Positions 1 to 64,000 of a stretch of DNA of 64,000 nucleotides are shown piece after piece; position 1 is the first letter of the stretch; the number at the start of each line of letters is the position of its first letter. The position numbers and the translations under genes are program-made. This DNA comes from Nitrosospira briensis (lineage in GTDB: Bacteria; Pseudomonadota; Gammaproteobacteria; Burkholderiales; Nitrosomonadaceae). Under the pieces are notes generated by a model that did no database searches, was not told the origin of the DNA, and saw nothing but the letters and a program-made list of their open reading frames with translations. Location of the stretch: positions 62,001 through 126,000 of the forward strand of contig NZ_FOVJ01000005.1 of assembly GCF_900115125.1 (NCBI RefSeq). The letters are read 5' to 3'.

Positions 1-2
1 TG

Positions 3-188
3 AAGGAATACCCGCAAACCCCCGCGACAGAAGAAGCACTATTCATCATGGTCAAAGCCTACGATGCGTTGGGAATAACCAGCTTGCGCGACGACGCTGA
101 CCGGGTGATGAGAAAGAATTTCCCCGGCAGTCGATTCTTGTCCGATTCCACCGGGTCGGATGGTGAGCCCTGGTGGAGATTCTGGTAA
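3..188 (+). CDS. bamD: BamD (ComL) outer-membrane assembly lipoprotein, C-terminal fragment
   Basis: The frame is open from the window edge to TAA at 186-188 and encodes about 61 residues: KEYPQTPATEEALFIMVKAY, an ALGI segment, a DDADRVMRKNFP helix and a tail ending PWWRFW. This matches the last TPR-like helices of BamD, the lipoprotein of the BAM complex that helps insert beta-barrel proteins into the outer membrane. The N-terminus, signal peptide and lipobox lie outside the window, so length cannot be judged. It converges on the universal stress protein gene. Identification rests on a short stretch and is likely rather than certain. Confidence 0.7.
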   Translation, partial: KEYPQTPATEEALFIMVKAYDALGITSLRDDADRVMRKNFPGSRFLSDSTGSDGEPWWRFW

Positions 189-263
189 GAAGAGAGGTGG
201 CAGGCGGATGGTTACAGGCCCCGCGGGAGAGTATTTTTTACCAGGATGTGCGGTCTCAAGGAT

Positions 264-758
264 TCAAGCTGAAGAACCAAGCGCGGCTTTTTCCGTCAAG
301 GGCTCGTCTTCCGCAGCTTCATCCTGCAAGCGGATTGCCATGACATCGCACTTGGCGTGATGCAGGACGTCACTTGCTGTTGACCCGAGCAATAAGGCGA
401 GGCCATGGCGTCCATGTGAGCCAATAACTATCAAATCCATATGCTCCTGCTCCGCGAGGCGAACAATTTCCTTTCCCGGCACACCCCACACCATCCATCG
501 GCACTCCGCGTCGACCTTCAGCTGGTCACCGATTTGCTTCAACTTTGATTTTTCCGTTTCCAGCAATTCGTATGTCGAACGTTCATTCAGAGGAATTACG
601 GTTCCATAAGCGGTGTCAGGCATCGGGATATTATCCAGCACGTGAATAATGCTCAATTTCGCCCGAAATATTCGGGCTAGATGCGTCGCCTTGCGGATGA
701 CATGATTTCCATGTTCCGAAAAATCCAGTGCAATTAAAATATGATGATAATTATCCAT
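264..758 (-). CDS. Universal stress protein, UspA family
   Basis: A single 164-residue Usp domain. It opens with HHILIALDFSEHG, the first beta strand and nucleotide-binding Asp, and carries the ATP-binding signature G-2x-G-9x-G-S/T as GSHGRHGLALLLGST near residues 113-127. That signature suggests the ATP-binding subclass. Such cytoplasmic proteins support survival under starvation and oxidative stress; the substrate is unknown. The last 20 or so residues (DEAAEDEPLTEKAA...) form an acidic tail beyond the usual domain. It lies 156 bp downstream of tesA on the same strand and may have its own promoter. The SD before the ATG is weak. Confidence 0.9.
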   Translation of the reverse strand: MDNYHHILIALDFSEHGNHVIRKATHLARIFRAKLSIIHVLDNIPMPDTAYGTVIPLNERSTYELLETEKSKLKQIGDQLKVDAECRWMVWGVPGKEIVRLAEQEHMDLIVIGSHGRHGLALLLGSTASDVLHHAKCDVMAIRLQDEAAEDEPLTEKAALGSSA

Positions 759-914
759 TTTTCATTTCGGAAAACAAGAATGAAGATAGCTCAGTAGAAG
801 ACATCAAGCCGGAGAGAGTACAAGATCGGATAAGACCGGTTGTTCCACGATGCCGCCAACAAGTGCAGGCGGGATACAGTGAAATATAATGCTTGCAGAC
901 AGTTGGATAGCAGA

Positions 915-1610
915 TCAACGTACGGCCTTGGGAGTTGCGCTACGCGCAGAGCCATCTACAAGCGTCTGCTGAGGTTCAAGCATCGTTTTCAAAACTTTCC
1001 AGACATTTTCCGCGATTTTTTCTTGTGCCTGAGCCGTAGGATGTATTCCATCAGCCTGGAAAAATTCTCGCTTGTTACCAAAGCCGTCCAAAAGGAACGG
1101 TACCAGCTTGACTCCATAGCGTTTGGCCAGCTGCGGGTAAATATCCTGAAACTTTTGCGTGTACGCCATGCCATAATTGGGCGGCAGTTGCATGCCGGCC
1201 AACAGCACCTGGGCTTTATTTCGCTGGCAGGCTTCGATGATGGCCGCGAGACTGCCGAAAATGGACTCAATGGAGGCCCCGCGCAACCCATCATTGCCGC
1301 CAAGCTCGACAATGACGATATCCGGGCGATGGGTTTTGAGTGCGTGCTGGATGCGGGTCCGCCCACCGGCAGCCGTTTCGCCACTGATGCTGTTGTTGAT
1401 CAACTTTGTCTGCGATTGCGCTTGCACCCGCTGTTTGAGCAGATCGACCCACCCCGCATCGCGAGGCAGGCCGTAGCCAGCGGACAAACTGTCCCCAAAC
1501 ACCATAATAGTAGGGGTTCCGGATGCGGTAGCAGGTCCCGGTGGGGCTGCTGCGCCTGAGTTGGCGCCAATACTTGACAGGATAAAGAGAATAACCAGGA
1601 AACTTTTCAT
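915..1610 (-). CDS. tesA: Arylesterase / acyl-CoA thioesterase TesA (GDSL family), secreted
   Basis: The chosen start (CAT at 1608-1610 on the plus strand) gives 231 residues beginning MKSFLVILFILSSIGANSGA, a clear Sec signal peptide. A longer reading frame upstream exists but would bury the signal. Block I is VFGDSLSAGYG with the nucleophilic Ser, block III contains GGND, and block V is DGIHPTAQAQ with the catalytic Asp and His, which defines an SGNH/GDSL hydrolase. TesA is a periplasmic esterase, thioesterase and lysophospholipase. The start codon overlaps the divergent ybbA start by two bases (CATG), the E. coli tesA/ybbA arrangement in extreme form. An AAGG SD lies 9 bases upstream of the ATG, inside ybbA. 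Confidence 0.93.
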   Translation of the reverse strand: MKSFLVILFILSSIGANSGAAAPPGPATASGTPTIMVFGDSLSAGYGLPRDAGWVDLLKQRVQAQSQTKLINNSISGETAAGGRTRIQHALKTHRPDIVIVELGGNDGLRGASIESIFGSLAAIIEACQRNKAQVLLAGMQLPPNYGMAYTQKFQDIYPQLAKRYGVKLVPFLLDGFGNKREFFQADGIHPTAQAQEKIAENVWKVLKTMLEPQQTLVDGSARSATPKAVR

Positions 1611-2295
1611 GACAGATAACCTTGTTGTACGGCCCATTGTGCAGGCAATCGGGTTGACCAAGCAAGTAAGCACCGGTGATGAGCAGCTTACAATATTGGA
1701 GAATATCAATCTGGAGGTAAATGCAGGTGACTCCGTTGCCATAATCGGAGCATCGGGTTCAGGCAAGTCTACTCTGCTGGGGTTGCTGGCAGGATTAGAT
1801 ACTCCTTCCGAGGGGAAGGTTCATCTTGACGGCGAGGATATTTTCTTGCTGGACGAAGATGCCCGGGCCGCGTTGCGCGGACGCATGCTGGGGTTCGTGT
1901 TCCAGTCATTTCAACTGTTACCTGCATTGACCGCGATTGAGAACGTAATGTTGCCCCTCGAGCTAATTGGCGCCGGCAATGCAAACGCCGCCGCATTGGA
2001 ACTGCTCGAGCGCGTTGGACTCGGAATGCGCCTTAAACATTATCCCAGACAGCTCTCCGGCGGAGAACAGCAGCGTGTCGCCATTGCCCGCGCATTTGTG
2101 ACTCAACCGCAGTTGGTGCTGGCTGATGAACCGACCGGCAACCTGGATTCCGCTACCGGCGCGCAAATCATAGAACTCATGTTTGAACTGAACCGCGAGC
2201 GCGGCACGACACTGGTTCTGGTTACTCATGACGAAGCCATCTCAAGCCGTTGCGCGTGGCGCATTCGGCTGGCGGGTGGAAAAATCGCCGATTGA
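1609..2295 (+). CDS. ybbA: ABC transporter ATP-binding protein YbbA (LolD-like)
   Basis: The 228-residue product from the ATG at 1609 has the same length as E. coli YbbA. It contains Walker A GASGSGKST, Q-loop FQSFQLLPALT, signature LSGGEQQR, Walker B LVLADEPTGNLD and switch VTHD, so it is a complete MacB/LolD-type ATPase. An AGGA SD lies 8 bases upstream. Partners of this family are FtsX-like permeases (YbbP) that extract substrates from the inner membrane or activate periplasmic enzymes. No such permease follows here; the next gene is an RND adaptor. Divergence from tesA hints at a shared role in lipid or ester turnover, but that is inference. Confidence 0.93.
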   Translation: MTDNLVVRPIVQAIGLTKQVSTGDEQLTILENINLEVNAGDSVAIIGASGSGKSTLLGLLAGLDTPSEGKVHLDGEDIFLLDEDARAALRGRMLGFVFQSFQLLPALTAIENVMLPLELIGAGNANAAALELLERVGLGMRLKHYPRQLSGGEQQRVAIARAFVTQPQLVLADEPTGNLDSATGAQIIELMFELNRERGTTLVLVTHDEAISSRCAWRIRLAGGKIAD

Positions 2296-2398
2296 CTCAC
2301 TGCAAGAAATCTCGACTCGGCAGAAGAGCAATAATGTTGCGCCCCGTGGTATAACGCTTCATTTCTTGCCCAGCTCGAGCTTGGGTAATACAAATCCA

Positions 2399-3589
2399 AT
2401 GGAAGCTATTCCTCGAACAAAACCAGCAGAACCGGCAAGCCGTCGTCTCCGCTTTGTGACGGTAGGCGTTTTGCTTGCCGCAGTGATTGCGGCCAGCTGG
2501 GTCTGGCGCAACCATGGCGCGACTGACGCCAGGAGCAAGGCAGTCGAGGCCATTCCAGTCATCACTGCTCCGGTTGCGCAAAGTGACGTACCCGTCATAC
2601 TTGCGGCGAATGGCACGGTATCGGCTCAGCAAACCGTTGCGGTGCGGCCACAGCTTAGCGCCGTGATCAGCGCGGTGCATATCAGGGAAGGGCAGTTTGT
2701 GCAAAAGGGCGAGAGACTATTCTCTCTGGATGCGCGTACCGAGGATGCGAATCTTAACAGAACTCAAGGGCAACTCGCGAAATCCCGGGCCGACCTGAGG
2801 AATGCAGAGCGCAACCTCGAGCGGCAACGCGAGCTCTTCCGGCAGAACTTTATTTCGCAAGCCGCGCTGGATGTGGCCGAGAATCAGGTCGATGCCCTTC
2901 GGGGTCAGCTTGCGGTGGATGAGGCCACGGTTCAGGCGAACCGCATTGCTCGTGGTTTCAGCGAGATTACAGCGCCTATTGCCGGGCGCACCGGTGCCGT
3001 GCCGGTGTACCAAGGGAGTCTGGTGCAGCCAAATGATGTTCTGGTGAGCATCACGCAGATCAACCCGATCAATGTCAGTTTTACCCTTCCGGAACGCGAG
3101 CTTGTGCCATTGCAGCAGGCGCGCGCAAAAGGCGAAGTGCCCGTGAATGTGGAGCTTGTCGCGGGAAAACAAACCAGAACGGGCCGGCTTGTATTTATCG
3201 ATAATGCAGTTGATACGGCGAGCGGCACAATCGCACTGAAGGCGGAGTTTCCCAATGCGGATAAAAGTCTTTGGCCCGGCATGTACGTTACCGTGACGCT
3301 CGCGGCGCGGGTGCTGGCGAACGCTCTGACGGTTCCGGTACAGGCGGTCCAGAATGGTCCGGAAAACAAGTTTCTATACGTCGTGGGTGGGGATGGCCAG
3401 GTAAGTTCTCTTCCGGTCGATGTGGTCCTTATCCAGAATGGATTTGCGGTAATAGAAGGAGAAGCGGTTACTCCAGGGCTGCGTATTGTCGTGGAAGGCG
3501 CGCAGAATCTCAGGCCGGCCAGCACGGTGACTGAAGCCAGGGCCTACGGCACGGAGCCTGGAGCCAACGGCACTGATGCAGGTAGATGA
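2399..3589 (+). CDS. RND efflux periplasmic adaptor (MdtA/MexA-type membrane fusion protein)
   Basis: From the ATG at 2399 the product has 396 residues. The open frame extends upstream into ybbA (from 2228), but that extension reads as non-protein-like. There is an N-terminal membrane anchor (FVTVGVLLAAVIAASWVW), a lipoyl half-domain VRPQLSAVISAVHIREGQFV, an alpha-helical hairpin LRNAERNLERQRELFRQ, a second lipoyl half FSEITAPIAGRTGA, and beta-barrel and membrane-proximal domains ending in TVTEARAYG. It bridges the RND pump to an outer-membrane channel. It lies 103 bp after ybbA and 56 bp before the RND permease. The SD is not obvious, so the start is moderately certain. Confidence 0.88.
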   Translation: MEAIPRTKPAEPASRRLRFVTVGVLLAAVIAASWVWRNHGATDARSKAVEAIPVITAPVAQSDVPVILAANGTVSAQQTVAVRPQLSAVISAVHIREGQFVQKGERLFSLDARTEDANLNRTQGQLAKSRADLRNAERNLERQRELFRQNFISQAALDVAENQVDALRGQLAVDEATVQANRIARGFSEITAPIAGRTGAVPVYQGSLVQPNDVLVSITQINPINVSFTLPERELVPLQQARAKGEVPVNVELVAGKQTRTGRLVFIDNAVDTASGTIALKAEFPNADKSLWPGMYVTVTLAARVLANALTVPVQAVQNGPENKFLYVVGGDGQVSSLPVDVVLIQNGFAVIEGEAVTPGLRIVVEGAQNLRPASTVTEARAYGTEPGANGTDAGR

Positions 3590-3645
3590 GAAAGGCGGCC
3601 TGCCAGCGCATTTCCGGCACAAGCGTCAAAAGTGGCGAATAAACG

Positions 3646-6600
3646 ATGAATCTGTCCGAGTTATGCATCCGCCGCCCGGTAATGACGGTACTGCTGTCAG
3701 CTTCCGCTGTCGTAGCCGGTATCATTGCTTACGGAGGCTTATCCATAGCCGCACTGCCAAGTTACGATTCTCCGACCATTTCCGTCACTGCGGCCCTCCC
3801 GGGCGCCAGTCCAGAAACCATGGCTTCTTCCGTGGCAACGCCGCTGGAGCGGCAGTTTTCGATGATCTCCGGCCTTTCGGTAATCAGTTCGACAAGTACG
3901 CTGGGCAATACGGCGATTACCCTGGAATTCGATCAGGACCGGGATATTGATAGCGCATCCATAGACGTCCAGGCTGCCTTGCTGCGCGCGGAGCGGTCGC
4001 TCCCGATGGAGATGACCATTCCGCCATCCTATCGCAAGATTAATCCCGCAGATTCCCCAATCGTTTTTTTGGCCTTGACTTCGCCATCCATGTCGCTGTC
4101 GGAGTTAAACAGTTTCGCCGAAGACCTCATTGCTCCCACGCTGTCGACGCTGACTGGCGTGGCGCAGGTACAGATCAACGGGCAGAAAAAATACGCGGTG
4201 CGCGTACGGGTAAACCCCGAAGCGCTCGCTGTACGCAACTTAACCCTCGATGATATCGCCGCAGCGCTGAGCACAGCCAACGCCAACTCTCCGATCGGTA
4301 CCCTGGAAGGGCCGCGTCAGACGCTTACCATACAGGCCAATCGCCAGCTCAGTGATGCCGCAGCGTTTGCAAAGCTCATCGTTGCGACATCTCCCAGTGG
4401 AAATCCGGTAAGGCTTTCCGAAGTGGCACAGGTTGAAGACAGCATACAATCGCTCAAGACGGCGAGCTGGGTTAATGGGGAGCGTGCGATCACGCTATCG
4501 GTGCAGCGGCAGCCGGGCGCCAATACCGTATCGACGGTTGACGCAGTCAAGGCTGCAATACCCGGACTGGTGGCGCAGATGCCTTCTTCGGTTCAGCTCA
4601 GGCTGACCAGTGACCGCTCGGTTTCCATCCGCGATTCGATACATGATGTGCAGGTAACGCTGGGGATAACGATTATCCTCGTTCTGCTGGTGATTTTCCT
4701 GTTCCTGCGAAAGGCTTCCGCCACACTGATCCCCGCGCTATCACTGCCAATTTCACTGCTGGGAACAGTAGCGCTGATGCGTGTCCTGGGATACAGCCTG
4801 GATAATATTTCGCTGCTGGCCATCACTCTCGCGGTCGGGCTGGTGGTGGATGATGCCATCGTGATGCTCGAGAATATTGTTCGTCACATCGAGCGGGGAA
4901 TGCCGCCTCTGCAGGCCGCGCTACAGGGTTCAAAAGAAGTCAGCTTTACCATCATTTCGATTTCACTCTCGCTGGTGGCCGTTTTTATCCCGATTTTTTT
5001 CATGCCCGGGGTGATCGGTTTGCTTTTCCACGAGTTTGCAGCTGTCGTAGGAATAGCTGTTCTGATGTCGGCTGTCGTATCGCTTACCTTGGTGCCGGTG
5101 ATGACGAGCCGCTACCTTGCGCCGCAAGAGACCGAAAGCTTCAGTCTGAAATGGACGGAATGGTTCGAGCGCGGGTTCGCTCACCTGCTCGCGGCGTATG
5201 AACGCGTACTCGATCGGGCGCTGATTCACCACCGTCTGGTGCTGGGTATTGCGTTTGGCACCTTTATCGCCACCGGCATACTTTTCATGGTCCTGCCCAA
5301 AGGTTTTTTCCCTAACGAGGATATCGGTCAGGCGCTGATCACAGTGGATGCTGTCGAGGATATCTCCTTCCCCGCCATGACCGAGCTATTGCAACGTACC
5401 GATGCTGTCATCCGCACCAATCCTTCAGTCGATACCCTGATTGTTTATGCCAGCGAAAGCAATAGCGCGCGCCTGTTCATGACCCTCAAGCCGCGTAGCG
5501 AGCGCCCGCCCATGGACAAGATAATGGAAGACCTGCGGCGCGACGTGCGCACCATCCCCGGTGTGAACGTCTTTATAAACCCCATACAGAATCTCAGGTT
5601 GGGCGGGCGTACCAGCAAGAGCCGCTATCAGTACGTGATGCGCAGTGTGCGTGCCGAAGAGTTGCGTTCCGCGGCAGATGGTTTGATGGCCCGCATGCGT
5701 AAAGATGCCATATTTCGGGACGTCACCAGCGATTCGCAATTGAAGGGTTTACAGGCACGGCTGACCATCGATCGTGACAAGGTTAATCTATTGGGCGTGC
5801 AAATGGGCGATATCCGTTCGGCGCTCTATAGCGCCTTCGGCGAGCGCCAAGTGTCAACGATATATACTTCCAGCGATAGCTATCAGGTCATCCTCCAGGT
5901 CGCCGCTGAACATCAGTACGATGAGCGCGCGTTCAACAAGATTTATCTGCGCTCCAGGAACGATGCGCTGGTACCCTTGTCGAGCGTTGCGACGGTCGAA
6001 CGCGAGGTGGGCCCGATTGCAATCAATCATGCAGGCCAGCTCGAAGCGGTGACAATATCGTTCAACCTTGCTCCCGGCGCGGCACTGGGCGATGCCTCCG
6101 TCCATCTCGACCAATTCAAGCAAGAGCTGAATCTGCCAGCGAGCATTCTGACCAGCTACGCGGGCGATGCTGCGGCTTTCCAGTCTTCGCAAGCGAGCCA
6201 GGTGATCCTGATTGTCGCTGCGCTGCTGGTTATCTACGTACTGCTTGGCGTGCTGTACGAGAGTTATATTCATCCGCTCACGATTCTGTCCGGGCTGCCC
6301 TCTGCTGCCGTTGGTGCGCTGGCCATGCTGTGGTTGTTCAATCTGGAATTATCCATCATCGCGATGATCGGCATTTTGATGCTGATCGGCATAGTCAAAA
6401 AAAATGCAATCATGATGATCGATTTTGCGCTCGACGCACAGCGCAATGAAGCCATGGCTCCGCGTGAAGCGATCCGGACCGCTTGCCTGTTGCGTTTCCG
6501 GCCGATCATGATGACTACGCTCGCCGCGTTGATGGGCGCACTTCCCATTGCGCTCGGGCTTGGGGCGGGAGCCGAGTTGCGACAGCCGCTGGGGCTCGCC

Positions 6601-6714
6601 GTGGTGGGAGGGCTGCTATTTTCTCAGGTGATCACGCTTTTCATTACGCCGGTGATCTATCTTTATCTGGATCGCTATTCTGGCAGCGGCCCCCTCAAGC
6701 TGGAGCATGACTAA
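3646..6714 (+). CDS. RND multidrug efflux permease (HAE1 family, MdtB/MdtC-like)
   Basis: This 1022-residue inner-membrane proton/drug antiporter is of the usual family length. It opens MNLSELCIRRPVMTVLL (TM1). The TM4 charged pair is in LAVGLVVDDAIVMLENI and the TM10 lysine in GIVKKNAIMMIDFAL; these residues carry protons in RND pumps. The porter-domain sequence IPPSYRKINPADSPI is typical of the MdtB/MdtC/MuxB subgroup rather than AcrB. MdtB and MdtC work as a heterotrimer in E. coli, but only one permease gene is present here. No outer-membrane factor gene follows, so a TolC-like partner must be encoded elsewhere. Substrates cannot be predicted. Confidence 0.93.
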   Translation: MNLSELCIRRPVMTVLLSASAVVAGIIAYGGLSIAALPSYDSPTISVTAALPGASPETMASSVATPLERQFSMISGLSVISSTSTLGNTAITLEFDQDRDIDSASIDVQAALLRAERSLPMEMTIPPSYRKINPADSPIVFLALTSPSMSLSELNSFAEDLIAPTLSTLTGVAQVQINGQKKYAVRVRVNPEALAVRNLTLDDIAAALSTANANSPIGTLEGPRQTLTIQANRQLSDAAAFAKLIVATSPSGNPVRLSEVAQVEDSIQSLKTASWVNGERAITLSVQRQPGANTVSTVDAVKAAIPGLVAQMPSSVQLRLTSDRSVSIRDSIHDVQVTLGITIILVLLVIFLFLRKASATLIPALSLPISLLGTVALMRVLGYSLDNISLLAITLAVGLVVDDAIVMLENIVRHIERGMPPLQAALQGSKEVSFTIISISLSLVAVFIPIFFMPGVIGLLFHEFAAVVGIAVLMSAVVSLTLVPVMTSRYLAPQETESFSLKWTEWFERGFAHLLAAYERVLDRALIHHRLVLGIAFGTFIATGILFMVLPKGFFPNEDIGQALITVDAVEDISFPAMTELLQRTDAVIRTNPSVDTLIVYASESNSARLFMTLKPRSERPPMDKIMEDLRRDVRTIPGVNVFINPIQNLRLGGRTSKSRYQYVMRSVRAEELRSAADGLMARMRKDAIFRDVTSDSQLKGLQARLTIDRDKVNLLGVQMGDIRSALYSAFGERQVSTIYTSSDSYQVILQVAAEHQYDERAFNKIYLRSRNDALVPLSSVATVEREVGPIAINHAGQLEAVTISFNLAPGAALGDASVHLDQFKQELNLPASILTSYAGDAAAFQSSQASQVILIVAALLVIYVLLGVLYESYIHPLTILSGLPSAAVGALAMLWLFNLELSIIAMIGILMLIGIVKKNAIMMIDFALDAQRNEAMAPREAIRTACLLRFRPIMMTTLAALMGALPIALGLGAGAELRQPLGLAVVGGLLFSQVITLFITPVIYLYLDRYSGSGPLKLEHD

Positions 6715-6721
6715 ACCGCGT

Positions 6722-6766
6722 TGTCAGTTCATTTCACGCCCTTAAAGGACGGCAAGGGCGCTGACA
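6722..6766 (+). terminator. Possible hairpin terminator after the RND permease gene
   Basis: A perfect 7-bp stem (CGCCCTT 6737-6743 with AAGGGCG 6754-6760) is extended by TGTCAG 6722-6727 / CTGACA 6761-6766 across a left-hand bulge. It starts 8 bases after the permease stop codon. There is no clear U-run, so it may be a weak terminator or a processing hairpin. Confidence 0.4.
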
Positions 6767-6893
6767 GGCGTTTATTCCTGTTTATTCCTTGTATTTTCAG
6801 GGAAGTCTGCTAAAAAGTTAAATGTGAGCGTACCGATAACCGTCATTTGCCAGTCGAAGAGTTGGACGGCTTGATCAATAAGGAGACACGATA

Positions 6894-7292
6894 ATGAGGC
6901 AGATTTACCATCGCAGCCCCCGGCTCTTCCTCCTAAGCCTGCTAGTCCTGTCCGCGACTTCATGTGCAACACCTGAACGCGCGGCACTGGTCGAAGCTGA
7001 GCAAGCCGGCCCGCCGGCTGCTTTCCAGAAGCATACACTGGCCCTTACACGTGACGCGCTTCGATTGTTGAAGGAAGATCTCATAAAAAATGCAGTGGTT
7101 CCAGACAATAGAGTGACGCTGAAAATTGATCCCGATCGTGCTTCTTGCACGGCAAAGTGCGGAGGCGGGACATCGCTGACTTGCAATAACATGCAGTGTG
7201 GCGCTGTTGACGGTGCGGGCTGCTGGGACGAGGGCACCAAGGGTCAACCAACATTCAAGCTTTGCGTAAGCGTCGAGCCGCCGCCGCAGTAG
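6894..7292 (+). CDS. Cysteine-rich lipoprotein of unknown function
   Basis: The 132-residue protein has a strong SD (AAGGAGA at about 6880-6886) and a lipoprotein signal peptide, RLFLLSLLVLSATSC, with Cys24 as the lipidated residue. The mature N-terminal half is probably helical (AALVEAEQAG, LTRDALRLLKEDLIK). The last third holds six cysteines: SCTAKCGGG, LTCNNMQCG, GAGCWDEG and KLCVS. This suggests a disulfide-bonded periplasmic domain. The family is not recognised. It follows the RND permease by 179 bp with a hairpin between, so it is probably transcribed separately. Confidence 0.72.
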   Translation: MRQIYHRSPRLFLLSLLVLSATSCATPERAALVEAEQAGPPAAFQKHTLALTRDALRLLKEDLIKNAVVPDNRVTLKIDPDRASCTAKCGGGTSLTCNNMQCGAVDGAGCWDEGTKGQPTFKLCVSVEPPPQ

Positions 7293-7566
7293 ATGAATAC
7301 GGCTGAGCCGGTCGGTTATCATTCGCGAATAATAATGATTTGATTTTTCTCGCTCCAAGCCAGATCGGCTGGTGGGCTGGACAGCGGCGCGTAGTGCGGG
7401 GACATGGCTGGATCAGTAAAATCGGTTCCTCAGCAAAGACTTACCCGTGATACAGTGTCATCAAGCGTTTTCGGGCTGGTAGCGGATTGGTATCAGCCAG
7501 TATTGCGGACGTTTTGCCGGGAATGCGGAAAGCGTTTCGGAGATTCCGGCTGATATCGCCGTATCA

Positions 7567-9759
7567 TTATTTCACTTTCATTCCCGGCTGCGCGCCTTCA
7601 TCCGGAGAGAGCAGATAAGGCCCTTCCCCGTCACCTGCCGCCAATACCATTCCTTCCGATATACCAAACTTCATTTTTCTGGGGGCGAGATTTGCCACCA
7701 TGATCGTCAAGCGACCCTTGAGCTGCTCGGGATCATAGGCGGATTTAATGCCGGCGAATACCGTCCTCCGGTCGGATCCGGCATCAAGGGTGAGCTTGAG
7801 CAATTTATCGGCGCCTTCGACGTGCTCGGCGTTGACAATTTTTGCGACTCTGAGATCGATCCTGGTGAAATCATCAATTGTTATCATGGCGCCCGCAACG
7901 CTTTTTTCGCGGCCTCCCTCTTCTCCCGGGGACGGGGCGACGACAGGACTTTTTTCCATGGCTTGTACAGCCGGTCCGGCTTGCGATGGTGACACTGCAG
8001 ATTGCAAGCTTTCCTTATTCGCCTTGACAAGCATATCGATCTGCAGGGGATCGATACGGGTCATGAGGTGCTCGTAATCGTTGATCTGATGCCCATCGGG
8101 CAATAGCCTGTTTTGCGAATTGGCGTCTTTCCAGGTAAGCGTATCGAGACCAAGAAACTGCTCCGCATTTCCGGCAAGCTCTGGCAGAACCGGCTTCAGG
8201 TAAACGGTGAGGATCCGGAACATGTTCAGCGCGACACTGCATACTTCATGCAACTCCCTGTCGTTCTGGCCATTTTTTGCCAGTATCCACGGTTTCATGC
8301 GGTCCACATACTGGTTGGCAACGTCCGCCGCCTGCATAATTTCCTTTATTGCCTTGCTGAACTCCCGGCGTTCGTAGAAATTGGCAATCGAGATATGGCG
8401 GCCCAGGAAAGTATCGCCCTCGCCAAGCTGGCAGAAAAGGAATTGATTGAACCATTTTCTGTTTGCCTCCGAAATGGTGTGCGTGAGCTTGCCGTCGAAT
8501 TTCTTGATGATGAATCCCGCGCACCTGCTGGCTATATTGACGTATTTTCCTACCAGATCGCTATTGACGCGGGCAGTGAAATCATCGAAATTCAGATCGA
8601 TGTCCTCCATGCTGTCGTTGAGCTTCGCCGCATAATAATAGCGCAGCCACTCCGGATTCAATCCTTGCTTCAAATAGCTTTCCGCTGTGATGAATGTGCC
8701 GCGCGACTTGGACATTTTTTGCCCGTTGACGGTAAGGAATCCGTGAGCGTAAATCTGGGTTGGGGTGCGGTAGCCCGAGAATTCCAGCATGGCCGGCCAG
8801 AACAGGGCGTGGAAGTAAAGAATATCCTTTCCGATGAAATGCACCATTTCAGTGCTGCCCCCGGGCCTAAGAAATTCGTCGATCTCCGCTTGAGAACGAT
8901 TTTTCTGCCTGAAGTAATGTTTGAAGCTGCCGAAGTAGCCGACGGGAGCATCCAGCCACACATAGAAAAATTTCTTGCGGGCGGTGCCCGGGATGGGGAA
9001 GCCGAAATAGGGCGCGTCCCGTGAAATATCCCAGTCGGTCAAACCTGCTGAAAGCCATTCGTTCATTTTATTGGCGGCCTCGGGTTGGAGCCGCGGCTTC
9101 ATTTCCAGGCTAACGCCGGACTGGCTCGATAATGATTCGAAGACCCATTCTTTTAGAAAAACCTTGCAGCGGGGATCCGAAAGCTTGAAGAAATGGTGTT
9201 TTGAAGCGCGGCGTTCCGGCTTTGCTCCGGAAACGGCAGAGTAAGGGTCGATCAAATCGGTCGGTGAATACGTGGCGCCACAAGCTTCGCAGGAGTCGCC
9301 GTATTGATCCCTGGCGTGACACTTCGGGCATTCGCCTTTGATATACCGGTCAGGCAAGAACATCTGCTTGACCGGATCATAAAATTGTTCGACCGAGCGT
9401 TTGGCAATCAGATCCTTCGCTTCAAGCTGGCGATAGATGTCCTCACAAAATTCCTGATTTTCGGGTGAGTCCGTGGTGTAGTAGCTATCGAAATCAACGT
9501 GAAAGCCGTCAAAATCAATTTTATGCTCCTGCCATACCCGGTCAATCAGTTGCTTGGGCGTAATGCCTTCCAGTTCGGCGCGCAGCATGATCGGCGTGCC
9601 ATGGGTGTCGTCGGCGCACACGTAATGCACCTCATGCCCTTGCATTTTCTGGAAACGAACCCAGATATCCGTCTGTATGTACTCAACGAGATGCCCGAGG
9701 TGAATGCTGCCGTTGGCATACGGCAAGGCTGAGGTGACGAGAATTTTTCGCTTGGTCAT
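7567..9759 (-). CDS. metG: Methionyl-tRNA synthetase
   Basis: The class I synthetase charges tRNA-Met. The start chosen (CAT 9757-9759) gives 730 residues beginning [17 protein letters not shown]. The HIGH motif is HLGH, the zinc knuckle is [19 protein letters not shown], and the KMSKS loop is KMSKSRGTF. The protein ends with a tRNA-binding (Trbp111-like) domain, [20 protein letters not shown]. It is longer than the 677-residue E. coli enzyme because of a low-complexity Ala/Pro/Ser/Glu linker ([10 protein letters not shown]..., [11 protein letters not shown]) before that domain. The gene is divergent from apbC, as metG/mrp are in E. coli. A TACAAT-like -10 lies about 30 bp upstream of the start (complement of 9789-9794). 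Confidence 0.97.
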
Positions 9760-9952
9760 CAATCGTCTATAAACAGGTGACAAACATCATTGTATCAAAC
9801 TGTGGGGTCCGTCAGTCTGACGAACAAGGAAACGGAGGCGATTGACGAATGGCGCGTCGTTGTTCCGCCTTTTCCCGGGCGGCAAGGGGCTAGTCGAGCC
9901 GCATGACCCGGACGTGCGCGCCACATGCATCTTCATGTCGTCAGACTCTATC

Positions 9953-9976
9953 CCTCGATATTTGTTAATATCGGGG
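9953..9976 (+). promoter_or_regulatory. Hairpin/palindrome upstream of apbC
   Basis: CGATATT (9956-9962) and AATATCG (9967-9973) form a perfect inverted repeat with a TGTT loop. A wobble pair and two C-G pairs extend it. It ends about 24 bases before the apbC SD, so it could be a 5' UTR hairpin or an operator. Function unknown. Confidence 0.4.
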
Positions 9977-10010
9977 TCATCATTGGTGCCGCAGATAAAG
10001 GAGTACAGAA

Positions 10011-11099
10011 GTGCCGATAACCGAACAGCAAATACAACAGGCCCTGAGGGAGATTACCGATCTCAGCACCGGCAAGGATTACGTAAGCAATAACGAAGCA
10101 CGTAATATCGTTATAGACGGCGATAACGTGTCGCTGGACGTCGTGCTGGGTTACCCGGCAAAAAGCGTAATAGACAGTATCCGCAAGCAGGTGGTGGACA
10201 AGCTCAAAGGCATTCCCGGTGTTGGAAGCGTGAATGCCAACGTAACGAGCAAGATTGTGTCGCACAGCGTGCAGCGTGGCGTAAAACTCATTCCAGGGGT
10301 AAAAAACATTATTGCGGTGGCATCAGGCAAGGGCGGTGTGGGTAAATCTGCCACGGCGGTGAACCTGGCGCTCGCGCTGGCCGCTGAAGGCGCATCCGTC
10401 GGTCTTCTGGACGCCGATATCTATGGGCCTTCGCAGCCCCAGATGCTGGGTATCACCGGCCGCCCCGAGTCGCCGGATGGCAAGAGCATCGAACCGATGA
10501 AAGCGCATGGGATCCAGGCGATGTCCATCGGTTTCCTGATCGACGTGGAAACGCCCATGGTTTGGCGCGGTCCGATGGTTACCCAGGCCTTGCAGCAGCT
10601 GCTGAACGACACGCGATGGGATAATGTGGATTATCTTATTGTGGACATGCCGCCCGGGACGGGCGATATTCAGTTGACGCTCGCTCAAAAAGTCCCTGTT
10701 ACCGGCGCCGTTATCGTCACCACTCCACAGGATATTGCGCTGCTGGACGCCCGCAAGGGGCTGAGGATGTTCCAGAAAGTGGGTATCCCCATCATCGGTA
10801 TTGTCGAAAACATGAGCACCCATATCTGTTCTCGATGCGGCCACGAAGAACATGTTTTCGGCACTGGTGGAGGGGAAAAGATGTGCAGGGACTATGATGT
10901 CGAATTTCTGGGTGCCTTGCCTCTCGACATAAAAATCCGTGAGCATACCGATTCCGGTATCCCTACGGTTGTCGCGGAACCGGAGGGACGGATAGCGGAG
11001 ATATATCGCGGTGTCGCGCGCCGCCTCGCCGTCAAGATAGATGAATTATCGCTGGATCATTCTGCGTTATTCGCGAAGATCGTGATTGAGGATACCTGA
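10011..11099 (+). CDS. apbC: Iron-sulfur cluster carrier ApbC / Mrp (Nbp35 family P-loop NTPase)
   Basis: A GTG start follows a good SD (AAAGGAG, 7 bases upstream). The 362-residue protein has an N-terminal MIP18/DUF59 domain (residues about 1-80, ITEQQIQQALREITDL) and a deviant Walker A SGKGGVGKSA, with switch residues in DADIYGPSQPQMLG. Near the C-terminal third is a CxxC pair (CSRCGHEEHVFG) that binds a bridging Fe-S cluster in homologues. It is a cytosolic carrier that passes 4Fe-4S clusters to apo-enzymes. It lies back to back with metG. Length and motifs are ordinary for proteobacteria. Confidence 0.96.
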   Translation: MPITEQQIQQALREITDLSTGKDYVSNNEARNIVIDGDNVSLDVVLGYPAKSVIDSIRKQVVDKLKGIPGVGSVNANVTSKIVSHSVQRGVKLIPGVKNIIAVASGKGGVGKSATAVNLALALAAEGASVGLLDADIYGPSQPQMLGITGRPESPDGKSIEPMKAHGIQAMSIGFLIDVETPMVWRGPMVTQALQQLLNDTRWDNVDYLIVDMPPGTGDIQLTLAQKVPVTGAVIVTTPQDIALLDARKGLRMFQKVGIPIIGIVENMSTHICSRCGHEEHVFGTGGGEKMCRDYDVEFLGALPLDIKIREHTDSGIPTVVAEPEGRIAEIYRGVARRLAVKIDELSLDHSALFAKIVIEDT

Positions 11100-11317
11100 T
11101 TACCTTGAGTGAGCGGGCGTCAGGTGGAGGCTAAAAACCCTGCAGTTGCGCCAAATCGCGCGTGGCAATAATGCGAAGGGATTTGCATATGGCGCAATGC
11201 GCCTTGCGTATTGACGCCTCACGCTTTGAGCAGAGCCAGCGAAATCACGTGCGGGCGCATGTGCTTCGCCAGCTCATTCATGATTGACATTCACCTGGCC
11301 TTCTCCTCCTTAAAAAA

Positions 11318-11884
11318 ATGACTATAAAGTCGGACAAATGGATACGCCGCATGGCGGCGGAACAACGCATGATCGAGCCGTTTGAGGCCAATCAGATCAA
11401 GTATACGAACGGGCATCGGATCGTGTCATACGGGACCTCGAGCTATGGCTATGACATTCGCTGTTCGGATGAATTCAAGCTGTTCACAAATATAAATTCC
11501 GCCATCGTCGATCCCAAGAATTTCGATTCCAATTCCTTTGTTGACGTGAAGAGCGATGTGTGCCTCATCCCGCCGAATTCGTTCGCGCTCGCCCGTACCG
11601 TTGAGTATTTTCGCATTCCGCGAAATATACTTACTATTTGCCTTGGGAAATCCACCTATGCCCGTTGCGGCATTATCGTGAATGTCACCCCGTTTGAGCC
11701 GGAGTGGGAAGGTTATGTCACCCTGGAGTTTTCCAATACCACCCCGCTTCCCGCCAAAATTTATGCGAACGAAGGAGTAGCCCAGGTGATTTTCTTCGAA
11801 TCCGATGAAGAATGCGAGATTTCATATAAGGATCGGGGGGGGAAATACCAGGGGCAGCACGGGGTGACCTTGCCCAAAATCTGA
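11318..11884 (+). CDS. dcd: dCTP deaminase
   Basis: This 188-residue trimeric enzyme converts dCTP to dUTP in thymidylate synthesis. Signature segments are [18 protein letters not shown], the substrate-binding GKSTYARCG, and [18 protein letters not shown] with the catalytic Glu. The C-terminal lid is [12 protein letters not shown]. It matches the monofunctional proteobacterial form in length. SD-like bases (CCTCCTTAAAA region) are weak before the ATG. It lies 218 bp after apbC, and that gap holds only a weak long-range inverted repeat (11116-11122 with 11212-11218). It shares a pathway with the folA-thyA pair downstream. Confidence 0.96.
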
Positions 11885-12083
11885 TAGCGATACGGCTCAT
11901 GCGAGCGGTTGAAAGCAGGCTGGCGCCATGCATTCACTTCATGTTCGGCATTTTGTTAAAACCACAACTGTTGGTTGATAAAGTCCTGTCACTCCCCATA
12001 TATATTCATTATTCTCGCTGAAAACCGAAAATGACCAAGCGGTACATGGTGGTTTTCGGACAGAATTTCGGGTGAGCCCGCAG

Positions 12084-12106
12084 TTTTTTTCCGGCTGGAA
12101 AAAAAA
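12084..12106. terminator. Symmetric T-stem-A hairpin, possible bidirectional terminator
   Basis: A run of seven T plus CC (12084-12092), the loop GGCT and GG plus eight A (12097-12106) make a hairpin flanked by T and A tracts. It sits directly upstream of the decarboxylase promoter and may insulate it from dcd transcription. The stem has only two G-C pairs, so termination strength is doubtful. Confidence 0.35.
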
Positions 12107-12109
12107 CGC

Positions 12110-12137
12110 TTGATTCCAGCGAAATCAAGTCTATAAT
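12110..12137 (+). promoter_or_regulatory. Sigma-70 promoter of the ornithine decarboxylase unit, with internal inverted repeat
   Basis: TTGATT (12110-12115), a 16-bp spacer and a perfect TATAAT (12132-12137). CTTGATT 12109-12115 and AATCAAG 12123-12129 form a 7-7-7 inverted repeat that covers the -35 box and most of the spacer, so a bound protein would block polymerase. Transcription would start near 12144. Confidence 0.7.
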
Positions 12138-12184
12138 CCGCTTTTTTTCGGTACGCACAATTTCATAGAGAACAGGAGGTCATC

Positions 12185-12250
12185 ATGACAAGCAAAGCAA
12201 ACTATTTCGTCCCCGCTGATCTGGTAAATATCCATACTCCCGTAACGTAG
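12185..12250 (+). CDS. 21-residue leader peptide upstream of the ornithine decarboxylase
   Basis: ATG at 12185 follows a perfect SD (AGGAGG 12174-12179, 5 bases away), and the frame ends with TAG at 12248-12250. The peptide reads MTSKANYFVPADL followed by VNIHTPVT. The stop lies 26 bases before the likely decarboxylase start. The SD is stronger than that of the decarboxylase itself. CCTCCT at 12253-12258, just after the stop, is complementary to AGGAGG, so a long-range helix could hide the leader SD. A leader-peptide role in polyamine control is inference. It does not resemble enterobacterial SpeFL. Confidence 0.55.
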   Translation: MTSKANYFVPADLVNIHTPVT

Positions 12251-12276
12251 CGCCTCCTACAGAAAGGATGACTCTC

Positions 12277-13452
12277 ATGCAAATGCGTACCACCGCTCTA
12301 CGGCGCAACGTAGAAGCCGACGAAATATTCGACACCCACCCCGAAGTCACTCTCGATTTTGAACATGTCCAGGCAGCCCTGAAAAAAGGCTATAGCAAGC
12401 CGTTCCTGCTGGTTGACACCAACATTGTTCGAAACAAAGCCCGCCGCTTCAAAACAGCCATGCCAAAGGTGCAGCCGCATTATGCGGTGAAGGCGAATCC
12501 CGATCCGCGCGTGCTGCGAACCATGATCGAGGAAAGCGTCGGATTTGAAATTGCCTCCATTTCGGAGCTGGACCTTCTGCTCGGCCTTGGAGTGCCCGCA
12601 GCGGATATTTATTACAGTAATCCCATGAAGTCGCGCGCTTATCTGGAATATGCGGCGTCCAAGGGCGTGGAGTGGTATGTGCTGGACAGTGTCGAGGAAC
12701 TGCGCAAGATCGTGAGCGTCAAACCGGATGCAAAAATGTATTTGCGCATTGATACCCCCAACATAGGGAGCGATTGGCCATTGGCGGGCAAATTCGGTAC
12801 GCATACCGCCGAGATCGAGGGCATCGTTAATGAAGCCGCTAAACTCAAGGCAGATCTTGCGGGAGTGACATTCCACGTGGGTTCGCAATGCCGTAATCCG
12901 CAGAACTGGCGGGTGGGCATCGAGCGGGCAAAAAAAGTTTTTGCGGATATGCGCCAGGTTGGGTTGACGCCGCGTTTGCTCAATATCGGTGGCGGCTATC
13001 CCGTGCGTCATGTCAAGCCCATTCCATCAATAGAGATAATAGCGGAAGTCGTAAATGCCGCGATTGCAGATCTGCCGGAGGACATTCGGGTCATGGCCGA
13101 ACCAGGACGCTACCTTGTATCCGATGCGGCGTATTTCGTTTGCCGCGTGGTCGGCACGGCAACGCGTAACGGCAAACGCTGGATGTATTGGGACGCGGGT
13201 GTATTTGGCGGCGTAATCGAAGTCACGGAGGGCTTGCGGTACGAAATTCTTTCCGATCGCATGGGGCAGAATATCCCCTGGTCCATTGCCGGGCCAACCT
13301 GCGACTCGGTGGACATTCTCATGCGGGACGAAATGCTGCCGGAAGATATCGAGGAAGGGGACTTCATCTACATTCCGAATGCCGGCGCTTATACCACTGC
13401 GTACGCCAGCAATTTCAACGGGTTTCCACTACCGGATGTGGTGGTTTTGTAA
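12277..13452 (+). CDS. Ornithine decarboxylase, PLP fold-type III (ODC/DAP decarboxylase family)
   Basis: It converts ornithine to putrescine, with PLP as cofactor. The start at 12277 (391 residues) is preferred because AAGGA at 12264-12268 is 8 bases upstream; ATG at 12268 is in frame but overlaps that SD. Motifs: PLP lysine in PHYAVKANPDPRVL, HVGSQ, phosphate-binding GGGYP, EPGRYLVSD, and GPTCDSVD with the catalytic Cys typical of decarboxylases of this fold. Length matches bacterial short ODCs of the eukaryotic-like type. A strong promoter and a 21-codon leader ORF precede it and an intrinsic terminator follows, so it forms its own unit. Lysine activity cannot be excluded. Confidence 0.9.
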   Translation: MQMRTTALRRNVEADEIFDTHPEVTLDFEHVQAALKKGYSKPFLLVDTNIVRNKARRFKTAMPKVQPHYAVKANPDPRVLRTMIEESVGFEIASISELDLLLGLGVPAADIYYSNPMKSRAYLEYAASKGVEWYVLDSVEELRKIVSVKPDAKMYLRIDTPNIGSDWPLAGKFGTHTAEIEGIVNEAAKLKADLAGVTFHVGSQCRNPQNWRVGIERAKKVFADMRQVGLTPRLLNIGGGYPVRHVKPIPSIEIIAEVVNAAIADLPEDIRVMAEPGRYLVSDAAYFVCRVVGTATRNGKRWMYWDAGVFGGVIEVTEGLRYEILSDRMGQNIPWSIAGPTCDSVDILMRDEMLPEDIEEGDFIYIPNAGAYTTAYASNFNGFPLPDVVVL

Positions 13453-13484
13453 GGAATCGCAGTAGAAGTCGCGACATGAAAGAT

Positions 13485-13522
13485 GGCGGAACCCAAACGG
13501 CGGGTTCCGCCATTATTTTTTC
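13485..13522 (+). terminator. Intrinsic terminator of the ornithine decarboxylase gene
   Basis: A perfect 10-bp GC-rich stem (GGCGGAACCC 13485-13494 / GGGTTCCGCC 13502-13511) with a 7-base loop is followed by ATTATTTTTT. It lies 32 bases after the stop and separates this unit from the convergent folA. Confidence 0.9.
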
Positions 13523-13542
13523 CCGACCACCTGTCGTGTTCG

Positions 13543-14109
13543 TCAAACATCCGAGTGTTGTTTCCGGTCAAGCACCACAAAGTGATACGCCAGTCCGTCG
13601 TCATCCCAACGGTGCTTTTCGCGCGAGGTTTCGTCCCATTCTTCCCGATTGAATTCAGGGAAAAGCACATCGCCGTCGAAATCTTTCTGAATCTCGGTAA
13701 TGTATAGCCGGTCGCACAGTGGCAGCATCTGCCGGAATATTTCGGCGCCGCCGATAACAAAACATTCAGTATTCGCGTATCCAGTGTCCGTGCCCGCGCG
13801 TATATCCTTGCCCTCCTTGTCTGTGTCTTTCCCCGACCGGCAACACGCTATCAGCGCTTCGGCTATGGAAGGCACAACGATGGCGCCCGGGACTTCATAT
13901 TCAGCTTGTTTCGTGAGGATAATACAGGTGCGTCCGGGAAGCGGCTTACCGATGGATTCAAAGGTTTTGCGCCCCATGATCATGGGATGTCCCATGGTCA
14001 GGGCCTTGAAGCGCTTCAGATCAGGCGGCAAGCGCCACGGCAATGCATTATCCCTGCCGATGACGCGATTCTTCGCCATGGCTACGAGGGCGCAGAGCCT
14101 TTGCGTCAT
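13543..14109 (-). CDS. folA: Dihydrofolate reductase
   Basis: It reduces dihydrofolate to tetrahydrofolate with NADPH. The 188-residue sequence opens [20 protein letters not shown] with the conserved Trp-Arg-Leu-Pro-Asp block, then [23 protein letters not shown] and [11 protein letters not shown]. Compared with the 159-residue E. coli enzyme it has an extra charged insertion before FVIGG ([18 protein letters not shown]). Its ATG overlaps the thyA stop by 4 bases (ATGA), so the two are translationally coupled. The pair makes functional sense because ThyA produces the dihydrofolate that FolA recycles. Confidence 0.96.
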
Positions 14110-14900
14110 ACAGCGACCAACGCCCTGATTGCGGGATAAGGGTCATACCCTTCCAGCGTAAAGTCTTCGTATTTGAAATCAAAAATACTGCTCACCGCCG
14201 GGTTCAATTTCATTACAGGCAGGTCTCGCGGTTCTCGGCTTAATTGTTCTCGCGCTTGCGTCAAATGGTTAAGGTAAAGATGAGCGTCGCCAAATGTGTG
14301 CACGAAATCCCCGGCTTTCAGATTACAACTTTGCGAGACCATTAGCGTAAGCAGGGCGTAGGAGGCAATGTTGAATGGCACGCCAAGGAAGATATCGGCA
14401 CTGCGCTGGTAAAGCTGGCAAGAAAGCTTGCCGTCAACCACATAGAACTGAAACAAGGCATGACAGGGCGCCAACTTCATCTCATGCAACTCGCTTACAT
14501 TCCAGGAAGAAACAATCATCCGCCGTGAATCTGGCGTATTCCTGATCTGTCCTATCACTTGCGCGATCTGATCGATATGGCCTCCGCTTGAATTCGGCCA
14601 GGACCGCCACTGCCTCCCGTACACAGGACCCAGATCGCCGTTTTCGTCTGCCCATTCATTCCAGATGGAAACGCCGTTGTCCTTGAGGTACTGGATATTG
14701 GTGTCGCCGCGCAAAAACCATAGCAATTCATAGATGATGGATTTCAGATGGCATTTCTTCGTCGTTACCAGCGGAAAACCCCGGGATAAGTCAAATCGCA
14801 TCTGGTAGCCGAATATCGAAAGCGTACCTGTGCCCGTGCGATCTGATTTCTTATGTCCGTGCTCGAGCACATGTTGCATGAGTTCAAGATACTGGCGCAT
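14106..14900 (-). CDS. thyA: Thymidylate synthase
   Basis: The 264-residue protein equals the E. coli length. It contains [19 protein letters not shown], the catalytic Cys in [11 protein letters not shown], and the dUMP-binding [20 protein letters not shown] and [12 protein letters not shown]. It methylates dUMP to dTMP using methylene-tetrahydrofolate. It is the first gene of a thyA-folA pair on the minus strand. The C-terminus ends in ALVAV rather than a longer tail, as is usual. No frameshift or missing residue was seen. Confidence 0.97.
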
Positions 14901-15030
14901 TGCGGGGTCGAGGGAATGACAGGAAATATAGGAGGTGGAGAGCCAAGCCAGCAGAAATCCCTGCCGGCAAACCTATTAAGGATATCAGATGTATTATAGT
15001 ATCATTTTCCCCACTAATTTAAGGTAGCCA

Positions 15031-16539
15031 ATGCTCGCGTCTCTGATACAAAATGCTGGTCCAATAAGTACGCCAAAAAAGCCCACGCACATTCTGGTCG
15101 TGCTGCCTCGGCTGGATGCTTTGGGGAAGGGATCGTCGGATAAGTCATCAGGCAAGCGTCAGGATAAGCCGGATTTTTTTGGCAAGGGCGTACTTGAAAT
15201 TTTATTATCGCGGCGAAAAATGCAGCTTGGGGAAATGGCCGGCTCACCGCTGGCGGCCAATCTCGAAAATGGTTCTCTATGCGTGTGGGTGATGGTGGAT
15301 TTGAGCGAGCCCCCATTCGAGCAGCAAACAGTCATACGAAAAGCCCTCCAATTACTGCTGGAGGAAAATCCCGCAGAAATACATCTTGCGATTTATGGCA
15401 GCGACAGTCAAAGGGGGCCACTTGCGCAGTTGGCGGTGTATGCTGCCTGGATCAACGGTCCAGTTTTGCCATCGCGAAAAACGGGCAAGAAAAACACGTG
15501 CAGGCAGGCGCTCACCGGAATCGTGCTGCATGGATATGAGGACGCGGACAATTTCGCGCTGCTTCATGCCAAAGCGGAAGGCAATCTGCTCACCCGGGAG
15601 CTCACAGTATTGCCACCCAATGAATTGACCCCTTCGTTTTATCGCCAATATGTCAAGAAACTTGCAGCCAGCGAGGGCTGGAAGCATCAGGATTTCGATG
15701 TGAAGGCACTGCGTAAAATGGGGGCAGGGGCATTTGTTGCAGTGGCCCAGGGCAGCGATCCGGAGGATGCGGCTATCGTGCATTTGAAACGACGGGTCAA
15801 AAGTGCAAGCAAAAGTGTGGCTCTGGTGGGAAAAGGCATTTGTTTTGATACGGGAGGTCATAATCTGAAGCCGGCCCGTTACATGCAGGGCATGCACGAG
15901 GATATGAATGGTTCGGCTGTCGCTCTGGGTTTATTACTGGCTGCAACGCGCGCCGCCCTGCCGCTGAATATCGATTGCTGGCTTGCCATCGCCCAAAACC
16001 ACATCAGTCCTCGCGCTTACAAGCAAAACGACGTTATATCCACGCTGAACGGCACCACCGTCGAGATCATTCATACCGATGCGGAAGGACGGCTGGTACT
16101 GGCGGATACGCTGTCGCTCGCGGCAAAAGAGAAGCCGGATGTAATGATCGATTTCGCAACGCTGACAGGGAGCATGCATACAGCGCTTGGGTCGCATTAC
16201 AGCGGTATTTTCGGCAATCGCGACGAGTTGATTCAAAAGGCGTTAATAGCGGGAAGATCGTCTGGGGAGCGTACCTGTGCATTTCCGATGGATGCCGATT
16301 ATGAGGCGGAGCTGGAAAGCAAGATTGCGGACACCAAGCAGTGCACCCTGGAGGGCGACGCAGATCACATTCTTGCGGCACGATTTCTCAGCCGATTCGT
16401 GGACGGCATACCCTGGTTGCATATGGATCTCTCAGCTAGCAGCCACAAGGGCGGGTTAGGCGCGGTTGGGAGTGACGTCACCGGTTTTGGGGTTGCATGG
16501 GGCATTAAAATGCTGGAGGAGATTCTGGCCTCGGAATAA
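15031..16539 (+). CDS. M17 leucyl aminopeptidase family protein (divergent PepA-like)
   Basis: The 502-residue cytosolic metallopeptidase has an AAGG SD 6 bases before the ATG. The C-terminal catalytic domain keeps the M17 metal and active-site blocks: VGKGICFDTGGHNLKP, HEDMNGSAVALGLLL and IIHTDAEGRLVLADTL (canonical NTDAEGRL has Asn at the first position). FATLTGSMHTALGSHYSGIF follows. The N-terminal domain is weakly conserved, as in other family members. It removes N-terminal residues from peptides using two divalent metals. This is probably a second, PepB/PepA-like paralogue rather than the main PepA. It is isolated between thyA and a minus-strand oxidoreductase. Confidence 0.88.
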   Translation: MLASLIQNAGPISTPKKPTHILVVLPRLDALGKGSSDKSSGKRQDKPDFFGKGVLEILLSRRKMQLGEMAGSPLAANLENGSLCVWVMVDLSEPPFEQQTVIRKALQLLLEENPAEIHLAIYGSDSQRGPLAQLAVYAAWINGPVLPSRKTGKKNTCRQALTGIVLHGYEDADNFALLHAKAEGNLLTRELTVLPPNELTPSFYRQYVKKLAASEGWKHQDFDVKALRKMGAGAFVAVAQGSDPEDAAIVHLKRRVKSASKSVALVGKGICFDTGGHNLKPARYMQGMHEDMNGSAVALGLLLAATRAALPLNIDCWLAIAQNHISPRAYKQNDVISTLNGTTVEIIHTDAEGRLVLADTLSLAAKEKPDVMIDFATLTGSMHTALGSHYSGIFGNRDELIQKALIAGRSSGERTCAFPMDADYEAELESKIADTKQCTLEGDADHILAARFLSRFVDGIPWLHMDLSASSHKGGLGAVGSDVTGFGVAWGIKMLEEILASE

Positions 16540-16601
16540 AATCCTTCCAGTCTTATAAGCCATTCGCGAGTGGATCCATAAAATACCAGGCGCAAATCGG
16601 C

Positions 16602-17603
16602 TCAAACTATCTGTAGCACGATTTTGCCCGTGGTATGACCCGCTTCGATCAACTGGTGCGCCTCTGAGGCGCTTTCCAGTGGAAGCGCAAGGCCGATATG
16701 AACCTTGAGGATGCCCTGCTCGAACAGCTTGGCTCCACGTTCAAGGATACGAGTTTGCATGATACGGGCTGGATGCAGACCGAAATAGAGCGGTGCGGCC
16801 ATTTGCACATAACCGATGCACAGGTTGCGCAGCCTTGCCGTGTTGATTTGCTGGGCGGTGCATGTGGTCGAGAGCAGCGTCACCAAGCGGCCATACAGCC
16901 GGGTTGCTGCAAAGGATTTGCAAAAAGTTTCTCCGCCTATCGTGTCCAGCGTGAGTCTCACTCCCAGGCCATCTGTCCAGTTCAACGTCGCTTCAACAAA
17001 ATCTTGCGCGCTATAGTTTATTGCCAGCTCCGCGCCGAGCGATTGCACAAGCTCTGCCTTCCGCGAATTGGATATGGTCGTGGCTACCCGTGCATTGAAG
17101 TAATGAGCGAGCTGAACTGCAATATGGCCGACCCCCCCGGCACCGGCATGTATCAGAGTGGACTGGCCATCCCTCAAATCGCCGCGGTTTACCAGTGCTT
17201 CCCAGGCGGTAATCAGCGCCAGCGGTATGGCCGCCGCTTCCAGCATGGAGAGATTACCGGGTTTCAATGCCAGATAGTCTTCCTGTACCACCGTATATTC
17301 CGCATACGTTCCCGGCCCGTTGCCTAAGCCATTATTGAAAAAAAACACTTCACTGCCTGGTCGTACGCGGGTAACCGAACTGCCAACCGCTTCAACCACC
17401 CCTGCACCATCGCAGCCCAGAATCGAAGGCAGCTTATCCGGATAGTACATATTAAGCTTGCGTACCTTTGTATCTATCGGATTCAAGCCGGCAGCATGCA
17501 CCTTGACCAGCGCGTCATATGGGTTGGTCAAGGCGGGTACGGGAATATCGGCGGCAATCAGCACATCAGGTTCCCCAGGCGCATCCATCAGGACGGCTCT
17601 CAT
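16602..17603 (-). CDS. NADPH:quinone oxidoreductase-like MDR family protein
   Basis: From CAT 17601-17603 the product has 333 residues starting MRAVLMDAPGEPDVLIAADI. It has the medium-chain reductase fold: an N-terminal GroES-like domain with VHAAGLNPIDTKVRKLN and GCDGAGVVEAVG, and a Rossmann motif HAGAGGVGHIAVQLA for NADPH. It lacks the zinc-binding cysteines of alcohol dehydrogenases, placing it with zinc-independent quinone reductases. The start is preceded by AAGGGGAG and overlaps the stop of a 70-codon upstream ORF by 4 bases (ATGA), suggesting coupling. The physiological substrate is unknown. Confidence 0.9.
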   Translation of the reverse strand: MRAVLMDAPGEPDVLIAADIPVPALTNPYDALVKVHAAGLNPIDTKVRKLNMYYPDKLPSILGCDGAGVVEAVGSSVTRVRPGSEVFFFNNGLGNGPGTYAEYTVVQEDYLALKPGNLSMLEAAAIPLALITAWEALVNRGDLRDGQSTLIHAGAGGVGHIAVQLAHYFNARVATTISNSRKAELVQSLGAELAINYSAQDFVEATLNWTDGLGVRLTLDTIGGETFCKSFAATRLYGRLVTLLSTTCTAQQINTARLRNLCIGYVQMAAPLYFGLHPARIMQTRILERGAKLFEQGILKVHIGLALPLESASEAHQLIEAGHTTGKIVLQIV

Positions 17604-17812
17604 GATCTCCCCTTGTTCTTGCCCCATGCCCAGCGGGTAATCTGCCGCCACCGGCTGACCGCTTGCCTGGGTTCATGCTGTGTGCTATCTGCCCGATCGC
17701 CCGCTGTACTCAGCTTTACCTGCGCATGGATCTCGTGCAAGGTCAGGCCGCCGGGACCTCTGAGTGCATTCGCTTCGGGCTTGCCCGGGTTGTCTGGGTC
17801 GGGTTTTTCCAT
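17600..17812 (-). CDS. Hypothetical 70-residue protein translationally coupled to the oxidoreductase
   Basis: The stop overlaps the oxidoreductase start as ATGA. The hydrophilic product begins MEKPDPDNPGKPEANALRG and ends with a basic Trp-rich tail (WRQITRWAWGKNKGRS). There is no signal peptide or recognisable domain. Codon use looks like that of its neighbours, which supports it being real, but the SD before the ATG is weak. It lies 82 bp from the divergent aroC. Function unknown. Confidence 0.45.
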   Translation of the reverse strand: MEKPDPDNPGKPEANALRGPGGLTLHEIHAQVKLSTAGDRADSTQHEPRQAVSRWRQITRWAWGKNKGRS

Positions 17813-17894
17813 GATCAGATTACGTACGACTGGCCGGGCTCGCGTGGTAGAAGCAATATGTTAAACTCGAGGCCTTGATTTTGCGAGAAATAAA

Positions 17895-19067
17895 ATGTCC
17901 GGGAATACCATTGGCAAGCTTTTTTGCGTCACCTCGTTTGGCGAGTCTCATGGCCCAGCTATTGGTTGCGTAGTCGATGGTTGTCCTCCGGGGATGGAAC
18001 TATCCGCTGAGGATATCCAGCGGGATCTGGACAGGCGTAAACCCGGTACTTCGCGCTATGTGACCCAGCGGCGCGAATCAGATACGGTAGAAATTCTCTC
18101 AGGGGTATTCGAGGGCAAGACCACGGGGACGCCTATTGCCCTCCTAATTCGCAACGAGGACCAGCGCAGCAAGGATTACAGCAAAATCATGGAGACTTTC
18201 CGCCCCGGTCATGCGGACTATGTTTACTGGCAAAAATATGGAATACGCGATTACCGGGGGGGCGGGCGTTCCTCGGCACGGGAAACAGCTGTGCGGGTTG
18301 CGGCTGCGGCCATTGCCAGAAAATGGCTACACGCGAGGTATGGGGTGGTAATACGCGGCTTTATGGCACAATTGGGGCCCGTAGAGATTCCCTTCAAGCA
18401 ATGGGATGCGGTAGACAAGAACCCTTTTTTTGCCGCTGACCCCGATCTGGTGCCCACCCTGGAAGAGTTCATGGATAAGCTGCGCAAATCCGGCGATTCG
18501 ATTGGCGCGAAAATTTGCGTAGTGGCGGAAGGCGTGCCGGCCGGCTGGGGCGAGCCGGTGTATGACCGTCTGGATGCTGAAATTGCTTATGCCATGATGA
18601 GCATCAATGCGGTAAAAGGCGTGGAAATCGGCGCCGGGTTCGCCGCTGTGGTTCAAAAGGGAACAGAGCATTCCGATGAGGTCACTCCGGAAGGGTTTTT
18701 GAGCAACAACGCGGGCGGAATATTGGGCGGAATTTCCAGCGGTCAGGATATTGTCGTAAATATTGCCGTGAAGCCGACTTCCAGTATCCGTTTGGGGCGA
18801 CGCTCGATAGATAAGACCGGCGAACCTGTAGTGGTGGAAACGCACGGCCGGCACGACCCTTGCGTAGGGATCCGCGCCACGCCCATAGGCGAGGCAATGC
18901 TGGCTCTGGTTCTGATGGATCATGCCTTGCGCCACCGCGCGCAAAATGCGGACGTCGTATGCGCTACTCCGAAAATTCCTGCCAAGGCCGGCCTGGAAGA
19001 AAACCTCGCATCCGGTGTCCCGGGCTTGCAGTCGTTTGCGGAAAACCCGGAGCCTGATGAAGCCTGA
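17895..19067 (+). CDS. aroC: Chorismate synthase
   Basis: The 390-residue flavoenzyme makes chorismate from EPSP, the last step of the shikimate pathway. Signatures include [45 protein letters not shown] (split here for brevity: [14 protein letters not shown]), and [11 protein letters not shown]. The C-terminal segment [20 protein letters not shown] is also typical. Length is a little above E. coli AroC (361) because of a short C-terminal extension ([20 protein letters not shown]). The ATG follows a weak SD (GCGAGAAATAAA). It converges on the GGDEF-EAL gene. Confidence 0.97.
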
Positions 19068-19170
19068 AGCAGGACATCCGAATTTCGGTCATGCTGTCTG
19101 CGAAGTTGGCCGTTCGGCATTGCTCAGGCATCGCGAGCTCTTGAAGTGAACCTGACCGCGAGACTCCCGT

Positions 19171-22086
19171 TCACCCCTTCAAGAAATCCCTGAATGGCGT
19201 ATCGTCTGCCGGGATGGGCGATCCTATCAAAAAACCTTGCGCGTAATCTATTTGCATGTTTTCCAGGATGGAAAGGGTCGCAGCGTTTTCCACGAACTCG
19301 GCCGTTGTTTTTTTGCCGAATCCTCTCGCTACGTCACATAAGGCCTTTACCAGTATTTGATCATCCGGGTTATCAGCCAGGTTCCGTATAAACGAGCCGT
19401 CGATCTTCACCACGTCGATCGGGAGTTGCCTGATGTAATAGAAGGAGGAGAAGCCGACCCCGAAATCATCCAGCGTGAAACTGCAACCCAGCTTTCTGAT
19501 CTTCTCCATCAGTTCCCGGGCGGCAGGCAGATCCTCAAGGGCCGCGGTCTCGGTTATTTCAAACATGAAGTTTGAGGGATCCGCGCCATACTGTTCGAAA
19601 GCGGCCCTCAGGATCGGCAGCAACTCGGGATCATGAAAGGCATGGGCCGAGAGGTTGATCGAGAAACGGACATGGTGGCCTCCGTGCTGAATTTTCGCTG
19701 ATTGCGCAATGGATTTTCGTAACACCATATGATCGATTGCGTGAATAAGACCGGTTTGTTCTGCCGCGGGTATGAAAAAGTGCGGGGCAAGTATGGTTCC
19801 GTCATCGTCAAGCATGCGCAGCAGTACTTCGTAATGATCGATGGTCTTATTCCCGATATGCATAATGGGTTGGAAGTAAGACAGGAACCGTTCGTGCAGA
19901 AGAGCATGCTCGATCTTCTCTTTCCAGTACACCAGCGTATGCATGCGCTCGCGGGTTTTCTCCTCATTGGAAAACAGGTGCCAGCCCCCCCGCCCTGCTT
20001 CCTTCGCCTGATACATGGCGAGGTCCGCTGCCGCCAATAGATCGTGTACGTTGTTCCCGTGCTCGGGAAAAAGCGCAATGCCAACGCTGGCTGAAGCTTT
20101 ATGTGTCCGGTTGTTTATCGCAATCTTTTCCTCGTTCAGGCAGGCAAGCGCATTCTTCGCGACTTCTATCGCTCCATCCGCAGTAGTTTGCGGCAGTATC
20201 ACCGCAAATTCATCACCTCCCAGGCGCCCGAGTATATCGACGCTGCGTATACTGCCATGCAACATGCCGGCTACCATCTTCAATAAGGCATCGCCGGCCT
20301 GATGCCCACTGGTATCATTTATATATTTGAACTGATCCAGATCGAAAAAAAGCAGGGCGCCGGAATGCTTGTAGCGTGCGGCCAGGTTCAGCATCTGCTC
20401 CAACTCTTCCTGAAAACGCCGCCGATTGAAAAGGTCGGTAAGTGGATCGTGGTCGGCCAGCCAGGCAAGCCGTTTTTGTGTGCGCTTGTGTTCGGTCATG
20501 TCGAGACCTACGGATAATATCGAAGGGTCATTCTCGGTATGCCGCGTAAGGCGGGAATGCAACCAGAGAATATTTCGTATCGATGCATCCCTGCATATGA
20601 CGTTGGATTCGTGACGCAATTGATCCCTTCGCTCGGAACGCACTTCCCTCAAATGACCGGGGAGGTCGTGCAAGTCTCCATCAAGCGCAAGAAGATCGAT
20701 GAAGGATTTTCCTTGAAGTTCTTTTTCCGTATATTGAATGAGCATTTCCCCATGGGCATTGAGCGTAAGAATTTCGCCGTTGACGTTTTGTGTGATCACG
20801 ATCACCTGGGCAATATCCAGCAGATTTGTAATGAAATCTCGTTCCTTGCTTAATTCATCCATCTTTCCGTCTAATATCCGCGTCCGGTCCGCAACCTCTT
20901 CCTCCAGTTTTTCCAGCTGATAAGACAGGGCAACCGCTGTTTCATCAAGCATGTCAATTTCATCTTTCAGCCATCGCTTCTCGGCGCGGGAATGAAGCTG
21001 GGAGCGGAAATCCTTGAAACTGCGGCGGGCCAGGAGCGGCAAGGTGAAGACAATGTGCTTGAGCCGCGACAATGGCTTTGTGAGAATGATAAACAACAAT
21101 ATCTCGGAGAGCACTAATCCCGCCAATCCTATTATCATATTCTGCTGGGTCGAGTTGCGGATGGTCTGGATGGTCGAGGTGATATCGGTCACGACAATAA
21201 ACAGCGCCTGACCGGTTGTATTCATTCTTTCCACCGAAAGCGGTTCGATGTGCAGATGCTGGTTGCCCAGTGAAACCTGAACTCCATTCTTAAGATGATT
21301 TGTGTCGGGATACTGCTTCGAGACCTGATCGAGAATCGCTACATTCATTTCCCTGCTGTGGGCCGCCACCTTGGCTCCCCAGCTTGAAATTTTCATTTCC
21401 TTGCTTTTCGGGGCATCGCCTTCTTCCTTGACAAGCAGAGCGATATCGGCGCCGGAGATATGCTGGAATTCCAGAACGGCGTCGACCAGAGGTACGCCAA
21501 TGACAACAACACCAACACGGTTACCTTCTACCAGCAAGGGCGCGACGGCGAATTGCATGCAGCTTTTCTGACACATGAGAGGACTGGAAGGTTGTTCTCG
21601 CTCATTGACCTGGCGGACCCAATCCAGCATTGCAGCGTCATGCGCACCAGACTCGGAAGCGCCCCAGCTTGCCAGCAGCTGATTTGAATGATCATAAAAA
21701 CGTATCAGTTCGATGCCCTTGTTGAGCTGCAATGGTGCCCAATAGGGTTCGAACGTCTCGGCGATTTTTGTTCCATCATTTGCCAGAAGGTCGGTACCCA
21801 TTCCTTCCAGAAAAGGTATCAACTCTGCAAACTGATGCAGATTTTTCGATATTTGATCTATCAGGCCTTCCACTTCGCTGGCGTAACGCCGATGTTGCAC
21901 GCTTCTCTGACTTTCAAAATCATTCATCAAGCTCACATAGGTAATTCCAGTGAACGAAGCGACAATTGCGATCAGTATCAGGCTGCTCAGCACCAGAACT
22001 TTTGACTTCAGGCCCCAGAATTTGCGCGATCCGGCGCCGGTGGAGTCACCGTTTCGAGCCTTGTTAGTGTGGGGATCCTGGTTCAT
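19171..22086 (-). CDS. Membrane receptor with PAS, GGDEF and EAL domains (c-di-GMP turnover)
   Basis: A 971-residue inner-membrane protein. TM1 is at about 29-52, a periplasmic sensor at 53-315 (with two Cys at about 172 and 176), TM2 at about 316-338, then a coiled coil (ETAVALSYQLEKLEEEVADR), a PAS domain (about 417-535), GGDEF (540-705) and EAL (720-965). The cyclase motif GGDEF (623-627) and the inhibitory I-site RSVD (614-617) are intact. EAL residues are also kept: EVLLRM, EITET, DDFGVGFSS, VKIDGSF and TAEFVEN. Both activities are therefore possible. It is the last gene of a minus-strand block, 12 bp after a porin and downstream of a periplasmic binding-protein gene, which may feed the sensor. 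Confidence 0.92.
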   Translation of the reverse strand: MNQDPHTNKARNGDSTGAGSRKFWGLKSKVLVLSSLILIAIVASFTGITYVSLMNDFESQRSVQHRRYASEVEGLIDQISKNLHQFAELIPFLEGMGTDLLANDGTKIAETFEPYWAPLQLNKGIELIRFYDHSNQLLASWGASESGAHDAAMLDWVRQVNEREQPSSPLMCQKSCMQFAVAPLLVEGNRVGVVVIGVPLVDAVLEFQHISGADIALLVKEEGDAPKSKEMKISSWGAKVAAHSREMNVAILDQVSKQYPDTNHLKNGVQVSLGNQHLHIEPLSVERMNTTGQALFIVVTDITSTIQTIRNSTQQNMIIGLAGLVLSEILLFIILTKPLSRLKHIVFTLPLLARRSFKDFRSQLHSRAEKRWLKDEIDMLDETAVALSYQLEKLEEEVADRTRILDGKMDELSKERDFITNLLDIAQVIVITQNVNGEILTLNAHGEMLIQYTEKELQGKSFIDLLALDGDLHDLPGHLREVRSERRDQLRHESNVICRDASIRNILWLHSRLTRHTENDPSILSVGLDMTEHKRTQKRLAWLADHDPLTDLFNRRRFQEELEQMLNLAARYKHSGALLFFDLDQFKYINDTSGHQAGDALLKMVAGMLHGSIRSVDILGRLGGDEFAVILPQTTADGAIEVAKNALACLNEEKIAINNRTHKASASVGIALFPEHGNNVHDLLAAADLAMYQAKEAGRGGWHLFSNEEKTRERMHTLVYWKEKIEHALLHERFLSYFQPIMHIGNKTIDHYEVLLRMLDDDGTILAPHFFIPAAEQTGLIHAIDHMVLRKSIAQSAKIQHGGHHVRFSINLSAHAFHDPELLPILRAAFEQYGADPSNFMFEITETAALEDLPAARELMEKIRKLGCSFTLDDFGVGFSSFYYIRQLPIDVVKIDGSFIRNLADNPDDQILVKALCDVARGFGKKTTAEFVENAATLSILENMQIDYAQGFLIGSPIPADDTPFRDFLKG

Positions 22087-22098
22087 CAGAGGTTACCG

Positions 22099-23319
22099 TT
22101 AGAACCGAAATGAGCCAAGGATCGAAAAAAGATCCCAGCGCTGAGACATGTCAGCAGGGTTGGGATTATCCAGGGTAGAAAGCCAGCCAGTACCGTTCAC
22201 ATGGTGATATTCCGCCCGCAGCATAAACTCGGGTGTAATGTTCCAGCGAAGACCGACAGTAATGTCCTTGGCGAAGCGATTGTGTGCATGCCGACCATCC
22301 CCGGTCCCCGAAGCCGCCCACTTTCTCCCCTGGCGGTCATTGCTATCCATATACAAAACATCGTAACGGGCAATCGCCTCCCACTCGGGTGTTAGCCGAT
22401 AGACACCTTGAAAGTAATAGCTTTCCCCCGAAATATCCATATCTGGCATCGCGCCAAAATTTTTGTACTGGAGGTTGCGGAAGGCATATTCGGAGGTAAG
22501 GCTCCAGCGCTCGGCGTTATATTGCGCGGAGAAGATAACAGGAACGAAGTGAATAGAACCTTCCCCTGGAGAGTAGCTCATATTCAACTGAGTTGCGCTT
22601 GCTGCGAACCGTATGCGCCCGCCATCCAGTTCGTAGTTCACCCTGCCGATATATGACATCTCCGGCGCCAAATGGCCCTGCACTAACTGGCCGAACACAG
22701 CCGCCTCTGCTTCATCGCCCCTGACCAGTGGACGCGCAACCCCGGCCTGGAAAGAAATATCGCCCATCTCCGAACGGCGCTCGCCATACAGGTGCACGCC
22801 ATCCGCGGCCAGCGCAAGCTTACGGGTGCGGTCAAAATAGATCGATTGCGGTAATAGAATGCTGGGCCGTGTAAAAGGCACATCCCGGGTATCGTTGTAG
22901 AAGCCGAGCGGGTTTTTCATTCTTCCCAGGCGTATCCCGAATTGACTGGTTTCGCCGGAGAAAACGGTATAGTCAATAAATCCATAATCGAGCCGGATAT
23001 TGCCCTCGCTGCCTTTGCCTGCCCAGCGTGACAACATCTGGGCGGAGAATTGCAGCCTGGGTAACGGCCTCATGGAGGCGTTCAGCCCCAATTCACGGAA
23101 ATCAAAGCTGCCGCTACCAGAACTGCTTTTACCGAAAACGTTATTATCCGAACTCATTAGCCACGACTGGCTTGCGAAACCATGAATCTGCAGGTTGTGC
23201 GGCAATTTTTCGGCCTCGGCCGCACAAGACCACAGGAGAACCTGCCCCATAACAAGCGTGGCAGTCCATCGATGGCTGCGAGCGCCGTTATTTGATCTGG
23301 AGTACATTGACTCTGCCAT
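22099..23319 (-). CDS. Putative outer-membrane porin
   Basis: The 406-residue protein has an N-terminal signal (ATLVMGQVLLWSCAAEAE), alternating aromatic/polar beta strands throughout and a C-terminal Phe (ILGSFRF), the hallmark of BAM-inserted barrels. Segments such as GIRLGRMKNPLGFYNDTRD resemble phosphate- or anion-selective porin-like families, but no exact family is assigned. ATG at 23319 has AGGA 4 bases upstream; ATG at 23307 is an alternative. It overlaps the 3' end of the interrupted binding-protein gene by about 32 bases and is 12 bp before the GGDEF-EAL gene. The three are therefore likely one transcription unit. Confidence 0.82.
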   Translation of the reverse strand: MAESMYSRSNNGARSHRWTATLVMGQVLLWSCAAEAEKLPHNLQIHGFASQSWLMSSDNNVFGKSSSGSGSFDFRELGLNASMRPLPRLQFSAQMLSRWAGKGSEGNIRLDYGFIDYTVFSGETSQFGIRLGRMKNPLGFYNDTRDVPFTRPSILLPQSIYFDRTRKLALAADGVHLYGERRSEMGDISFQAGVARPLVRGDEAEAAVFGQLVQGHLAPEMSYIGRVNYELDGGRIRFAASATQLNMSYSPGEGSIHFVPVIFSAQYNAERWSLTSEYAFRNLQYKNFGAMPDMDISGESYYFQGVYRLTPEWEAIARYDVLYMDSNDRQGRKWAASGTGDGRHAHNRFAKDITVGLRWNITPEFMLRAEYHHVNGTGWLSTLDNPNPADMSQRWDLFSILGSFRF

Positions 23320-23737
23320 CCGTCCTGGATTTATTCAAATAGCCAATTGCCCCGGGTGTTGCTGCAACCTTGGCGAGCATTTCCTCGGAGGTGCCTACTG
23401 TATTGGGCGCTTGACCTGTGCCGGAGAAGACCAGGCGGTCCTAGGCCGAGCGAAGCTGATAGGGAAAGACATTCAACTTTTCCTTGGAAAATGCGGCATG
23501 CGAGGCCGCATCGTCCGGCATCACGAATACTTGTATGGCTGTGCCGTCCGGCCATGCATGGAGGCGCATGCCGAAAATGGCGCGCAAGGAACTTTTGGAT
23601 ATCGTTTTCTCGCTAACGCCGGGGTGCACCACGACCTCATATTGATCCGTTGCATGAGCAATGCCTGTACCGCATGCCATGCTGAGCAGCAAGCATGCGA
23701 AAAAGACAAGACGGCCAATATTTTTTTTAATGGTCAC
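23288..23737 (-). pseudogene. Periplasmic phosphate-binding-like protein interrupted by an in-frame TAG
   Basis: Read through, the gene encodes 149 residues. There is a signal peptide (LVFFACLLLSMACGTGIAHA), then YEVVVHPGVSEKTISKSSL, a core VFVMPDDAASHAAFSKEKLN, and a C-terminal half continuing DRLVFSGTGQAPNTVG and PGAIGYLNKSRMDG to TAA at 23288-23290. At 23441-23443 the codon is TAG, exactly where this small PstS-like family usually has Trp (SAWDRLVFSG expected), so one TGG-to-TAG change explains it. As written, only 98 residues are made. The frame on both sides is intact, suggesting a recent mutation, a sequencing error or readthrough. It may supply ligand to the porin/GGDEF-EAL system. Confidence 0.8.
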
Positions 23738-23901
23738 GATTTACTTTATTCATCACCATCTGCGCGCCGGGTTGATGGCTGACTGGAGCCGCTGGTGGAG
23801 AGGCAGAGAATGGGCGGATGGAAATTTCGAAGCGCAGCGGTCGTGGCATTGCGGCGGGAGGTGGCTCGCTTCCAAGCGATTACCGCCCTGGGTCTGAATT
23901 A

Positions 23902-24735
23902 TTAAAATTTTCTTGCTGATACTTGTAAGGAGTCGTCCTCTGGTCCTATCCGGATTTTGCCAAAATCCGTCATCAGTTCCCAAAACTCTTTATTGTTTAT
24001 GTACATCCTGTCCAGTAATTGGATCAAATTGATATAGTAGGGCCGGCGCGGACCATGATGATTGATTAGCGGGCCAATGACGTCGAACTGCAAGCCGAAG
24101 TGGCCCAATAGTCTGTTCAATGAAGGCTCCATTACCGAAAGGCATTGAGTGACATTATTTTTGGAAGACATGCGTATTATGCCAACCACAAGCGCGAGAA
24201 CAGGATGGGGAAACCGTCGTTGTTTTGTAGGAGCCCACCCTTCGATATTTACGGCGCTCTTGTAGGCATGGAGCAATTCGTCACGGCGACGAGTAAACCG
24301 GCGTACAACGACCAGGCGAGATATCTCGGCAGTGTTTTGGCGCGTCAACTTGCTTCTATCAATGAGGACCGGATCAATTTCCATATGCTTTTCAGTCGGG
24401 AAGAGCCTTGCTGGATCGAGTGGGTCCTGCAGGATCAAACGCGCGGTACCCACAAATTCGCCAGTTGGACGATGCCGCAACAGTATATGAGATGAATGGC
24501 GGTCATATTCGTCGCTTTCCATCTCGTCAGGGTAATTCGAAGCTTCGAAGCCCGGAGCACGCTGCTCGATACAATACACCTGGTATCGCAGATGAAATAC
24601 CTCGCGCAGCAATGCCGGGGAATCAGCGTCGACCACCTCAAAGTATTCGTTAAACGCGGCCACCACGTCGTTTGTCTGGATGAGCTCAGGTGACTTTAAT
24701 GGAAATTGTAAAACTCGAAAATCACTCATTTTCAA
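23902..24735 (-). CDS. PEP-CTERM/exosortase system-associated acyltransferase
   Basis: The 277-residue protein resembles the exosortase-associated acyltransferase family (GNAT fold, related to LuxI/FeeM N-acyl transferases). Recognisable parts are DADSPALLREVFHLRYQVYC, the GNAT core PTGEFVGTARLIL, EISRLVVVRRFTRRRDEL, and a C-terminal half with SLNRLLGHFGLQF and GPRRPYYINL. No signal peptide is present. The family occurs in genomes with exosortase/PEP-CTERM surface protein sorting and is thought to acylate an unknown amino compound. No exosortase or PEP-CTERM protein lies in this window, so here it is an orphan. It precedes the binding protein/porin/GGDEF-EAL block by 164 bp on the same strand. 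Confidence 0.82.
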   Translation of the reverse strand: MKMSDFRVLQFPLKSPELIQTNDVVAAFNEYFEVVDADSPALLREVFHLRYQVYCIEQRAPGFEASNYPDEMESDEYDRHSSHILLRHRPTGEFVGTARLILQDPLDPARLFPTEKHMEIDPVLIDRSKLTRQNTAEISRLVVVRRFTRRRDELLHAYKSAVNIEGWAPTKQRRFPHPVLALVVGIIRMSSKNNVTQCLSVMEPSLNRLLGHFGLQFDVIGPLINHHGPRRPYYINLIQLLDRMYINNKEFWELMTDFGKIRIGPEDDSLQVSARKF

Positions 24736-25209
24736 TCCATTATTTAGCTATATGCAAGTTGATCCGCTTGTAGTCGTCTACTTGCCTGAAGGGATAGACT
24801 GCAGGATGATCAGTATCGCGGGAAAGGGTCATTTATTACGATTGCATAATGAAAGTATTTAATCTCGCGCCATCCGCACCGAATTGGCTCGCCTCACGTG
24901 AAAAATGACAACAGGCCTTCACTTTCTCGTTACTTATCGAAGTTGCAAATCTTGTCGGCCGCATGCCTCCAGGTACTGGATGTTTCTCCGAGGAGATCAA
25001 TGATTAACGGCCGGAATCCGCTCCACTTTACTGCAGCACGATGCGTGGAATTTCTTGCCTGCAATTTTCGATTCATGGCCGTCTTGCGGCAATAGTTCCC
25101 GTCTCACTTGTCGAGGGGGAGTGAAGAACTTGTTAAATCTGGCTTCCAGCCATTTAATTCCGGGCTATCAACGGTGTGAAGGGCAAAACTCGCAGGTTCG
25201 ACCGTTATT

Positions 25210-25239
25210 TTGACTTGAGTTTATCGATTACGCTATAAG
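25210..25239 (+). promoter_or_regulatory. Sigma-70-like promoter upstream of the LexA-like box
   Basis: TTGACT (25210-25215), an 18-bp spacer and TATAAG (25234-25239). A transcript from about 25247 would run through the palindrome at 25262 and the small ORF at 25426. Confidence 0.5.
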
Positions 25240-25261
25240 ACATTGGATCCATCTTTATGCA

Positions 25262-25283
25262 TAGCTGTAAAATTGTACAGCTA
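25262..25283. promoter_or_regulatory. LexA-like SOS box (CTGT-N8-ACAG palindrome)
   Basis: TAGCTGTA (25262-25269) and TACAGCTA (25276-25283) are perfect inverted repeats around AAATTG, giving CTGT-N8-ACAG with an AT-rich centre. This fits the beta/gammaproteobacterial LexA consensus. The CTG-N10-CAG spacing also resembles LuxR-type boxes. It sits just downstream of a promoter, where binding would repress transcription. Confidence 0.5.
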
Positions 25284-25425
25284 GAAATTAGCGGAATCAG
25301 CGGCAATCGGTGTCGTGGCTAGTTTAAAGACAGAGGATGTTCGTTTCGCCTTGGTATTCCAGAAAGAATCTCTGAAACCGGTATATTTTCTCTGATAAAA
25401 ATCTGACCACAATAAGCCGGAGCGA

Positions 25426-25629
25426 ATGGCCGACCCACGCAATGCGGCACAAGGTTCTTTCCTTGAAAACCTAAAGCTGGATGAACTATCTTCGCTGGCT
25501 GCTATAATGAATAGCGGGTATAACCGAAGCAGGGATTTTCAGGTTGACATCAGAAGTTCAGAAGTTTTCATGTGCCGCAGCTTGACCCAGGCTGTGATCG
25601 AAGTACAGGCGTATGAGGAAATGGCGTAG
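25426..25629 (+). CDS. Possible small hypothetical protein (67 residues)
   Basis: The ORF starts MADPRNAAQGSFLENLKLDE and ends AVIEVQAYEEMA. It is soluble and mixed-charge, with no signal or known motif. GGAG lies 3 bases before the ATG, slightly too close. It would be the first gene after the promoter at 25210 and the LexA-like box, 143 bases downstream. It ends 62 bases before the convergent tRNA-Leu. Could be spurious. Confidence 0.3.
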   Translation: MADPRNAAQGSFLENLKLDELSSLAAIMNSGYNRSRDFQVDIRSSEVFMCRSLTQAVIEVQAYEEMA

Positions 25630-25691
25630 AGCCACCCTCTGAAAGGATCTGGAGTGACCCCGCGCCGGAAGATCCGATGCGAGAATTTGCA

Positions 25692-25778
25692 TGGTGCCCA
25701 GAAGAGGACTCGAACCTCCACAGTGTTGCCACCGCTAGGACCTGAACCTAGTGCGTCTACCAATTCCGCCATCTGGGC
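25692..25778 (-). tRNA. tRNA-Leu (anticodon CAG)
   Basis: Class II tRNA of 87 nt with encoded CCA. Acceptor arms are GCCCAGA/TCTGGGC, the D-arm is GGCGGAATTGGTAGACGC, and the anticodon stem-loop CTAGG-TTCAGGT-CCTAG gives CAG. A long variable arm and the T-loop GGTTCGAGTCC follow. It reads codon CUG. Confidence 0.97.
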
Positions 25779-25815
25779 AATGGTGAATCTTGTCCGGATA
25801 TCAGACAGAGGCGCA

Positions 25816-25843
25816 ATTTTATAGGAAATTATTGCTTTGTCAA
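25816..25843 (-). promoter_or_regulatory. Promoter of tRNA-Leu, overlapping the rnr start codon
   Basis: On the minus strand, TTGACA (complement of 25838-25843), a 16-bp spacer and TAAAAT (complement of 25816-25821). Transcription would start near 25809, about 30 bases before the tRNA. The -35 box overlaps the presumed TTG start of the divergent rnr. Confidence 0.7.
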
Positions 25844-28032
25844 TTAAGAAGAAACGCAAATTACGCGATCTTGACCCTCAGCTTGAGCGTGAAAAGGCTC
25901 GTTACGGCCACGCATTGCCCAGCAGGGAATTCATACTCCAGGCCCTCGAAGATCAGGGGGTCCCGGTCAACGAGAACGTCCTGCAAAACCTGCTCGAAAT
26001 CACTGAAGAAGAAACCGAAATTTTCGGCCGCCGCGTGTCCGCCATGCTACGCGAAGGCCAGATCATGCGTAATCGCAAGGGTGATATCTGCGTGGTGGAG
26101 AAGCTCGATCTCATCAGGGGGAGGGTTCAGGGTCACCCCGACGGCTTCGGCTTCCTGATACCCGACGATAGTAGTCCGGATTTATTTCTGAGCGCCAAGG
26201 AAATGCACAAGGCGCTGCATGGCGACAGGGTGATGGTGCGCGAAACCGGCGTGGACAGGCGGGGACGCAGGGAAGGAACCATCGTCGAAGTGCTGGAGCG
26301 CGCCGTTACACAGTTAGTCGGACGATTGCACGCCGATCACGGAATTCTGTTTGTAGAGGCGGAGAACAGGCGTATCAGCCAGGATATTCTGATACCTGGA
26401 GAAGAGTCCATGGGCGCCCGGGCGGGCCAGGTAGTAATGGTCGAAATCATCCAGCAGCCAAGCAAACACGCCCAGCCCATTGGTCGTATCGTCGAAATTC
26501 TGGGTAACTATACATCGCCCGGGATGGAGATCGAAATCGCCTTGCGCAAGCATGAATTGCCTCATCAGTTTCCGCCTGAGGTGGACAAACGTTCCGCCAA
26601 ATTCCCGGACAAAGTTCTGAAAGCAGATCTGAAGGAGCGGGAGGACATCCGGCATTTGCCGATGGTGACGATAGACGGCGAAACCGCGCGGGACTTCGAC
26701 GATGCGGTGTATTGTGAGCGCGACGGAAAGGATTACAAATTATATGTCGCCATCGCTGATGTCAGTCACTACGTGAGTTCCGGCGATGCGCTGGACCGGG
26801 AGGCATTCAATCGCGGCAACTCCGTGTACTTTCCTCGCCGCGTTATCCCGATGTTGCCTGAGGTGCTCTCCAATGGCCTGTGTTCGCTTAACCCGCAAGT
26901 CGAGCGCTTGTGCATGGTATGCGAGATGAATCTCGACACGAAGGGCGGTTTTCGTGAATACCGCTTTTACCCGGCGGTAATGTTTTCCCATGCCCGCCTC
27001 ACGTATACCAAAGTTGCCGCAATGCTGGAGAATCCCAAGGGCGAGGATGCACAGCAATATAAAAATCTTTTGCCGCACATCAAGTTGCTCTACAAACTAT
27101 TCAAGGTATTGTTGAAGGCGCGAGGCAAACGGGGTGCGATCGATTTTGAGACTATTGAAACCCAAATGATTTTCAACGATCAGGGCAAAATCGAGCGTAT
27201 CCTCCCCGTGAAGCGCAACGATGCTCATCGGCTGATCGAGGAATGCATGCTTGCGGCCAATGTATGCGCCTCGGATTTTTTGCAGAAGCACAAACAGCAG
27301 ACGCTCTATCGCATTCATGAAGGCCCTACACCCGAAAAGCTGCTTGCATTGCGTGATTTCCTGAAGGAATTCGGCGTGCAGTTAAGCGGGGGCGACGAGC
27401 CCGGAGCGAAGGACTATGCCAAAACGTTGACCAGAATCAAAGACAGGCCTGACGCGCAGCTGCTGCAGACGGTAATGTTGCGATCCTTGCGCCAAGCGGT
27501 TTACAGCCCGGACAACGTAGGGCATTTCGGCCTTGCATACGAGTCCTATACCCATTTCACGTCGCCTATCAGGCGCTACCCCGATCTGCTGGTGCACCGC
27601 GCAATCAAGGCAGTGTTGAGCGACACGGTGTATTCTCCCGGCAACTGGCATGAACTGGGCGAACATTGTTCACAGACAGAGCGCCGTGCGGACGATGCCA
27701 CCCGCGATGTAGAGACATGGCTTAAATGCTATTACATGCAGGACAGGATTGGCGAATGCTTCGATGGCGTTATCAGCGGCGTAACCGGCTTTGGCCTGTT
27801 CGTCGCGCTGGATGGCATTTATGTGGAGGGCCTCGTACATATTTCGGAGTTGCCCAGTGACTATTTCCACTTTGATGCCGCGAAGCATATGCTGCTGGGC
27901 GAGCGTAGCGGCAAGCGCTATCGTCTTGGGGACCGGCTCAGGGTCAAGCTGGTGCGCGTCGATCTTGAAACAAGCAAGATCGATTTTGTTCTGGACGGAA
28001 ATGGTGCGGCAAGTCGCACAGCCGAGAGTTGA
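25837..28032 (+). CDS. rnr: Ribonuclease R
   Basis: This 3'-5' exoribonuclease degrades structured RNA and acts in rRNA/tmRNA quality control. The 731-residue product starts at TTG (SIKKKRKLRDLDPQ) with AGGA about 10 bases upstream. Domains in order: N-terminal winged helix (about 20-85), cold-shock domains with GHPDGFGFLIPDD, the RNB catalytic domain with TARDFDDAVYCERDG and SHYVSSGDALDREA and later HFTSPIRRYPDLLVHR, and a C-terminal S1 domain (GVTGFGLFVALDGIYVEGLV). It is shorter than E. coli RNase R (813) because it lacks the long Lys-rich tail. rlmB follows 79 bp downstream, as in E. coli. Confidence 0.96.
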   Translation: MSIKKKRKLRDLDPQLEREKARYGHALPSREFILQALEDQGVPVNENVLQNLLEITEEETEIFGRRVSAMLREGQIMRNRKGDICVVEKLDLIRGRVQGHPDGFGFLIPDDSSPDLFLSAKEMHKALHGDRVMVRETGVDRRGRREGTIVEVLERAVTQLVGRLHADHGILFVEAENRRISQDILIPGEESMGARAGQVVMVEIIQQPSKHAQPIGRIVEILGNYTSPGMEIEIALRKHELPHQFPPEVDKRSAKFPDKVLKADLKEREDIRHLPMVTIDGETARDFDDAVYCERDGKDYKLYVAIADVSHYVSSGDALDREAFNRGNSVYFPRRVIPMLPEVLSNGLCSLNPQVERLCMVCEMNLDTKGGFREYRFYPAVMFSHARLTYTKVAAMLENPKGEDAQQYKNLLPHIKLLYKLFKVLLKARGKRGAIDFETIETQMIFNDQGKIERILPVKRNDAHRLIEECMLAANVCASDFLQKHKQQTLYRIHEGPTPEKLLALRDFLKEFGVQLSGGDEPGAKDYAKTLTRIKDRPDAQLLQTVMLRSLRQAVYSPDNVGHFGLAYESYTHFTSPIRRYPDLLVHRAIKAVLSDTVYSPGNWHELGEHCSQTERRADDATRDVETWLKCYYMQDRIGECFDGVISGVTGFGLFVALDGIYVEGLVHISELPSDYFHFDAAKHMLLGERSGKRYRLGDRLRVKLVRVDLETSKIDFVLDGNGAASRTAES

Positions 28033-28111
28033 CCGGAAGAAGATGGTTTCGAGTCTCCGATCGGTCTGAGCTGACGCTCCCCCCTTTCACCTATTCAATT
28101 CCCCCGTTTGA

Positions 28112-28858
28112 ATGTCCAACACTCGCCTTATATTCGGGTTTCACGCCATTACCAGCCGTCTCCGGCAGAATCCCGCGAGCGTCACGGAAATCTTTCTTGA
28201 TGCCGGACGACGTGACCAGCGTGCGCGTGACCTGGCGAAGCTTGCTGAAACCCAGGACGTGCGGCTGATTCCGTGCGATGACGCGAGGCTTGCGGGAATG
28301 GCGGGTGGTGCGCGTCATCAGGGGGTTGCCGCTTGTATAGACGCTTCTCGCAGTTATATCGATATCGAAGACGTGCTTGACACTCTTGTCGAGCCGGCTC
28401 TGCTTCTGGTATTGGACGGGATACAAGACCCGCATAACCTGGGCGCATGTTTACGCGTCGCGGATGCCTTCGGCGTTCATGCCGTCGTCGCGCCTAAAGA
28501 TCGCGCGGTCGGGCTCACCGCTACTGTTCACAAGGTCGCGAGTGGAGCAGTCGATGCGGTGCCATATATTTCCGTTACCAATCTGGCCCGTACCTTGCGG
28601 GAACTGAAACAGCGCGGCGTATCGATACTTGGAGCCACCGCGGATGCGGATAGCAACCTCAACGCTGCCATTCTGGATGGACCGATCGCATGGGTCCTGG
28701 GCGCGGAAGGGAAGGGCATGCGCCGCTTGACACGCGAAACCTGCGACCAGCTTGTCTCCATTCCCATGCTGGGCAGCGTCGAGAGCCTCAATGTCTCCGT
28801 GAGCGCCGGTATCTGCCTGTTTGAGACCCGCCGGCAGCGCAGTGCCAAAGAGCCTTGA
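28112..28858 (+). CDS. rlmB: 23S rRNA (guanosine-2251-2'-O)-methyltransferase RlmB
   Basis: SPOUT/TrmH-family methyltransferase of 248 residues. The N-terminal L30e-like RNA-binding domain includes [13 protein letters not shown] and [10 protein letters not shown]. The catalytic knot contains [20 protein letters not shown] (motif 1), [12 protein letters not shown] (motif 2) and [18 protein letters not shown] (motif 3), which bind AdoMet in the trefoil knot. It modifies G2251 in the peptidyl transferase P-loop of 23S rRNA. It lies between rnr and the rpsF operon; the rpsF promoter follows 62 bases after its stop. The ATG lacks a strong SD. Confidence 0.96.
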
Positions 28859-28920
28859 ATAGAGACGCGTCGAACGCGTGCTTCATCCGCTTGGACTTGG
28901 TAGCCGCATTCAGGATAAAA

Positions 28921-28949
28921 TTGATATTCTCACCCCGGTTCAGTATAGT
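28921..28949 (+). promoter_or_regulatory. Sigma-70 promoter of the rpsF-priB-rpsR-rplI operon
   Basis: TTGATA (28921-28926), a 17-bp spacer and TATAGT (28944-28949). It predicts a start near 28956 and a 5' UTR of about 60 bases that could hold an S6:S18 autoregulatory structure, which I cannot confirm by eye. Confidence 0.75.
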
Positions 28950-29016
28950 ACTGGCCTCATCAACCCTTGCCTCACTGTGTTCGCATCACAGGAGGCTTAA
29001 CCCATAAGGAGACTGC

Positions 29017-29394
29017 ATGCGACATTACGAAATCGTTTTTATTGTCCATCCTGATCAGAGCGAGCAGGTTCCTGCGATGATCGAGAGATACCGCAGCATA
29101 GTGACCGCCAGGAATGGCCAGGTTCATCGACTGGAAGATTGGGGACGCCGGCAGCTCACCTACCTGATTCAGAAGGTTCACAAGGCACATTACGTGCTGA
29201 TGAATATCGAATGTGATCAGGAAACACTGGATGAACTGGATCACTCGTTCAAATTCAACGATGCGATATTGCGTCATCTCACCATCAGGATGGACGGGCC
29301 GGTAACTGCTCCATCCCCCATGATGCGCGAAGAAAAGGCCAGGCCAGCCGCGCCGGCGGCAGAGGAGCTTAAAGAAACCACGCTTGCAACATAA
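29017..29394 (+). CDS. rpsF: 30S ribosomal protein S6
   Basis: The 125-residue protein opens [20 protein letters not shown] and contains GGG-free core motifs [20 protein letters not shown] and [12 protein letters not shown], all typical of S6. After residue 100 there is a tail rich in Ala, Pro and Glu. S6 binds the central domain of 16S rRNA together with S18. A good SD (AAGGAGA) precedes the ATG. It is the first gene of the S6 operon, followed by priB after 13 bases. Confidence 0.97.
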
Positions 29395-29407
29395 GCTGGC
29401 AGCTTAG

Positions 29408-29710
29408 TTGGACTGCAACCAGACTGTCATTTGCGGCAAGATCATCGAAATCGGCGGTCTACGGTATACACCAGCGGGAGTGCCGGTCACCGAGTTCAGG
29501 ATCATTCACGTATCGCGTCAAATCGAAGCAGGTAAGCCGCGCCGGGTAGAGTGCGAGGTTGCCGCAGTGGCGTTGGCCCATATGGCTGAAAGCATATCCC
29601 GCACAGCGCCCGGCACGATGGTGAAACTGGGCGGTTTTCTGGCAAAAAAAGGCCGCATGAGTTTGCAACTGGTGCTGCATGTGGACAAGATCGATCTTAT
29701 TGAAATTTAA
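29408..29710 (+). CDS. priB: Primosomal replication protein PriB (OB fold)
   Basis: A TTG start gives 100 residues beginning MDCNQTVICGKIIEIGGLRY, followed by TPAGVPVTEFRIIHVSRQ and a C-terminal QLVLHVDKIDLIEI strand. This is the single OB fold of PriB, the single-stranded DNA-binding partner of PriA in replication restart. Position between rpsF and rpsR is the standard one, and length is close to E. coli (104). No good SD is visible, so translation may rely on coupling with rpsF 13 bases upstream. Confidence 0.93.
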   Translation: MDCNQTVICGKIIEIGGLRYTPAGVPVTEFRIIHVSRQIEAGKPRRVECEVAAVALAHMAESISRTAPGTMVKLGGFLAKKGRMSLQLVLHVDKIDLIEI

Positions 29711-29745
29711 ATATAGAGATCATTTAAAGGGAACAGGAAAAAGTT

Positions 29746-30030
29746 ATGGCTCGTTTTACATCAAGACGTAAAGATGGGAAGGATAAAGACAAGGACAAGA
29801 AAGCAAACCGTCCGTTGTTCAAGCGCAGAAAATTTTGCCGTTTCACTGCAGAAGGCATCACGACAGTGGACTATAAGGATGTCGAGTTATTGAAAGATTT
29901 CATCAACGAGAACGGCAAAATCATCCCTGCCCGCATCACCGGGACAAAATCGCGCTATCAGCGTCAACTGGGTATAGCGGTTGAGCGTGCTCGCTTCCTG
30001 GCATTGCTCCCTTATACCGATTTACACTGA
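29746..30030 (+). CDS. rpsR: 30S ribosomal protein S18
   Basis: The 94-residue protein ends with the S18 core [50 protein letters not shown] and [14 protein letters not shown]. The N-terminus [20 protein letters not shown] is longer and more Lys/Asp-rich than the 75-residue E. coli form, a feature common in betaproteobacteria. S18 pairs with S6 on the 30S platform. It lies 35 bases after priB and 10 before rplI. Confidence 0.96.
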
Positions 30031-30040
30031 GGGTGATGAT

Positions 30041-30496
30041 ATGCAGATCATATTGATGGAAAAAGTCGTCAATCTCGGCCAATTGGGCGATGTTGTCAAA
30101 GTAAAAAACGGGTATGCGCGAAATTTTCTTATTCCGACAGGCAAAGCAAAGCGGGCAACGCCGTCAGCCATTGCCGAGTTCGAAGCAAGACGTGCTGAAC
30201 TGGAAAAAACTCAGGCGGAAGTATTGTTTGCTGCTCAGGCTCATGCCGCCAAACTGGATGGATTGATGGTGCAGATTACCCAGAAAGCCGGTGTGGATGG
30301 CAAACTGTTCGGTTCGGTCACCAACGCCGATATCGAGGAGGCGCTTAAAGCCCAAGGGTTTGAGATTGAACGAGCAATGATACGGATGCCCGAAGGACCC
30401 TTGAAACAAGTGGGGGATCATGCGGTGGCTATCGCGTTGCACAGTGAAGTAGTGGCCAATATTGTTGTGTCCGTTCTGGGCGAAGCGACTGCCTGA
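30041..30496 (+). CDS. rplI: 50S ribosomal protein L9
   Basis: The start at 30041 gives 151 residues with [20 protein letters not shown], then [16 protein letters not shown] (the L9 signature), a long connecting helix ([20 protein letters not shown]) and the C-terminal domain with [16 protein letters not shown]9 binds domain V of 23S rRNA near the L1 stalk. A GAGG SD lies 9 bases upstream. Last gene of the S6 operon, followed by a strong terminator. Confidence 0.97.
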
Positions 30497-30518
30497 AGAA
30501 CCAGTTCACAAGACAGCG

Positions 30519-30552
30519 AAAAAGGGCTGCTGGCAGCCCTTTTTTGTTTTTC
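30519..30552 (+). terminator. Intrinsic terminator of the S6 operon
   Basis: AAAAAGGGCTG (30519-30529) pairs with CAGCCCTTTTT (30534-30544) around a CTGG loop, followed by T-rich sequence to 30552. It lies 22 bases after rplI. Confidence 0.93.
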
Positions 30553-30612
30553 CATATCGCCATACCGCCCGGGTGGTAAAATCTTCATCCTCTCGTAACA
30601 GATCTGGATTCC

Positions 30613-32001
30613 ATGGCTCAATTCCTCACCGCGGCCACCAGCGATCAATTGCTTGAATCGTACAAGATGCCGCCGCATTCGGTTGAAGCGGAGCAATCCG
30701 TGCTGGGCGGGTTGATGCTGGATAATTATGCCTGGGACAAGGTGGCTGATGTTATCACCGAGGATGATTTTTACCGGCAGGACCACAGACTCATCTATCG
30801 CCACATCTGTAAACTGGTTGAGCATAGCAAACCTGCTGACGTTGTGACTGTCGCCGAGTCGCTTGAAATATCCGCCGAACTGCAAAATGTAGGCGGATTG
30901 GCCTATGTTGGAATAATCGTTCAGAATACGCCCTCCGCAGCGAACATCCGGCGTTACGCGGAAATCGTGCGGGAGCGGGCAGTGATGCGCAGGCTTGCGC
31001 AAGTCGGTTCGGAGATATCGGACTCGGCGTATAGCCCCGCGGGGCGCTCGGCCTCGAATCTTCTGGACGAAGCCGAAGCAAAGGTGTTTGAGATTGCCGA
31101 GGCCGGCGCTCGGGGAAAGCAAGGCTTTGTCGATATCCAGCCGCTCCTCAAGCAGGTCGTGGAGCGTATAGAGACACTTTACAATCAGGACAATCCCAGC
31201 GATGTCACTGGAATTGCAACCGGATTTCATGATCTCGACCAGAAAACCTCCGGCTTTCAACCGGGCGACCTGATCATTGTCGCGGGCAGGCCGTCGATGG
31301 GCAAGACTGCTTTCTCGCTTAACATCGCCGAGCATGTAGCTTTGATGCTGGAAAAACCCGTCGCAGTGTTCAGCATGGAAATGGGCGGGGCGCAGTTGGC
31401 AATGCGGATGCTGGGATCGGTCGGACGCCTCGATCAGCACAAGGTCCGAACCGGCCGTTTGCAGGATGAGGACTGGTCCAAGCTGACCCATGCTTTGGGC
31501 AAGCTGAGCGACGCGCCACTGTTTATTGACGAAAGCGCGGCATTGAATGCGCTGGAACTGAGAGCGCGGGCGCGGCGGCTTCATCGTCAGCAGGGCGAAC
31601 TGGGATTGATCGTGGTGGATTATCTACAGCTTATGTCCGCCAGCGGGCAGGGTGAGAACCGGGCTACGGAAATCTCTGAAATATCGCGCTCGCTCAAAGC
31701 ATTGGCAAAGGAACTCCAGGTTCCCGTTGTCGCCTTGTCGCAATTGAATCGCAGCCTGGAGCAGCGCCCGAACAAGCGGCCAGTAATGTCCGATCTGCGG
31801 GAATCGGGCGCCATAGAACAGGATGCGGACCTGATTCTTTTTATCTACCGGGATGAGGTCTACAATCCCGAAACACAAGATAAGGGCGTAGCCGAAATCA
31901 TTATCGGCAAACAGCGGAACGGCCCCATTGGTAAGGTAGATCTTACTTTCCTGGGCGAATATACCAGATTCGAGAGTTATGCCAAATCCGGGCATTATTA
32001 A
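30613..32001 (+). CDS. dnaB: Replicative DNA helicase DnaB
   Basis: Hexameric 5'-3' helicase of the replication fork, 462 residues. The N-terminal domain contains PPHSVEAEQSVLGGLMLDN. The RecA-like domain has Walker A GRPSMGKTAFSLNIA, SMEMGGAQLAMRML, Walker B IVVDYLQLM and the DNA-binding/finger region QLNRSLEQRPNKRPVMSDLR with ESGAIEQDADLILFIYRDE. The position after the S6 operon is conserved in many proteobacteria. No intein is present. The gene downstream converges on it. Confidence 0.98.
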   Translation: MAQFLTAATSDQLLESYKMPPHSVEAEQSVLGGLMLDNYAWDKVADVITEDDFYRQDHRLIYRHICKLVEHSKPADVVTVAESLEISAELQNVGGLAYVGIIVQNTPSAANIRRYAEIVRERAVMRRLAQVGSEISDSAYSPAGRSASNLLDEAEAKVFEIAEAGARGKQGFVDIQPLLKQVVERIETLYNQDNPSDVTGIATGFHDLDQKTSGFQPGDLIIVAGRPSMGKTAFSLNIAEHVALMLEKPVAVFSMEMGGAQLAMRMLGSVGRLDQHKVRTGRLQDEDWSKLTHALGKLSDAPLFIDESAALNALELRARARRLHRQQGELGLIVVDYLQLMSASGQGENRATEISEISRSLKALAKELQVPVVALSQLNRSLEQRPNKRPVMSDLRESGAIEQDADLILFIYRDEVYNPETQDKGVAEIIIGKQRNGPIGKVDLTFLGEYTRFESYAKSGHY

Positions 32002-32040
32002 AAGCTTCGGACAGGTGCTATTATCTCAGACCGTAGCGGC

Positions 32041-33474
32041 TTACAAAACCTCTGCCGCGTAATCTGCCAAACGCGAGCGCTCGCCCCGTTGCAGCGTTAC
32101 GTGTCCGCTATGGTTCCACCCCTTGAAGCGGTCCACCACGTAAGTCAGCCCTGAACTCCCCTCGGACAGATAAGGTGTATCAATTTGGGCAATGTTGCCC
32201 AGACATACTACTTTGGTAGCGGGACCGGCTCGGGTGATAAGCGTCTTCATCTGCTTCGGCGTAAGGTTTTGAGCTTCGTCGATTATCAAAAACTTGTTGA
32301 TGAAAGTGCGTCCACGCATGAAATTGAGAGATTTTATCTTGATGCGCGAGCGGATCAGATCAAGCGTGGCGGCGCGCCCCCAGTCTCCTGCGCTGTTGTC
32401 CGTCTTGTTGAGTACATCCAGATTGTCTTCCAGCGCGCCCATCCATGGCGTCATTTTTTCTTCCTCGGTTCCCGGCAGAAAACCGATATCCTCACCTACC
32501 GGCACGGTAACGCGCGTCATGATGATTTCGGAATAAACCTTGTGCTCGAGGGTTTGCATCAGTCCGGCCGCCAGAGTAAGCAAAGTTTTGCCTGTACCCG
32601 CCTGACCCAGCAGCGTAACAAAATCCACATCGGGATTCATCAGCAGATTCAGCGCGAAATTCTGTTCACGGTTACGTGCGGTGATGCCCCACACATTGTT
32701 TTTATGATGAGTGTATTCCTTGAGAGTTTGCAGAACCGCTGTTTTGCCACTACGCTCCTTGACCTGCGCATAGAATGGCTTGTCATGCTCCAGGTAGACG
32801 AATTGATTGAGCAGGAAGCTCGCGCATAATGGCCCGCTCACGCGATAAAACGTAGAACCGGATTGCTGCCACGATTCCATTTCCTTGCCGTGCCTGTCCC
32901 AGAAGTCCGCCGGTAATTCCTGTATTCCCGAAAAGAGGAGATCGGTATCTTCCAGAACCTTATCGTTGAAATAATCCTCCGCCGCCAGTCCCAGCGCACG
33001 CGCCTTGATACGCATGTTGATATCCTTGGAAACCAGTGTAACAGTCCGGTTCTGATAGGTTTCGTGCAAGAACTTTACCACGCCGATGATCTGGTTGTCG
33101 GCGCTCCCGCTCGCCAACCCCATGGGCAAATCGCTGCTGATAGCGTCGGTCTGGAGGAACAGCCTGCCGGTTGCACTCTTGCTGCCGTGCGGCTGCAACG
33201 GAATACCTTCGTTAATATCGCTTATCGCGCTGCTGACAATCTCGTCCAGAAAACGACTGGCCTGCCGGGCATTGCGGGCAACCTCGGACATTCCTTTTTT
33301 ATTATTGTCGAGCTCCTCAAGGATGACCATGGGAATATAGACATCATGTTCCTGAAAGCGGAACATGCTGGTGGGATCATGCATCAGCACATTGCTGTCA
33401 AGCACGAATAGCTTGGGGTTGCTTTGTAGATGCCGGACTGCTGTAACGGAAGAAGGCCGTTTTCTAGGACCCAT
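32041..33474 (-). CDS. PhoH family protein with N-terminal PIN domain (YlaK type)
   Basis: The 477-residue protein has an N-terminal PIN-like nuclease domain (KLFVLDSNVLMHDP, PMVILEELDNNKKG) and a C-terminal PhoH ATPase domain with Walker A GQAGTGKTLLTLAAGL and Walker B FLIIDEAQNLTPKQMKTL. PIN-PhoH proteins are predicted to couple ATP hydrolysis to RNA unwinding and cleavage. Its ATG lies inside the 3' end of the peroxiredoxin gene, overlapping by 11 bases, so the two are co-translated. It converges with dnaB across 39 bp. Physiological targets are unknown. Confidence 0.93.
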   Translation of the reverse strand: MGPRKRPSSVTAVRHLQSNPKLFVLDSNVLMHDPTSMFRFQEHDVYIPMVILEELDNNKKGMSEVARNARQASRFLDEIVSSAISDINEGIPLQPHGSKSATGRLFLQTDAISSDLPMGLASGSADNQIIGVVKFLHETYQNRTVTLVSKDINMRIKARALGLAAEDYFNDKVLEDTDLLFSGIQELPADFWDRHGKEMESWQQSGSTFYRVSGPLCASFLLNQFVYLEHDKPFYAQVKERSGKTAVLQTLKEYTHHKNNVWGITARNREQNFALNLLMNPDVDFVTLLGQAGTGKTLLTLAAGLMQTLEHKVYSEIIMTRVTVPVGEDIGFLPGTEEEKMTPWMGALEDNLDVLNKTDNSAGDWGRAATLDLIRSRIKIKSLNFMRGRTFINKFLIIDEAQNLTPKQMKTLITRAGPATKVVCLGNIAQIDTPYLSEGSSGLTYVVDRFKGWNHSGHVTLQRGERSRLADYAAEVL

Positions 33475-33940
33475 TGTTTACCTTGGGCAAGGCTTTCACG
33501 AACTCCAATACTTCCTGAACGTGACCCGTTATCTTCACACCCCGCCATTCCTTTCGTAATACGCCCTTTGCGTCTACCACGAAAGTACTGCGCTCGATTC
33601 CACGGACCTGCTTGCCGTACATGTTTTTCATCTTCATGACGTCGAACAGCTTGCAGACTGTTTCGTCAGCGTCGCTCAGCAGCTCGAAAGGAAAATCCAT
33701 TTTCGTCTTGAAATTTTCGTGCGATTTGATGCTGTCTCGCGAGATCCCCACGATATTGCAGTCGAGCCTCGTGAAATCGGGGTAAGCGTTACGGAAATCC
33801 TGCCCCTCCGTGGTGCAACCGGGCGTGTTGTCCTTGGGATAAAAATAAATTACCAGGTTTTTTCCGACGGCTGCGGATAAACGAAAAGTCTGATTGCTGG
33901 TGGAAGGAAGCTCGAAATCGGGGATGGGTTGGTTTAACAT
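33464..33940 (-). CDS. bcp: Peroxiredoxin, Bcp/PrxQ family
   Basis: The 158-residue thiol peroxidase reduces H2O2 and organic peroxides in the cytoplasm. The peroxidatic Cys is in FYPKDNTPGCTTEGQDFR. The resolving Cys that E. coli Bcp has five residues later is Gly/Gln here, so the enzyme is either 1-Cys or uses Cys60 (LDCNIVG) or Cys95 (TVCKLF). Other family blocks are VGISRDSIKSHENF and RSTFVVDAKGVLRKEW. It is the first gene of a bcp-phoH pair. Confidence 0.94.
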   Translation of the reverse strand: MLNQPIPDFELPSTSNQTFRLSAAVGKNLVIYFYPKDNTPGCTTEGQDFRNAYPDFTRLDCNIVGISRDSIKSHENFKTKMDFPFELLSDADETVCKLFDVMKMKNMYGKQVRGIERSTFVVDAKGVLRKEWRGVKITGHVQEVLEFVKALPKVNNGS

Positions 33941-34073
33941 GGAAAGGGATGTGTTTTAAAAGGACCTGCCTTGATTTTCATTTTGCATGTTACCAAAAAG
34001 ATCGCATAAAGCAAATGTCGGGGTTTGCTGCAGCAACAGGGAAATAAACCCTGATGTCGACGACGGTGCGTAT

Positions 34074-34535
34074 CTATTCAGAAATACCTGATTGTCCTCG
34101 TCTTGCGTCCGCCCAGCAATTAGGTGTTTCGAACAGGCGTACCTGTTCCAGCCTGAGGTGATTGCCATAGCTGTCCTGATAGGCTGCATCAAGTACGCGG
34201 AAGGCGGTGAGAGCGAGATTTTCGGCTGTAGGGGGCGTATCAAGCACTACCGTTTTATGATCCTCCAGAGATTGAAGGAATTCCAGTAACCTTACGTCTT
34301 CGGAATATACCAGGAACGCATGATCCCACTTATCCACCAGGGTAGTGTTGGCAATGCGTTTTATTTCCGAATAGTCCATTACCATTCCTTGCTCGGAAAT
34401 GCCCGCGTCGGTGATAATATCCCCCGAGAGGGTGATTTCAATAGCATAGCGGTGCCCATGCAAGTGGCGGCATTGGCTATTATGGGAAGGTATGCGATGG
34501 CCGGCGTCGAATTCCAGCCTGCGAGTGATCAACAT
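34074..34535 (-). CDS. queD: 6-carboxy-5,6,7,8-tetrahydropterin synthase (QueD/PTPS family)
   Basis: Start at CAT 34533-34535 gives 153 residues, MLITRRLEFDAGHRIPSHNS. Zinc-binding His residues are in FDAGH and CRHLHGH, and the catalytic Cys is in the same block. Later PTAENLALTAFRVLDA carries the conserved Glu region. QueD converts dihydroneopterin triphosphate to CPH4, the first committed step to preQ0 and queuosine. It is divergent from a radical SAM gene (73 bp apart). Other queuosine genes are not in the window. A pterin (PTPS-like) role is less likely. Confidence 0.92.
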   Translation of the reverse strand: MLITRRLEFDAGHRIPSHNSQCRHLHGHRYAIEITLSGDIITDAGISEQGMVMDYSEIKRIANTTLVDKWDHAFLVYSEDVRLLEFLQSLEDHKTVVLDTPPTAENLALTAFRVLDAAYQDSYGNHLRLEQVRLFETPNCWADARRGQSGISE

Positions 34536-34608
34536 TACTGGAATTGTAACATTGCAGCGAACCGCTAAACTATTACATATTACCGACCACAACCGCGACG
34601 TTGCGGGG

Positions 34609-35412
34609 ATGACATACATCTATCCCGTATTGTCGCGTCGAGCCGGCGGCGTCTCGATAGGTGTCAATCTTAATCCCAACAACGCCTGCAACTGGCGATG
34701 TGTCTATTGCCAGGTCCCGGACCTGAAACGCGGCACGGCGCCTAAAATCGATCTGGAAAAGCTCGAAGCGGAGTTAAGAATTTTTCTGCATGAAGCGCTT
34801 TATGGAGACTTCATGCAAGTGCAGGTACCGCCGGACGCAAAGCGCATCAATGATATTGCGTTTTCCGGCAATGGCGAGCCCACCAGTGCCGGCGAATTCG
34901 AGCATGTGGTTGAGTTGATAGGGCGCATCAAAGCCGATCATGACCTGCCCGAGGAACTTAAACTCGTGCTGATCACCAATGGCAGCCTGATAGATCGGCC
35001 GGGGGTCCAGGCGGGGCTGCGGAGAATGGCGGAGCTCAACGGCGAGGTCTGGTTCAAACTGGATAGTGTTACCCGCGAAGGCAGGCAGCGCGTGAATAGC
35101 ACCCGGATGAGCCTGAGCAGGATGCGAAAAAACCTGCAACTAGCCGCCTCCTTGTGCCCTACCTGGCTGCAAACCTGCGTGTTCCAAATCGATGACGAGC
35201 CGCCGGCCAGGACCGAACTGGATGCTTATTTAACATTTCTGGAAGAATTCTTGCGAGGGGGCGGGCTACTCAGAGGTGTGCTGTTATATGGCCTTGCACG
35301 CCCGTCCATGCAACCGGAAGCTCCACGGCTGAAAAAAGTCGACCAGGAGTGGATGGAAGCCTTTTCAAGGGAAATTGAATCTCTCGGGCTTGCTGTCAAG
35401 CTTAATCCGTGA
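34609..35412 (+). CDS. Radical SAM protein, COG0731-like
   Basis: From ATG 34609 the product has 267 residues starting MTYIYPVLSRRAGGVSIGVN. The 4Fe-4S/SAM motif CxxxCxxC is CNWRCVYC, followed by FSGNGEPTSAGEFEHVV (SAM-binding GNGEPT) and LITNGSLID. The pattern SRRxGGVSIGVNLNP-x-CNWRCVYCQV is that of COG0731 Fe-S oxidoreductases, relatives of TYW1. The reaction is unknown. Being back to back with queD suggests a role in tRNA base modification, but it does not look like a standard QueE. There is no strong SD (GCGGGG just before ATG). Confidence 0.85.
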   Translation: MTYIYPVLSRRAGGVSIGVNLNPNNACNWRCVYCQVPDLKRGTAPKIDLEKLEAELRIFLHEALYGDFMQVQVPPDAKRINDIAFSGNGEPTSAGEFEHVVELIGRIKADHDLPEELKLVLITNGSLIDRPGVQAGLRRMAELNGEVWFKLDSVTREGRQRVNSTRMSLSRMRKNLQLAASLCPTWLQTCVFQIDDEPPARTELDAYLTFLEEFLRGGGLLRGVLLYGLARPSMQPEAPRLKKVDQEWMEAFSREIESLGLAVKLNP

Positions 35413-35507
35413 GCTTGCGGTTATCTTGCTTCTCGATCCCCCAGGTGATACTCAGCGAAACGAACAGAAAATTGTGCCGGGCCCGGATTGGGTCGGTATT
35501 TTATTGC

Positions 35508-35792
35508 TTACTTCGCTTTGGCCGCCTTCTTCAGGCTCTTGTATAAATCAGGATCCTGGCTTTTCAGCATCGCGGCTACAATCAAGTCATCTTTTTTGAT
35601 TTTGGTGAGATCAATATGCTCAATATGCACAAGTCGTACGAGCTCTCTTACCGGCCTTGGCATATTTCGTCCGCTTTCATAACGGGAGCCCCCGCTTTGA
35701 GTGACACCGACTTTACTCCAGAAGTCATGCTGGTTAAGACCCAATTTACGACGGATTTCACGAGGATTGGATATTTCTTCGAAGAGTTTCAT
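35508..35792 (-). CDS. Small helix-turn-helix DNA-binding protein
   Basis: A 94-residue protein with an XRE-like HTH in the first half: PREIRRKLGLNQHDFWSKVG followed by VTQSGGSRYESGRNMPRPV. The C-terminal part is Lys-rich (DLTKIKKDDLIV, KSLKKAAKAK). It is probably a transcription regulator of unknown target. A TATAAC-like -10 lies upstream in the region 35820-35835 on the minus strand. It stands alone between the radical SAM gene and lysC. There is no antitoxin-style partner nearby. Confidence 0.75.
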   Translation of the reverse strand: MKLFEEISNPREIRRKLGLNQHDFWSKVGVTQSGGSRYESGRNMPRPVRELVRLVHIEHIDLTKIKKDDLIVAAMLKSQDPDLYKSLKKAAKAK

Positions 35793-36187
35793 GTGTCGGC
35801 TCTCAATAGGTTATTAGTTGGTGTTATGTTATAGGATTATTGCACATACATAAATTTAATTTGTTTTCTTATTCTACGCAAGTACTAAGTGGGCCCCCTT
35901 TGGGTTCCGCAAGGATTATTCGAGTTCAGCGCTTGTCATATTGCATGGGAGTAAGCCCATGAATAAGAATCGTCCGATTTGCCGGCAAAACGCACCCCTC
36001 GGACAGGATTCGTTCAGCGGTTCCCGGGTTTTCTTTCCACTAATGAGGTAAAATCCGGAAGCAAAACTCCGATTATCATACTCAATTCCTGATTCCGGCT
36101 GTTCACGGCATTAAATTGATCCAGCATACAACTTGCTTTTGCTGGCAACAGGATTATTGTTCTTATTATTATAGAAGCGTTGTCATC
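35793..36187. other. Intergenic region between the HTH gene and lysC
   Basis: No gene seen. It holds a small palindrome (CATGGG 35944-35949 / CCCATG 35956-35961) and a CCAGCA/TGCTGG hairpin near 36120-36145 in the lysC leader. No lysine riboswitch-like structure was recognised. Confidence 0.4.
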
Positions 36188-37417
36188 GTGACACTTATTG
36201 TCCAAAAATACGGCGGTACATCGGTCGGCAGTACTGAGCGCATTAAAAATGTCGCCCGTCGCATAGCGAAATTTCAATCTCGTGGTCATCAGGTCGTAGT
36301 GGTAGTGTCCGCTATGAGCGGCGAAACAAATCGCCTTATTGCCCTTGCCCGGGAATTCCAGGCTCATCCCGATCCCCGCGAGCTGGATGTCATGGTTTCA
36401 ACCGGCGAACAGGTATCCGTCGCCCTACTGTCCATGGCGCTGATGGATCGGGGTGTCAGGGCCAGGAGCTATACCGGCGCACAGGTGCGGATACTTACCG
36501 ACAATGCCTATACAAAGGCACGCATATTAAAAATCGATGAGGATAAAATACGCGCGGATCTCGAGGCCGGTTATGTCGTAGTGGTAGCTGGATTTCAAGG
36601 CATGGACGAGAGCGGAAGTATTACCACTCTGGGCCGCGGGGGGTCCGATACCACGGCGGTTGCGCTGGCGGCGGCGCTTGCAGCCGGTGAGTGCCAGATT
36701 TATACCGACGTGGATGGCGTTTATACGACCGATCCACGCATCGTTCCGGAAGCCCGCAAACTCAAGACGGTGACCTTTGAGGAAATGCTCGAAATGGCGA
36801 GCCTGGGTTCGAAGGTTTTGCAAATTCGCTCGGTCGAATTCGCGGGCAAATACAAGGTTAAATTGCGGGTCCTGTCCAGCTTCGAAGAGGACGGCGAGGG
36901 TACCCTGATTACTTTCGAGGAAGAAGAAAATATGGAGCATGCGATTATCTCGGGTATTGCGTTCAATCGCGACGAAGCCAAGATTACTGTGCTGGGCGTG
37001 CCCGATCGTCCCGGTATTGCTTATCAGATTCTCGGCCCGGTGGCTGACGCCAATATTGATGTGGATATGATTATTCAGAACGTCGGACATGATGGCTTGA
37101 CTGACTTTTCGTTTACGATAAATCGCAGTGAATTCGCCAGAACCATGGACATCCTGGAGAATCAGGTTCAACCCCACATTGGCGCAAGAGGTGTGATCGG
37201 CGGAGATAAAATAGCCAAGGTATCGGCGGTGGGTGTCGGGATGCGATCCCATGTGGGCATCGCCAGCAAGATGTTTCGAGCACTCGCGGAAGAAGGCATT
37301 AATATTCAAATGATTTCCACTTCGGAAATAAAGATTTCCGTGGTAGTGGACGAGAAATACATGGAACTGGCGGTACGCGTGCTGCATAAGGTGTTCGAAC
37401 TGGACCATGTGTCCTGA
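36188..37417 (+). CDS. lysC: Aspartate kinase
   Basis: A GTG start gives 409 residues, beginning VTLIVQKYGGTSVGSTERI. The kinase domain includes VVVVSAMSGETNRL, VSTGEQVSVALL and the DTTAVALAAALAAGECQIYT block. Two ACT domains follow (AKITVLGVPDRPGIAYQIL and AKVSAVGVGMRSHVGIASKM), which bind lysine and threonine in the feedback-inhibited monofunctional type. It phosphorylates aspartate for Lys, Thr, Met and DAP. Asd, the next enzyme, is encoded at 60 kb. No strong SD; an ATG farther upstream (36116) is in frame but gives an atypical Cys/Tyr-rich start. Confidence 0.95.
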   Translation: MTLIVQKYGGTSVGSTERIKNVARRIAKFQSRGHQVVVVVSAMSGETNRLIALAREFQAHPDPRELDVMVSTGEQVSVALLSMALMDRGVRARSYTGAQVRILTDNAYTKARILKIDEDKIRADLEAGYVVVVAGFQGMDESGSITTLGRGGSDTTAVALAAALAAGECQIYTDVDGVYTTDPRIVPEARKLKTVTFEEMLEMASLGSKVLQIRSVEFAGKYKVKLRVLSSFEEDGEGTLITFEEEENMEHAIISGIAFNRDEAKITVLGVPDRPGIAYQILGPVADANIDVDMIIQNVGHDGLTDFSFTINRSEFARTMDILENQVQPHIGARGVIGGDKIAKVSAVGVGMRSHVGIASKMFRALAEEGINIQMISTSEIKISVVVDEKYMELAVRVLHKVFELDHVS

Positions 37418-37473
37418 GAACTCGCCCATGCTCCGACAGGTTTGATGCCCGATATATCCAGGCAGTCCACCGT

Positions 37474-37502
37474 TTGACCTGCGAGTCATAAACCGCTATT
37501 CT
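37474..37502 (+). promoter_or_regulatory. Sigma-70 promoter of tRNA-Ser
   Basis: TTGACC (37474-37479), a 17-bp spacer and TATTCT (37497-37502), with the tRNA 5' end 15 bases downstream. Confidence 0.75.
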
Positions 37503-37517
37503 GTTGTGGGTTTTTGT

Positions 37518-37610
37518 GGAGAGATGGCCGAGTGGTCGAAGGCGCTCCCCTGCTAAGGGAGTATAGGCTCAAAAAGCTTATCGAGGGTTCGAATCCCTCT
37601 CTCTCCGCCA
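37518..37610 (+). tRNA. tRNA-Ser (anticodon GCT)
   Basis: Class II tRNA of 93 nt with encoded CCA. Acceptor GGAGAGA/TCTCTCC, anticodon loop CTGCTAA in stem CTCCC/GGGAG, a long variable arm (TATAGGCTCAAAAAGCTTATC) and T-arm GAGGGTTCGAATCCCTC. It reads AGC/AGU codons. Confidence 0.97.
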
Positions 37611-37970
37611 ATAAGTAATTCCATCCATTCAGTAATTCCAACTCCATTGATTCCCGTAGAAAACTATTTCCCGTAGTTTCTTTTTACCTGGATTTACCAC
37701 CTTCTCCCCTTGGGTTCGGGCAAGCTAGCGACCTGCAAAGGCTGATATCGCCATATTAGTATAGTAGCCCCGGTAGGCTCGCCTTCATCAAAATTTCCAC
37801 TTCCCGGCTTCGGTTCCCATCCGGTCCGATCCGGCAAGCTGCCGCATCGTCATCCAACCGCCACGCCGCACGTTAATGAACTGAAGTCTGTCCGTGCTCT
37901 TATTCGCCCTGCGATGTAATGATTGCGACTTTTTCTGGTCATAGGAACTCCACACATACAGGCTAGCTGC
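37611..37970. other. Intergenic region after tRNA-Ser
   Basis: No gene, terminator or clear promoter was identified. It is the left border of the accessory segment that ends near tRNA-Arg. Confidence 0.4.
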
Positions 37971-38540
37971 ATGAAAAAGCTCAAACTACTATGTTTCTCA
38001 TGCTTGATCGTCGCCTTGCTCGGGTTGATCCCGGGCGAAGCGGCAATAGCTTTTGACGGAGACGATGGTGGGTTCGATGAAGGCTTTGATGGGGGGGACG
38101 ACGCGGGCGGAGAAGCCGCCGACGGCGACCGCGGGGAAGATAGCGATGAAGAACAGGATGATCATCAAGGACAGGACCGCGATAAAGACGGGCGCGCCGG
38201 CGAACATGGCCATCACCATGGCCACAGGCACCACGGAGCGGGCGGACATACCCATATTATCCATGGATGGCCTGCGTTCGGGTTTGGTCCGGCTTTCGGT
38301 TTCGGCGCCTTCGGATATGCGCCACAGCCGTATGGATATTCTCCGGGAGGTTTCCGGCCCACTCAACCGGGCGTCGTATATGTTGAAAAAAAAGAGGATA
38401 CCCCTCAGGCGGTCCCCACATCTCAAACAAATCATTGGTATTACTGCCGGGAAGCGGAAGGTTACTATCCCGAGGTAAAGGAATGCCCCGGAGATTGGGA
38501 GCAAGTTCCGGCGCAGGCAGGATCAGATGATCAGGAGTAG
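37971..38540 (+). CDS. Secreted acidic/histidine-rich protein of unknown function
   Basis: The 189-residue protein starts MKKLKLLCFSCLIVALLGLI with a Sec signal peptide cleaved near AIA-FDG. Residues about 29-75 are Asp/Glu/Gly-rich (DGDDGGFDEGFDGGDDAGGE, DSDEEQDD). About 75-95 is His-rich (GEHGHHHGHRHHGAGGHTH). A Gly/Phe/Pro/Tyr segment follows (FGFGPAFGFGAFGYAPQPYG), and the end has HWYYCREAEGYYPEVKECPG plus DWEQVP, a paired-Cys motif common to small secreted proteobacterial proteins. Binding of Ca, Ni, Cu or Zn is plausible but inferred. A longer in-frame start at 37923 is less likely because it would hide the signal. Confidence 0.78.
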   Translation: MKKLKLLCFSCLIVALLGLIPGEAAIAFDGDDGGFDEGFDGGDDAGGEAADGDRGEDSDEEQDDHQGQDRDKDGRAGEHGHHHGHRHHGAGGHTHIIHGWPAFGFGPAFGFGAFGYAPQPYGYSPGGFRPTQPGVVYVEKKEDTPQAVPTSQTNHWYYCREAEGYYPEVKECPGDWEQVPAQAGSDDQE

Positions 38541-38892
38541 CGTCAACTGGCCCCCAATCTCCAACAGGGCCGGGGGTCGAAGGTTGAAGTAAGTGTTCAA
38601 GTGAAGCGCCGTGAGGATGTCTGACCGTTCACCGGCTTTTTCTTGTTAACTGCTTTCTTTACTGATAATCTAGACATTCGTCGTTTCGTGTCCACCCTTG
38701 TTTCTTCTTGCATTTCAGACTGGGATAGCATGATTAGACCTCCGGTCGAACCGTTTGTCTGCGGCATATCAGTGCTTACCGTTCGAAGTGCAAAATGTAA
38801 GCCTTGATTGTCGCAGGTCGCAGCCAAGCCGGATACGACAGTGCCGCTCGTCCCGGTGACGAGCGTGCAGTGCATGCTAGAGGAGAAGTGCA
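38541..38892. other. Intergenic region before the GH2 gene
   Basis: No gene is supported. It contains one perfect 8-bp hairpin (CGCTCGTC 38845-38852 / GACGAGCG 38858-38865) ending 15 bases before the GH2 SD (AGAGGAGAAG). The hairpin may lie in the mRNA leader. Confidence 0.4.
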
Positions 38893-40674
38893 TTGGAGTT
38901 CGCCTACCCCCGGCCACAGATGCAGCGCTCGAATTGGACTTCGCTTAACGGCACGTGGCGTTTTTGCTACGACGACGCACGCGAGTTTGCGCTCCCTTCG
39001 CAAATCAAGACTTGGCCGTTGAAGATTACGGTGCCTTTTTCGCCCGAATCGCAAGCGAGCGGTATCGGCGATCGCGGCTTTCATCCGCTGTGCTGGTATG
39101 AACGGGACTTCGACTGTGCACCCTCGCCGGGGCGTGTGATTCTGCGATTCGGCGCCGTTGATTACGCCGCCCGCGTGTGGATCAATGGATGCCTGGCTGT
39201 CACGCACGAAGGGGGCCACACCCCCTTCTGGGCCGACATCACACACATGCTTAACCCATCTAACGAGCAGACCGTGACGGTGCAGGTGGATGACGACCCG
39301 CATGAGTTGGCAAAGCCGCGTGGCAAGCAGGATTGGCAACTGGAGCCCCACTCCATCTGGTATCCCCGAACTACGGGAATCTGGCAGACGGTCTGGCTCG
39401 AACGGGTGCCGGACAGCTATATCGAGAAAATCCGCTGGACGCCGGAGCTCGACACGTACGCAATTGGTTTCGAGGCCAGGGTTATAGGAGACTGTGCCGA
39501 CGACTTTACTGTGGATGTCTGCTTGCGCAATGGCGAGCAACTGCTTGCACATGACCGCTACAAGGTGCTGGACCGGGAAGTAGACCGGGTTATCGTGCTG
39601 TCTGATCCCGGCATCGACGATTATCGCAATGAATTGCTGTGGAGTCCGGAACGGCCCACGCTGCTCGACGCAACCATCCGGCTCATGCGTGGGGAAGAGG
39701 TGGTGGACGAATTCATCTCGTACACTGCGTTGCGGTCAGTGCATATCCTGCGAGACCGTTTCATGCTTAATGGGCGGCCCTACCCTCTGAGGCTCGTGCT
39801 TGACCAGGGCTATTGGCCTGATACTTTGATGACTGCTCCCGGCGACGATGCCTTGCGCCGCGATGTCGAGCTTGCGAAGGCCATGGGCTTCAACGGCGTG
39901 CGAAAGCACCAAAAGATTGAGGACCCGCGATATCTCTACTGGGCCGACAGGCTCGGGCTCGTGGTATGGGAGGAGATGCCCTCTGCATATCGTTTCACGC
40001 GCAGCGCCATCAAGAGGACGGTGCGCGAGTGGGCAGAGGTCATCGAGCGCGACTACAGCCATCCCTGCATCATCGTTTGGGTTCCTTTCAACGAATCCTG
40101 GGGCGTCCCCGATCTTACCGCCGTGGGCAAGCAGCGGCATGCTGTCGAGGCGCTGTATCACCTGACGAAAACGCTGGATGCGACACGCCCAGTTATCGGC
40201 AACGACGGATGGGAAAGCAGCGCCACCGACATCATCGGCATTCATGATTACGATGCGAACGTCGAGCACCTGCGACAGCGTTATGGCGCGGAGGTCCAGC
40301 CCGAGCAACTATTCGATCGGCGGCGCCCAGGGGGACGAATCCTCACGCTCGACGGCTACCCGCATCGGGGTCAGCCTATCATGCTCACCGAGTTTGGCGG
40401 CATCTCCTTCACCATGTGTCCCCAGCCGGACGTCGAGGATTCCTGGGGCTACACCGTTGCCAGAGATAGTGATGAATTTTTGCGGATGTACGGCAAATTG
40501 ATGCTCACTGTGATCCAGACCGCGCTCTTCAGTGGTTTTTGTTACACTCAATTCGCTGATACTTTTCAGGAAACGAATGGACTGCTTTGCTCGGACCGCA
40601 CCCCGAAAATCCCCATCGAGGAAATTGCAAAGGTGACCAGTATTTCGCGCACTCACATACCTGGAGGCGTCTAA
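38893..40674 (+). CDS. Glycoside hydrolase family 2 protein (beta-galactosidase-like)
   Basis: A TTG start after a strong SD (AGAGGAGAAG) gives 593 residues and no signal peptide, so it is cytoplasmic. The order is an N-terminal jelly-roll sugar-binding domain (WTSLNGTWRFCYDD, VDYAARVWINGCLAVTHEGG), an Ig-like domain and a TIM barrel. The acid/base Glu is in VPFNESWGVP and the nucleophile Glu in PIMLTEFGG. It is much shorter than LacZ (1023) and closer to compact beta-galactosidase/glucuronidase forms. Its stop is 3 bases before galT, so it heads a galactose operon, which supports a galactoside substrate. Confidence 0.88.
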   Translation: MEFAYPRPQMQRSNWTSLNGTWRFCYDDAREFALPSQIKTWPLKITVPFSPESQASGIGDRGFHPLCWYERDFDCAPSPGRVILRFGAVDYAARVWINGCLAVTHEGGHTPFWADITHMLNPSNEQTVTVQVDDDPHELAKPRGKQDWQLEPHSIWYPRTTGIWQTVWLERVPDSYIEKIRWTPELDTYAIGFEARVIGDCADDFTVDVCLRNGEQLLAHDRYKVLDREVDRVIVLSDPGIDDYRNELLWSPERPTLLDATIRLMRGEEVVDEFISYTALRSVHILRDRFMLNGRPYPLRLVLDQGYWPDTLMTAPGDDALRRDVELAKAMGFNGVRKHQKIEDPRYLYWADRLGLVVWEEMPSAYRFTRSAIKRTVREWAEVIERDYSHPCIIVWVPFNESWGVPDLTAVGKQRHAVEALYHLTKTLDATRPVIGNDGWESSATDIIGIHDYDANVEHLRQRYGAEVQPEQLFDRRRPGGRILTLDGYPHRGQPIMLTEFGGISFTMCPQPDVEDSWGYTVARDSDEFLRMYGKLMLTVIQTALFSGFCYTQFADTFQETNGLLCSDRTPKIPIEEIAKVTSISRTHIPGGV

Positions 40675-40677
40675 GCG

Positions 40678-41766
40678 ATGTATTCGCTTGATCTCACCAA
40701 GCCGGACGGGCGCGCGCTGACACTATATGCCCGCCATCCGCTCGACCCGAAAATCGTCGCCCCGAGCCCCTTCCCCGAACCGCTGAATGCAAGCCCTCAC
40801 TTGCGGTGGCATCCGTTGCGCGGCGAGTGGGTGACCTACGCTGCCTATCGGCAGGGGCGCACTTTCCTGCCGCCCCCGGAATACAACCCGCTTGGCGTGA
40901 CCACTGACCCGGCCCATCCGACAGAAGTACCGGCAGGTGGCTGGGACGTGGCGGTTTTCGATAACCGGTTTCCCTCGCTGGGTGGTCCCGACGCTGAAGA
41001 GCCCCCCGAATTGATCGTGCCGAGTGCGCGGGCAGCGGGTCACTGCGAAGTGGTGGTATTTACACAGGATGCACGCGGTTCGCTTGGAGGTTTGACGCTC
41101 GCTCACATCGAATTGCTGCTGCAAGTTTGGGGAGACCGCACGCTCAGGATGGTACAGAGGGGCGATATCGCCTACGTGTTGCCATTTGAAAATCGTGGCG
41201 CGGAGGTCGGCGTTACGTTACATCATCCTCATGGTCAGATATATGCCTACCCGGTCGTGCCTCCTGTGCCGGCACGAATGCAACAGGAAGCACAACGTTA
41301 TTACCGGGGAAAAGGATGCGGCGTGCTGCAAGATTTCATCGCGGGGGAGCGGCATGCCGGTTTACGCATGCTTTATGAAGGTGCTCACGCAGTAGCTTTC
41401 GTTCCTGTTTGCGCCCGCTACCCATATGAAGTATGGGTAGCTACTATCGAGCCGGTTGAAAGCTTCATTCAGCTCACTCCCGATCAGCGTGCTGACCTCG
41501 CGCGGGCACTCAAGACAGTGCTGCTGAAATACGATGGTTTATGGCAACGGCCATTTCCGTATTTGATGGCGTGGTACCAGGCGCCTACCGACGGTGAACC
41601 TCACCCTGAATCGCATCTGCATGCGCAGTTCTACCCCCCGTACCGCACGCGCGACCGTCTCAAATACCTGGCCGGTACCGAAATTGCAGCAGGCTTCTTT
41701 GCCATGGACGCGCTACCGGAAGAGAAGGCCGGGGAATTGCAACGGGTAGAGATTGCACTCGAATGA
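40678..41766 (+). CDS. galT: Galactose-1-phosphate uridylyltransferase
   Basis: The 362-residue Leloir enzyme swaps UMP between UDP-glucose and galactose-1-phosphate. The active-site triad sequence is in [12 protein letters not shown] with the nucleophilic His. Other conserved parts are [30 protein letters not shown], and [13 protein letters not shown] near the C-terminus. The N-terminal zinc cysteines of E. coli GalT are absent. It follows the GH2 gene by 3 bp and precedes galK by 72 bp. No galE is present nearby, so UDP-galactose recycling must use an epimerase elsewhere. Confidence 0.94.
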
Positions 41767-41838
41767 ATACCTCTCACGGTTGGCGGAACACTCCGGCCGG
41801 AAACACCGGCAATCCTGCAATACTCATCTGGAGCTCTG

Positions 41839-42918
41839 ATGTGCAGTTTTGAGGCGGTGTTCGGTGCTCCGCCTGGGGTTGTAGCGCAAGCGCCCGGCCG
41901 GGTCAATCTGCTGGGCGAGCACACGGATTACAATGACGGCTATGTGTTACCTATCGCTATCGAACAGCAGACGACGGTTAGTATGCGGCACAATGATCAG
42001 GGTGAGTTCGCGCTGCACTCGGAAATGCTCGGCAGCACCGTTCGTTTCACGCTCGATACTCTCCCTGCAGAACATTTTGCTACCTACGTATATGGATGCC
42101 TGGTGGAAGCCCGTGCCGATGGCATCCATACGCCACCGCTGGATATTCATGTTCAATCAGATGTACCCATGGGAGTGGGCCTATCCTCAAGTGCGGCGCT
42201 AGAGGTTGCGACGTTGCGCGCATTGCGGGCTTTGACCGACCAGCCGCTGGACGACGTACGCATTGCACAATTGGCGCAGCGGGCTGAAATCAGACATGCG
42301 GGCGTGCGATGCGGCATCATGGACCAGATGGCTTCAAGCCTTGCGGACACGAAAAGTGCGCTGTTTCTCGATACGCGCACACTGGATCGGCGGCTTGTTC
42401 CGCTGCCGCCCGAATCGGCGGTACTGGTGCTTTATTCGGGCGTGGCCCGCACCCTTGCCGGGAGCGGTTACAACCAGCGCCGGGCGGAGTGTGAAGAAGC
42501 GGCGCAGCGGCTTGGCGTGGTTTCGCTGCGTGATGTTGACGATATCTCGGCCGCCGATACTCTGCCTGAGCCTTTGTGCCGCCGGGTACGTCATATCATT
42601 AGCGAAAATGCCCGGGTGCTGGTTGCGGCCGCTTGCTGCAGTGCCGGGGAATTCGGCGGCCTGATGAACGCATCCCATGCCAGCCTGCGCGACGATTATG
42701 AAGTCTCGGTGCCCGAGCTTGATCAATTGGTGGCGTTATTACAGGCCCATCCTAACGTGTATGGGGCCCGCTTGACAGGCGCCGGGTTTGGTGGCGCGTG
42801 CGTAGCCTTGTGTGAACCCCAAGCATTGAACGAGGTTTCCCAGGTAGTGCTGCAGGACTATTCCGATGAAGGCTTCACTGGGCGCGTGCTTGTACCGTCA
42901 TTGTCCAGCACAGTTTAA
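41839..42918 (+). CDS. galK: Galactokinase
   Basis: GHMP-family kinase of 359 residues with a GGAG SD 6 bases upstream. It has the galactokinase signature GRVNLLGEHTDYNDGYVLP, the ATP-binding GVGLSSSAALEVATL and the C-terminal GARLTGAGFGGACVAL. The catalytic Asp is in CGIMDQMASSLAD. It phosphorylates galactose at C1, feeding GalT. No mutarotase (galM) is seen. Confidence 0.95.
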   Translation: MCSFEAVFGAPPGVVAQAPGRVNLLGEHTDYNDGYVLPIAIEQQTTVSMRHNDQGEFALHSEMLGSTVRFTLDTLPAEHFATYVYGCLVEARADGIHTPPLDIHVQSDVPMGVGLSSSAALEVATLRALRALTDQPLDDVRIAQLAQRAEIRHAGVRCGIMDQMASSLADTKSALFLDTRTLDRRLVPLPPESAVLVLYSGVARTLAGSGYNQRRAECEEAAQRLGVVSLRDVDDISAADTLPEPLCRRVRHIISENARVLVAAACCSAGEFGGLMNASHASLRDDYEVSVPELDQLVALLQAHPNVYGARLTGAGFGGACVALCEPQALNEVSQVVLQDYSDEGFTGRVLVPSLSSTV

Positions 42919-42978
42919 CGGGATATCGGTAGGTCGTTCTGCCGCGCCGGTCATTCGCCGCACCTTTATTTCACGATT

Positions 42979-43992
42979 ATGACATTCCCGTTAAATGATT
43001 CGATGTACGCAATGGTGCTGGACGCGCCGGGACATCAGGTTCAGAAGCGTCGTTTACCTCGACCGCAACCGGCTGTCGATGAGATGCTGGTCAAGGTGTC
43101 GGCCTGCGCTGTTTGCCGGACGGATCTGCACGTGGTTGACGGCGAGTTGCCCCATCCGAAACTGCCCATCGTCCCAGGCCATGAAATTGTGGGACGAGTG
43201 GCTGCGTGTGGAACAAATGTTCAAAATTTTTCTATCGGCGACCGGGTCGGTATTCCCTGGCTAGGCTGGACCTGTGGCGTATGCCCCTACTGTCTCAGCG
43301 GCTATGAAAACTTGTGTACCAAGGCGAAATTTACCGGTTATGAGATTGATGGAGGTTATGCGGAATACACTGTTGCCGATGCGCGTTATTGTTTTCGTAT
43401 CCCGGATGACTATAGCGACATCGAGGCGGCGCCCCTGTTATGTGCCGGATTGATTGGCTATCGCGCGTTGAAAATGACTGGCGACGCCGAGCGAGTTGGA
43501 ATTTACGGCTTTGGCGCCGCCGCCCACATAGTGGCTCAAATCCTGGGCTATCAGGGGAGGAAATTATTCGCGTTCACGCGCGCGGAGGATACGATGGCTC
43601 AGGACTTTGCCGCCCGGATGGGCGCAGCATGGGCGGGCGGCTCGAACACGACGCCTCCCGAAGAACTTGACGCCGCTATCATATTCGCGCCTGTAGGCGC
43701 TCTCGTGCCCGCCGCCCTGCGAGCAATTCGTCCAGGGGGAATCGTCGTGTGCGGCGGTATTCACATGAGCGACATTCCCGCCTTTCCTTATGACATCCTG
43801 TGGCGAGAAAAAAGCGTGGTCTCGGTCGCCAATCTTACCCGCCGGGATGCCGAAGAATTTCTGGCAATGGCGCCGAAAGTGCCAATCAGAGTGACGACCG
43901 AATCGCTGCCGCTAAGCCAGGCAAATACCGCGCTGTCAAGGCTGCGTGAGGGCAAGTTAAGAGGTGCGGCAGTGCTTATTCCGGATTTTTAG
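42979..43992 (+). CDS. Zinc-dependent alcohol dehydrogenase
   Basis: The 337-residue MDR protein keeps both zinc sites. Catalytic ligands are in ACAVCRTDLHVVDG and GHEIVGRV; the four structural cysteines are in CGVCPYCLSGYENLC. The NAD-binding segment is GIYGFGAAAHIVAQIL. The form resembles AdhA-type alcohol dehydrogenases. It lies 60 bp after galK on the same strand, so it may belong to the galactose cluster, perhaps as a sugar or polyol dehydrogenase, but no specific substrate can be assigned. ATG at 43003 is an alternative start. Confidence 0.9.
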   Translation: MTFPLNDSMYAMVLDAPGHQVQKRRLPRPQPAVDEMLVKVSACAVCRTDLHVVDGELPHPKLPIVPGHEIVGRVAACGTNVQNFSIGDRVGIPWLGWTCGVCPYCLSGYENLCTKAKFTGYEIDGGYAEYTVADARYCFRIPDDYSDIEAAPLLCAGLIGYRALKMTGDAERVGIYGFGAAAHIVAQILGYQGRKLFAFTRAEDTMAQDFAARMGAAWAGGSNTTPPEELDAAIIFAPVGALVPAALRAIRPGGIVVCGGIHMSDIPAFPYDILWREKSVVSVANLTRRDAEEFLAMAPKVPIRVTTESLPLSQANTALSRLREGKLRGAAVLIPDF

Positions 43993-44037
43993 CTTGCCAA
44001 ATATTTGAGTTCCCACTAACTCCGCTTGGGAATAAAA

Positions 44038-45219
44038 TCAACGTCCCAACAGTTCACCGAAAGGTTTAAGGAACTCGACACGGTCACAGATTACTTTTGT
44101 GATTGCGAGCAGGGGCGCACCCAGCAGTAAACCTGCTATCCCCCACAGCCAGCCGAAAAATAACAGTACGATAAATAGAACCGCGGGGTTAACACCTGCA
44201 AATCTACCCTGTAACCAAGTGGTAAACACCATTCCCACTACCCCTGAAATAAGCAAAAACACGCTCGCGACCAGAAGCGCTTGAGGAAGCGATCCGAATT
44301 GGAGCAAAGCCGCAACGCTGCTGGCAAGCGCGGTTCCCACCGTCCCCAGATACGGAATAAAATGCAATACCCCCGCAGCAAATCCCCACACGCCGGCATG
44401 CTCGAGTCCGATCATTTCAAACGCAAGCCAGGTAAGAACTGCAATCAAGGTGTTTGATATCAGCATGACAAGCAAGTAACGTTGAACTTGCTCGTCCACT
44501 TCCTCAAGTATCCGGACGGCGTCTTTCTTCTGCGTTAGCGATGGCCCGACAAACTGCACCAGCTTGCGCCGGAAGTGTGTACCCGAGGCCAACAGAAAAT
44601 AAGTAAGCAACAGCACGATTGGAGCCTGTGCCGCGAACCCGACCAGCAAAGCGGTTTGCGTGAGCATAAAATCACGCACCCATGCGGTGGTTTCCGATTC
44701 CCGGGTTACTACCTGAACGTCCTGCGGCTTCATTCCTGAGTCAACCACGGCGCGTTGAAGCTCATCGGCAGCCTCCTGGACACGGTGCATCGCATTTGCG
44801 CCACCGCTGCGAAAGGCATTCAAACTCTGCCGCACCTTGCGCGCTGCATCCGGAAGTTGCTCGATCATTTCCGCCGCATCGCCACTTAAAGAGAATGTCA
44901 TCCAGGAAGCGCCTCCGACAAGGGTCGCTAGTAAGAATGCAGCCCCTAATGCCCGTGGAACATGATATCGCTCGAACCAGTCCACGATCGGCCGCAATGT
45001 GTAACTTACAAGAATGCCAAACAATAATGGAACGATGAAAGCACGTGCCAGATAAAGCGCGGCAATCAGAGCGATTGATGCAAGTATCCACAAAGCCGTT
45101 GCGCTTCTTTCATCGGGAGTCGTCCCCGGAGGCGTTATTTCCTCGCTGACGGCACGCACAACAACTTCGGAGTCCGTCACAGTTAATTTGGTATCCTTTT
45201 CTTCTGAAGGCGGATTCAT
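44038..45219 (-). CDS. AI-2E family transporter (PerM/YdiK-like permease)
   Basis: A 393-residue membrane protein with about eight hydrophobic segments, e.g. ALWILASIALIAALYLA, FIVPLLFGILVSYTLRPIVD, ALLVGFAAQAPIVLLLTYFL, and the C-terminal AGVNPAVLFIVLLFFGWLWG with GIAGLLLGAPLLAI, the family signature. The long polar region after TM3 (RKVRQSLNAFRSGGAN...) is usual. The family exports AI-2 or acts as a Na+/H+ antiporter in different species, so function here is open. The first 40 residues are cytoplasmic and acidic. It converges with the dehydrogenase gene. Confidence 0.9.
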   Translation of the reverse strand: MNPPSEEKDTKLTVTDSEVVVRAVSEEITPPGTTPDERSATALWILASIALIAALYLARAFIVPLLFGILVSYTLRPIVDWFERYHVPRALGAAFLLATLVGGASWMTFSLSGDAAEMIEQLPDAARKVRQSLNAFRSGGANAMHRVQEAADELQRAVVDSGMKPQDVQVVTRESETTAWVRDFMLTQTALLVGFAAQAPIVLLLTYFLLASGTHFRRKLVQFVGPSLTQKKDAVRILEEVDEQVQRYLLVMLISNTLIAVLTWLAFEMIGLEHAGVWGFAAGVLHFIPYLGTVGTALASSVAALLQFGSLPQALLVASVFLLISGVVGMVFTTWLQGRFAGVNPAVLFIVLLFFGWLWGIAGLLLGAPLLAITKVICDRVEFLKPFGELLGR

Positions 45220-45332
45220 GGGATTCTTTATCCAGTTGGATGGCGGTTATGGTGCGTACGGTACCATTGAATGCAGCGAAGGTGCTCACCGTACACAGCA
45301 AAGATTGATGCAGGGCACTGAATGCCAATGCT

Positions 45333-45363
45333 TTGACCTGGCGGTACACCGATCTGGTATAAT
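45333..45363 (+). promoter_or_regulatory. Promoter of tRNA-Arg
   Basis: TTGACC (45333-45338), a long 19-bp spacer and a perfect TATAAT (45358-45363). The tRNA begins 43 bases downstream. Confidence 0.65.
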
Positions 45364-45406
45364 GGTGGACGGTGTTCTTGAATACCAAGCAAGTTGGCCA
45401 GCTTTA

Positions 45407-45483
45407 GCGCCCGTAGCTCAGTTGGATAGAGTACTTGGCTACGAACCAAGGGGTCGTGGGTTCGAATCCTGCCGGGCGCGCCA
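45407..45483 (+). tRNA. tRNA-Arg (anticodon ACG)
   Basis: A 77-nt tRNA with encoded CCA. Acceptor GCGCCCG/CGGGCGC, D-arm AGCTCAGTTGGATAGAGT, anticodon loop CTACGAA in stem CTTGG/CCAAG and T-arm GTGGGTTCGAATCCTGC. ACG is normally edited to ICG by TadA. Confidence 0.97.
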
Positions 45484-45490
45484 CGAAAAC

Positions 45491-45525
45491 AAGGGGTTAG
45501 GCATAAGTCTAGCCCCTTATTTTTT
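45491..45525 (+). terminator. Intrinsic terminator after tRNA-Arg
   Basis: AAGGGG (45491-45496) pairs with CCCCTT (45513-45518); TAG/CTA extends the stem across a wobble. ATTTTTT follows. It lies 8 bases after the tRNA. Confidence 0.88.
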
Positions 45526-45578
45526 AGATTCCGGCCGATTATCGCTAAATGCCGGGAATGCGTAAAAGGAAACCGATC

Positions 45579-45794
45579 ATGCCTACCAATATCTATTGCT
45601 ACCATTGTCACATCCAACATTCACGCGATGAAATGCGCCTGGTCGTTACAAAGACGGGTAAACGCTGGCGATGCGAGCGCAGCATAAAGAGCGCCCAGGC
45701 CGACAGGAAAACACGGGATGCTTTTGGGCGCAGTATTTCCGCTTTGAATAAAGCAGAGGCTCAGGCAAATATCAGGATGAGGTCGAAAGACTGA
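45579..45794 (+). CDS. Small CxxC protein, zinc-ribbon-like, function unknown
   Basis: The start at 45579 gives 71 residues: MPTNIYCYHCHIQHSRDEMR, then LVVTKTGKRWRCERSI and a basic C-terminal helix. CYHC and a later Cys (WRC) plus nearby His residues could bind zinc. Similar small proteins occur in many betaproteobacteria and phages without assigned function. An in-frame ATG at 45549 is possible, but the stretch before 45579 is unlike the family. It follows tRNA-Arg and its terminator by about 50 bases. Confidence 0.6.
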   Translation: MPTNIYCYHCHIQHSRDEMRLVVTKTGKRWRCERSIKSAQADRKTRDAFGRSISALNKAEAQANIRMRSKD

Positions 45795-45883
45795 ACAGCT
45801 AAAACTGTTGATTACCAGGTGGAGAATTTCGTATTTTGCTTCACTTGATTTTTATCTGATAGAGTTTTCTGATCGCTTGTTGT

Positions 45884-45946
45884 ATCCACCGATACCTGGG
45901 CCAGCGCAGCACCGCGCATGGTTCTCAGGGTGAGGTATCGGTGGAT
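45884..45946. repeat. 14-bp perfect inverted repeat with 35-bp spacer
   Basis: ATCCACCGATACCT (45884-45897) is repeated in inverse orientation as AGGTATCGGTGGAT (45933-45946). It is the only structured feature in the 255-bp gap between the CxxC protein and the next gene. It could be a decayed mobile-element end, a hairpin RNA or a regulatory site. Confidence 0.6.
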
Positions 45947-46049
45947 TTGCTTCAGGTACGTAACATCGGATCGATATCCTGGCTTCGGGCTCGCGCCAAT
46001 ATCGGATGGGCAATGTGCCGATGCATATCAGTTGGTCCGGACTACTCTT

Positions 46050-46436
46050 TCATGCAGACTCTCGCCTTACCAGGGATAGACTCGCGTCGGCAGTCAGGCC
46101 GCCAAGAAAGCGCTGGAACCGCGAATCTCCCATCAGCACCGTACGGACATCAATTACAAGACGTAAACGTCCGCTTTCCAGCCTCAGAAGCTTCAAATAA
46201 CTCGGGAAGGCATGATTTGCGGGTACAGCAATGCCGTTGCCGGGACGTTCGGCCGGGTAGCTTACCCATTCAGGCACCAGGCCGGATTGCCGTATGGCGG
46301 CTTCGGATTCCTCGAATACATATGTGGTAATTCCGATCGCAATACTCGTCCAGGAGCTGATCGGTACAAGTGGCTGCGTTTCCTGAGAACTGGACTGCGC
46401 GGCTTGTGGCGGCTCGCGCTTGGGTTTGGCGTTCAT
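46050..46436 (-). CDS. Hypothetical protein (128 residues)
   Basis: The ATG (CAT 46434-46436) follows a strong SD (AGAGGAG, about 5 bases), which supports a real gene. A longer reading frame upstream to 46520 is less likely. The N-terminal 25 residues are Pro/Gln/Ser-rich and hydrophilic (MNAKPKREPPQAAQSSSQET). The rest looks folded: SWTSIAIGITTYVFEESEAA, YLKLLRLESGRLRLVIDVRT, and a C-terminal FQRFLGGLTADAS. No family was recognised and there is no signal peptide. It lies about 210 bp downstream of mnmC on the same strand. Confidence 0.6.
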   Translation of the reverse strand: MNAKPKREPPQAAQSSSQETQPLVPISSWTSIAIGITTYVFEESEAAIRQSGLVPEWVSYPAERPGNGIAVPANHAFPSYLKLLRLESGRLRLVIDVRTVLMGDSRFQRFLGGLTADASLSLVRRESA

Positions 46437-46649
46437 AAAACTCCTCTGTAGCGGTGCAAAACTCGCTCCTCTCCACGTGGATTGAGTGGCGGGAATGGGA
46501 TCCAGGTAAAAAAACGGCATTCGAATCCGCCATATCGAGGCGAATATCGGGAAGACGTCGGGCGTATTTTATGGGTTTTAACGCTTGTTGCCTATTGGAC
46601 TGAAGTACAACCACGGGGCTGTCGCAGGAGAGGGTTGTCCGTCCCTGAC

Positions 46650-48503
46650 TTATCCGGACGGGTTCTCTCGCTTGAGCCGTCCGGCAGGAGCCAATGCATT
46701 TACCACGGCTGACGGCAAGGGCAACAATTGACCGCATGAGGCGGCCGCGATCAATTCACCGGACAGTCCCGCCGTTATAATGCCGCGAGTGCCGTGGCCA
46801 AGGCTGGTATAGAGCCTGGGCGACAGTTCTCCCACCAGGGGCATGGCGCCGGGAACCGAAGCTCTTACCGATGCCCGGCCGCCCAATTGCCGGGCGTCGA
46901 ACGAATCGCGATCCGTTACCCTTGCCAGATCCGCGGACATTTCCGCCAGCCTGGACAAGTTCTCCTCGTGGTCTGATGCGCGCAAGTCAATTGACTCATC
47001 ATTGAAGCCATGTGTCGCTCCCACCATGTGCATTCCTTCGATGGAAGGAACCAGATAGCCACTCGCGCATACAACGGTGCGAAGGTTTTCGCTATTAGGC
47101 GTTGGAGGTAGCGCAGTGATCTGCCCCCGGACCGGAGTCAGCGGCAAGCATGCCAATGGCGCAAATGACTTTACCTGATACGCAGTGCATACGACGACCA
47201 CTTCTGCCTCATAAGACCAGGTTTGCTCACACTGGTTCCTTCCCTGCACACGCCAGCCACTGTCCGCCGCTGTCAACGACTCAACGAGATGTCCTATGTG
47301 GTGGGTAATGGTTTGGCTCTCTGCCAGGGCCGCGCACATTTTGGGCGGAACCAGCCAACCGCCCGCGGGAAACCAGAGGCCCCCATGCGTAAGTTCGATC
47401 CCGGCCAGAAGGGACGCCTCAGCCGCATCCACTCTTTTTAATATATGTGACGGCCAGTCGAGGGCTGCCAGCTTACCGATCCGCTTTGCTTCTTCCCCGG
47501 AAAATGCTAACTGCAATTCTCCACATTCGGCGCGGACGGTACCATCGACAGGCAGTTTTTCATCAAGCAATGCAAGCGCGTGCCCATAGGAAGCGAGCAC
47601 GAAGCGTTGCAGGGAGTTCATGCCTGCGCTCAGGCGGGTATGCAGTATACCGCAGGGATTGCCTGAGGCCCCTGTAGCCAGTGCGGAAGCACGTTCGATC
47701 AACTTGACGGAAATGCCGCGCATTGCCAATGCTGAGGCAGCGGCACAGCCGGCCAGGCCTCCGCCGATAACAATAGCTGTTGCAGGAGTGGTTCGTATTG
47801 AGGGCGAGCCGGGAAGATGACCCTGCAACATTTCGCGCTTACGGCCGAAGCCAGGCAACTTGCTTACCTGAAAGCCAGCTTGCGCAAGGCCGCGCCGTAC
47901 CTCCCCTGCACAGGTATAGCTTGCAAACGTGGCACCCGGACGGGAAGCGCGCACAACACTTTCGAAAACCTGCTGCGTCCACATTCCGGGATTGCGTGCG
48001 GGTGAAAAGCCATCCAGAAACCAGGCATCTATGCCGCTGCGGGTTTCAGCCAGCGCGTCGGCTACATCGCCTATCACCAGCGTGAGACGTACCCGTCCGC
48101 AAGCAAAGCTCCACCGATTCCAGCCCGGTACGCGACGGCGCCAGCGCGCGATGAGTTCGTCCGCATATTTCCGCAACTCCGGCCAAAGCGCCAGCGCGTT
48201 GCTCAATTCCCCATCGTCGAGCGGATATTTTTCGACGCTGAAAAAATCCAGGCTGCATCCCAATGAGGACAAGGATGGGGCGACTTCATCGAACAGTTGC
48301 CAGGCGCATAAAAAGCTAAGCCCGGTGCCGAATCCTGTCTCGCCTATCGCGAATCCGTCGCCATGGGGCAACGATGCAAAGCGTTCAGCGAGCCGGTTAC
48401 CTTGCAGGAAAACGTGTCGTTTCTCCGCTAATCCGGAATCCCTGGAAAAATAGACATCGCCGAAGCGGGTGGAAAACGGCTGGCGATTTTGCCATTCAAG
48501 CAT
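46650..48503 (-). CDS. mnmC: Bifunctional tRNA mnm5s2U biosynthesis protein MnmC
   Basis: The 617-residue protein fuses an N-terminal SAM methyltransferase (MnmD; GETGFGTGLSFLCAWQL, DAWFLDGFSPARNPGMW) with a C-terminal FAD oxidoreductase (AIVIGGGLAGCAAASALAMR, and HGTRGIITAGLSGELIAA near the end). It completes 5-methylaminomethyl-2-thiouridine at the wobble position of tRNAs for Lys, Glu and Gln: the FAD domain removes carboxymethyl and the methyltransferase adds methyl. Slightly shorter than E. coli MnmC (668). It starts 12 bp after the terC-like gene, so co-transcription is likely. Confidence 0.95.
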   Translation of the reverse strand: MLEWQNRQPFSTRFGDVYFSRDSGLAEKRHVFLQGNRLAERFASLPHGDGFAIGETGFGTGLSFLCAWQLFDEVAPSLSSLGCSLDFFSVEKYPLDDGELSNALALWPELRKYADELIARWRRRVPGWNRWSFACGRVRLTLVIGDVADALAETRSGIDAWFLDGFSPARNPGMWTQQVFESVVRASRPGATFASYTCAGEVRRGLAQAGFQVSKLPGFGRKREMLQGHLPGSPSIRTTPATAIVIGGGLAGCAAASALAMRGISVKLIERASALATGASGNPCGILHTRLSAGMNSLQRFVLASYGHALALLDEKLPVDGTVRAECGELQLAFSGEEAKRIGKLAALDWPSHILKRVDAAEASLLAGIELTHGGLWFPAGGWLVPPKMCAALAESQTITHHIGHLVESLTAADSGWRVQGRNQCEQTWSYEAEVVVVCTAYQVKSFAPLACLPLTPVRGQITALPPTPNSENLRTVVCASGYLVPSIEGMHMVGATHGFNDESIDLRASDHEENLSRLAEMSADLARVTDRDSFDARQLGGRASVRASVPGAMPLVGELSPRLYTSLGHGTRGIITAGLSGELIAAASCGQLLPLPSAVVNALAPAGRLKRENPSG

Positions 48504-48515
48504 GTGTCAAGGCAT

Positions 48516-49265
48516 TCAATCCATTTTGCTTATATGCCTGTGCAATTTGACCGTATCCCTGCTTTTTTTTCGCATTCGAAGGTTGAGAAATTCCACACTG
48601 ACTGAAAATGCCATTGCAAAATAAATGTAGCCTTTCGGGACGTGTACTTCGAAACCTTCGGCAATCAGTGTCATCCCTACCAATATCAAAAAAGAAAGCG
48701 CAAGAATCTTGATGGTCGGGTGGGCTTCTACGAAATCACCTATGGGCTTGGCTGCCATCAGCATAACCAGTACCGCCAGAATGATGGCGATTGCCATCAA
48801 GCTGATATGCTCAACCAGACCAACAGCGGTTATGACAGAATCCAGCGAGAATATAATATCAAGTATGGCGATCTGCAGCAGTACAGTTCCCATGGTGGCG
48901 GCCACGATCGTCTTGCCGCTTTCTTCTACGCCTTCGAGGCTGCTGTGTATTTCATGGGTGGCTTTGTAGAGCAGAAACAGGCCTCCTCCGATTAGTACGA
49001 CATCCCGCCCTGAAACCGAATTGCCGAATAAGGTAAACCAGGGCTTGGTTAAGCCCATCACCCACGAAATCGAGAACAGCAAACCAAGGCGAGTAATCAT
49101 GGCAAGGCCAAGACCCAGCCTTCTCGCGAAATTACGTTGAGCTTCGGGAAGACGGCCTACCAGAATCGAGATGAAAATAATGTTGTCTATACCCAGGACA
49201 ATTTCCAGCGCAGTTAACGTGGTTAACGCTATCCACGCTTCCGGACTTGTCAGCCACTCAAACAT
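48516..49265 (-). CDS. TerC family integral membrane protein
   Basis: The 249-residue protein has about seven TM helices, with LTALEIVLGIDNIIFISILV near the N-terminus and IAILDIIFSLDSVITAVGLV in the middle. The conserved acidic DN and DS residues are proposed metal-binding sites of TerC/Alx proteins, which handle Mn2+ or act in tellurite resistance. The C-terminal end is a short basic tail. GGAAG 6 bases before the ATG serves as SD. It heads the terC-mnmC pair. Confidence 0.92.
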   Translation of the reverse strand: MFEWLTSPEAWIALTTLTALEIVLGIDNIIFISILVGRLPEAQRNFARRLGLGLAMITRLGLLFSISWVMGLTKPWFTLFGNSVSGRDVVLIGGGLFLLYKATHEIHSSLEGVEESGKTIVAATMGTVLLQIAILDIIFSLDSVITAVGLVEHISLMAIAIILAVLVMLMAAKPIGDFVEAHPTIKILALSFLILVGMTLIAEGFEVHVPKGYIYFAMAFSVSVEFLNLRMRKKSRDTVKLHRHISKMD

Positions 49266-49501
49266 CGGTTTCTTCCATTTTCAGCTTGTCCCGTCAGTAT
49301 CTATTTTAATTTGAACGCCGCAATAGGGTTCTGCTCGTTTTAACCTAAATCAGGTAGTTGAACGGGCGTTGAGTGTGCATTTTTGAGATGCAGGGGCCGT
49401 TCACCATAAAGCTTCTTTTTGGATTACTGAGTTGGGTTTCGCGGATCGCGATGAGGAACATTTGTGCAGCGATAATGGGGAAACGACGCTGTTTTCAGCT
49501 T

Positions 49502-50482
49502 TTATTTTATCACGCCCAGGCTTACCGCGAACCAGCAATGGGGGTCGGTCCAGGTATGTTCCAACTGGAAACCGCCGTGCTGGAGCAAGTCCCCCAGGCG
49601 CTCCAGGGTGTATTTATAGCTGTTTTCCGTATGAATACGCTCACCTTGACCGAACCGTATCGTCGTATCAAGGGCATCGACTCTGACTGACTGGGAACGC
49701 GCGCTTTCCAGATGCAGTTCGATCCGTGATGCCGCCTCATTCCAGAATGATACATGGTAAAAGGCCTCAGGCTCAAAATGGCCGCCCAGTTCGCGATTGA
49801 TCCGGATGAGAAGATTTTTATTGAACGAAGCCGTTATTCCCGCGCTGTCATTATATGCGGCTTGCATGACGCCGCTATCCTTCACGAGATCGACCCCGAG
49901 CAATAGCTGATCTCCACTCGACAGGTGCTGCGCGACATTTTGCAGCAGGGTGATAGCGTCGACATGTTCCAGGTTGCCGATACTCGAACCGATGTACAAA
50001 ACCAGGCGTGGCCGGGCCTGCAGTTCGAGAAAGGCCAGGTCTTCAAAATCCCCAATCTGGGGATGCACGTTCACCGCCTGTAATTCTTTTTCCACTTCGT
50101 CTTTCGCCAGCTTCAGTGCAGCATCGGATACATCGAGGGGGAAGTAATTTACGCTGAATTGCCGCCGCAGCAATGAACGCAACAGAATGCGCGTCTTGGT
50201 GGCAGTGCCGGCACCGAGTTCGCCGACAGAAACGTTCTTGCCGAGCCGGGAACATATTTCGTCTGCATGGGTCATCAATATGGCGGCTTCTGTACGTGTC
50301 GGGTAATACTCTGGCAAACACGTAATTTGCTCAAACAAAGCCGAACCTTCTGCATCATAGAGCAGCTTCGGCGGCAGGCTTTTAGGCGTGCGGGAAAGGC
50401 CTTCCAGCACGTCCCCGGCTATCTCAGAAACCGGAATCGACGCCGGAACCGGTACCCGCTTCAATTGTTCGGGCCTGATCAT
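49502..50482 (-). CDS. egtD: L-histidine N-alpha-methyltransferase EgtD (ergothioneine biosynthesis)
   Basis: The 326-residue SAM enzyme trimethylates histidine to hercynine. Markers: [35 protein letters not shown], the SAM loop [16 protein letters not shown], and [18 protein letters not shown]; the histidine-binding region [19 protein letters not shown] is present. The ATG overlaps the egtB stop (ATGA, 50479-50482), so the genes are coupled. With EgtB this is the short, glutamate-cysteine-ligase-free arrangement (no egtA, egtC or egtE in the window). Confidence 0.93.
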
Positions 50483-51787
50483 AGGCTAACTCCATCATGA
50501 GCCAACCGTATTCCGGAGAACTGCCAGCGCATCTGTGGAAGAAAAAAGTTGCGGTAAGATTTACGTATATGCGATTGGGGCGTAACGCAGGACCCACCGC
50601 GTAAAACCATTTGGTTACACATGAATTTGCCGTTGTATTCGCCTTCAGCGCCTTGGGGTGAGCAATAACCCGGATAAGCGGAGTAGGAACTTGACGTCCA
50701 CTCCCATGTGTCTCCAAAGATCTGTTGCAGGTCACCCTGTTGTGCTGCCTGGGCAAGCGGCCTGGGATGATAATTTTCGTTTTCCAGCAGATTCCCGGAT
50801 ATTCTGGCGGTGTTCCCGGTGGAACCGGCGGCAACCTCCCATTCGAACTCGGTGGGGCAAGCGCGCACCCGCCCACCGGGCAAACGCATCAGCTTCGTAA
50901 AAGCTCACGTGGCATACCGGTTCGGCGGGGTTTAGCGGCAGCATGCCCCGGCATGTGAACTGCGTCCAGTCATTCCCTGCCTGTTCCCAATAAAGCGGCG
51001 CGGTCCATCCGTTCTCGCAAACGTGATCCCATGCGTCCGAGAGCCACAATTCTGCACGGCTATAACCACCATCGGCCATGAAGGCAAGGTATTCCTTGTT
51101 GGTAACAAGCCGGGATGCAATACGGAATGGGTTTATATAGGTGTAATGCCGAGGTAATTCGTTGTCAAATGCAAAGCCGCATGAATCGTGCCCAGATTCG
51201 TGAATACCGCCATCGAAACAGCACCACGCCAACGGCGGCGCAGCAGAAGCTTCAACAATGCGAACCTGGCCTGGCTGATAACCGGGCCGCAGGGGATTGA
51301 CCCAGAATGCATGTTTGATATCAGTTACGATTAACTCCTGATGTTGCTGCTCGTGGTTCAATCCCAGTTCGAGCAATCGCAAAACCTCGACAGAAGCGCC
51401 ACAATGGAGTAGTTCATGGATGCTGTTATCAACGTGGGCACGATAAAGGCGAACCTGATCAAGGGTCGGGCGGGAGAGCGTTCCACGTATGGTGCGATGG
51501 GGGTGCCCTCCCAGCCGTTTGTAGTATGAATTAAACAGGAAGCCGAATCGCGCATTGAACGGAGCATAGCCCTCCATATGCGGCGTCAGGATAAATGTTT
51601 CGAAGAACCACGTCGTGTGCGCGATATGCCACTTTGCCGGGCTCGCGTCAGGCATGGATTGAACCATTTGATCCTCTGGCGACAGCGGTTCCACGAGATT
51701 CAACGTTTGGCTTCGAACTTCGTCGTATTGCTCTAGCCATTTGCGTAGTAGCGAAGATTCGGTATGTCGACTGGAAGTTTCCGGCAT
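50479..51787 (-). pseudogene. egtB: Ergothioneine biosynthesis protein EgtB, frameshifted
   Basis: Two frames together encode a normal EgtB of about 435 residues. The first (from 51787) has the DinB-like iron ligands in WHIAHTTWFFE and NHEQQHQELIV, then the start of the formylglycine-enzyme-like domain up to [10 protein letters not shown]. The second continues [35 protein letters not shown] and ends [11 protein letters not shown]. The junction is a CCCC run (minus strand, plus positions 50854-50857) where CCC would keep the frame, so one extra C breaks the gene. EgtB is the non-heme iron sulfoxide synthase joining hercynine and a thiol. It may be a sequencing error; the downstream frame is fully conserved. 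Confidence 0.9.
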
Positions 51788-52191
51788 GGTTATCTCGTTG
51801 TTGAATTCTTCGAATGGATTGCGACGCTATGTTCCAATAGTTTTTGGCAAGCTGTTCCCGAATACCCCTGCTGCGTGAATCCATTCTTCTAATTAACAGT
51901 TCGCCAATGGCATTAGTCGTGTCATGGATTTTCCATAAACCTGAGTGATCGCTCTGTGCGCTGTCAGACATACGAAGCAGCCCGGCACACGTTGCTCGGG
52001 CCATGAGTCTTGCTGCGGCAGAAAAAAACTGCCTTTGTACGATACCGCACTGACCCGATCTCGTTGCTGAAGCATCCTGTACCCGTCTGAAGCGCTTCAG
52101 AATTGAATCGGAGCGAACAGGGATGAAATAAGAGCATCTGAAATCTGAAGAAGAAGCATTGAGATCCACCTACTTTTACAGGAGACAGACC
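51788..52191. other. Intergenic region between egtB and the PRC-barrel gene
   Basis: Divergent promoters for both genes must lie here, but no convincing -35/-10 pair was seen. A perfect 16-bp palindrome occupies 52086-52101. The remainder shows no supportable gene. Confidence 0.45.
52086..52101. promoter_or_regulatory. 16-bp perfect palindrome upstream of the PRC-barrel gene
   Basis: TCTGAAGCGCTTCAGA, centred 98 bases before the PRC-barrel start codon. Its dyad symmetry and location fit an operator for a dimeric regulator. Confidence 0.4.
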
Positions 52192-52731
52192 ATGAGCTAC
52201 GAAGATCGCGATACTTACGGCATGTACAAAAGCGAAACGTACAAAAGCTATGACGAGAAGGGGCCGGGTCCTCGCCTGATGGGGGCCGACACCCTCATCG
52301 GAGAAGATGTGTATAACCACAAAGATGAAGACCTCGGTGACATCAAGGAAATCATGCTGGATATGAACAACGGCAAAATCGCTTACGCTGTATTGTCATT
52401 CGGCGGATTCATGGGCATTGCCAACAAGCTCTTCGCCGTGCCCTGGAATGCGCTGAAGCTCGATACCGGGAACAAGCGCTTTATACTCAACGTGGATAAG
52501 GAACGTCTTGAGAGCGCACCGGGATTCGACAAGGATAACTGGCCCGATATGGCTGACCCCACCTGGCAGAGCACAATACATTCCTATTACGGAACAAAGT
52601 CGTACACTGACACAAGCTACACGGACACAAAATCCACCAAGGATTACACGACGCCAGCTCATAAAAACAACGAAAGAATAATACCGGTCGCGCCTGTTGG
52701 CACCGATCATGTCAAACATGACATCGACTGA
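52192..52731 (+). CDS. PRC-barrel domain protein
   Basis: The start at 52192 has a good SD (AGGAG) and gives 179 residues. The N-terminus is rich in Tyr/Lys/Asp (YKSETYKSYDEKG). A PRC-barrel core follows: LMGADTLIGEDVYNHKDEDL, GDIKEIMLDMNNGKIAYAVL, then FAVPWNALKLDTGNKRFILN. The C-terminal 50 residues are low complexity with short repeats (SYTDTSYTDTKSTKDYTT). PRC-barrel proteins of this kind are often stress- or photosynthesis-related cytoplasmic proteins; function here is unknown. The gene ends before a bidirectional terminator. Confidence 0.88.
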   Translation: MSYEDRDTYGMYKSETYKSYDEKGPGPRLMGADTLIGEDVYNHKDEDLGDIKEIMLDMNNGKIAYAVLSFGGFMGIANKLFAVPWNALKLDTGNKRFILNVDKERLESAPGFDKDNWPDMADPTWQSTIHSYYGTKSYTDTSYTDTKSTKDYTTPAHKNNERIIPVAPVGTDHVKHDID

Positions 52732-52812
52732 TCAAGTAAAAAGGCAGCCGGGGCAAGATATGGTTCACAGGTAAGTACGGATTCATATCTCGCTATCGGC
52801 TGGATCGGGAAC

Positions 52813-52870
52813 TGAGCAATATAAAACAAGAGAGGCAGGTTATCTTGCCTCTCTTGTTTTATATTGCTCA
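52813..52870. terminator. Bidirectional terminator: 25-bp perfect inverted repeat
   Basis: Left arm 52813-52837 and right arm 52846-52870 are perfectly complementary, with an 8-base loop. Each arm has an A/T tract beside a GC-rich stem (AAAACAAGAGAGGCA / TGCCTCTCTTGTTTT), so it can terminate both the PRC-barrel gene and the convergent helicase gene. The helicase stop codon lies in the loop (52840-52842), and its last codons form the right arm. Confidence 0.9.
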
Positions 52871-55275
52871 ACCTTCCACCAGGCGGGTAATAGTCGAAGA
52901 ACATCGGGTCGCGTAAACCTGTCGTCAATAAGGTAAATAACGCCCTGGTCCAGATGAGTGCGAATGACGCGGCCTGCGGCCTGCACCACCTTCTGTATGC
53001 CTGGAAAGAGATAAGTGTAGTCGTGACCGGCCTTGAAGGCCGCATCCATGCGCTGCTTGATTTGCTCGTTGACGGGATTGATCTGCGCCAGCCCGAGGGT
53101 TGCGATAAAGGCTCCCGTCAGGCGCTTGCCGGGGAGGTCGACGCCTTCGGCAAAGGATCCGCCAAGCACGGCAAATCCTATCCCGTGTCCCGCAGGGGTG
53201 AAGCGTGCCAGAAAGTCCGCCTTTTCAGCCTCTTCCATTCCACGCGTTTGCTCCCAGACGGGAATTTCCGGGTATCTTGCCCTGAACAACAGCGCGACCA
53301 TCTGCAAGTAGTCGAAGCTGCTGAAGAATGCCAGATAATTTCCAGGCATTGTTTTATATTGGCCGGCTATCAAATCAGCAATAGGCGAAACAGAACGCTC
53401 GCGATGCTGATAACGGGTAGAAATGTCGCTGACGATTCGTACTGATAATTGCTCGGCTTTGAATGGCGATTCCACGTCTATCCACGCAGCGTTCTCCGGC
53501 AGGCCCAGCGTGTTGCCGTAGAAACGCCAGGGTGTCAATGTAGCGGAAAATAACGCCGTTGACTGAGCGGCCGCAAAACGCGGCGCCAGTAAGGGCCCTG
53601 GAATAATATTTCTGAGGCAGAGTACTGCGCAGGACCGGTTCTTTTTTACGACGCTGTTTACAGAGCTCTTTTCAGGATTTCTCGTAACCTTCGTTATATC
53701 GAATAGCGAGTGCTCATCAAACAACTCGCTCACTCGGCAGAAGTGCAAGGCATCGAAGTAGAAGCGTTGCAGTTCCCGGTTTATGCCCGTCGGGTTATTG
53801 GTCAGATAATCCGTGATCGCCGTAATCGCTTGCTGTAACTCAGTAAGAAATTTATCCGGTAAAGCGGAATAAACCCGGTAAGCATGTTCCTGATCCTTGT
53901 GCAATTCATTCCAGCGGCGATTGACGCGATCAAGAATCTTCTTGAGTGCCATCGGCGCCGAACGGCGCATCGCTTTAAAAGCTGCCTGATCCAGCTCCGC
54001 CGAATACATCTTTCGTCCGCGCTCCAGCAGGTTGTGCGCCTCATCCACCAAAACGGTGACGCGCCACTGATTGGCGCTGGCCAAGCCGTATAGCAAGGCG
54101 CTCAGATCGAAGTAGTGGTTGTAGTCGCCCACGACTACATCACACCAGCGCACTAAATCCTGGCCGAGATAGTAGGGACAAACCTGATGCTCGCTGGCGA
54201 CGGCTCGCAGTGCATCCTTATTCAATACAGCCCCGTCTCCGCCATTTATCGAACCAATCGCCAGTGCAGCGGTTCTTGCTGCGGGCAAGCGGTCATAAAA
54301 CCCGCTTGCAAGGGGGCAGGAGTCGCCGTGACAGGCTTTATCGGGATGTTCGCATGCCTTATCCCGGGCTACCAGTTCAAGCACTCGCAGCGCTAATGCC
54401 GGTTCCTTGTTTTTAATTAACGTGAGTGCGTCGAGCGCAAGTTTCCGGCCTGACGTCTTCGCCGTCAGGTAAAAAATCTTGTCCAGTTCCTGCCGGGGGC
54501 AGGCCTTCAAAAGAGGGAATAGGGTGCCGATTGTTTTGCCTATGCCGGTGGGCGCCTGGGCGATAAGGCATCGGCCTGCTGAGGCCGTCTTGTACACAGC
54601 CTCAGCCAGTGGACGTTGGCCCTGGCGGAAGGATGGATGGGGGAAGCGCAGGGAGTTTAACGCTTCATTCCTCATCGTGCGGTGGGCCAGTTCCTGTTCG
54701 GCCCAATTCAGAAAGCATTCGCACCGGCTTTCGAAGTACTGCTTGAGCGAACCCACATCATGGGTTTCGCTCAACCACGTTTCTTTCTTGCTGACGATAT
54801 CGAAGTAGATCAGTGCCAGACGAATCTCGGATAAATCCAGCTTCTGGCAGAGCAACCAGCCATATATTTTGACCTGCGCCCAATGCAGTTGACGATGATT
54901 GTCCGGCATGGCGCCGAGGTCACCCCGAAAAGTCTTGATCTCTTCGACCTGATTTTGAACCGGGTCAAAACCGTCTGCCCGCCCCCGGATGAGCAAGTGT
55001 TTATACTCGCCTGCGAGACTTACTTCCCTTTGGTAATTGGCCGGGCGGCGCAACATTACAACTCCATGCCCGGCAATGCCTTCCTGCGCGGAAGGCGTGG
55101 GGGTGAAGCGCAGATCGAGATCCCCTTCTTTGGCGGTGAATTCGCACAGGGCGCGCACGGATACCGTATATTTTATTTGGTGTTCCGTATGAGCCTGCGG
55201 GTCAATCCCTTGAACTACCCCTGCGCCAGGAGTGCGTTTTGGCCCGGTCGGCGCATGAATCAAGCCGTTACTCAT
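52840..55275 (-). CDS. ATP-dependent DNA helicase, DinG/XPD type, with N-terminal PD-(D/E)XK nuclease domain
   Basis: An 811-residue superfamily 2 helicase. The first 200 residues hold a Cas4/RecB-like nuclease signature (GRADGFDP with Asp101, then EEIK at 111-114). Walker A is APTGIGKT (about 241-248). Fe-S cysteines of XPD-like helicases are at about 308, 315, 320 (KACEHPDKACHGDSCPL) and 366 (VCPYYLG). DEAH is VDEAHNLL at 410-417, and motif VI is KVVQAAGRVIRTHLDQG. It probably unwinds and cuts DNA in repair. GAGG lies 6 bases before the ATG. No neighbouring repair genes. The C-terminal codons overlap the terminator palindrome. Confidence 0.9.
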   Translation of the reverse strand: MSNGLIHAPTGPKRTPGAGVVQGIDPQAHTEHQIKYTVSVRALCEFTAKEGDLDLRFTPTPSAQEGIAGHGVVMLRRPANYQREVSLAGEYKHLLIRGRADGFDPVQNQVEEIKTFRGDLGAMPDNHRQLHWAQVKIYGWLLCQKLDLSEIRLALIYFDIVSKKETWLSETHDVGSLKQYFESRCECFLNWAEQELAHRTMRNEALNSLRFPHPSFRQGQRPLAEAVYKTASAGRCLIAQAPTGIGKTIGTLFPLLKACPRQELDKIFYLTAKTSGRKLALDALTLIKNKEPALALRVLELVARDKACEHPDKACHGDSCPLASGFYDRLPAARTAALAIGSINGGDGAVLNKDALRAVASEHQVCPYYLGQDLVRWCDVVVGDYNHYFDLSALLYGLASANQWRVTVLVDEAHNLLERGRKMYSAELDQAAFKAMRRSAPMALKKILDRVNRRWNELHKDQEHAYRVYSALPDKFLTELQQAITAITDYLTNNPTGINRELQRFYFDALHFCRVSELFDEHSLFDITKVTRNPEKSSVNSVVKKNRSCAVLCLRNIIPGPLLAPRFAAAQSTALFSATLTPWRFYGNTLGLPENAAWIDVESPFKAEQLSVRIVSDISTRYQHRERSVSPIADLIAGQYKTMPGNYLAFFSSFDYLQMVALLFRARYPEIPVWEQTRGMEEAEKADFLARFTPAGHGIGFAVLGGSFAEGVDLPGKRLTGAFIATLGLAQINPVNEQIKQRMDAAFKAGHDYTYLFPGIQKVVQAAGRVIRTHLDQGVIYLIDDRFTRPDVLRLLPAWWKVEQYKTREAR

Positions 55276-55511
55276 TATGCCTCGCCCGCAATGCTTTTTT
55301 GCCCGGAAATCGGCATAACGATTATCGCCGACTTCAGGATGTCCATCGTTTCGTTAATGAAATGAGCACCATTAATATGGATCAAAAACCGATTTATTGC
55401 CGAGGGCACGGTCCTTGATGTCATACGTGGCAGTTCCTGCCCCGATTGTTATCAAAATCATCAGGAATCAGCTTTTAATTTTTACCGCTACAGGCTGTTA
55501 AACTCTGCGAG

Positions 55512-56660
55512 ATGCACTCCATCCCCTATTGGCGCCTTTCCGGCTTTTATTTCTTCCATTTCGCTTTTATCGGCGCCTTTGCCCCTTACTGGAGCCTTTA
55601 CCTCAAATCCCTCTCCTTTGGCGCTTTCCAGATAGGCGTGCTTATGTCGCTGTTGCATGTTACACGTATATTCGCACCGGCTGCTTGGGGCTGGCTTGCC
55701 GACTATACCGGTAAACGGCTGCTGATTGTCCGATGGGCGGCAGTTACGGGATTGATAAGTTACTGCGGATTTTTTCTTGGCGAGTCGTTCGCCTGGATAT
55801 TCGTGGTCATGGCGCTGATGAGTTTTTTCTGGAGCGCATCGTTGCCATTGATAGAGGCGACCACCCTTTCTTATCTTGGCGAGAGCACCTCAAAGTATGG
55901 ACGCATTAGAGTTTGGGGTTCGGTAGGATTCATTTTCGCGGTAACGGGTATCGGCTACCTTCTGGACGCTACGGATATCAGCTCGTTATTGTGGGCGGTG
56001 CTTGGGTTCAAGCTGGGGATCGTCATTTTTTCTCGCCAGATTCCCGAGGCAGAAATAGTGGTTCATTCCGCGGATGGTCATTCCGTAAGGCAAATATTCG
56101 AGCGGCCGGAAGTGCTGGCGTTTTTCGCGGCCTGCTTGTTGATGGCGCTTGCCCATGGTCCTTATTACACTTTTTATTCCATTTATCTGGTGGAGCACGG
56201 TTACAGCAAGAGCACGGTGGGATGGCTGTGGGCTACCGGCGTAGCCTGCGAGATCGGCATATTTTTCCTGATGCCGCAGTTGATGCAGCGGTTTCGCCTG
56301 AAGCAGATCATGGCTTTCAGCCTGAGTTGTGCGATTGCCCGTTTTCTGATGATAGGCTGGGGAGTTGATTTTCCGGTTGTGATATTGGTGGCGCAAGTAC
56401 TTCATGCTGCGACCTACGGCGCGCATCACGCTACCTCCATGATGCTGGTGCATCAATTTTTTCGCGGACGGCATCAGGCCAAAGGGCAGGCCCTCTACAC
56501 CAGTCTTACATTCGGCCTTGGGGGGGCCGCCGGGGGCATACTCAGCGGTTACGCCTGGGAGTGGCTGGGGCCGGGTCTGACATTCACGCTGAGCGCCGCC
56601 GCGGTTCTGCTTGGGCTGGTGCTGGTGATCTGGAAGATGAATGTCGACCCGCGAGTGTAA
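55512..56660 (+). CDS. MFS transporter (HcaT/LacY-like, MFS_1-like family)
   Basis: The 382-residue inner-membrane protein has 12 predicted TM helices, beginning YWRLSGFYFFHFAFIGAFAP. Conserved parts are FGAFQIGVLMSLLHVTRIFA, LGESTSKYGRIRVWGSVGFI (the RxRxWGS motif of this subfamily), GHHAT-like HAATYGAHHATSMMLVHQFF and QALYTSLTFGLGGAAGGIL. Substrates of relatives include phenylpropionate and nucleosides; none can be assigned here. It lies about 100 bp upstream of leuC on the same strand with no clear terminator between. Confidence 0.88.
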   Translation: MHSIPYWRLSGFYFFHFAFIGAFAPYWSLYLKSLSFGAFQIGVLMSLLHVTRIFAPAAWGWLADYTGKRLLIVRWAAVTGLISYCGFFLGESFAWIFVVMALMSFFWSASLPLIEATTLSYLGESTSKYGRIRVWGSVGFIFAVTGIGYLLDATDISSLLWAVLGFKLGIVIFSRQIPEAEIVVHSADGHSVRQIFERPEVLAFFAACLLMALAHGPYYTFYSIYLVEHGYSKSTVGWLWATGVACEIGIFFLMPQLMQRFRLKQIMAFSLSCAIARFLMIGWGVDFPVVILVAQVLHAATYGAHHATSMMLVHQFFRGRHQAKGQALYTSLTFGLGGAAGGILSGYAWEWLGPGLTFTLSAAAVLLGLVLVIWKMNVDPRV

Positions 56661-56758
56661 CAAGCAAGAGGCGGTGGTGTTCTAGCTGTTTCTTGGCGGC
56701 CCGTTATGGGATAATCCCTGGTTCCATTAGGATTTGAAGCTGGATTCCAGCTCCCGAT

Positions 56759-58168
56759 ATGCAAACGTTATACGACAAACTCTGGCAAAGCCATTTGGTA
56801 CATGAGGAATCCGATAAGCCGGATGGCATGGCGCTGATCTATATCGATCGCCATCTTGTGCACGAAGTTACCAGCCCACAGGCGTTTGAGGGACTGAAAC
56901 TGGCGGGGCGCAAGCCATGGCGGCTTGATTCGATTCTGGCCGTGGCCGACCATAATGTACCCACGACCGGTCGCGATCACGGCATCAAAGATCCGATATC
57001 GCGTCTTCAGGTAGACACACTTGACCAGAACTGCGAGGAATTGGGCATCACTGAATTCAGGATGAACGATCGGCGCCAGGGTATTGTTCATGTCATCGGT
57101 CCGGAGCAGGGCGCTACCTTGCCTGGCATGACAGTAGTATGCGGCGACTCGCATACCAGCACACATGGTGCATTTGCGTGTCTCGCTTTCGGCATAGGCA
57201 CTTCTGAAGTGGAGCATGTGCTCGCGACACAGTGCCTGCTGATGAAAAGGGCAAAAACGATGCAGGTTTCGGTTGAGGGCGAACTTGGCCACGGCGTGAC
57301 CGCCAAGGATATCGCGCTCGCCGTCATTGGTGAGATCGGGACAGCGGGAGGCACGGGCTTCGCAATCGAATTCTCCGGCAGCGCCATCCGGGCGCTTTCC
57401 ATGGAAGGGCGCATGACACTTTGCAATATGGCGATAGAGGCGGGAGCGCGCGCCGGCATGGTGGCGGTAGACGATACCACTATTGAATATCTTGGCGGAC
57501 GGCCTTTTGCACCAAAAGGCGAGCGATGGGAGAAGGCGGCTGCATACTGGCGTACGCTGAAAACCGACGAGGGCGCAAGCTTCGACAAGATCGTGTGGGT
57601 GGATGCGGCACAGGTTAAACCCCAGGTAACCTGGGGGACGTCTCCGGAAATGGTAACGACTATTGACGGAAGAGTGCCCGATCCGGCGCAGATTACCGAT
57701 ATCGTGAAGCGTCACGATATGGAGCGCGCTCTGAAGTACATGGGACTTGCTCCCAACACGCCGATCAGTGAAATTCGCCCGGACAAGATATTCATCGGTT
57801 CCTGCACCAACGCGCGCATAGAAGACTTGCGGACTGCGGCGGAAGTGGTCAAAGGCAGGCACATTGCCGCGAATATCAAGCTTGCGATGGTCGTGCCGGG
57901 TTCCGGTTTGGTCAAGCACCAGGCGGAGCAGGAGGGGCTGGACAAGATATTTCGCGAGGCAGGATTTGAATGGCGCGAGCCGGGCTGCTCGATGTGCCTC
58001 GCGATGAATGATGACCGGCTTGAATCCGGGGAACGCTGTGCTTCTACTTCCAACCGTAACTTTGAAGGCAGACAGGGGCCAGGGGGACGCACTCACCTCG
58101 TGAGCCCGGCGATGGCAGCAGCTGCAGCGGTAGCGGGACATTTTGTGGATGTACGGGAATTATATTAA
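56759..58168 (+). CDS. leuC: 3-isopropylmalate dehydratase large subunit
   Basis: Aconitase-family enzyme of leucine synthesis, 469 residues. The 4Fe-4S cysteines are in [13 protein letters not shown] and [14 protein letters not shown]. Other blocks are [33 protein letters not shown] and [20 protein letters not shown]. With LeuD it isomerises 2-isopropylmalate to 3-isopropylmalate. It is the first of the leuC, entericidin, leuD, leuB, asd series. No leader peptide rich in Leu codons was seen upstream. Confidence 0.98.
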
Positions 58169-58222
58169 AATTTGAATGCAACAAAAGTGGATCTGTTTTT
58201 TTACTATAAAAAGGGGTTTGTA

Positions 58223-58348
58223 ATGAGAATGCTAACGGTAATGATTGCCTTGGTCGCTGCTTTTGGTTTGTCCGCCTGTAATACCATGCAAGGCCTGGGC
58301 AAGGATGTTCAGAGCGGCGGCGAAGCGCTGGAAAAACAGGCGAAATAA
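58223..58348 (+). CDS. Entericidin A/B family small lipoprotein
   Basis: A 41-residue peptide with AAGGGG 6 bases before the ATG. The signal [19 protein letters not shown] ends in a lipobox with Cys19, followed by [20 protein letters not shown], the entericidin pattern. Entericidins are small outer-membrane-associated lipoproteins; in E. coli EcnA/EcnB form an antidote/bacteriolysis pair. Only one copy is present. It lies 54 bp after leuC and 23 bp before leuD, inside the leucine gene cluster, an arrangement seen in betaproteobacteria. Confidence 0.85.
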
Positions 58349-58371
58349 AGCAGTATCAGAGTAATCAGCTT

Positions 58372-59010
58372 GTGAAAAAATTTGATTTCTGCGACGGATT
58401 GGTGGCGCCGCTGGATCGCGCGAACGTCGATACCGACGCCATCATTCCGAAGCAGTTTCTGAAATCCATCAAACGATCCGGCTTCGGGCTGAATCTGTTT
58501 GACGAGTGGCGTTATCTGGATCATGGCGAACCGGGCATGGATGCCAGCCAGCGTGTACTGAATCCGGATTTCATACTCAACCTGCCGCGCTACCACGGCG
58601 CGCAAATTTTGCTGGCGCGCGCGAATTTCGGTTGTGGCTCAAGCCGCGAACATGCTCCTTGGGCACTTCAGGACTATGGCTTCCAGGTGATCATCGCACC
58701 CAGCTTTGCCGATATTTTTTTCAATAATTGTTTCAAGATCGGCTTGCTTCCCATTGTGCTGGATGCAGGCAGCGTGGATAAACTGTTCCACGAGGTAGAG
58801 GCAACCGAAGGATATCGGCTGGCGGTTCATTTGCAGGATCAGTCGGTGACGGCGCCGGCCGGTAAAACTTTCTTTTTCGATATCGATCCTTTCCGCAAGC
58901 ATAGCCTGTTGAAGGGCCTGGATGAAATCGGGCTGACGTTGCAACATTCGGACAAAATCAAGGCATTCGAGGAAAAGCATCGCGCAGCGCAACCGTGGCT
59001 GTTTGCATGA
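58372..59010 (+). CDS. leuD: 3-isopropylmalate dehydratase small subunit
   Basis: A GTG start gives 212 residues beginning [20 protein letters not shown]. Swivel-domain motifs are [40 protein letters not shown] and [20 protein letters not shown]. It pairs with LeuC. The GTG lies in a poor SD context, so expression may depend on upstream translation. Length matches proteobacterial LeuD (about 200-215). Confidence 0.97.
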
Positions 59011-59038
59011 AACATCGTTACCGGGTTGCAAGAGCCTT

Positions 59039-60100
59039 ATGAAAATAGCAATCCTGGCCGGGGACGGTATCGGCCCGGAAATCGTTGCTCAAGCGGTACG
59101 AGTTCTTCAAGCGTTGAGAAGTGACGGGCTGAAGTTTGAACTGGAACCCGGTTTACTGGGCGGATGCGCGGTAGAAGCCGCTGGTGAGCCATTTCCAGAG
59201 GTAACACGCAAGCTTGTTGCCGATGCGGATGCGGTGTTGCTGGGGGCTGTAGGAGGTCCGCAATATGACGCGCTCCCCCGTCGGCAGCGGCCGGAACAAG
59301 GTTTGCTCAGTATAAGGAGAATGCTGAATCTGTTTGCAAATCTTCGCCCGGCGATACTGCATCCGGAGCTTGCGAATGCCTCGACGCTAAAGCCTGAGGT
59401 GGTGGCTGGCCTGGACATTCTCATCGTGCGCGAGTTGACCGGCGATATTTACTTCGGAGAGCCACGCGGTATTGAACGGCGGGACGGTCAACGTGTCGGT
59501 TACAATACCATGATATACAGCGAAGCCGAAATCCGGAGGATTGCCCATGTAGCCTTTCAGGCGGCGCGCAAGCGTAACCGCAGGCTTTGCTCCGTGGATA
59601 AGATGAACGTGCTCGAATGCACGCAATTGTGGCGCGATGTTGTGACCGAGACGGCAAAGGAGTATCCGGACGTGGAGCTTTCGCACATGCTGGTGGATAA
59701 CGCTGCAATGCAACTGGTACGCAACCCCAGGCAATTCGATGTGGTGGTGACAGGCAACATGTTTGGCGATATTCTGTCGGATGAGGCATCCATGCTGACC
59801 GGCTCAATCGGTATGCTGCCATCGGCCTCACTGGATGATCGGAGCAAAGGGCTTTATGAGCCTATCCACGGCTCCGCTCCCGACATTGCCGGCAAGGATG
59901 TGGCTAACCCTTTGGCAACAATATTGTCAGCGGCAATGATGCTGCGATACACGTTCGATGAGGAAGCTGCGGCCGTTCGAATCGAGAGTGCAGTAAAAAA
60001 AGTTTTGGCGGGCGGATATCGAACCCGGGACATTTACGAACCGGGAACGAAAAAGGTCGGCACTGCGGCAATGGGCGACGCGGTACTGGCGAATATATGA
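59039..60100 (+). CDS. leuB: 3-isopropylmalate dehydrogenase
   Basis: From ATG 59039 it has 353 residues, [20 protein letters not shown]. It oxidatively decarboxylates 3-isopropylmalate with NAD+. Recognised blocks: [61 protein letters not shown] and [19 protein letters not shown]. It is 28 bp after leuD. An in-frame ATG at 59003, inside leuD, is less likely because the N-terminus would be extended beyond the family. Confidence 0.97.
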
Positions 60101-60155
60101 TTATGGATCATGCATGGAAGAGACCAGGAACCGTAATCCTGGAAAGAGGCGATCG

Positions 60156-61268
60156 ATGAAACGAGTCGGGTTTATCGGATGGCGCGGCATGGTAGGTTCA
60201 GTACTCATGCAGCGCATGCGGGAAGAGAATGATTTTGCCCTGGTTGAGCCGGCATTTTTTTCCACGTCCCAAAAGGGCGGAAAAGGTCCGGATATCGGCC
60301 AGGAAACGTCATCGCTCAAGGACGCGCATGATATAGATGAACTAAAATCGATGGACATCCTTGTTTCCTGTCAGGGCGGTGATTACACCAGCGCGATTTT
60401 CCCAAGGCTGCGCCAGGAGGGGTGGAAAGGTTACTGGATCGATGCGGCCTCTACATTGCGGATGGGACAGGACGCGATCATCATACTCGACCCCGTCAAC
60501 CGCCCGGTTATTGAACAGGCACTGCACGATGGAGTAAAGAACTATATTGGCGGCAATTGCACAGTGAGCCTGATGCTGATGGCAGTTGGCGGATTGTTCG
60601 AGGAAGACATGGTGGAGTGGATGAGCGCCATGACTTATCAGGCGGCTTCCGGCGCGGGCGCACAGAACATGCGGGAGTTACTGCTGCAGATGGGCGAAGC
60701 GCATCGTGTGGCAAAAAATTTGCTGGACGATCCGGCTGCGGGCATACTTGACATTGACCGCGAGGTTGCGGGAACGCTGCGCAACGCCGGTTTTCCAACG
60801 GAGAATTTCGGCGTGCCGCTGGCAGGCAGCCTTATTCCATGGATAGATAAGGATCTTGGCAATGGGCAGACGCGGGAGGAATGGAAAGGCCAGTCCGAGA
60901 CGAACAAGATCCTGGGGCGTAGCGGTCAGTCGATTCCCGTTGACGGGATATGTGTTCGTGTCGGTGCAATGCGATGTCATAGCCAGGCGCTGACCGTCAA
61001 GATGAAGAAGGACGTCCCGCTGGATGAGATCGAGGATATTCTGGCAGCTTCCAACAATTGGGTGCGGGTTATTCCCAACGAACGCGAGAGTACACTAAGA
61101 GAATTAACCCCCGCCGCGGTTACCGGGAAGTTGACCATTCCGGTGGGCCGCTTGCGTAAGCTTGCGATGGGTGGAGAATATCTTTCGGCGTTTACGGTAG
61201 GCGATCAATTGTTGTGGGGTGCGGCGGAGCCATTACGCAGAATGCTGAGAATCCTGGTGGAAGCCTGA
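60156..61268 (+). CDS. asd: Aspartate-semialdehyde dehydrogenase
   Basis: The start at 60156 follows AGAGG (6 bases) and gives 370 residues, [20 protein letters not shown]. The catalytic Cys is in [16 protein letters not shown], and [18 protein letters not shown] and [13 protein letters not shown] are family blocks. It reduces aspartyl phosphate made by LysC, for Lys, Met, Thr and DAP. The gene is 55 bp after leuB and before fimV, the order seen in other betaproteobacteria. The Glu/Arg/His active-site residues appear intact. Confidence 0.97.
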
Positions 61269-61472
61269 GAGCCAGAGGCGCGTTTTGCGCTCGCTGCGCG
61301 TTAAGAGAGGCAATAATCCGGGACTCTGCTAACCAGCGGTTGCTGTCGAGCATTTCCTGCTCTCCGTTTCGGGGACATCTTTTCAACAATCCCAATTGAG
61401 CGTACGCCAATTACCGGGATTAATTGCTTGCCCGATTCCGGGGAGCGATAGTTCTTCTCGCCGTGAACGGGG

Positions 61473-61500
61473 TTTGGCAAAAAATTTGCCGTACGGCAAA
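61473..61500 (+). promoter_or_regulatory. Cluster of TTTGCC/GGCAAA half-sites upstream of fimV
   Basis: A perfect palindrome TTTGCCGTACGGCAAA (61485-61500) shares its left half with a third half-site GGCAAA (61476-61481). The half-sites are about one helical turn apart. It lies 66 bases before the first possible fimV start and is a candidate operator. Confidence 0.5.
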
Positions 61501-61565
61501 GACAAACTTCAGCAAAGCGTTATTCCCCGCTAGTTCTGATACGTGTTCATAATCCATAAGCTTTC

Positions 61566-63692
61566 TTGAGAGTGTATTTGCCTGTGCGGAAGTTTGCTTC
61601 TAAAGCATGTTTACTTTTGTTTGCGATTATGTCGCCAGCAATCGTATACGCAGCCGGATTGGGCAGATTAACCGTTAATTCCGCTCTGGGCCAACCGTTG
61701 AGCGCGGAAATCGATCTGGTGGCAGTCAAGAAAGAAGAGAAGTCTTCTCTGACGGCCCGTCTCGCGTCGGAGAATACCTTCCGCCGGACAAATGTAGATT
61801 ACTCGCCCCTTCTTTCGACATTTAAAACGAGTATCGAAACTCATCCCGATGGGCACCTGTATGTCAGGATTATTTCTTCGCAGCCAGTCGCCGAACCGCT
61901 ACTGAATATGCTTGTTGAACTGAATTGGTCATCAGGACGATTATTACGTGAATATACCGTTTTGCTCCCTTCACAAGAACAGGATGGACATTCGCAGGCA
62001 GGACCGGCAACGCAAACCGCCCCGCCCGTCGGCGCCAGAGCGGAATGGGCGGGCAGCGGGCCGGATTCATCAATCGGGCGAGATGGCAGTTCTCCTCTAC
62101 GGGATAAGACCGTTTCGGGGACAGCGGGCGGCAGGACTGATACCGTTTATGGTCCCGTAAAGCCGGGAGATACGCTGGGCGGAATAGCGAAAATTATAGG
62201 TCTTCCCGCCGGCGTCAGTTTCAATCAGATGCTGGTGGCTTTGCAACGAGCGAATCGCAATGCTTTCTTTGGCAACAATATACACCAGCTTAAGACAGGG
62301 CCGATTTTAAGAATACCGGACAGTAACGAAATTAGTACGATAACCGCGGCGGAAGCCAACCAGGAAGTAAAAGTACAGACTGCGGACTGGCGCCGGCGCA
62401 GATTTGAAGACGTAGAAAGCGCGACTGAAGAACTGGATCAAGTGTCAGCCGGAAAGATCGAGCGGGCCGCTGAGGTGTCAGCCGCATCAGATCATGCGCT
62501 GCCGCGAGAGATATTAAAGCTTTCCAGAGTCGAAGAGCCGCGCTATGCCACAAATAACGCGGGCAGTAATGTGGACGGGAGCGTAGATGGCAAGGTGCGC
62601 GGAAAAGAATCAAATTTACAGAGCCAGTTAGAGGCGATGGAAGAAGATGCCATAGCAAGACATGGATCGCTTCGGGAAGCAGGTGAGCGTATTGCGTTGC
62701 TTGAGAAAAATATCGAGAAATTGCAACAGCTGCTGGCGTTGAGAAATCCCTCACTGGCGGGCATGCAGATGCGGGCAGAAGCTATCCTGCCTGTCGAGTG
62801 GGATGCGGTCGCATTGACTTCCTACCCCGTTTCAGCAGCCCGGCCTGTCTCCTTTCGTACTGAAGAAAATACCGGAATAAACAACCTGGGAAGCCACGAA
62901 GAATCGGAGATAGCTCTTGCAGCAGCGGATGAGCCGGTAGAAATAGCCAGACCGGTGCAATCAGCCTCGTTGCCAACCGCTCGATCTGCGCCTGACTTTG
63001 ACCTCGCGCCGGGAACACATACCAGTAACCTGACCGGTGATCTGGATGCGAATGTAGAATACCTGGGTGGCGCGCTTGTCCTTCTGGTGACAGGTATCGT
63101 CGGAGTGTCCATGGCGCGTCGCACCAGGGAGGCGCCCAGTGACAATGGTACGTTCGCTTCCACTGTCCGCGTGCAGCCGTCTGACCAGACGGTTGCCTCC
63201 TTCATGAGCCAGGAACTGTATAATGCTGCGGGAGCCGATGGGATGGACGCCGGAAGGCAAACTCATCCGGAGCGTGATGACATTCGGATTGGGACTGCGA
63301 AAATTGCCGAAAATATCGTGCCGGAAGATTGCGCGCAATCCGGCAAATCCGGGATACCGGCCAGTTCACCTGGCCGTGCTTCATCAGCGCTTATTCCTGT
63401 CGCCACCGAAGACCATGCATTGGATGGCATCAAGCTGTGCATGGACAACATCCGGTTTGCGAGTCCGTCTGCCGATTCAATAAAAAGCGGAGTCGTAGAA
63501 CGTAACCACCGGTGGCACGAGATAGTTTCGGGGATTGACTTGGCCAGAGCTTATCAGGAAATGGGTGACAACGACGCCGCCGCGCAAGCTCTTCAGCAAG
63601 TAATGCAGGAGGGCGACGCACAGCAACAGGAAAGCGCAAGATTGGTATTGGCGAGACTCCACGATCCGGCTCAGCTTGGCTCACAAGACTGA
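61566..63692 (+). CDS. fimV: FimV-like cell-pole/motility protein with LysM domain
   Basis: The 708-residue protein has a signal peptide (ACLLLFAIMSPAIVYA) and the FimV N-terminal domain (GLGRLTVNSALGQPLSAEID). A LysM-like segment (YGPVKPGDTLGGIAKIIG) follows. There is a coiled coil (QLEAMEEDAIARHGSLREAG...), a TM helix near 500 (YLGGALVLLVTGIVGVSMAR) and a C-terminal TPR/FimV domain (IDLARAYQEMGDNDAAAQAL). FimV organises the cell pole and type IV pilus assembly. The start is uncertain: TTG 61566, GTG 61572 and GTG 61584 are all in frame, and the last gives the cleanest signal peptide. It is shorter than Pseudomonas FimV (919). Confidence 0.9.
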   Translation: MRVYLPVRKFASKACLLLFAIMSPAIVYAAGLGRLTVNSALGQPLSAEIDLVAVKKEEKSSLTARLASENTFRRTNVDYSPLLSTFKTSIETHPDGHLYVRIISSQPVAEPLLNMLVELNWSSGRLLREYTVLLPSQEQDGHSQAGPATQTAPPVGARAEWAGSGPDSSIGRDGSSPLRDKTVSGTAGGRTDTVYGPVKPGDTLGGIAKIIGLPAGVSFNQMLVALQRANRNAFFGNNIHQLKTGPILRIPDSNEISTITAAEANQEVKVQTADWRRRRFEDVESATEELDQVSAGKIERAAEVSAASDHALPREILKLSRVEEPRYATNNAGSNVDGSVDGKVRGKESNLQSQLEAMEEDAIARHGSLREAGERIALLEKNIEKLQQLLALRNPSLAGMQMRAEAILPVEWDAVALTSYPVSAARPVSFRTEENTGINNLGSHEESEIALAAADEPVEIARPVQSASLPTARSAPDFDLAPGTHTSNLTGDLDANVEYLGGALVLLVTGIVGVSMARRTREAPSDNGTFASTVRVQPSDQTVASFMSQELYNAAGADGMDAGRQTHPERDDIRIGTAKIAENIVPEDCAQSGKSGIPASSPGRASSALIPVATEDHALDGIKLCMDNIRFASPSADSIKSGVVERNHRWHEIVSGIDLARAYQEMGDNDAAAQALQQVMQEGDAQQQESARLVLARLHDPAQLGSQD

Positions 63693-63839
63693 ACCTACTA
63701 CCGGCGATCGACCGCTATTTTTCACTATTCTGCGACGCCAGGTCCACTTGTACACGCAGTGTTCAATTCCCCATATTGTCTTCCGGCAAGCCTGCCTGGG
63801 AAGTCCCTGTATAATCCTCAAGTGAAGTTCAGGATAATC

Positions 63840-63866
63840 ATGACCATTGCGATGCCGCTGCCGTGA
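63840..63866 (+). CDS. Nine-codon ORF overlapping the truA start (possible coupling leader)
   Basis: ATG at 63840 lies 5 bases after AGGA (63831-63834) and reads MTIAMPLP, then TGA at 63864-63866 overlapping the truA GTG (GTGA). Translation here could deliver ribosomes to the truA start. It may be accidental. Confidence 0.3.
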   Translation: MTIAMPLP

Positions 63867-64000
63867 GAATCGCAATGGTGCTGGAGTACGATGGCAGCAA
63901 TTTTTGCGGCTGGCAAAGCCAGCGATCCGGCGGTTCGGTGCAGGACGCGGTAGAAGCAGCGCTATCGAAAATCGCATGCGAAAATATCCGGGTAGTTACG
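63863..64000 (+). CDS. truA: tRNA pseudouridine(38-40) synthase TruA, N-terminal fragment
   Basis: A GTG start opens the frame VRIAMVLEYDGSNFCGWQSQ, then RSGGSVQDAVEAALSKIA, running off the window end. This is the TruA N-terminus (EYDGxxFxGWQ). TruA isomerises uridines 38-40 in the anticodon arm. The catalytic Asp lies beyond the window. GTG lacks an SD of its own, but a 9-codon ORF with a good SD ends at GTGA, overlapping it. Position after fimV is standard. Confidence 0.88.
   Translation, partial: MRIAMVLEYDGSNFCGWQSQRSGGSVQDAVEAALSKIACENIRVVT

Follow-up and report, generated by a model that had tools for sequence, protein, structure and literature searches.

A conserved short leader ORF ending in P-x-T-UAG upstream of a fold-III ornithine-decarboxylase-like gene of Nitrosospira and its relatives: a candidate termination-arrest peptide

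Organization of the locus

Within the window, i.e. the whole stretch of 64,000 nt of Nitrosospira briensis DNA that was analyzed here, the gene for an ornithine-decarboxylase-like enzyme is preceded by a promoter and a short, separate leader ORF. The following features were assigned:

12110..12137, + strand: sigma-70-type promoter TTGATT-16 nt-TATAAT (-35 TTGATT at 12110-12115, -10 TATAAT at 12132-12137), read from the sequence and by promoter scoring
12109..12129, no strand: 7-7-7 inverted repeat over the -35 and spacer (left arm CTTGATT 12109-12115, spacer CCAGCGA 12116-12122, right arm AATCAAG 12123-12129), perfect here, exact dyad not conserved
12174..12184, + strand: extended Shine-Dalgarno sequence of the leader, AGGAGGTCATC, containing AGGAGG at 12174-12179
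12185..12250, + strand: leader ORF of 21 amino acids, MTSKANYFVPADLVNIHTPVT, then UAG (ATG at 12185, TAG at 12248-12250)
12233..12250, + strand: conserved C-terminal module H-[ITV]-P-[VE]-T-stop with Thr codon ACG and stop UAG
12251..12258, + strand: C after the stop and pyrimidine tract, holding CCTCCT at 12253-12258
12264..12268, + strand: decarboxylase Shine-Dalgarno sequence AAGGA, separated by 13 nt from the leader stop
12277..13452, + strand: fold-III PLP-dependent ornithine-decarboxylase-like enzyme, assigned by homology, start ATG at 12277

The motifs named in a preliminary description of this DNA (dyad, TATAAT, AGGAGG, 21-codon ORF, CCTCCT and AAGGA) are all present. An alternative in-frame ATG of the decarboxylase at 12268 overlaps its Shine-Dalgarno (SD) sequence. 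Past the gene, an inverted repeat rich in G+C, with a T-rich run behind it, was read by eye at 13485-13521; it resembles an intrinsic terminator, hence the decarboxylase gene is probably monocistronic.

The orthologue set comprised 79 named records with readable upstream DNA, which together with the window gave 80 usable loci; L066 was left out of the 80 named loci, its record beginning inside the gene. A promoter-like match was found in 79 of these 80 loci, with TATAAT in 78 and TTGATT in 75. The dyad that the preliminary description had placed over the promoter is perfect in the window but is not conserved as such, being exact in only 10 of the 80 loci including the window, and it was therefore rejected as an operator. 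Among the 75 loci with CTTGATT, the right arm shows at most 4 mismatches in its 7 positions throughout and 0-2 mismatches in 43, so that the promoter spacer is conserved in part though the dyad is inexact. On the minus strand, the dyad 12109-12129 together with CGTTTTTTTT scores as a terminator-like hairpin; read on the plus strand, this A-tract may instead be an UP element of the promoter.

The decarboxylase and its place in polyamine metabolism

The best solved relative of the encoded enzyme is the lysine/ornithine decarboxylase 2plj (E 8.4e-65), followed mostly by eukaryotic ornithine decarboxylases. The protein falls far short of the lysA cut-off of NCBIfam (185.9 of 297.9 bits) and of that for speA, and its GPTCDSVD aligns with the same motif of 2plj. 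It combines the homology and the GPTCDS-type motif of fold-III ornithine decarboxylases, not those of lysA; ornithine rather than lysine is the likely substrate judging from these alignments. The window comes from a Nitrosomonadaceae genome close to Nitrosospira/Nitrosovibrio, the enzyme being 86-93% identical in the first 21 named records. In the genome that contains the window, neither an AdoMet decarboxylase (PF02675) nor an arginine decarboxylase (speA) was found above cut-off, and the enzyme may therefore be the main source of putrescine. In a survey of nitrifier genomes, speC for ornithine decarboxylase is reported absent (PMC10753782). The fold-III gene is present in Nitrosospira and Nitrosomonas records, in a list made up of matches by construction, and the reported absence of speC is probably explained by the different fold of the enzyme.

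The leader ORF is protein-coding and under purifying selection

The leader ORF with its UAG stop and P-x-T end occurs in 80 of 80 usable loci, always with a length of 21 codons (L074 counted from its Shine-Dalgarno-preceded ATG), the last three residues being PET in 51 and PVT in 29 loci. The leaders correspond to 64 distinct 66-nt ORFs, which all keep the proline and the threonine. For 30 pairs without shared sequence, the pN/pS ratio was 0.30 in frame vs 1.18 and 0.83 in the other frames, and the synonymous share of the changes was 0.48 compared with a permutation mean of 0.28 (reached by 0 of 500 permutations). Codons 2-11 gave a pN/pS of 0.50 and codons 12-21 of 0.15, therefore the constraint is concentrated at the C-terminus of the leader. 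At the level of sequence evolution, the comparison thus shows a protein-coding ORF on which purifying selection acts, most strongly towards the C-terminus, and the existence of a leader peptide gene is near certain. The earlier proposal that the decarboxylase is linked to a translated leader peptide is hence supported, and the conservation of the ORF in related species, the lack of which had been named as a refutation, reaches a very high level.

The extended SD sequence AGGAGGTCATC was found in 70 of the 80 loci. The mean duplex energy, calculated with an assumed 16S tail sequence, was -13.3 kcal/mol for the leader and -7.2 kcal/mol for the decarboxylase; the leader SD is the stronger one in 77 of the 80 loci, the exceptions being L023, L070 and L077. 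This difference and the short distance to the gene would also be expected under plain translational coupling, in which the leader serves as an entry ORF for re-initiation at the weak decarboxylase start and the peptide senses nothing. We regard such a purely mechanical role as rather unlikely, because it leaves the C-terminal conservation (the pN/pS of 0.15) and the near-invariant P-x-T, ACG and UAG unexplained.

Conservation of the leader stop site at the nucleotide level

The constraint at the leader end extends to individual nucleotides. In 74 of the 80 loci, the leader ends with the sense codon ACG, which makes up 18% of the Thr codons in the same decarboxylase genes; ACC and ACA also occur at this place. 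The stop is UAG in all 80 leaders vs 21 of 80 decarboxylase genes and 3 of 43 long ORFs of the window, and it is followed by C in 68 of 80 leaders vs 14 of 80 decarboxylase stops. The proline codon is variable among the 64 distinct ORFs (CCT 34, CCC 22, CCA 7, CCG 1). Positions 4-7 after the stop are 81-96% pyrimidine in the 80 loci. The conserved P-site codon, stop codon and next base are what a termination arrest would be expected to need.

The distance from the leader stop to the decarboxylase AUG is 18-31 nt with a mode of 22 in the 80 loci, and the decarboxylase SD begins 7-13 nt past the leader stop in 78 of them. Readthrough or frameshifting into the decarboxylase was also considered; it is argued against by the gap not being constant modulo 3. 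A further explanation would be that the peptide is released and acts in trans as a small protein, for instance by binding the decarboxylase. The amino acid conservation would suit such a function, but the peptides have only 13-24 residues, the nucleotides of the stop site (ACG, UAG and the next C) are themselves conserved, the distance to the gene is narrow and every pattern match lies before the decarboxylase gene, making a function in trans highly improbable.

RNA structure of the leader region

The preliminary description had seen a possible translational switch in the pairing of the leader AGGAGG with CCTCCT behind the leader stop, which both exist in the window. The window contains each hexamer 10 times on its plus strand. 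Among the 80 loci, CCTCCT occurs in 3 and CCTCC in 15, all of them Nitrosospira-like. Three stretches of the window fold like shuffled sequences (z -0.06, 0.88 and -0.12), and the helix is absent from the minimum-energy structure in both folds containing AGGAGG. In a close set of 23 sequences, 91% of the helix cells could pair, but no pair was changed on both sides. In the larger alignment of 77 sequences, the helix had 80.2% of its cells paired (reached by 0 of 500 shuffles) and also exceeded slid versions, and its covariation score was 0.289 vs 0.252, reached by 1 of 500 shuffles. Two-sided changes were found in 5 cells (reached by 3 of 500) and affected 2 pairs (reached by 101 of 500); four of these cells belong to rows that lack AGGAGG at the columns concerned (L070, L077, L079 and L080) and the fifth to L037, which has AGGGGG. 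The 68 rows with intact AGGAGG contain zero compensatory changes, and about 81% of their cells still pair because the pyrimidine tract after the stop is general. Hence, covarying SD/CCTCCT pairs were found neither in the close set nor in the intact rows, and the proposed switch was not borne out. Despite the complement in the window and the better-than-shuffled helix, it appears scarcely credible given the rarity of CCTCCT, the empty consensus fold and the shuffle-like folding of the window. From the alignment, the conserved downstream feature is a pyrimidine tract and not an exact complement of AGGAGG; this tract may bind the adjacent purine-rich SD sequence or ribosomal protein S1.

Structure prediction and comparison with Rfam, which the preliminary description had recommended, also did not support an RNA structure as the switch. 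The RNAalifold consensus of the 77 leaders contained no pairs, and no Rfam family reached its gathering score in the leader, where one chance-level lncRNA match was obtained on the other strand (E 3.9); in the window, only three tRNAs were identified by Rfam. The consensus of the close set showed a weak structure of -3.85 kcal/mol, in which 3 of 20 pairs had two-sided changes, and two of these three belong to a small hairpin between the pyrimidine tract and the decarboxylase SD.

This neighbourhood of tract and SD makes an activating arrest conceivable, in which ornithine would stall the ribosome on top of the pyrimidine tract, so that the decarboxylase SD becomes free or the mRNA is protected, comparable to SpeFL and TnaC, which switch on their genes. 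The predicted unpaired probability of the decarboxylase SD rises from 0.36 in the free RNA to 0.49 with a ribosome on the leader stop. Masking of the pyrimidine tract by the ribosome raises the predicted SD accessibility by more than 0.2 in 27 of 77 loci; these folding models would fit activation and not repression in those loci. Furthermore, ornithine is reported to raise speF expression via ORF34/SpeFL (PMC6386406, PMC8429421). Nevertheless, we consider an activating arrest quite unlikely for the present leader, because 18-31 nt are too short to hold a stalled and an initiating ribosome together, judged from generally known footprints, and also too short for a Rho-dependent region, for which the E. 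coli speFL-speF gap offers 257 nt.

Distribution in the order and beyond

Using an enzyme cut-off of E<=1e-90, the decarboxylase was found in 65 of 349 genomes sampled across the order of the window. Upstream DNA was examined for 64 of them, including the genome of the window (G000) and G033, which is identical to L109 of the orthologue set, whereas G338 was left out since its sequence is cut at the start. Leader classes were assigned by a script seeking ATG starts within about 330 nt upstream. A P-x-T leader was present in 34 of the 64 enzyme-bearing genomes, belonging to 10 of 18 group-coded families. Among the 30 genomes without the full element, 8 keep the strong start GGAGGTCATCATG with at most 2 mismatches and 22 show neither part. 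Outside the family, the leader varies between 13 and 24 residues with its end retained; the shortest, MTADQFNLHIPVT in G558, still has LHIPVT and the stop, and the longest is MTSHALTCAHTFGVPPFLQHTPVT in G475. The order-level leaders all end with UAG except that of G025, which has UAA. Among the 32 order-level leaders located by pattern, the last codon was ACG in 25 and the base after the stop was C in 21.

Searches with the element patterns gave one match each in 34 of 61 genomes of relatives and in 14 of 349 genomes of the order. All 34 and all 14 matches lie upstream of the decarboxylase gene; 13 of the latter do so directly, and in G427 a masked or unread stretch lies in between. G427 was counted as leader-positive from this pattern match and was too short for the tree. 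In the tree of the N-terminal part of the enzyme, the leader label changes 6 times compared with 20.7 times for shuffled labels, which is consistent with one old origin followed by several losses, although gains may also have occurred. Among the short ORFs in the 300 nt before class-sample matches (E<=1e-45) other than the gene of the window, no P-x-T leader was seen. A phylum-wide pattern matched 0 of 249 genomes, but this pattern also misses the HTPVT leader of the window itself. The leader region was not found on plasmids.

In G371, G610 and G639, the upstream ORF has no P-x-T end and extends into an overlap with the decarboxylase start. Coupling to the gene may thus retain its value even without an arrest-like end. 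The three belong to the 8 genomes that keep the ORF start without P-x-T, and these cases speak for translational coupling as introduced above.

A model for the function of the leader peptide

The leader ORF is short, is encoded in cis and has its C-terminus and stop conserved, as is expected of the functional class of termination-arrest leader peptides. Collectively, we cautiously favour as the probable reading a termination-arrest leader peptide that stalls at P-x-T-UAG and represses the decarboxylase in cis, where arrest, ligand and sign are deduced from sequence comparison. According to this model, the strong leader SD would load most ribosomes onto the leader. With the chain ending in H-I-P-[V/E]-T in the tunnel, the P site would hold peptidyl-tRNA(Thr) and the A site UAG with its following C, such that release by RF1 would be slow and would be slowed further by a small molecule. 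Given the usual footprint, a ribosome waiting at UAG would cover about 9-10 nt past the stop, up to the decarboxylase SD, and block initiation at the AUG 18-31 nt downstream, or prevent re-initiation after termination, such that the decarboxylase would be turned down in the presence of the signal. Repression by the arrested ribosome is favoured because a ribosome held at UAG and another one initiating at the decarboxylase would hardly fit together, again judged from generally known footprints.

Control of the decarboxylase by polyamines or ornithine is plausible. The most natural signal would be the product putrescine or another polyamine acting by feedback, with ornithine as an alternative. 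Since the peptides have only 13-24 residues, sensing would have to rely on the part of the tunnel close to the peptidyl-transferase centre and could not involve a distinct N-terminal sensor domain. The UAA stop in G025, the ACC and ACA codons, the three loci whose leader SD is not the stronger one, the 27 of 77 loci with predicted gain of SD accessibility and the 30 of 64 genomes without full element count against the arrest model. As a more far-reaching and rather tentative idea, these leaders might form an undescribed family of minimal arrest peptides of 13-24 residues, with which the ribosome senses a polyamine near the peptidyl-transferase centre, parks at UAG and represses ornithine decarboxylase.

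Relation to known leader peptides and RNA elements

The leader may work like SpeFL, yet on sequence grounds it is not a member of SpeFL, the speF RNA (RF00518) or the odc1 uORF motif. The preliminary description was right in separating it from SpeFL: it has 21 amino acids, and HIRR is missing from all 64 distinct ORFs. For four leader peptides (window, L052, L035 and L071), neither Pfam, PF10940 included, nor NCBIfam yielded a match at E values up to 10, a search of weak power with such short queries. SpeFL (ORF34, PF10940/DUF2618) of gamma-proteobacteria is likewise encoded close to where the mRNA of an ornithine decarboxylase begins, and it ends with UAG in E. coli. It is described to cause termination arrest by inhibiting RF1 (PMC8429421), as proposed for the leader here. 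In contrast, SpeFL comprises 34 amino acids with an HIRRT core instead of 13-24 amino acids ending in HIPVT or HIPET. In Salmonella, the stop is UGA, and ORF34 is reported to act jointly with Rho and with RNA structure, the leader there measuring about 516 nt (PMC6386406). This layout does not fit the present locus because 18-31 nt separate leader stop and gene, compared with the 257 nt in E. coli. Moreover, SpeF has 732 codons vs about 391 amino acids of the fold-III enzyme and is a different type of enzyme.

TnaC acts via RF2 with tryptophan as ligand and activates its operon. It shares with the proposed mechanism the termination arrest, the proline at the end (Pro24) and the release-factor inhibition (PMC8429421), but has another sequence. 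The odc1 motif (uORF-25-1) of alpha-proteobacteria, too, consists of a short uORF that is conserved and directly adjoins a gene with the annotation ornithine decarboxylase. It is described as an 11-amino-acid uORF whose UUG start lies 2 nt from that of the main ORF, with hairpin and pseudoknot (PMC8632094), whereas the leader here starts with AUG, has 21 amino acids, is an ORF of its own with 18-31 nt between its stop and the gene and lacks a consensus RNA structure. The speF RNA resembles the leader as a cis element before COG0019-type ornithine decarboxylases in alpha-proteobacteria, and in vitro no binding to it was recorded for ornithine, putrescine or spermidine (PMC1273637). It differs in being a structured RNA, while no Rfam family matches the leader region. 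RF00518 gave no match in the genome of the window, and among the SD-preceded short ORFs listed at 20 speF loci none resembles HIPVT.

In the open-access literature searched, which mostly leaves aside subscription journals, no description of the leader was found. In eukaryotes, polyamine-responsive uORFs such as AMD1 MAGDIS and that of the antizyme inhibitor repress polyamine genes by a ribosome stalled on the short uORF. They differ from the leader here by the eukaryotic scanning mechanism. If the more far-reaching idea of polyamine sensing is true, the leader would represent a bacterial counterpart of these uORFs, opposite in sign to SpeFL. To our knowledge, few metabolite-sensing arrest peptides are known. 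The present leader is short, widely conserved and located at a polyamine gene of bacteria responsible for nitrification. Should polyamines be its signal, the leader would demonstrate how a nascent chain reads a molecule that is abundant in every ribosome preparation, and no more than about twelve residues would have to be dissected. In addition, it offers good access to a decarboxylase gene that was reported absent as speC in the nitrifier survey (PMC10753782).

Eight relatives (L118, L157, L160, L174, L176, L185, L186 and L187) retain the start GGAGGTCATCATG, with at most 2 mismatches, without the P-x-T end, and in two of them the ORF has 7 codons and encodes MTRARNY or MTRTRNY. They look like naturally occurring stages in which the leader decays or changes its function.
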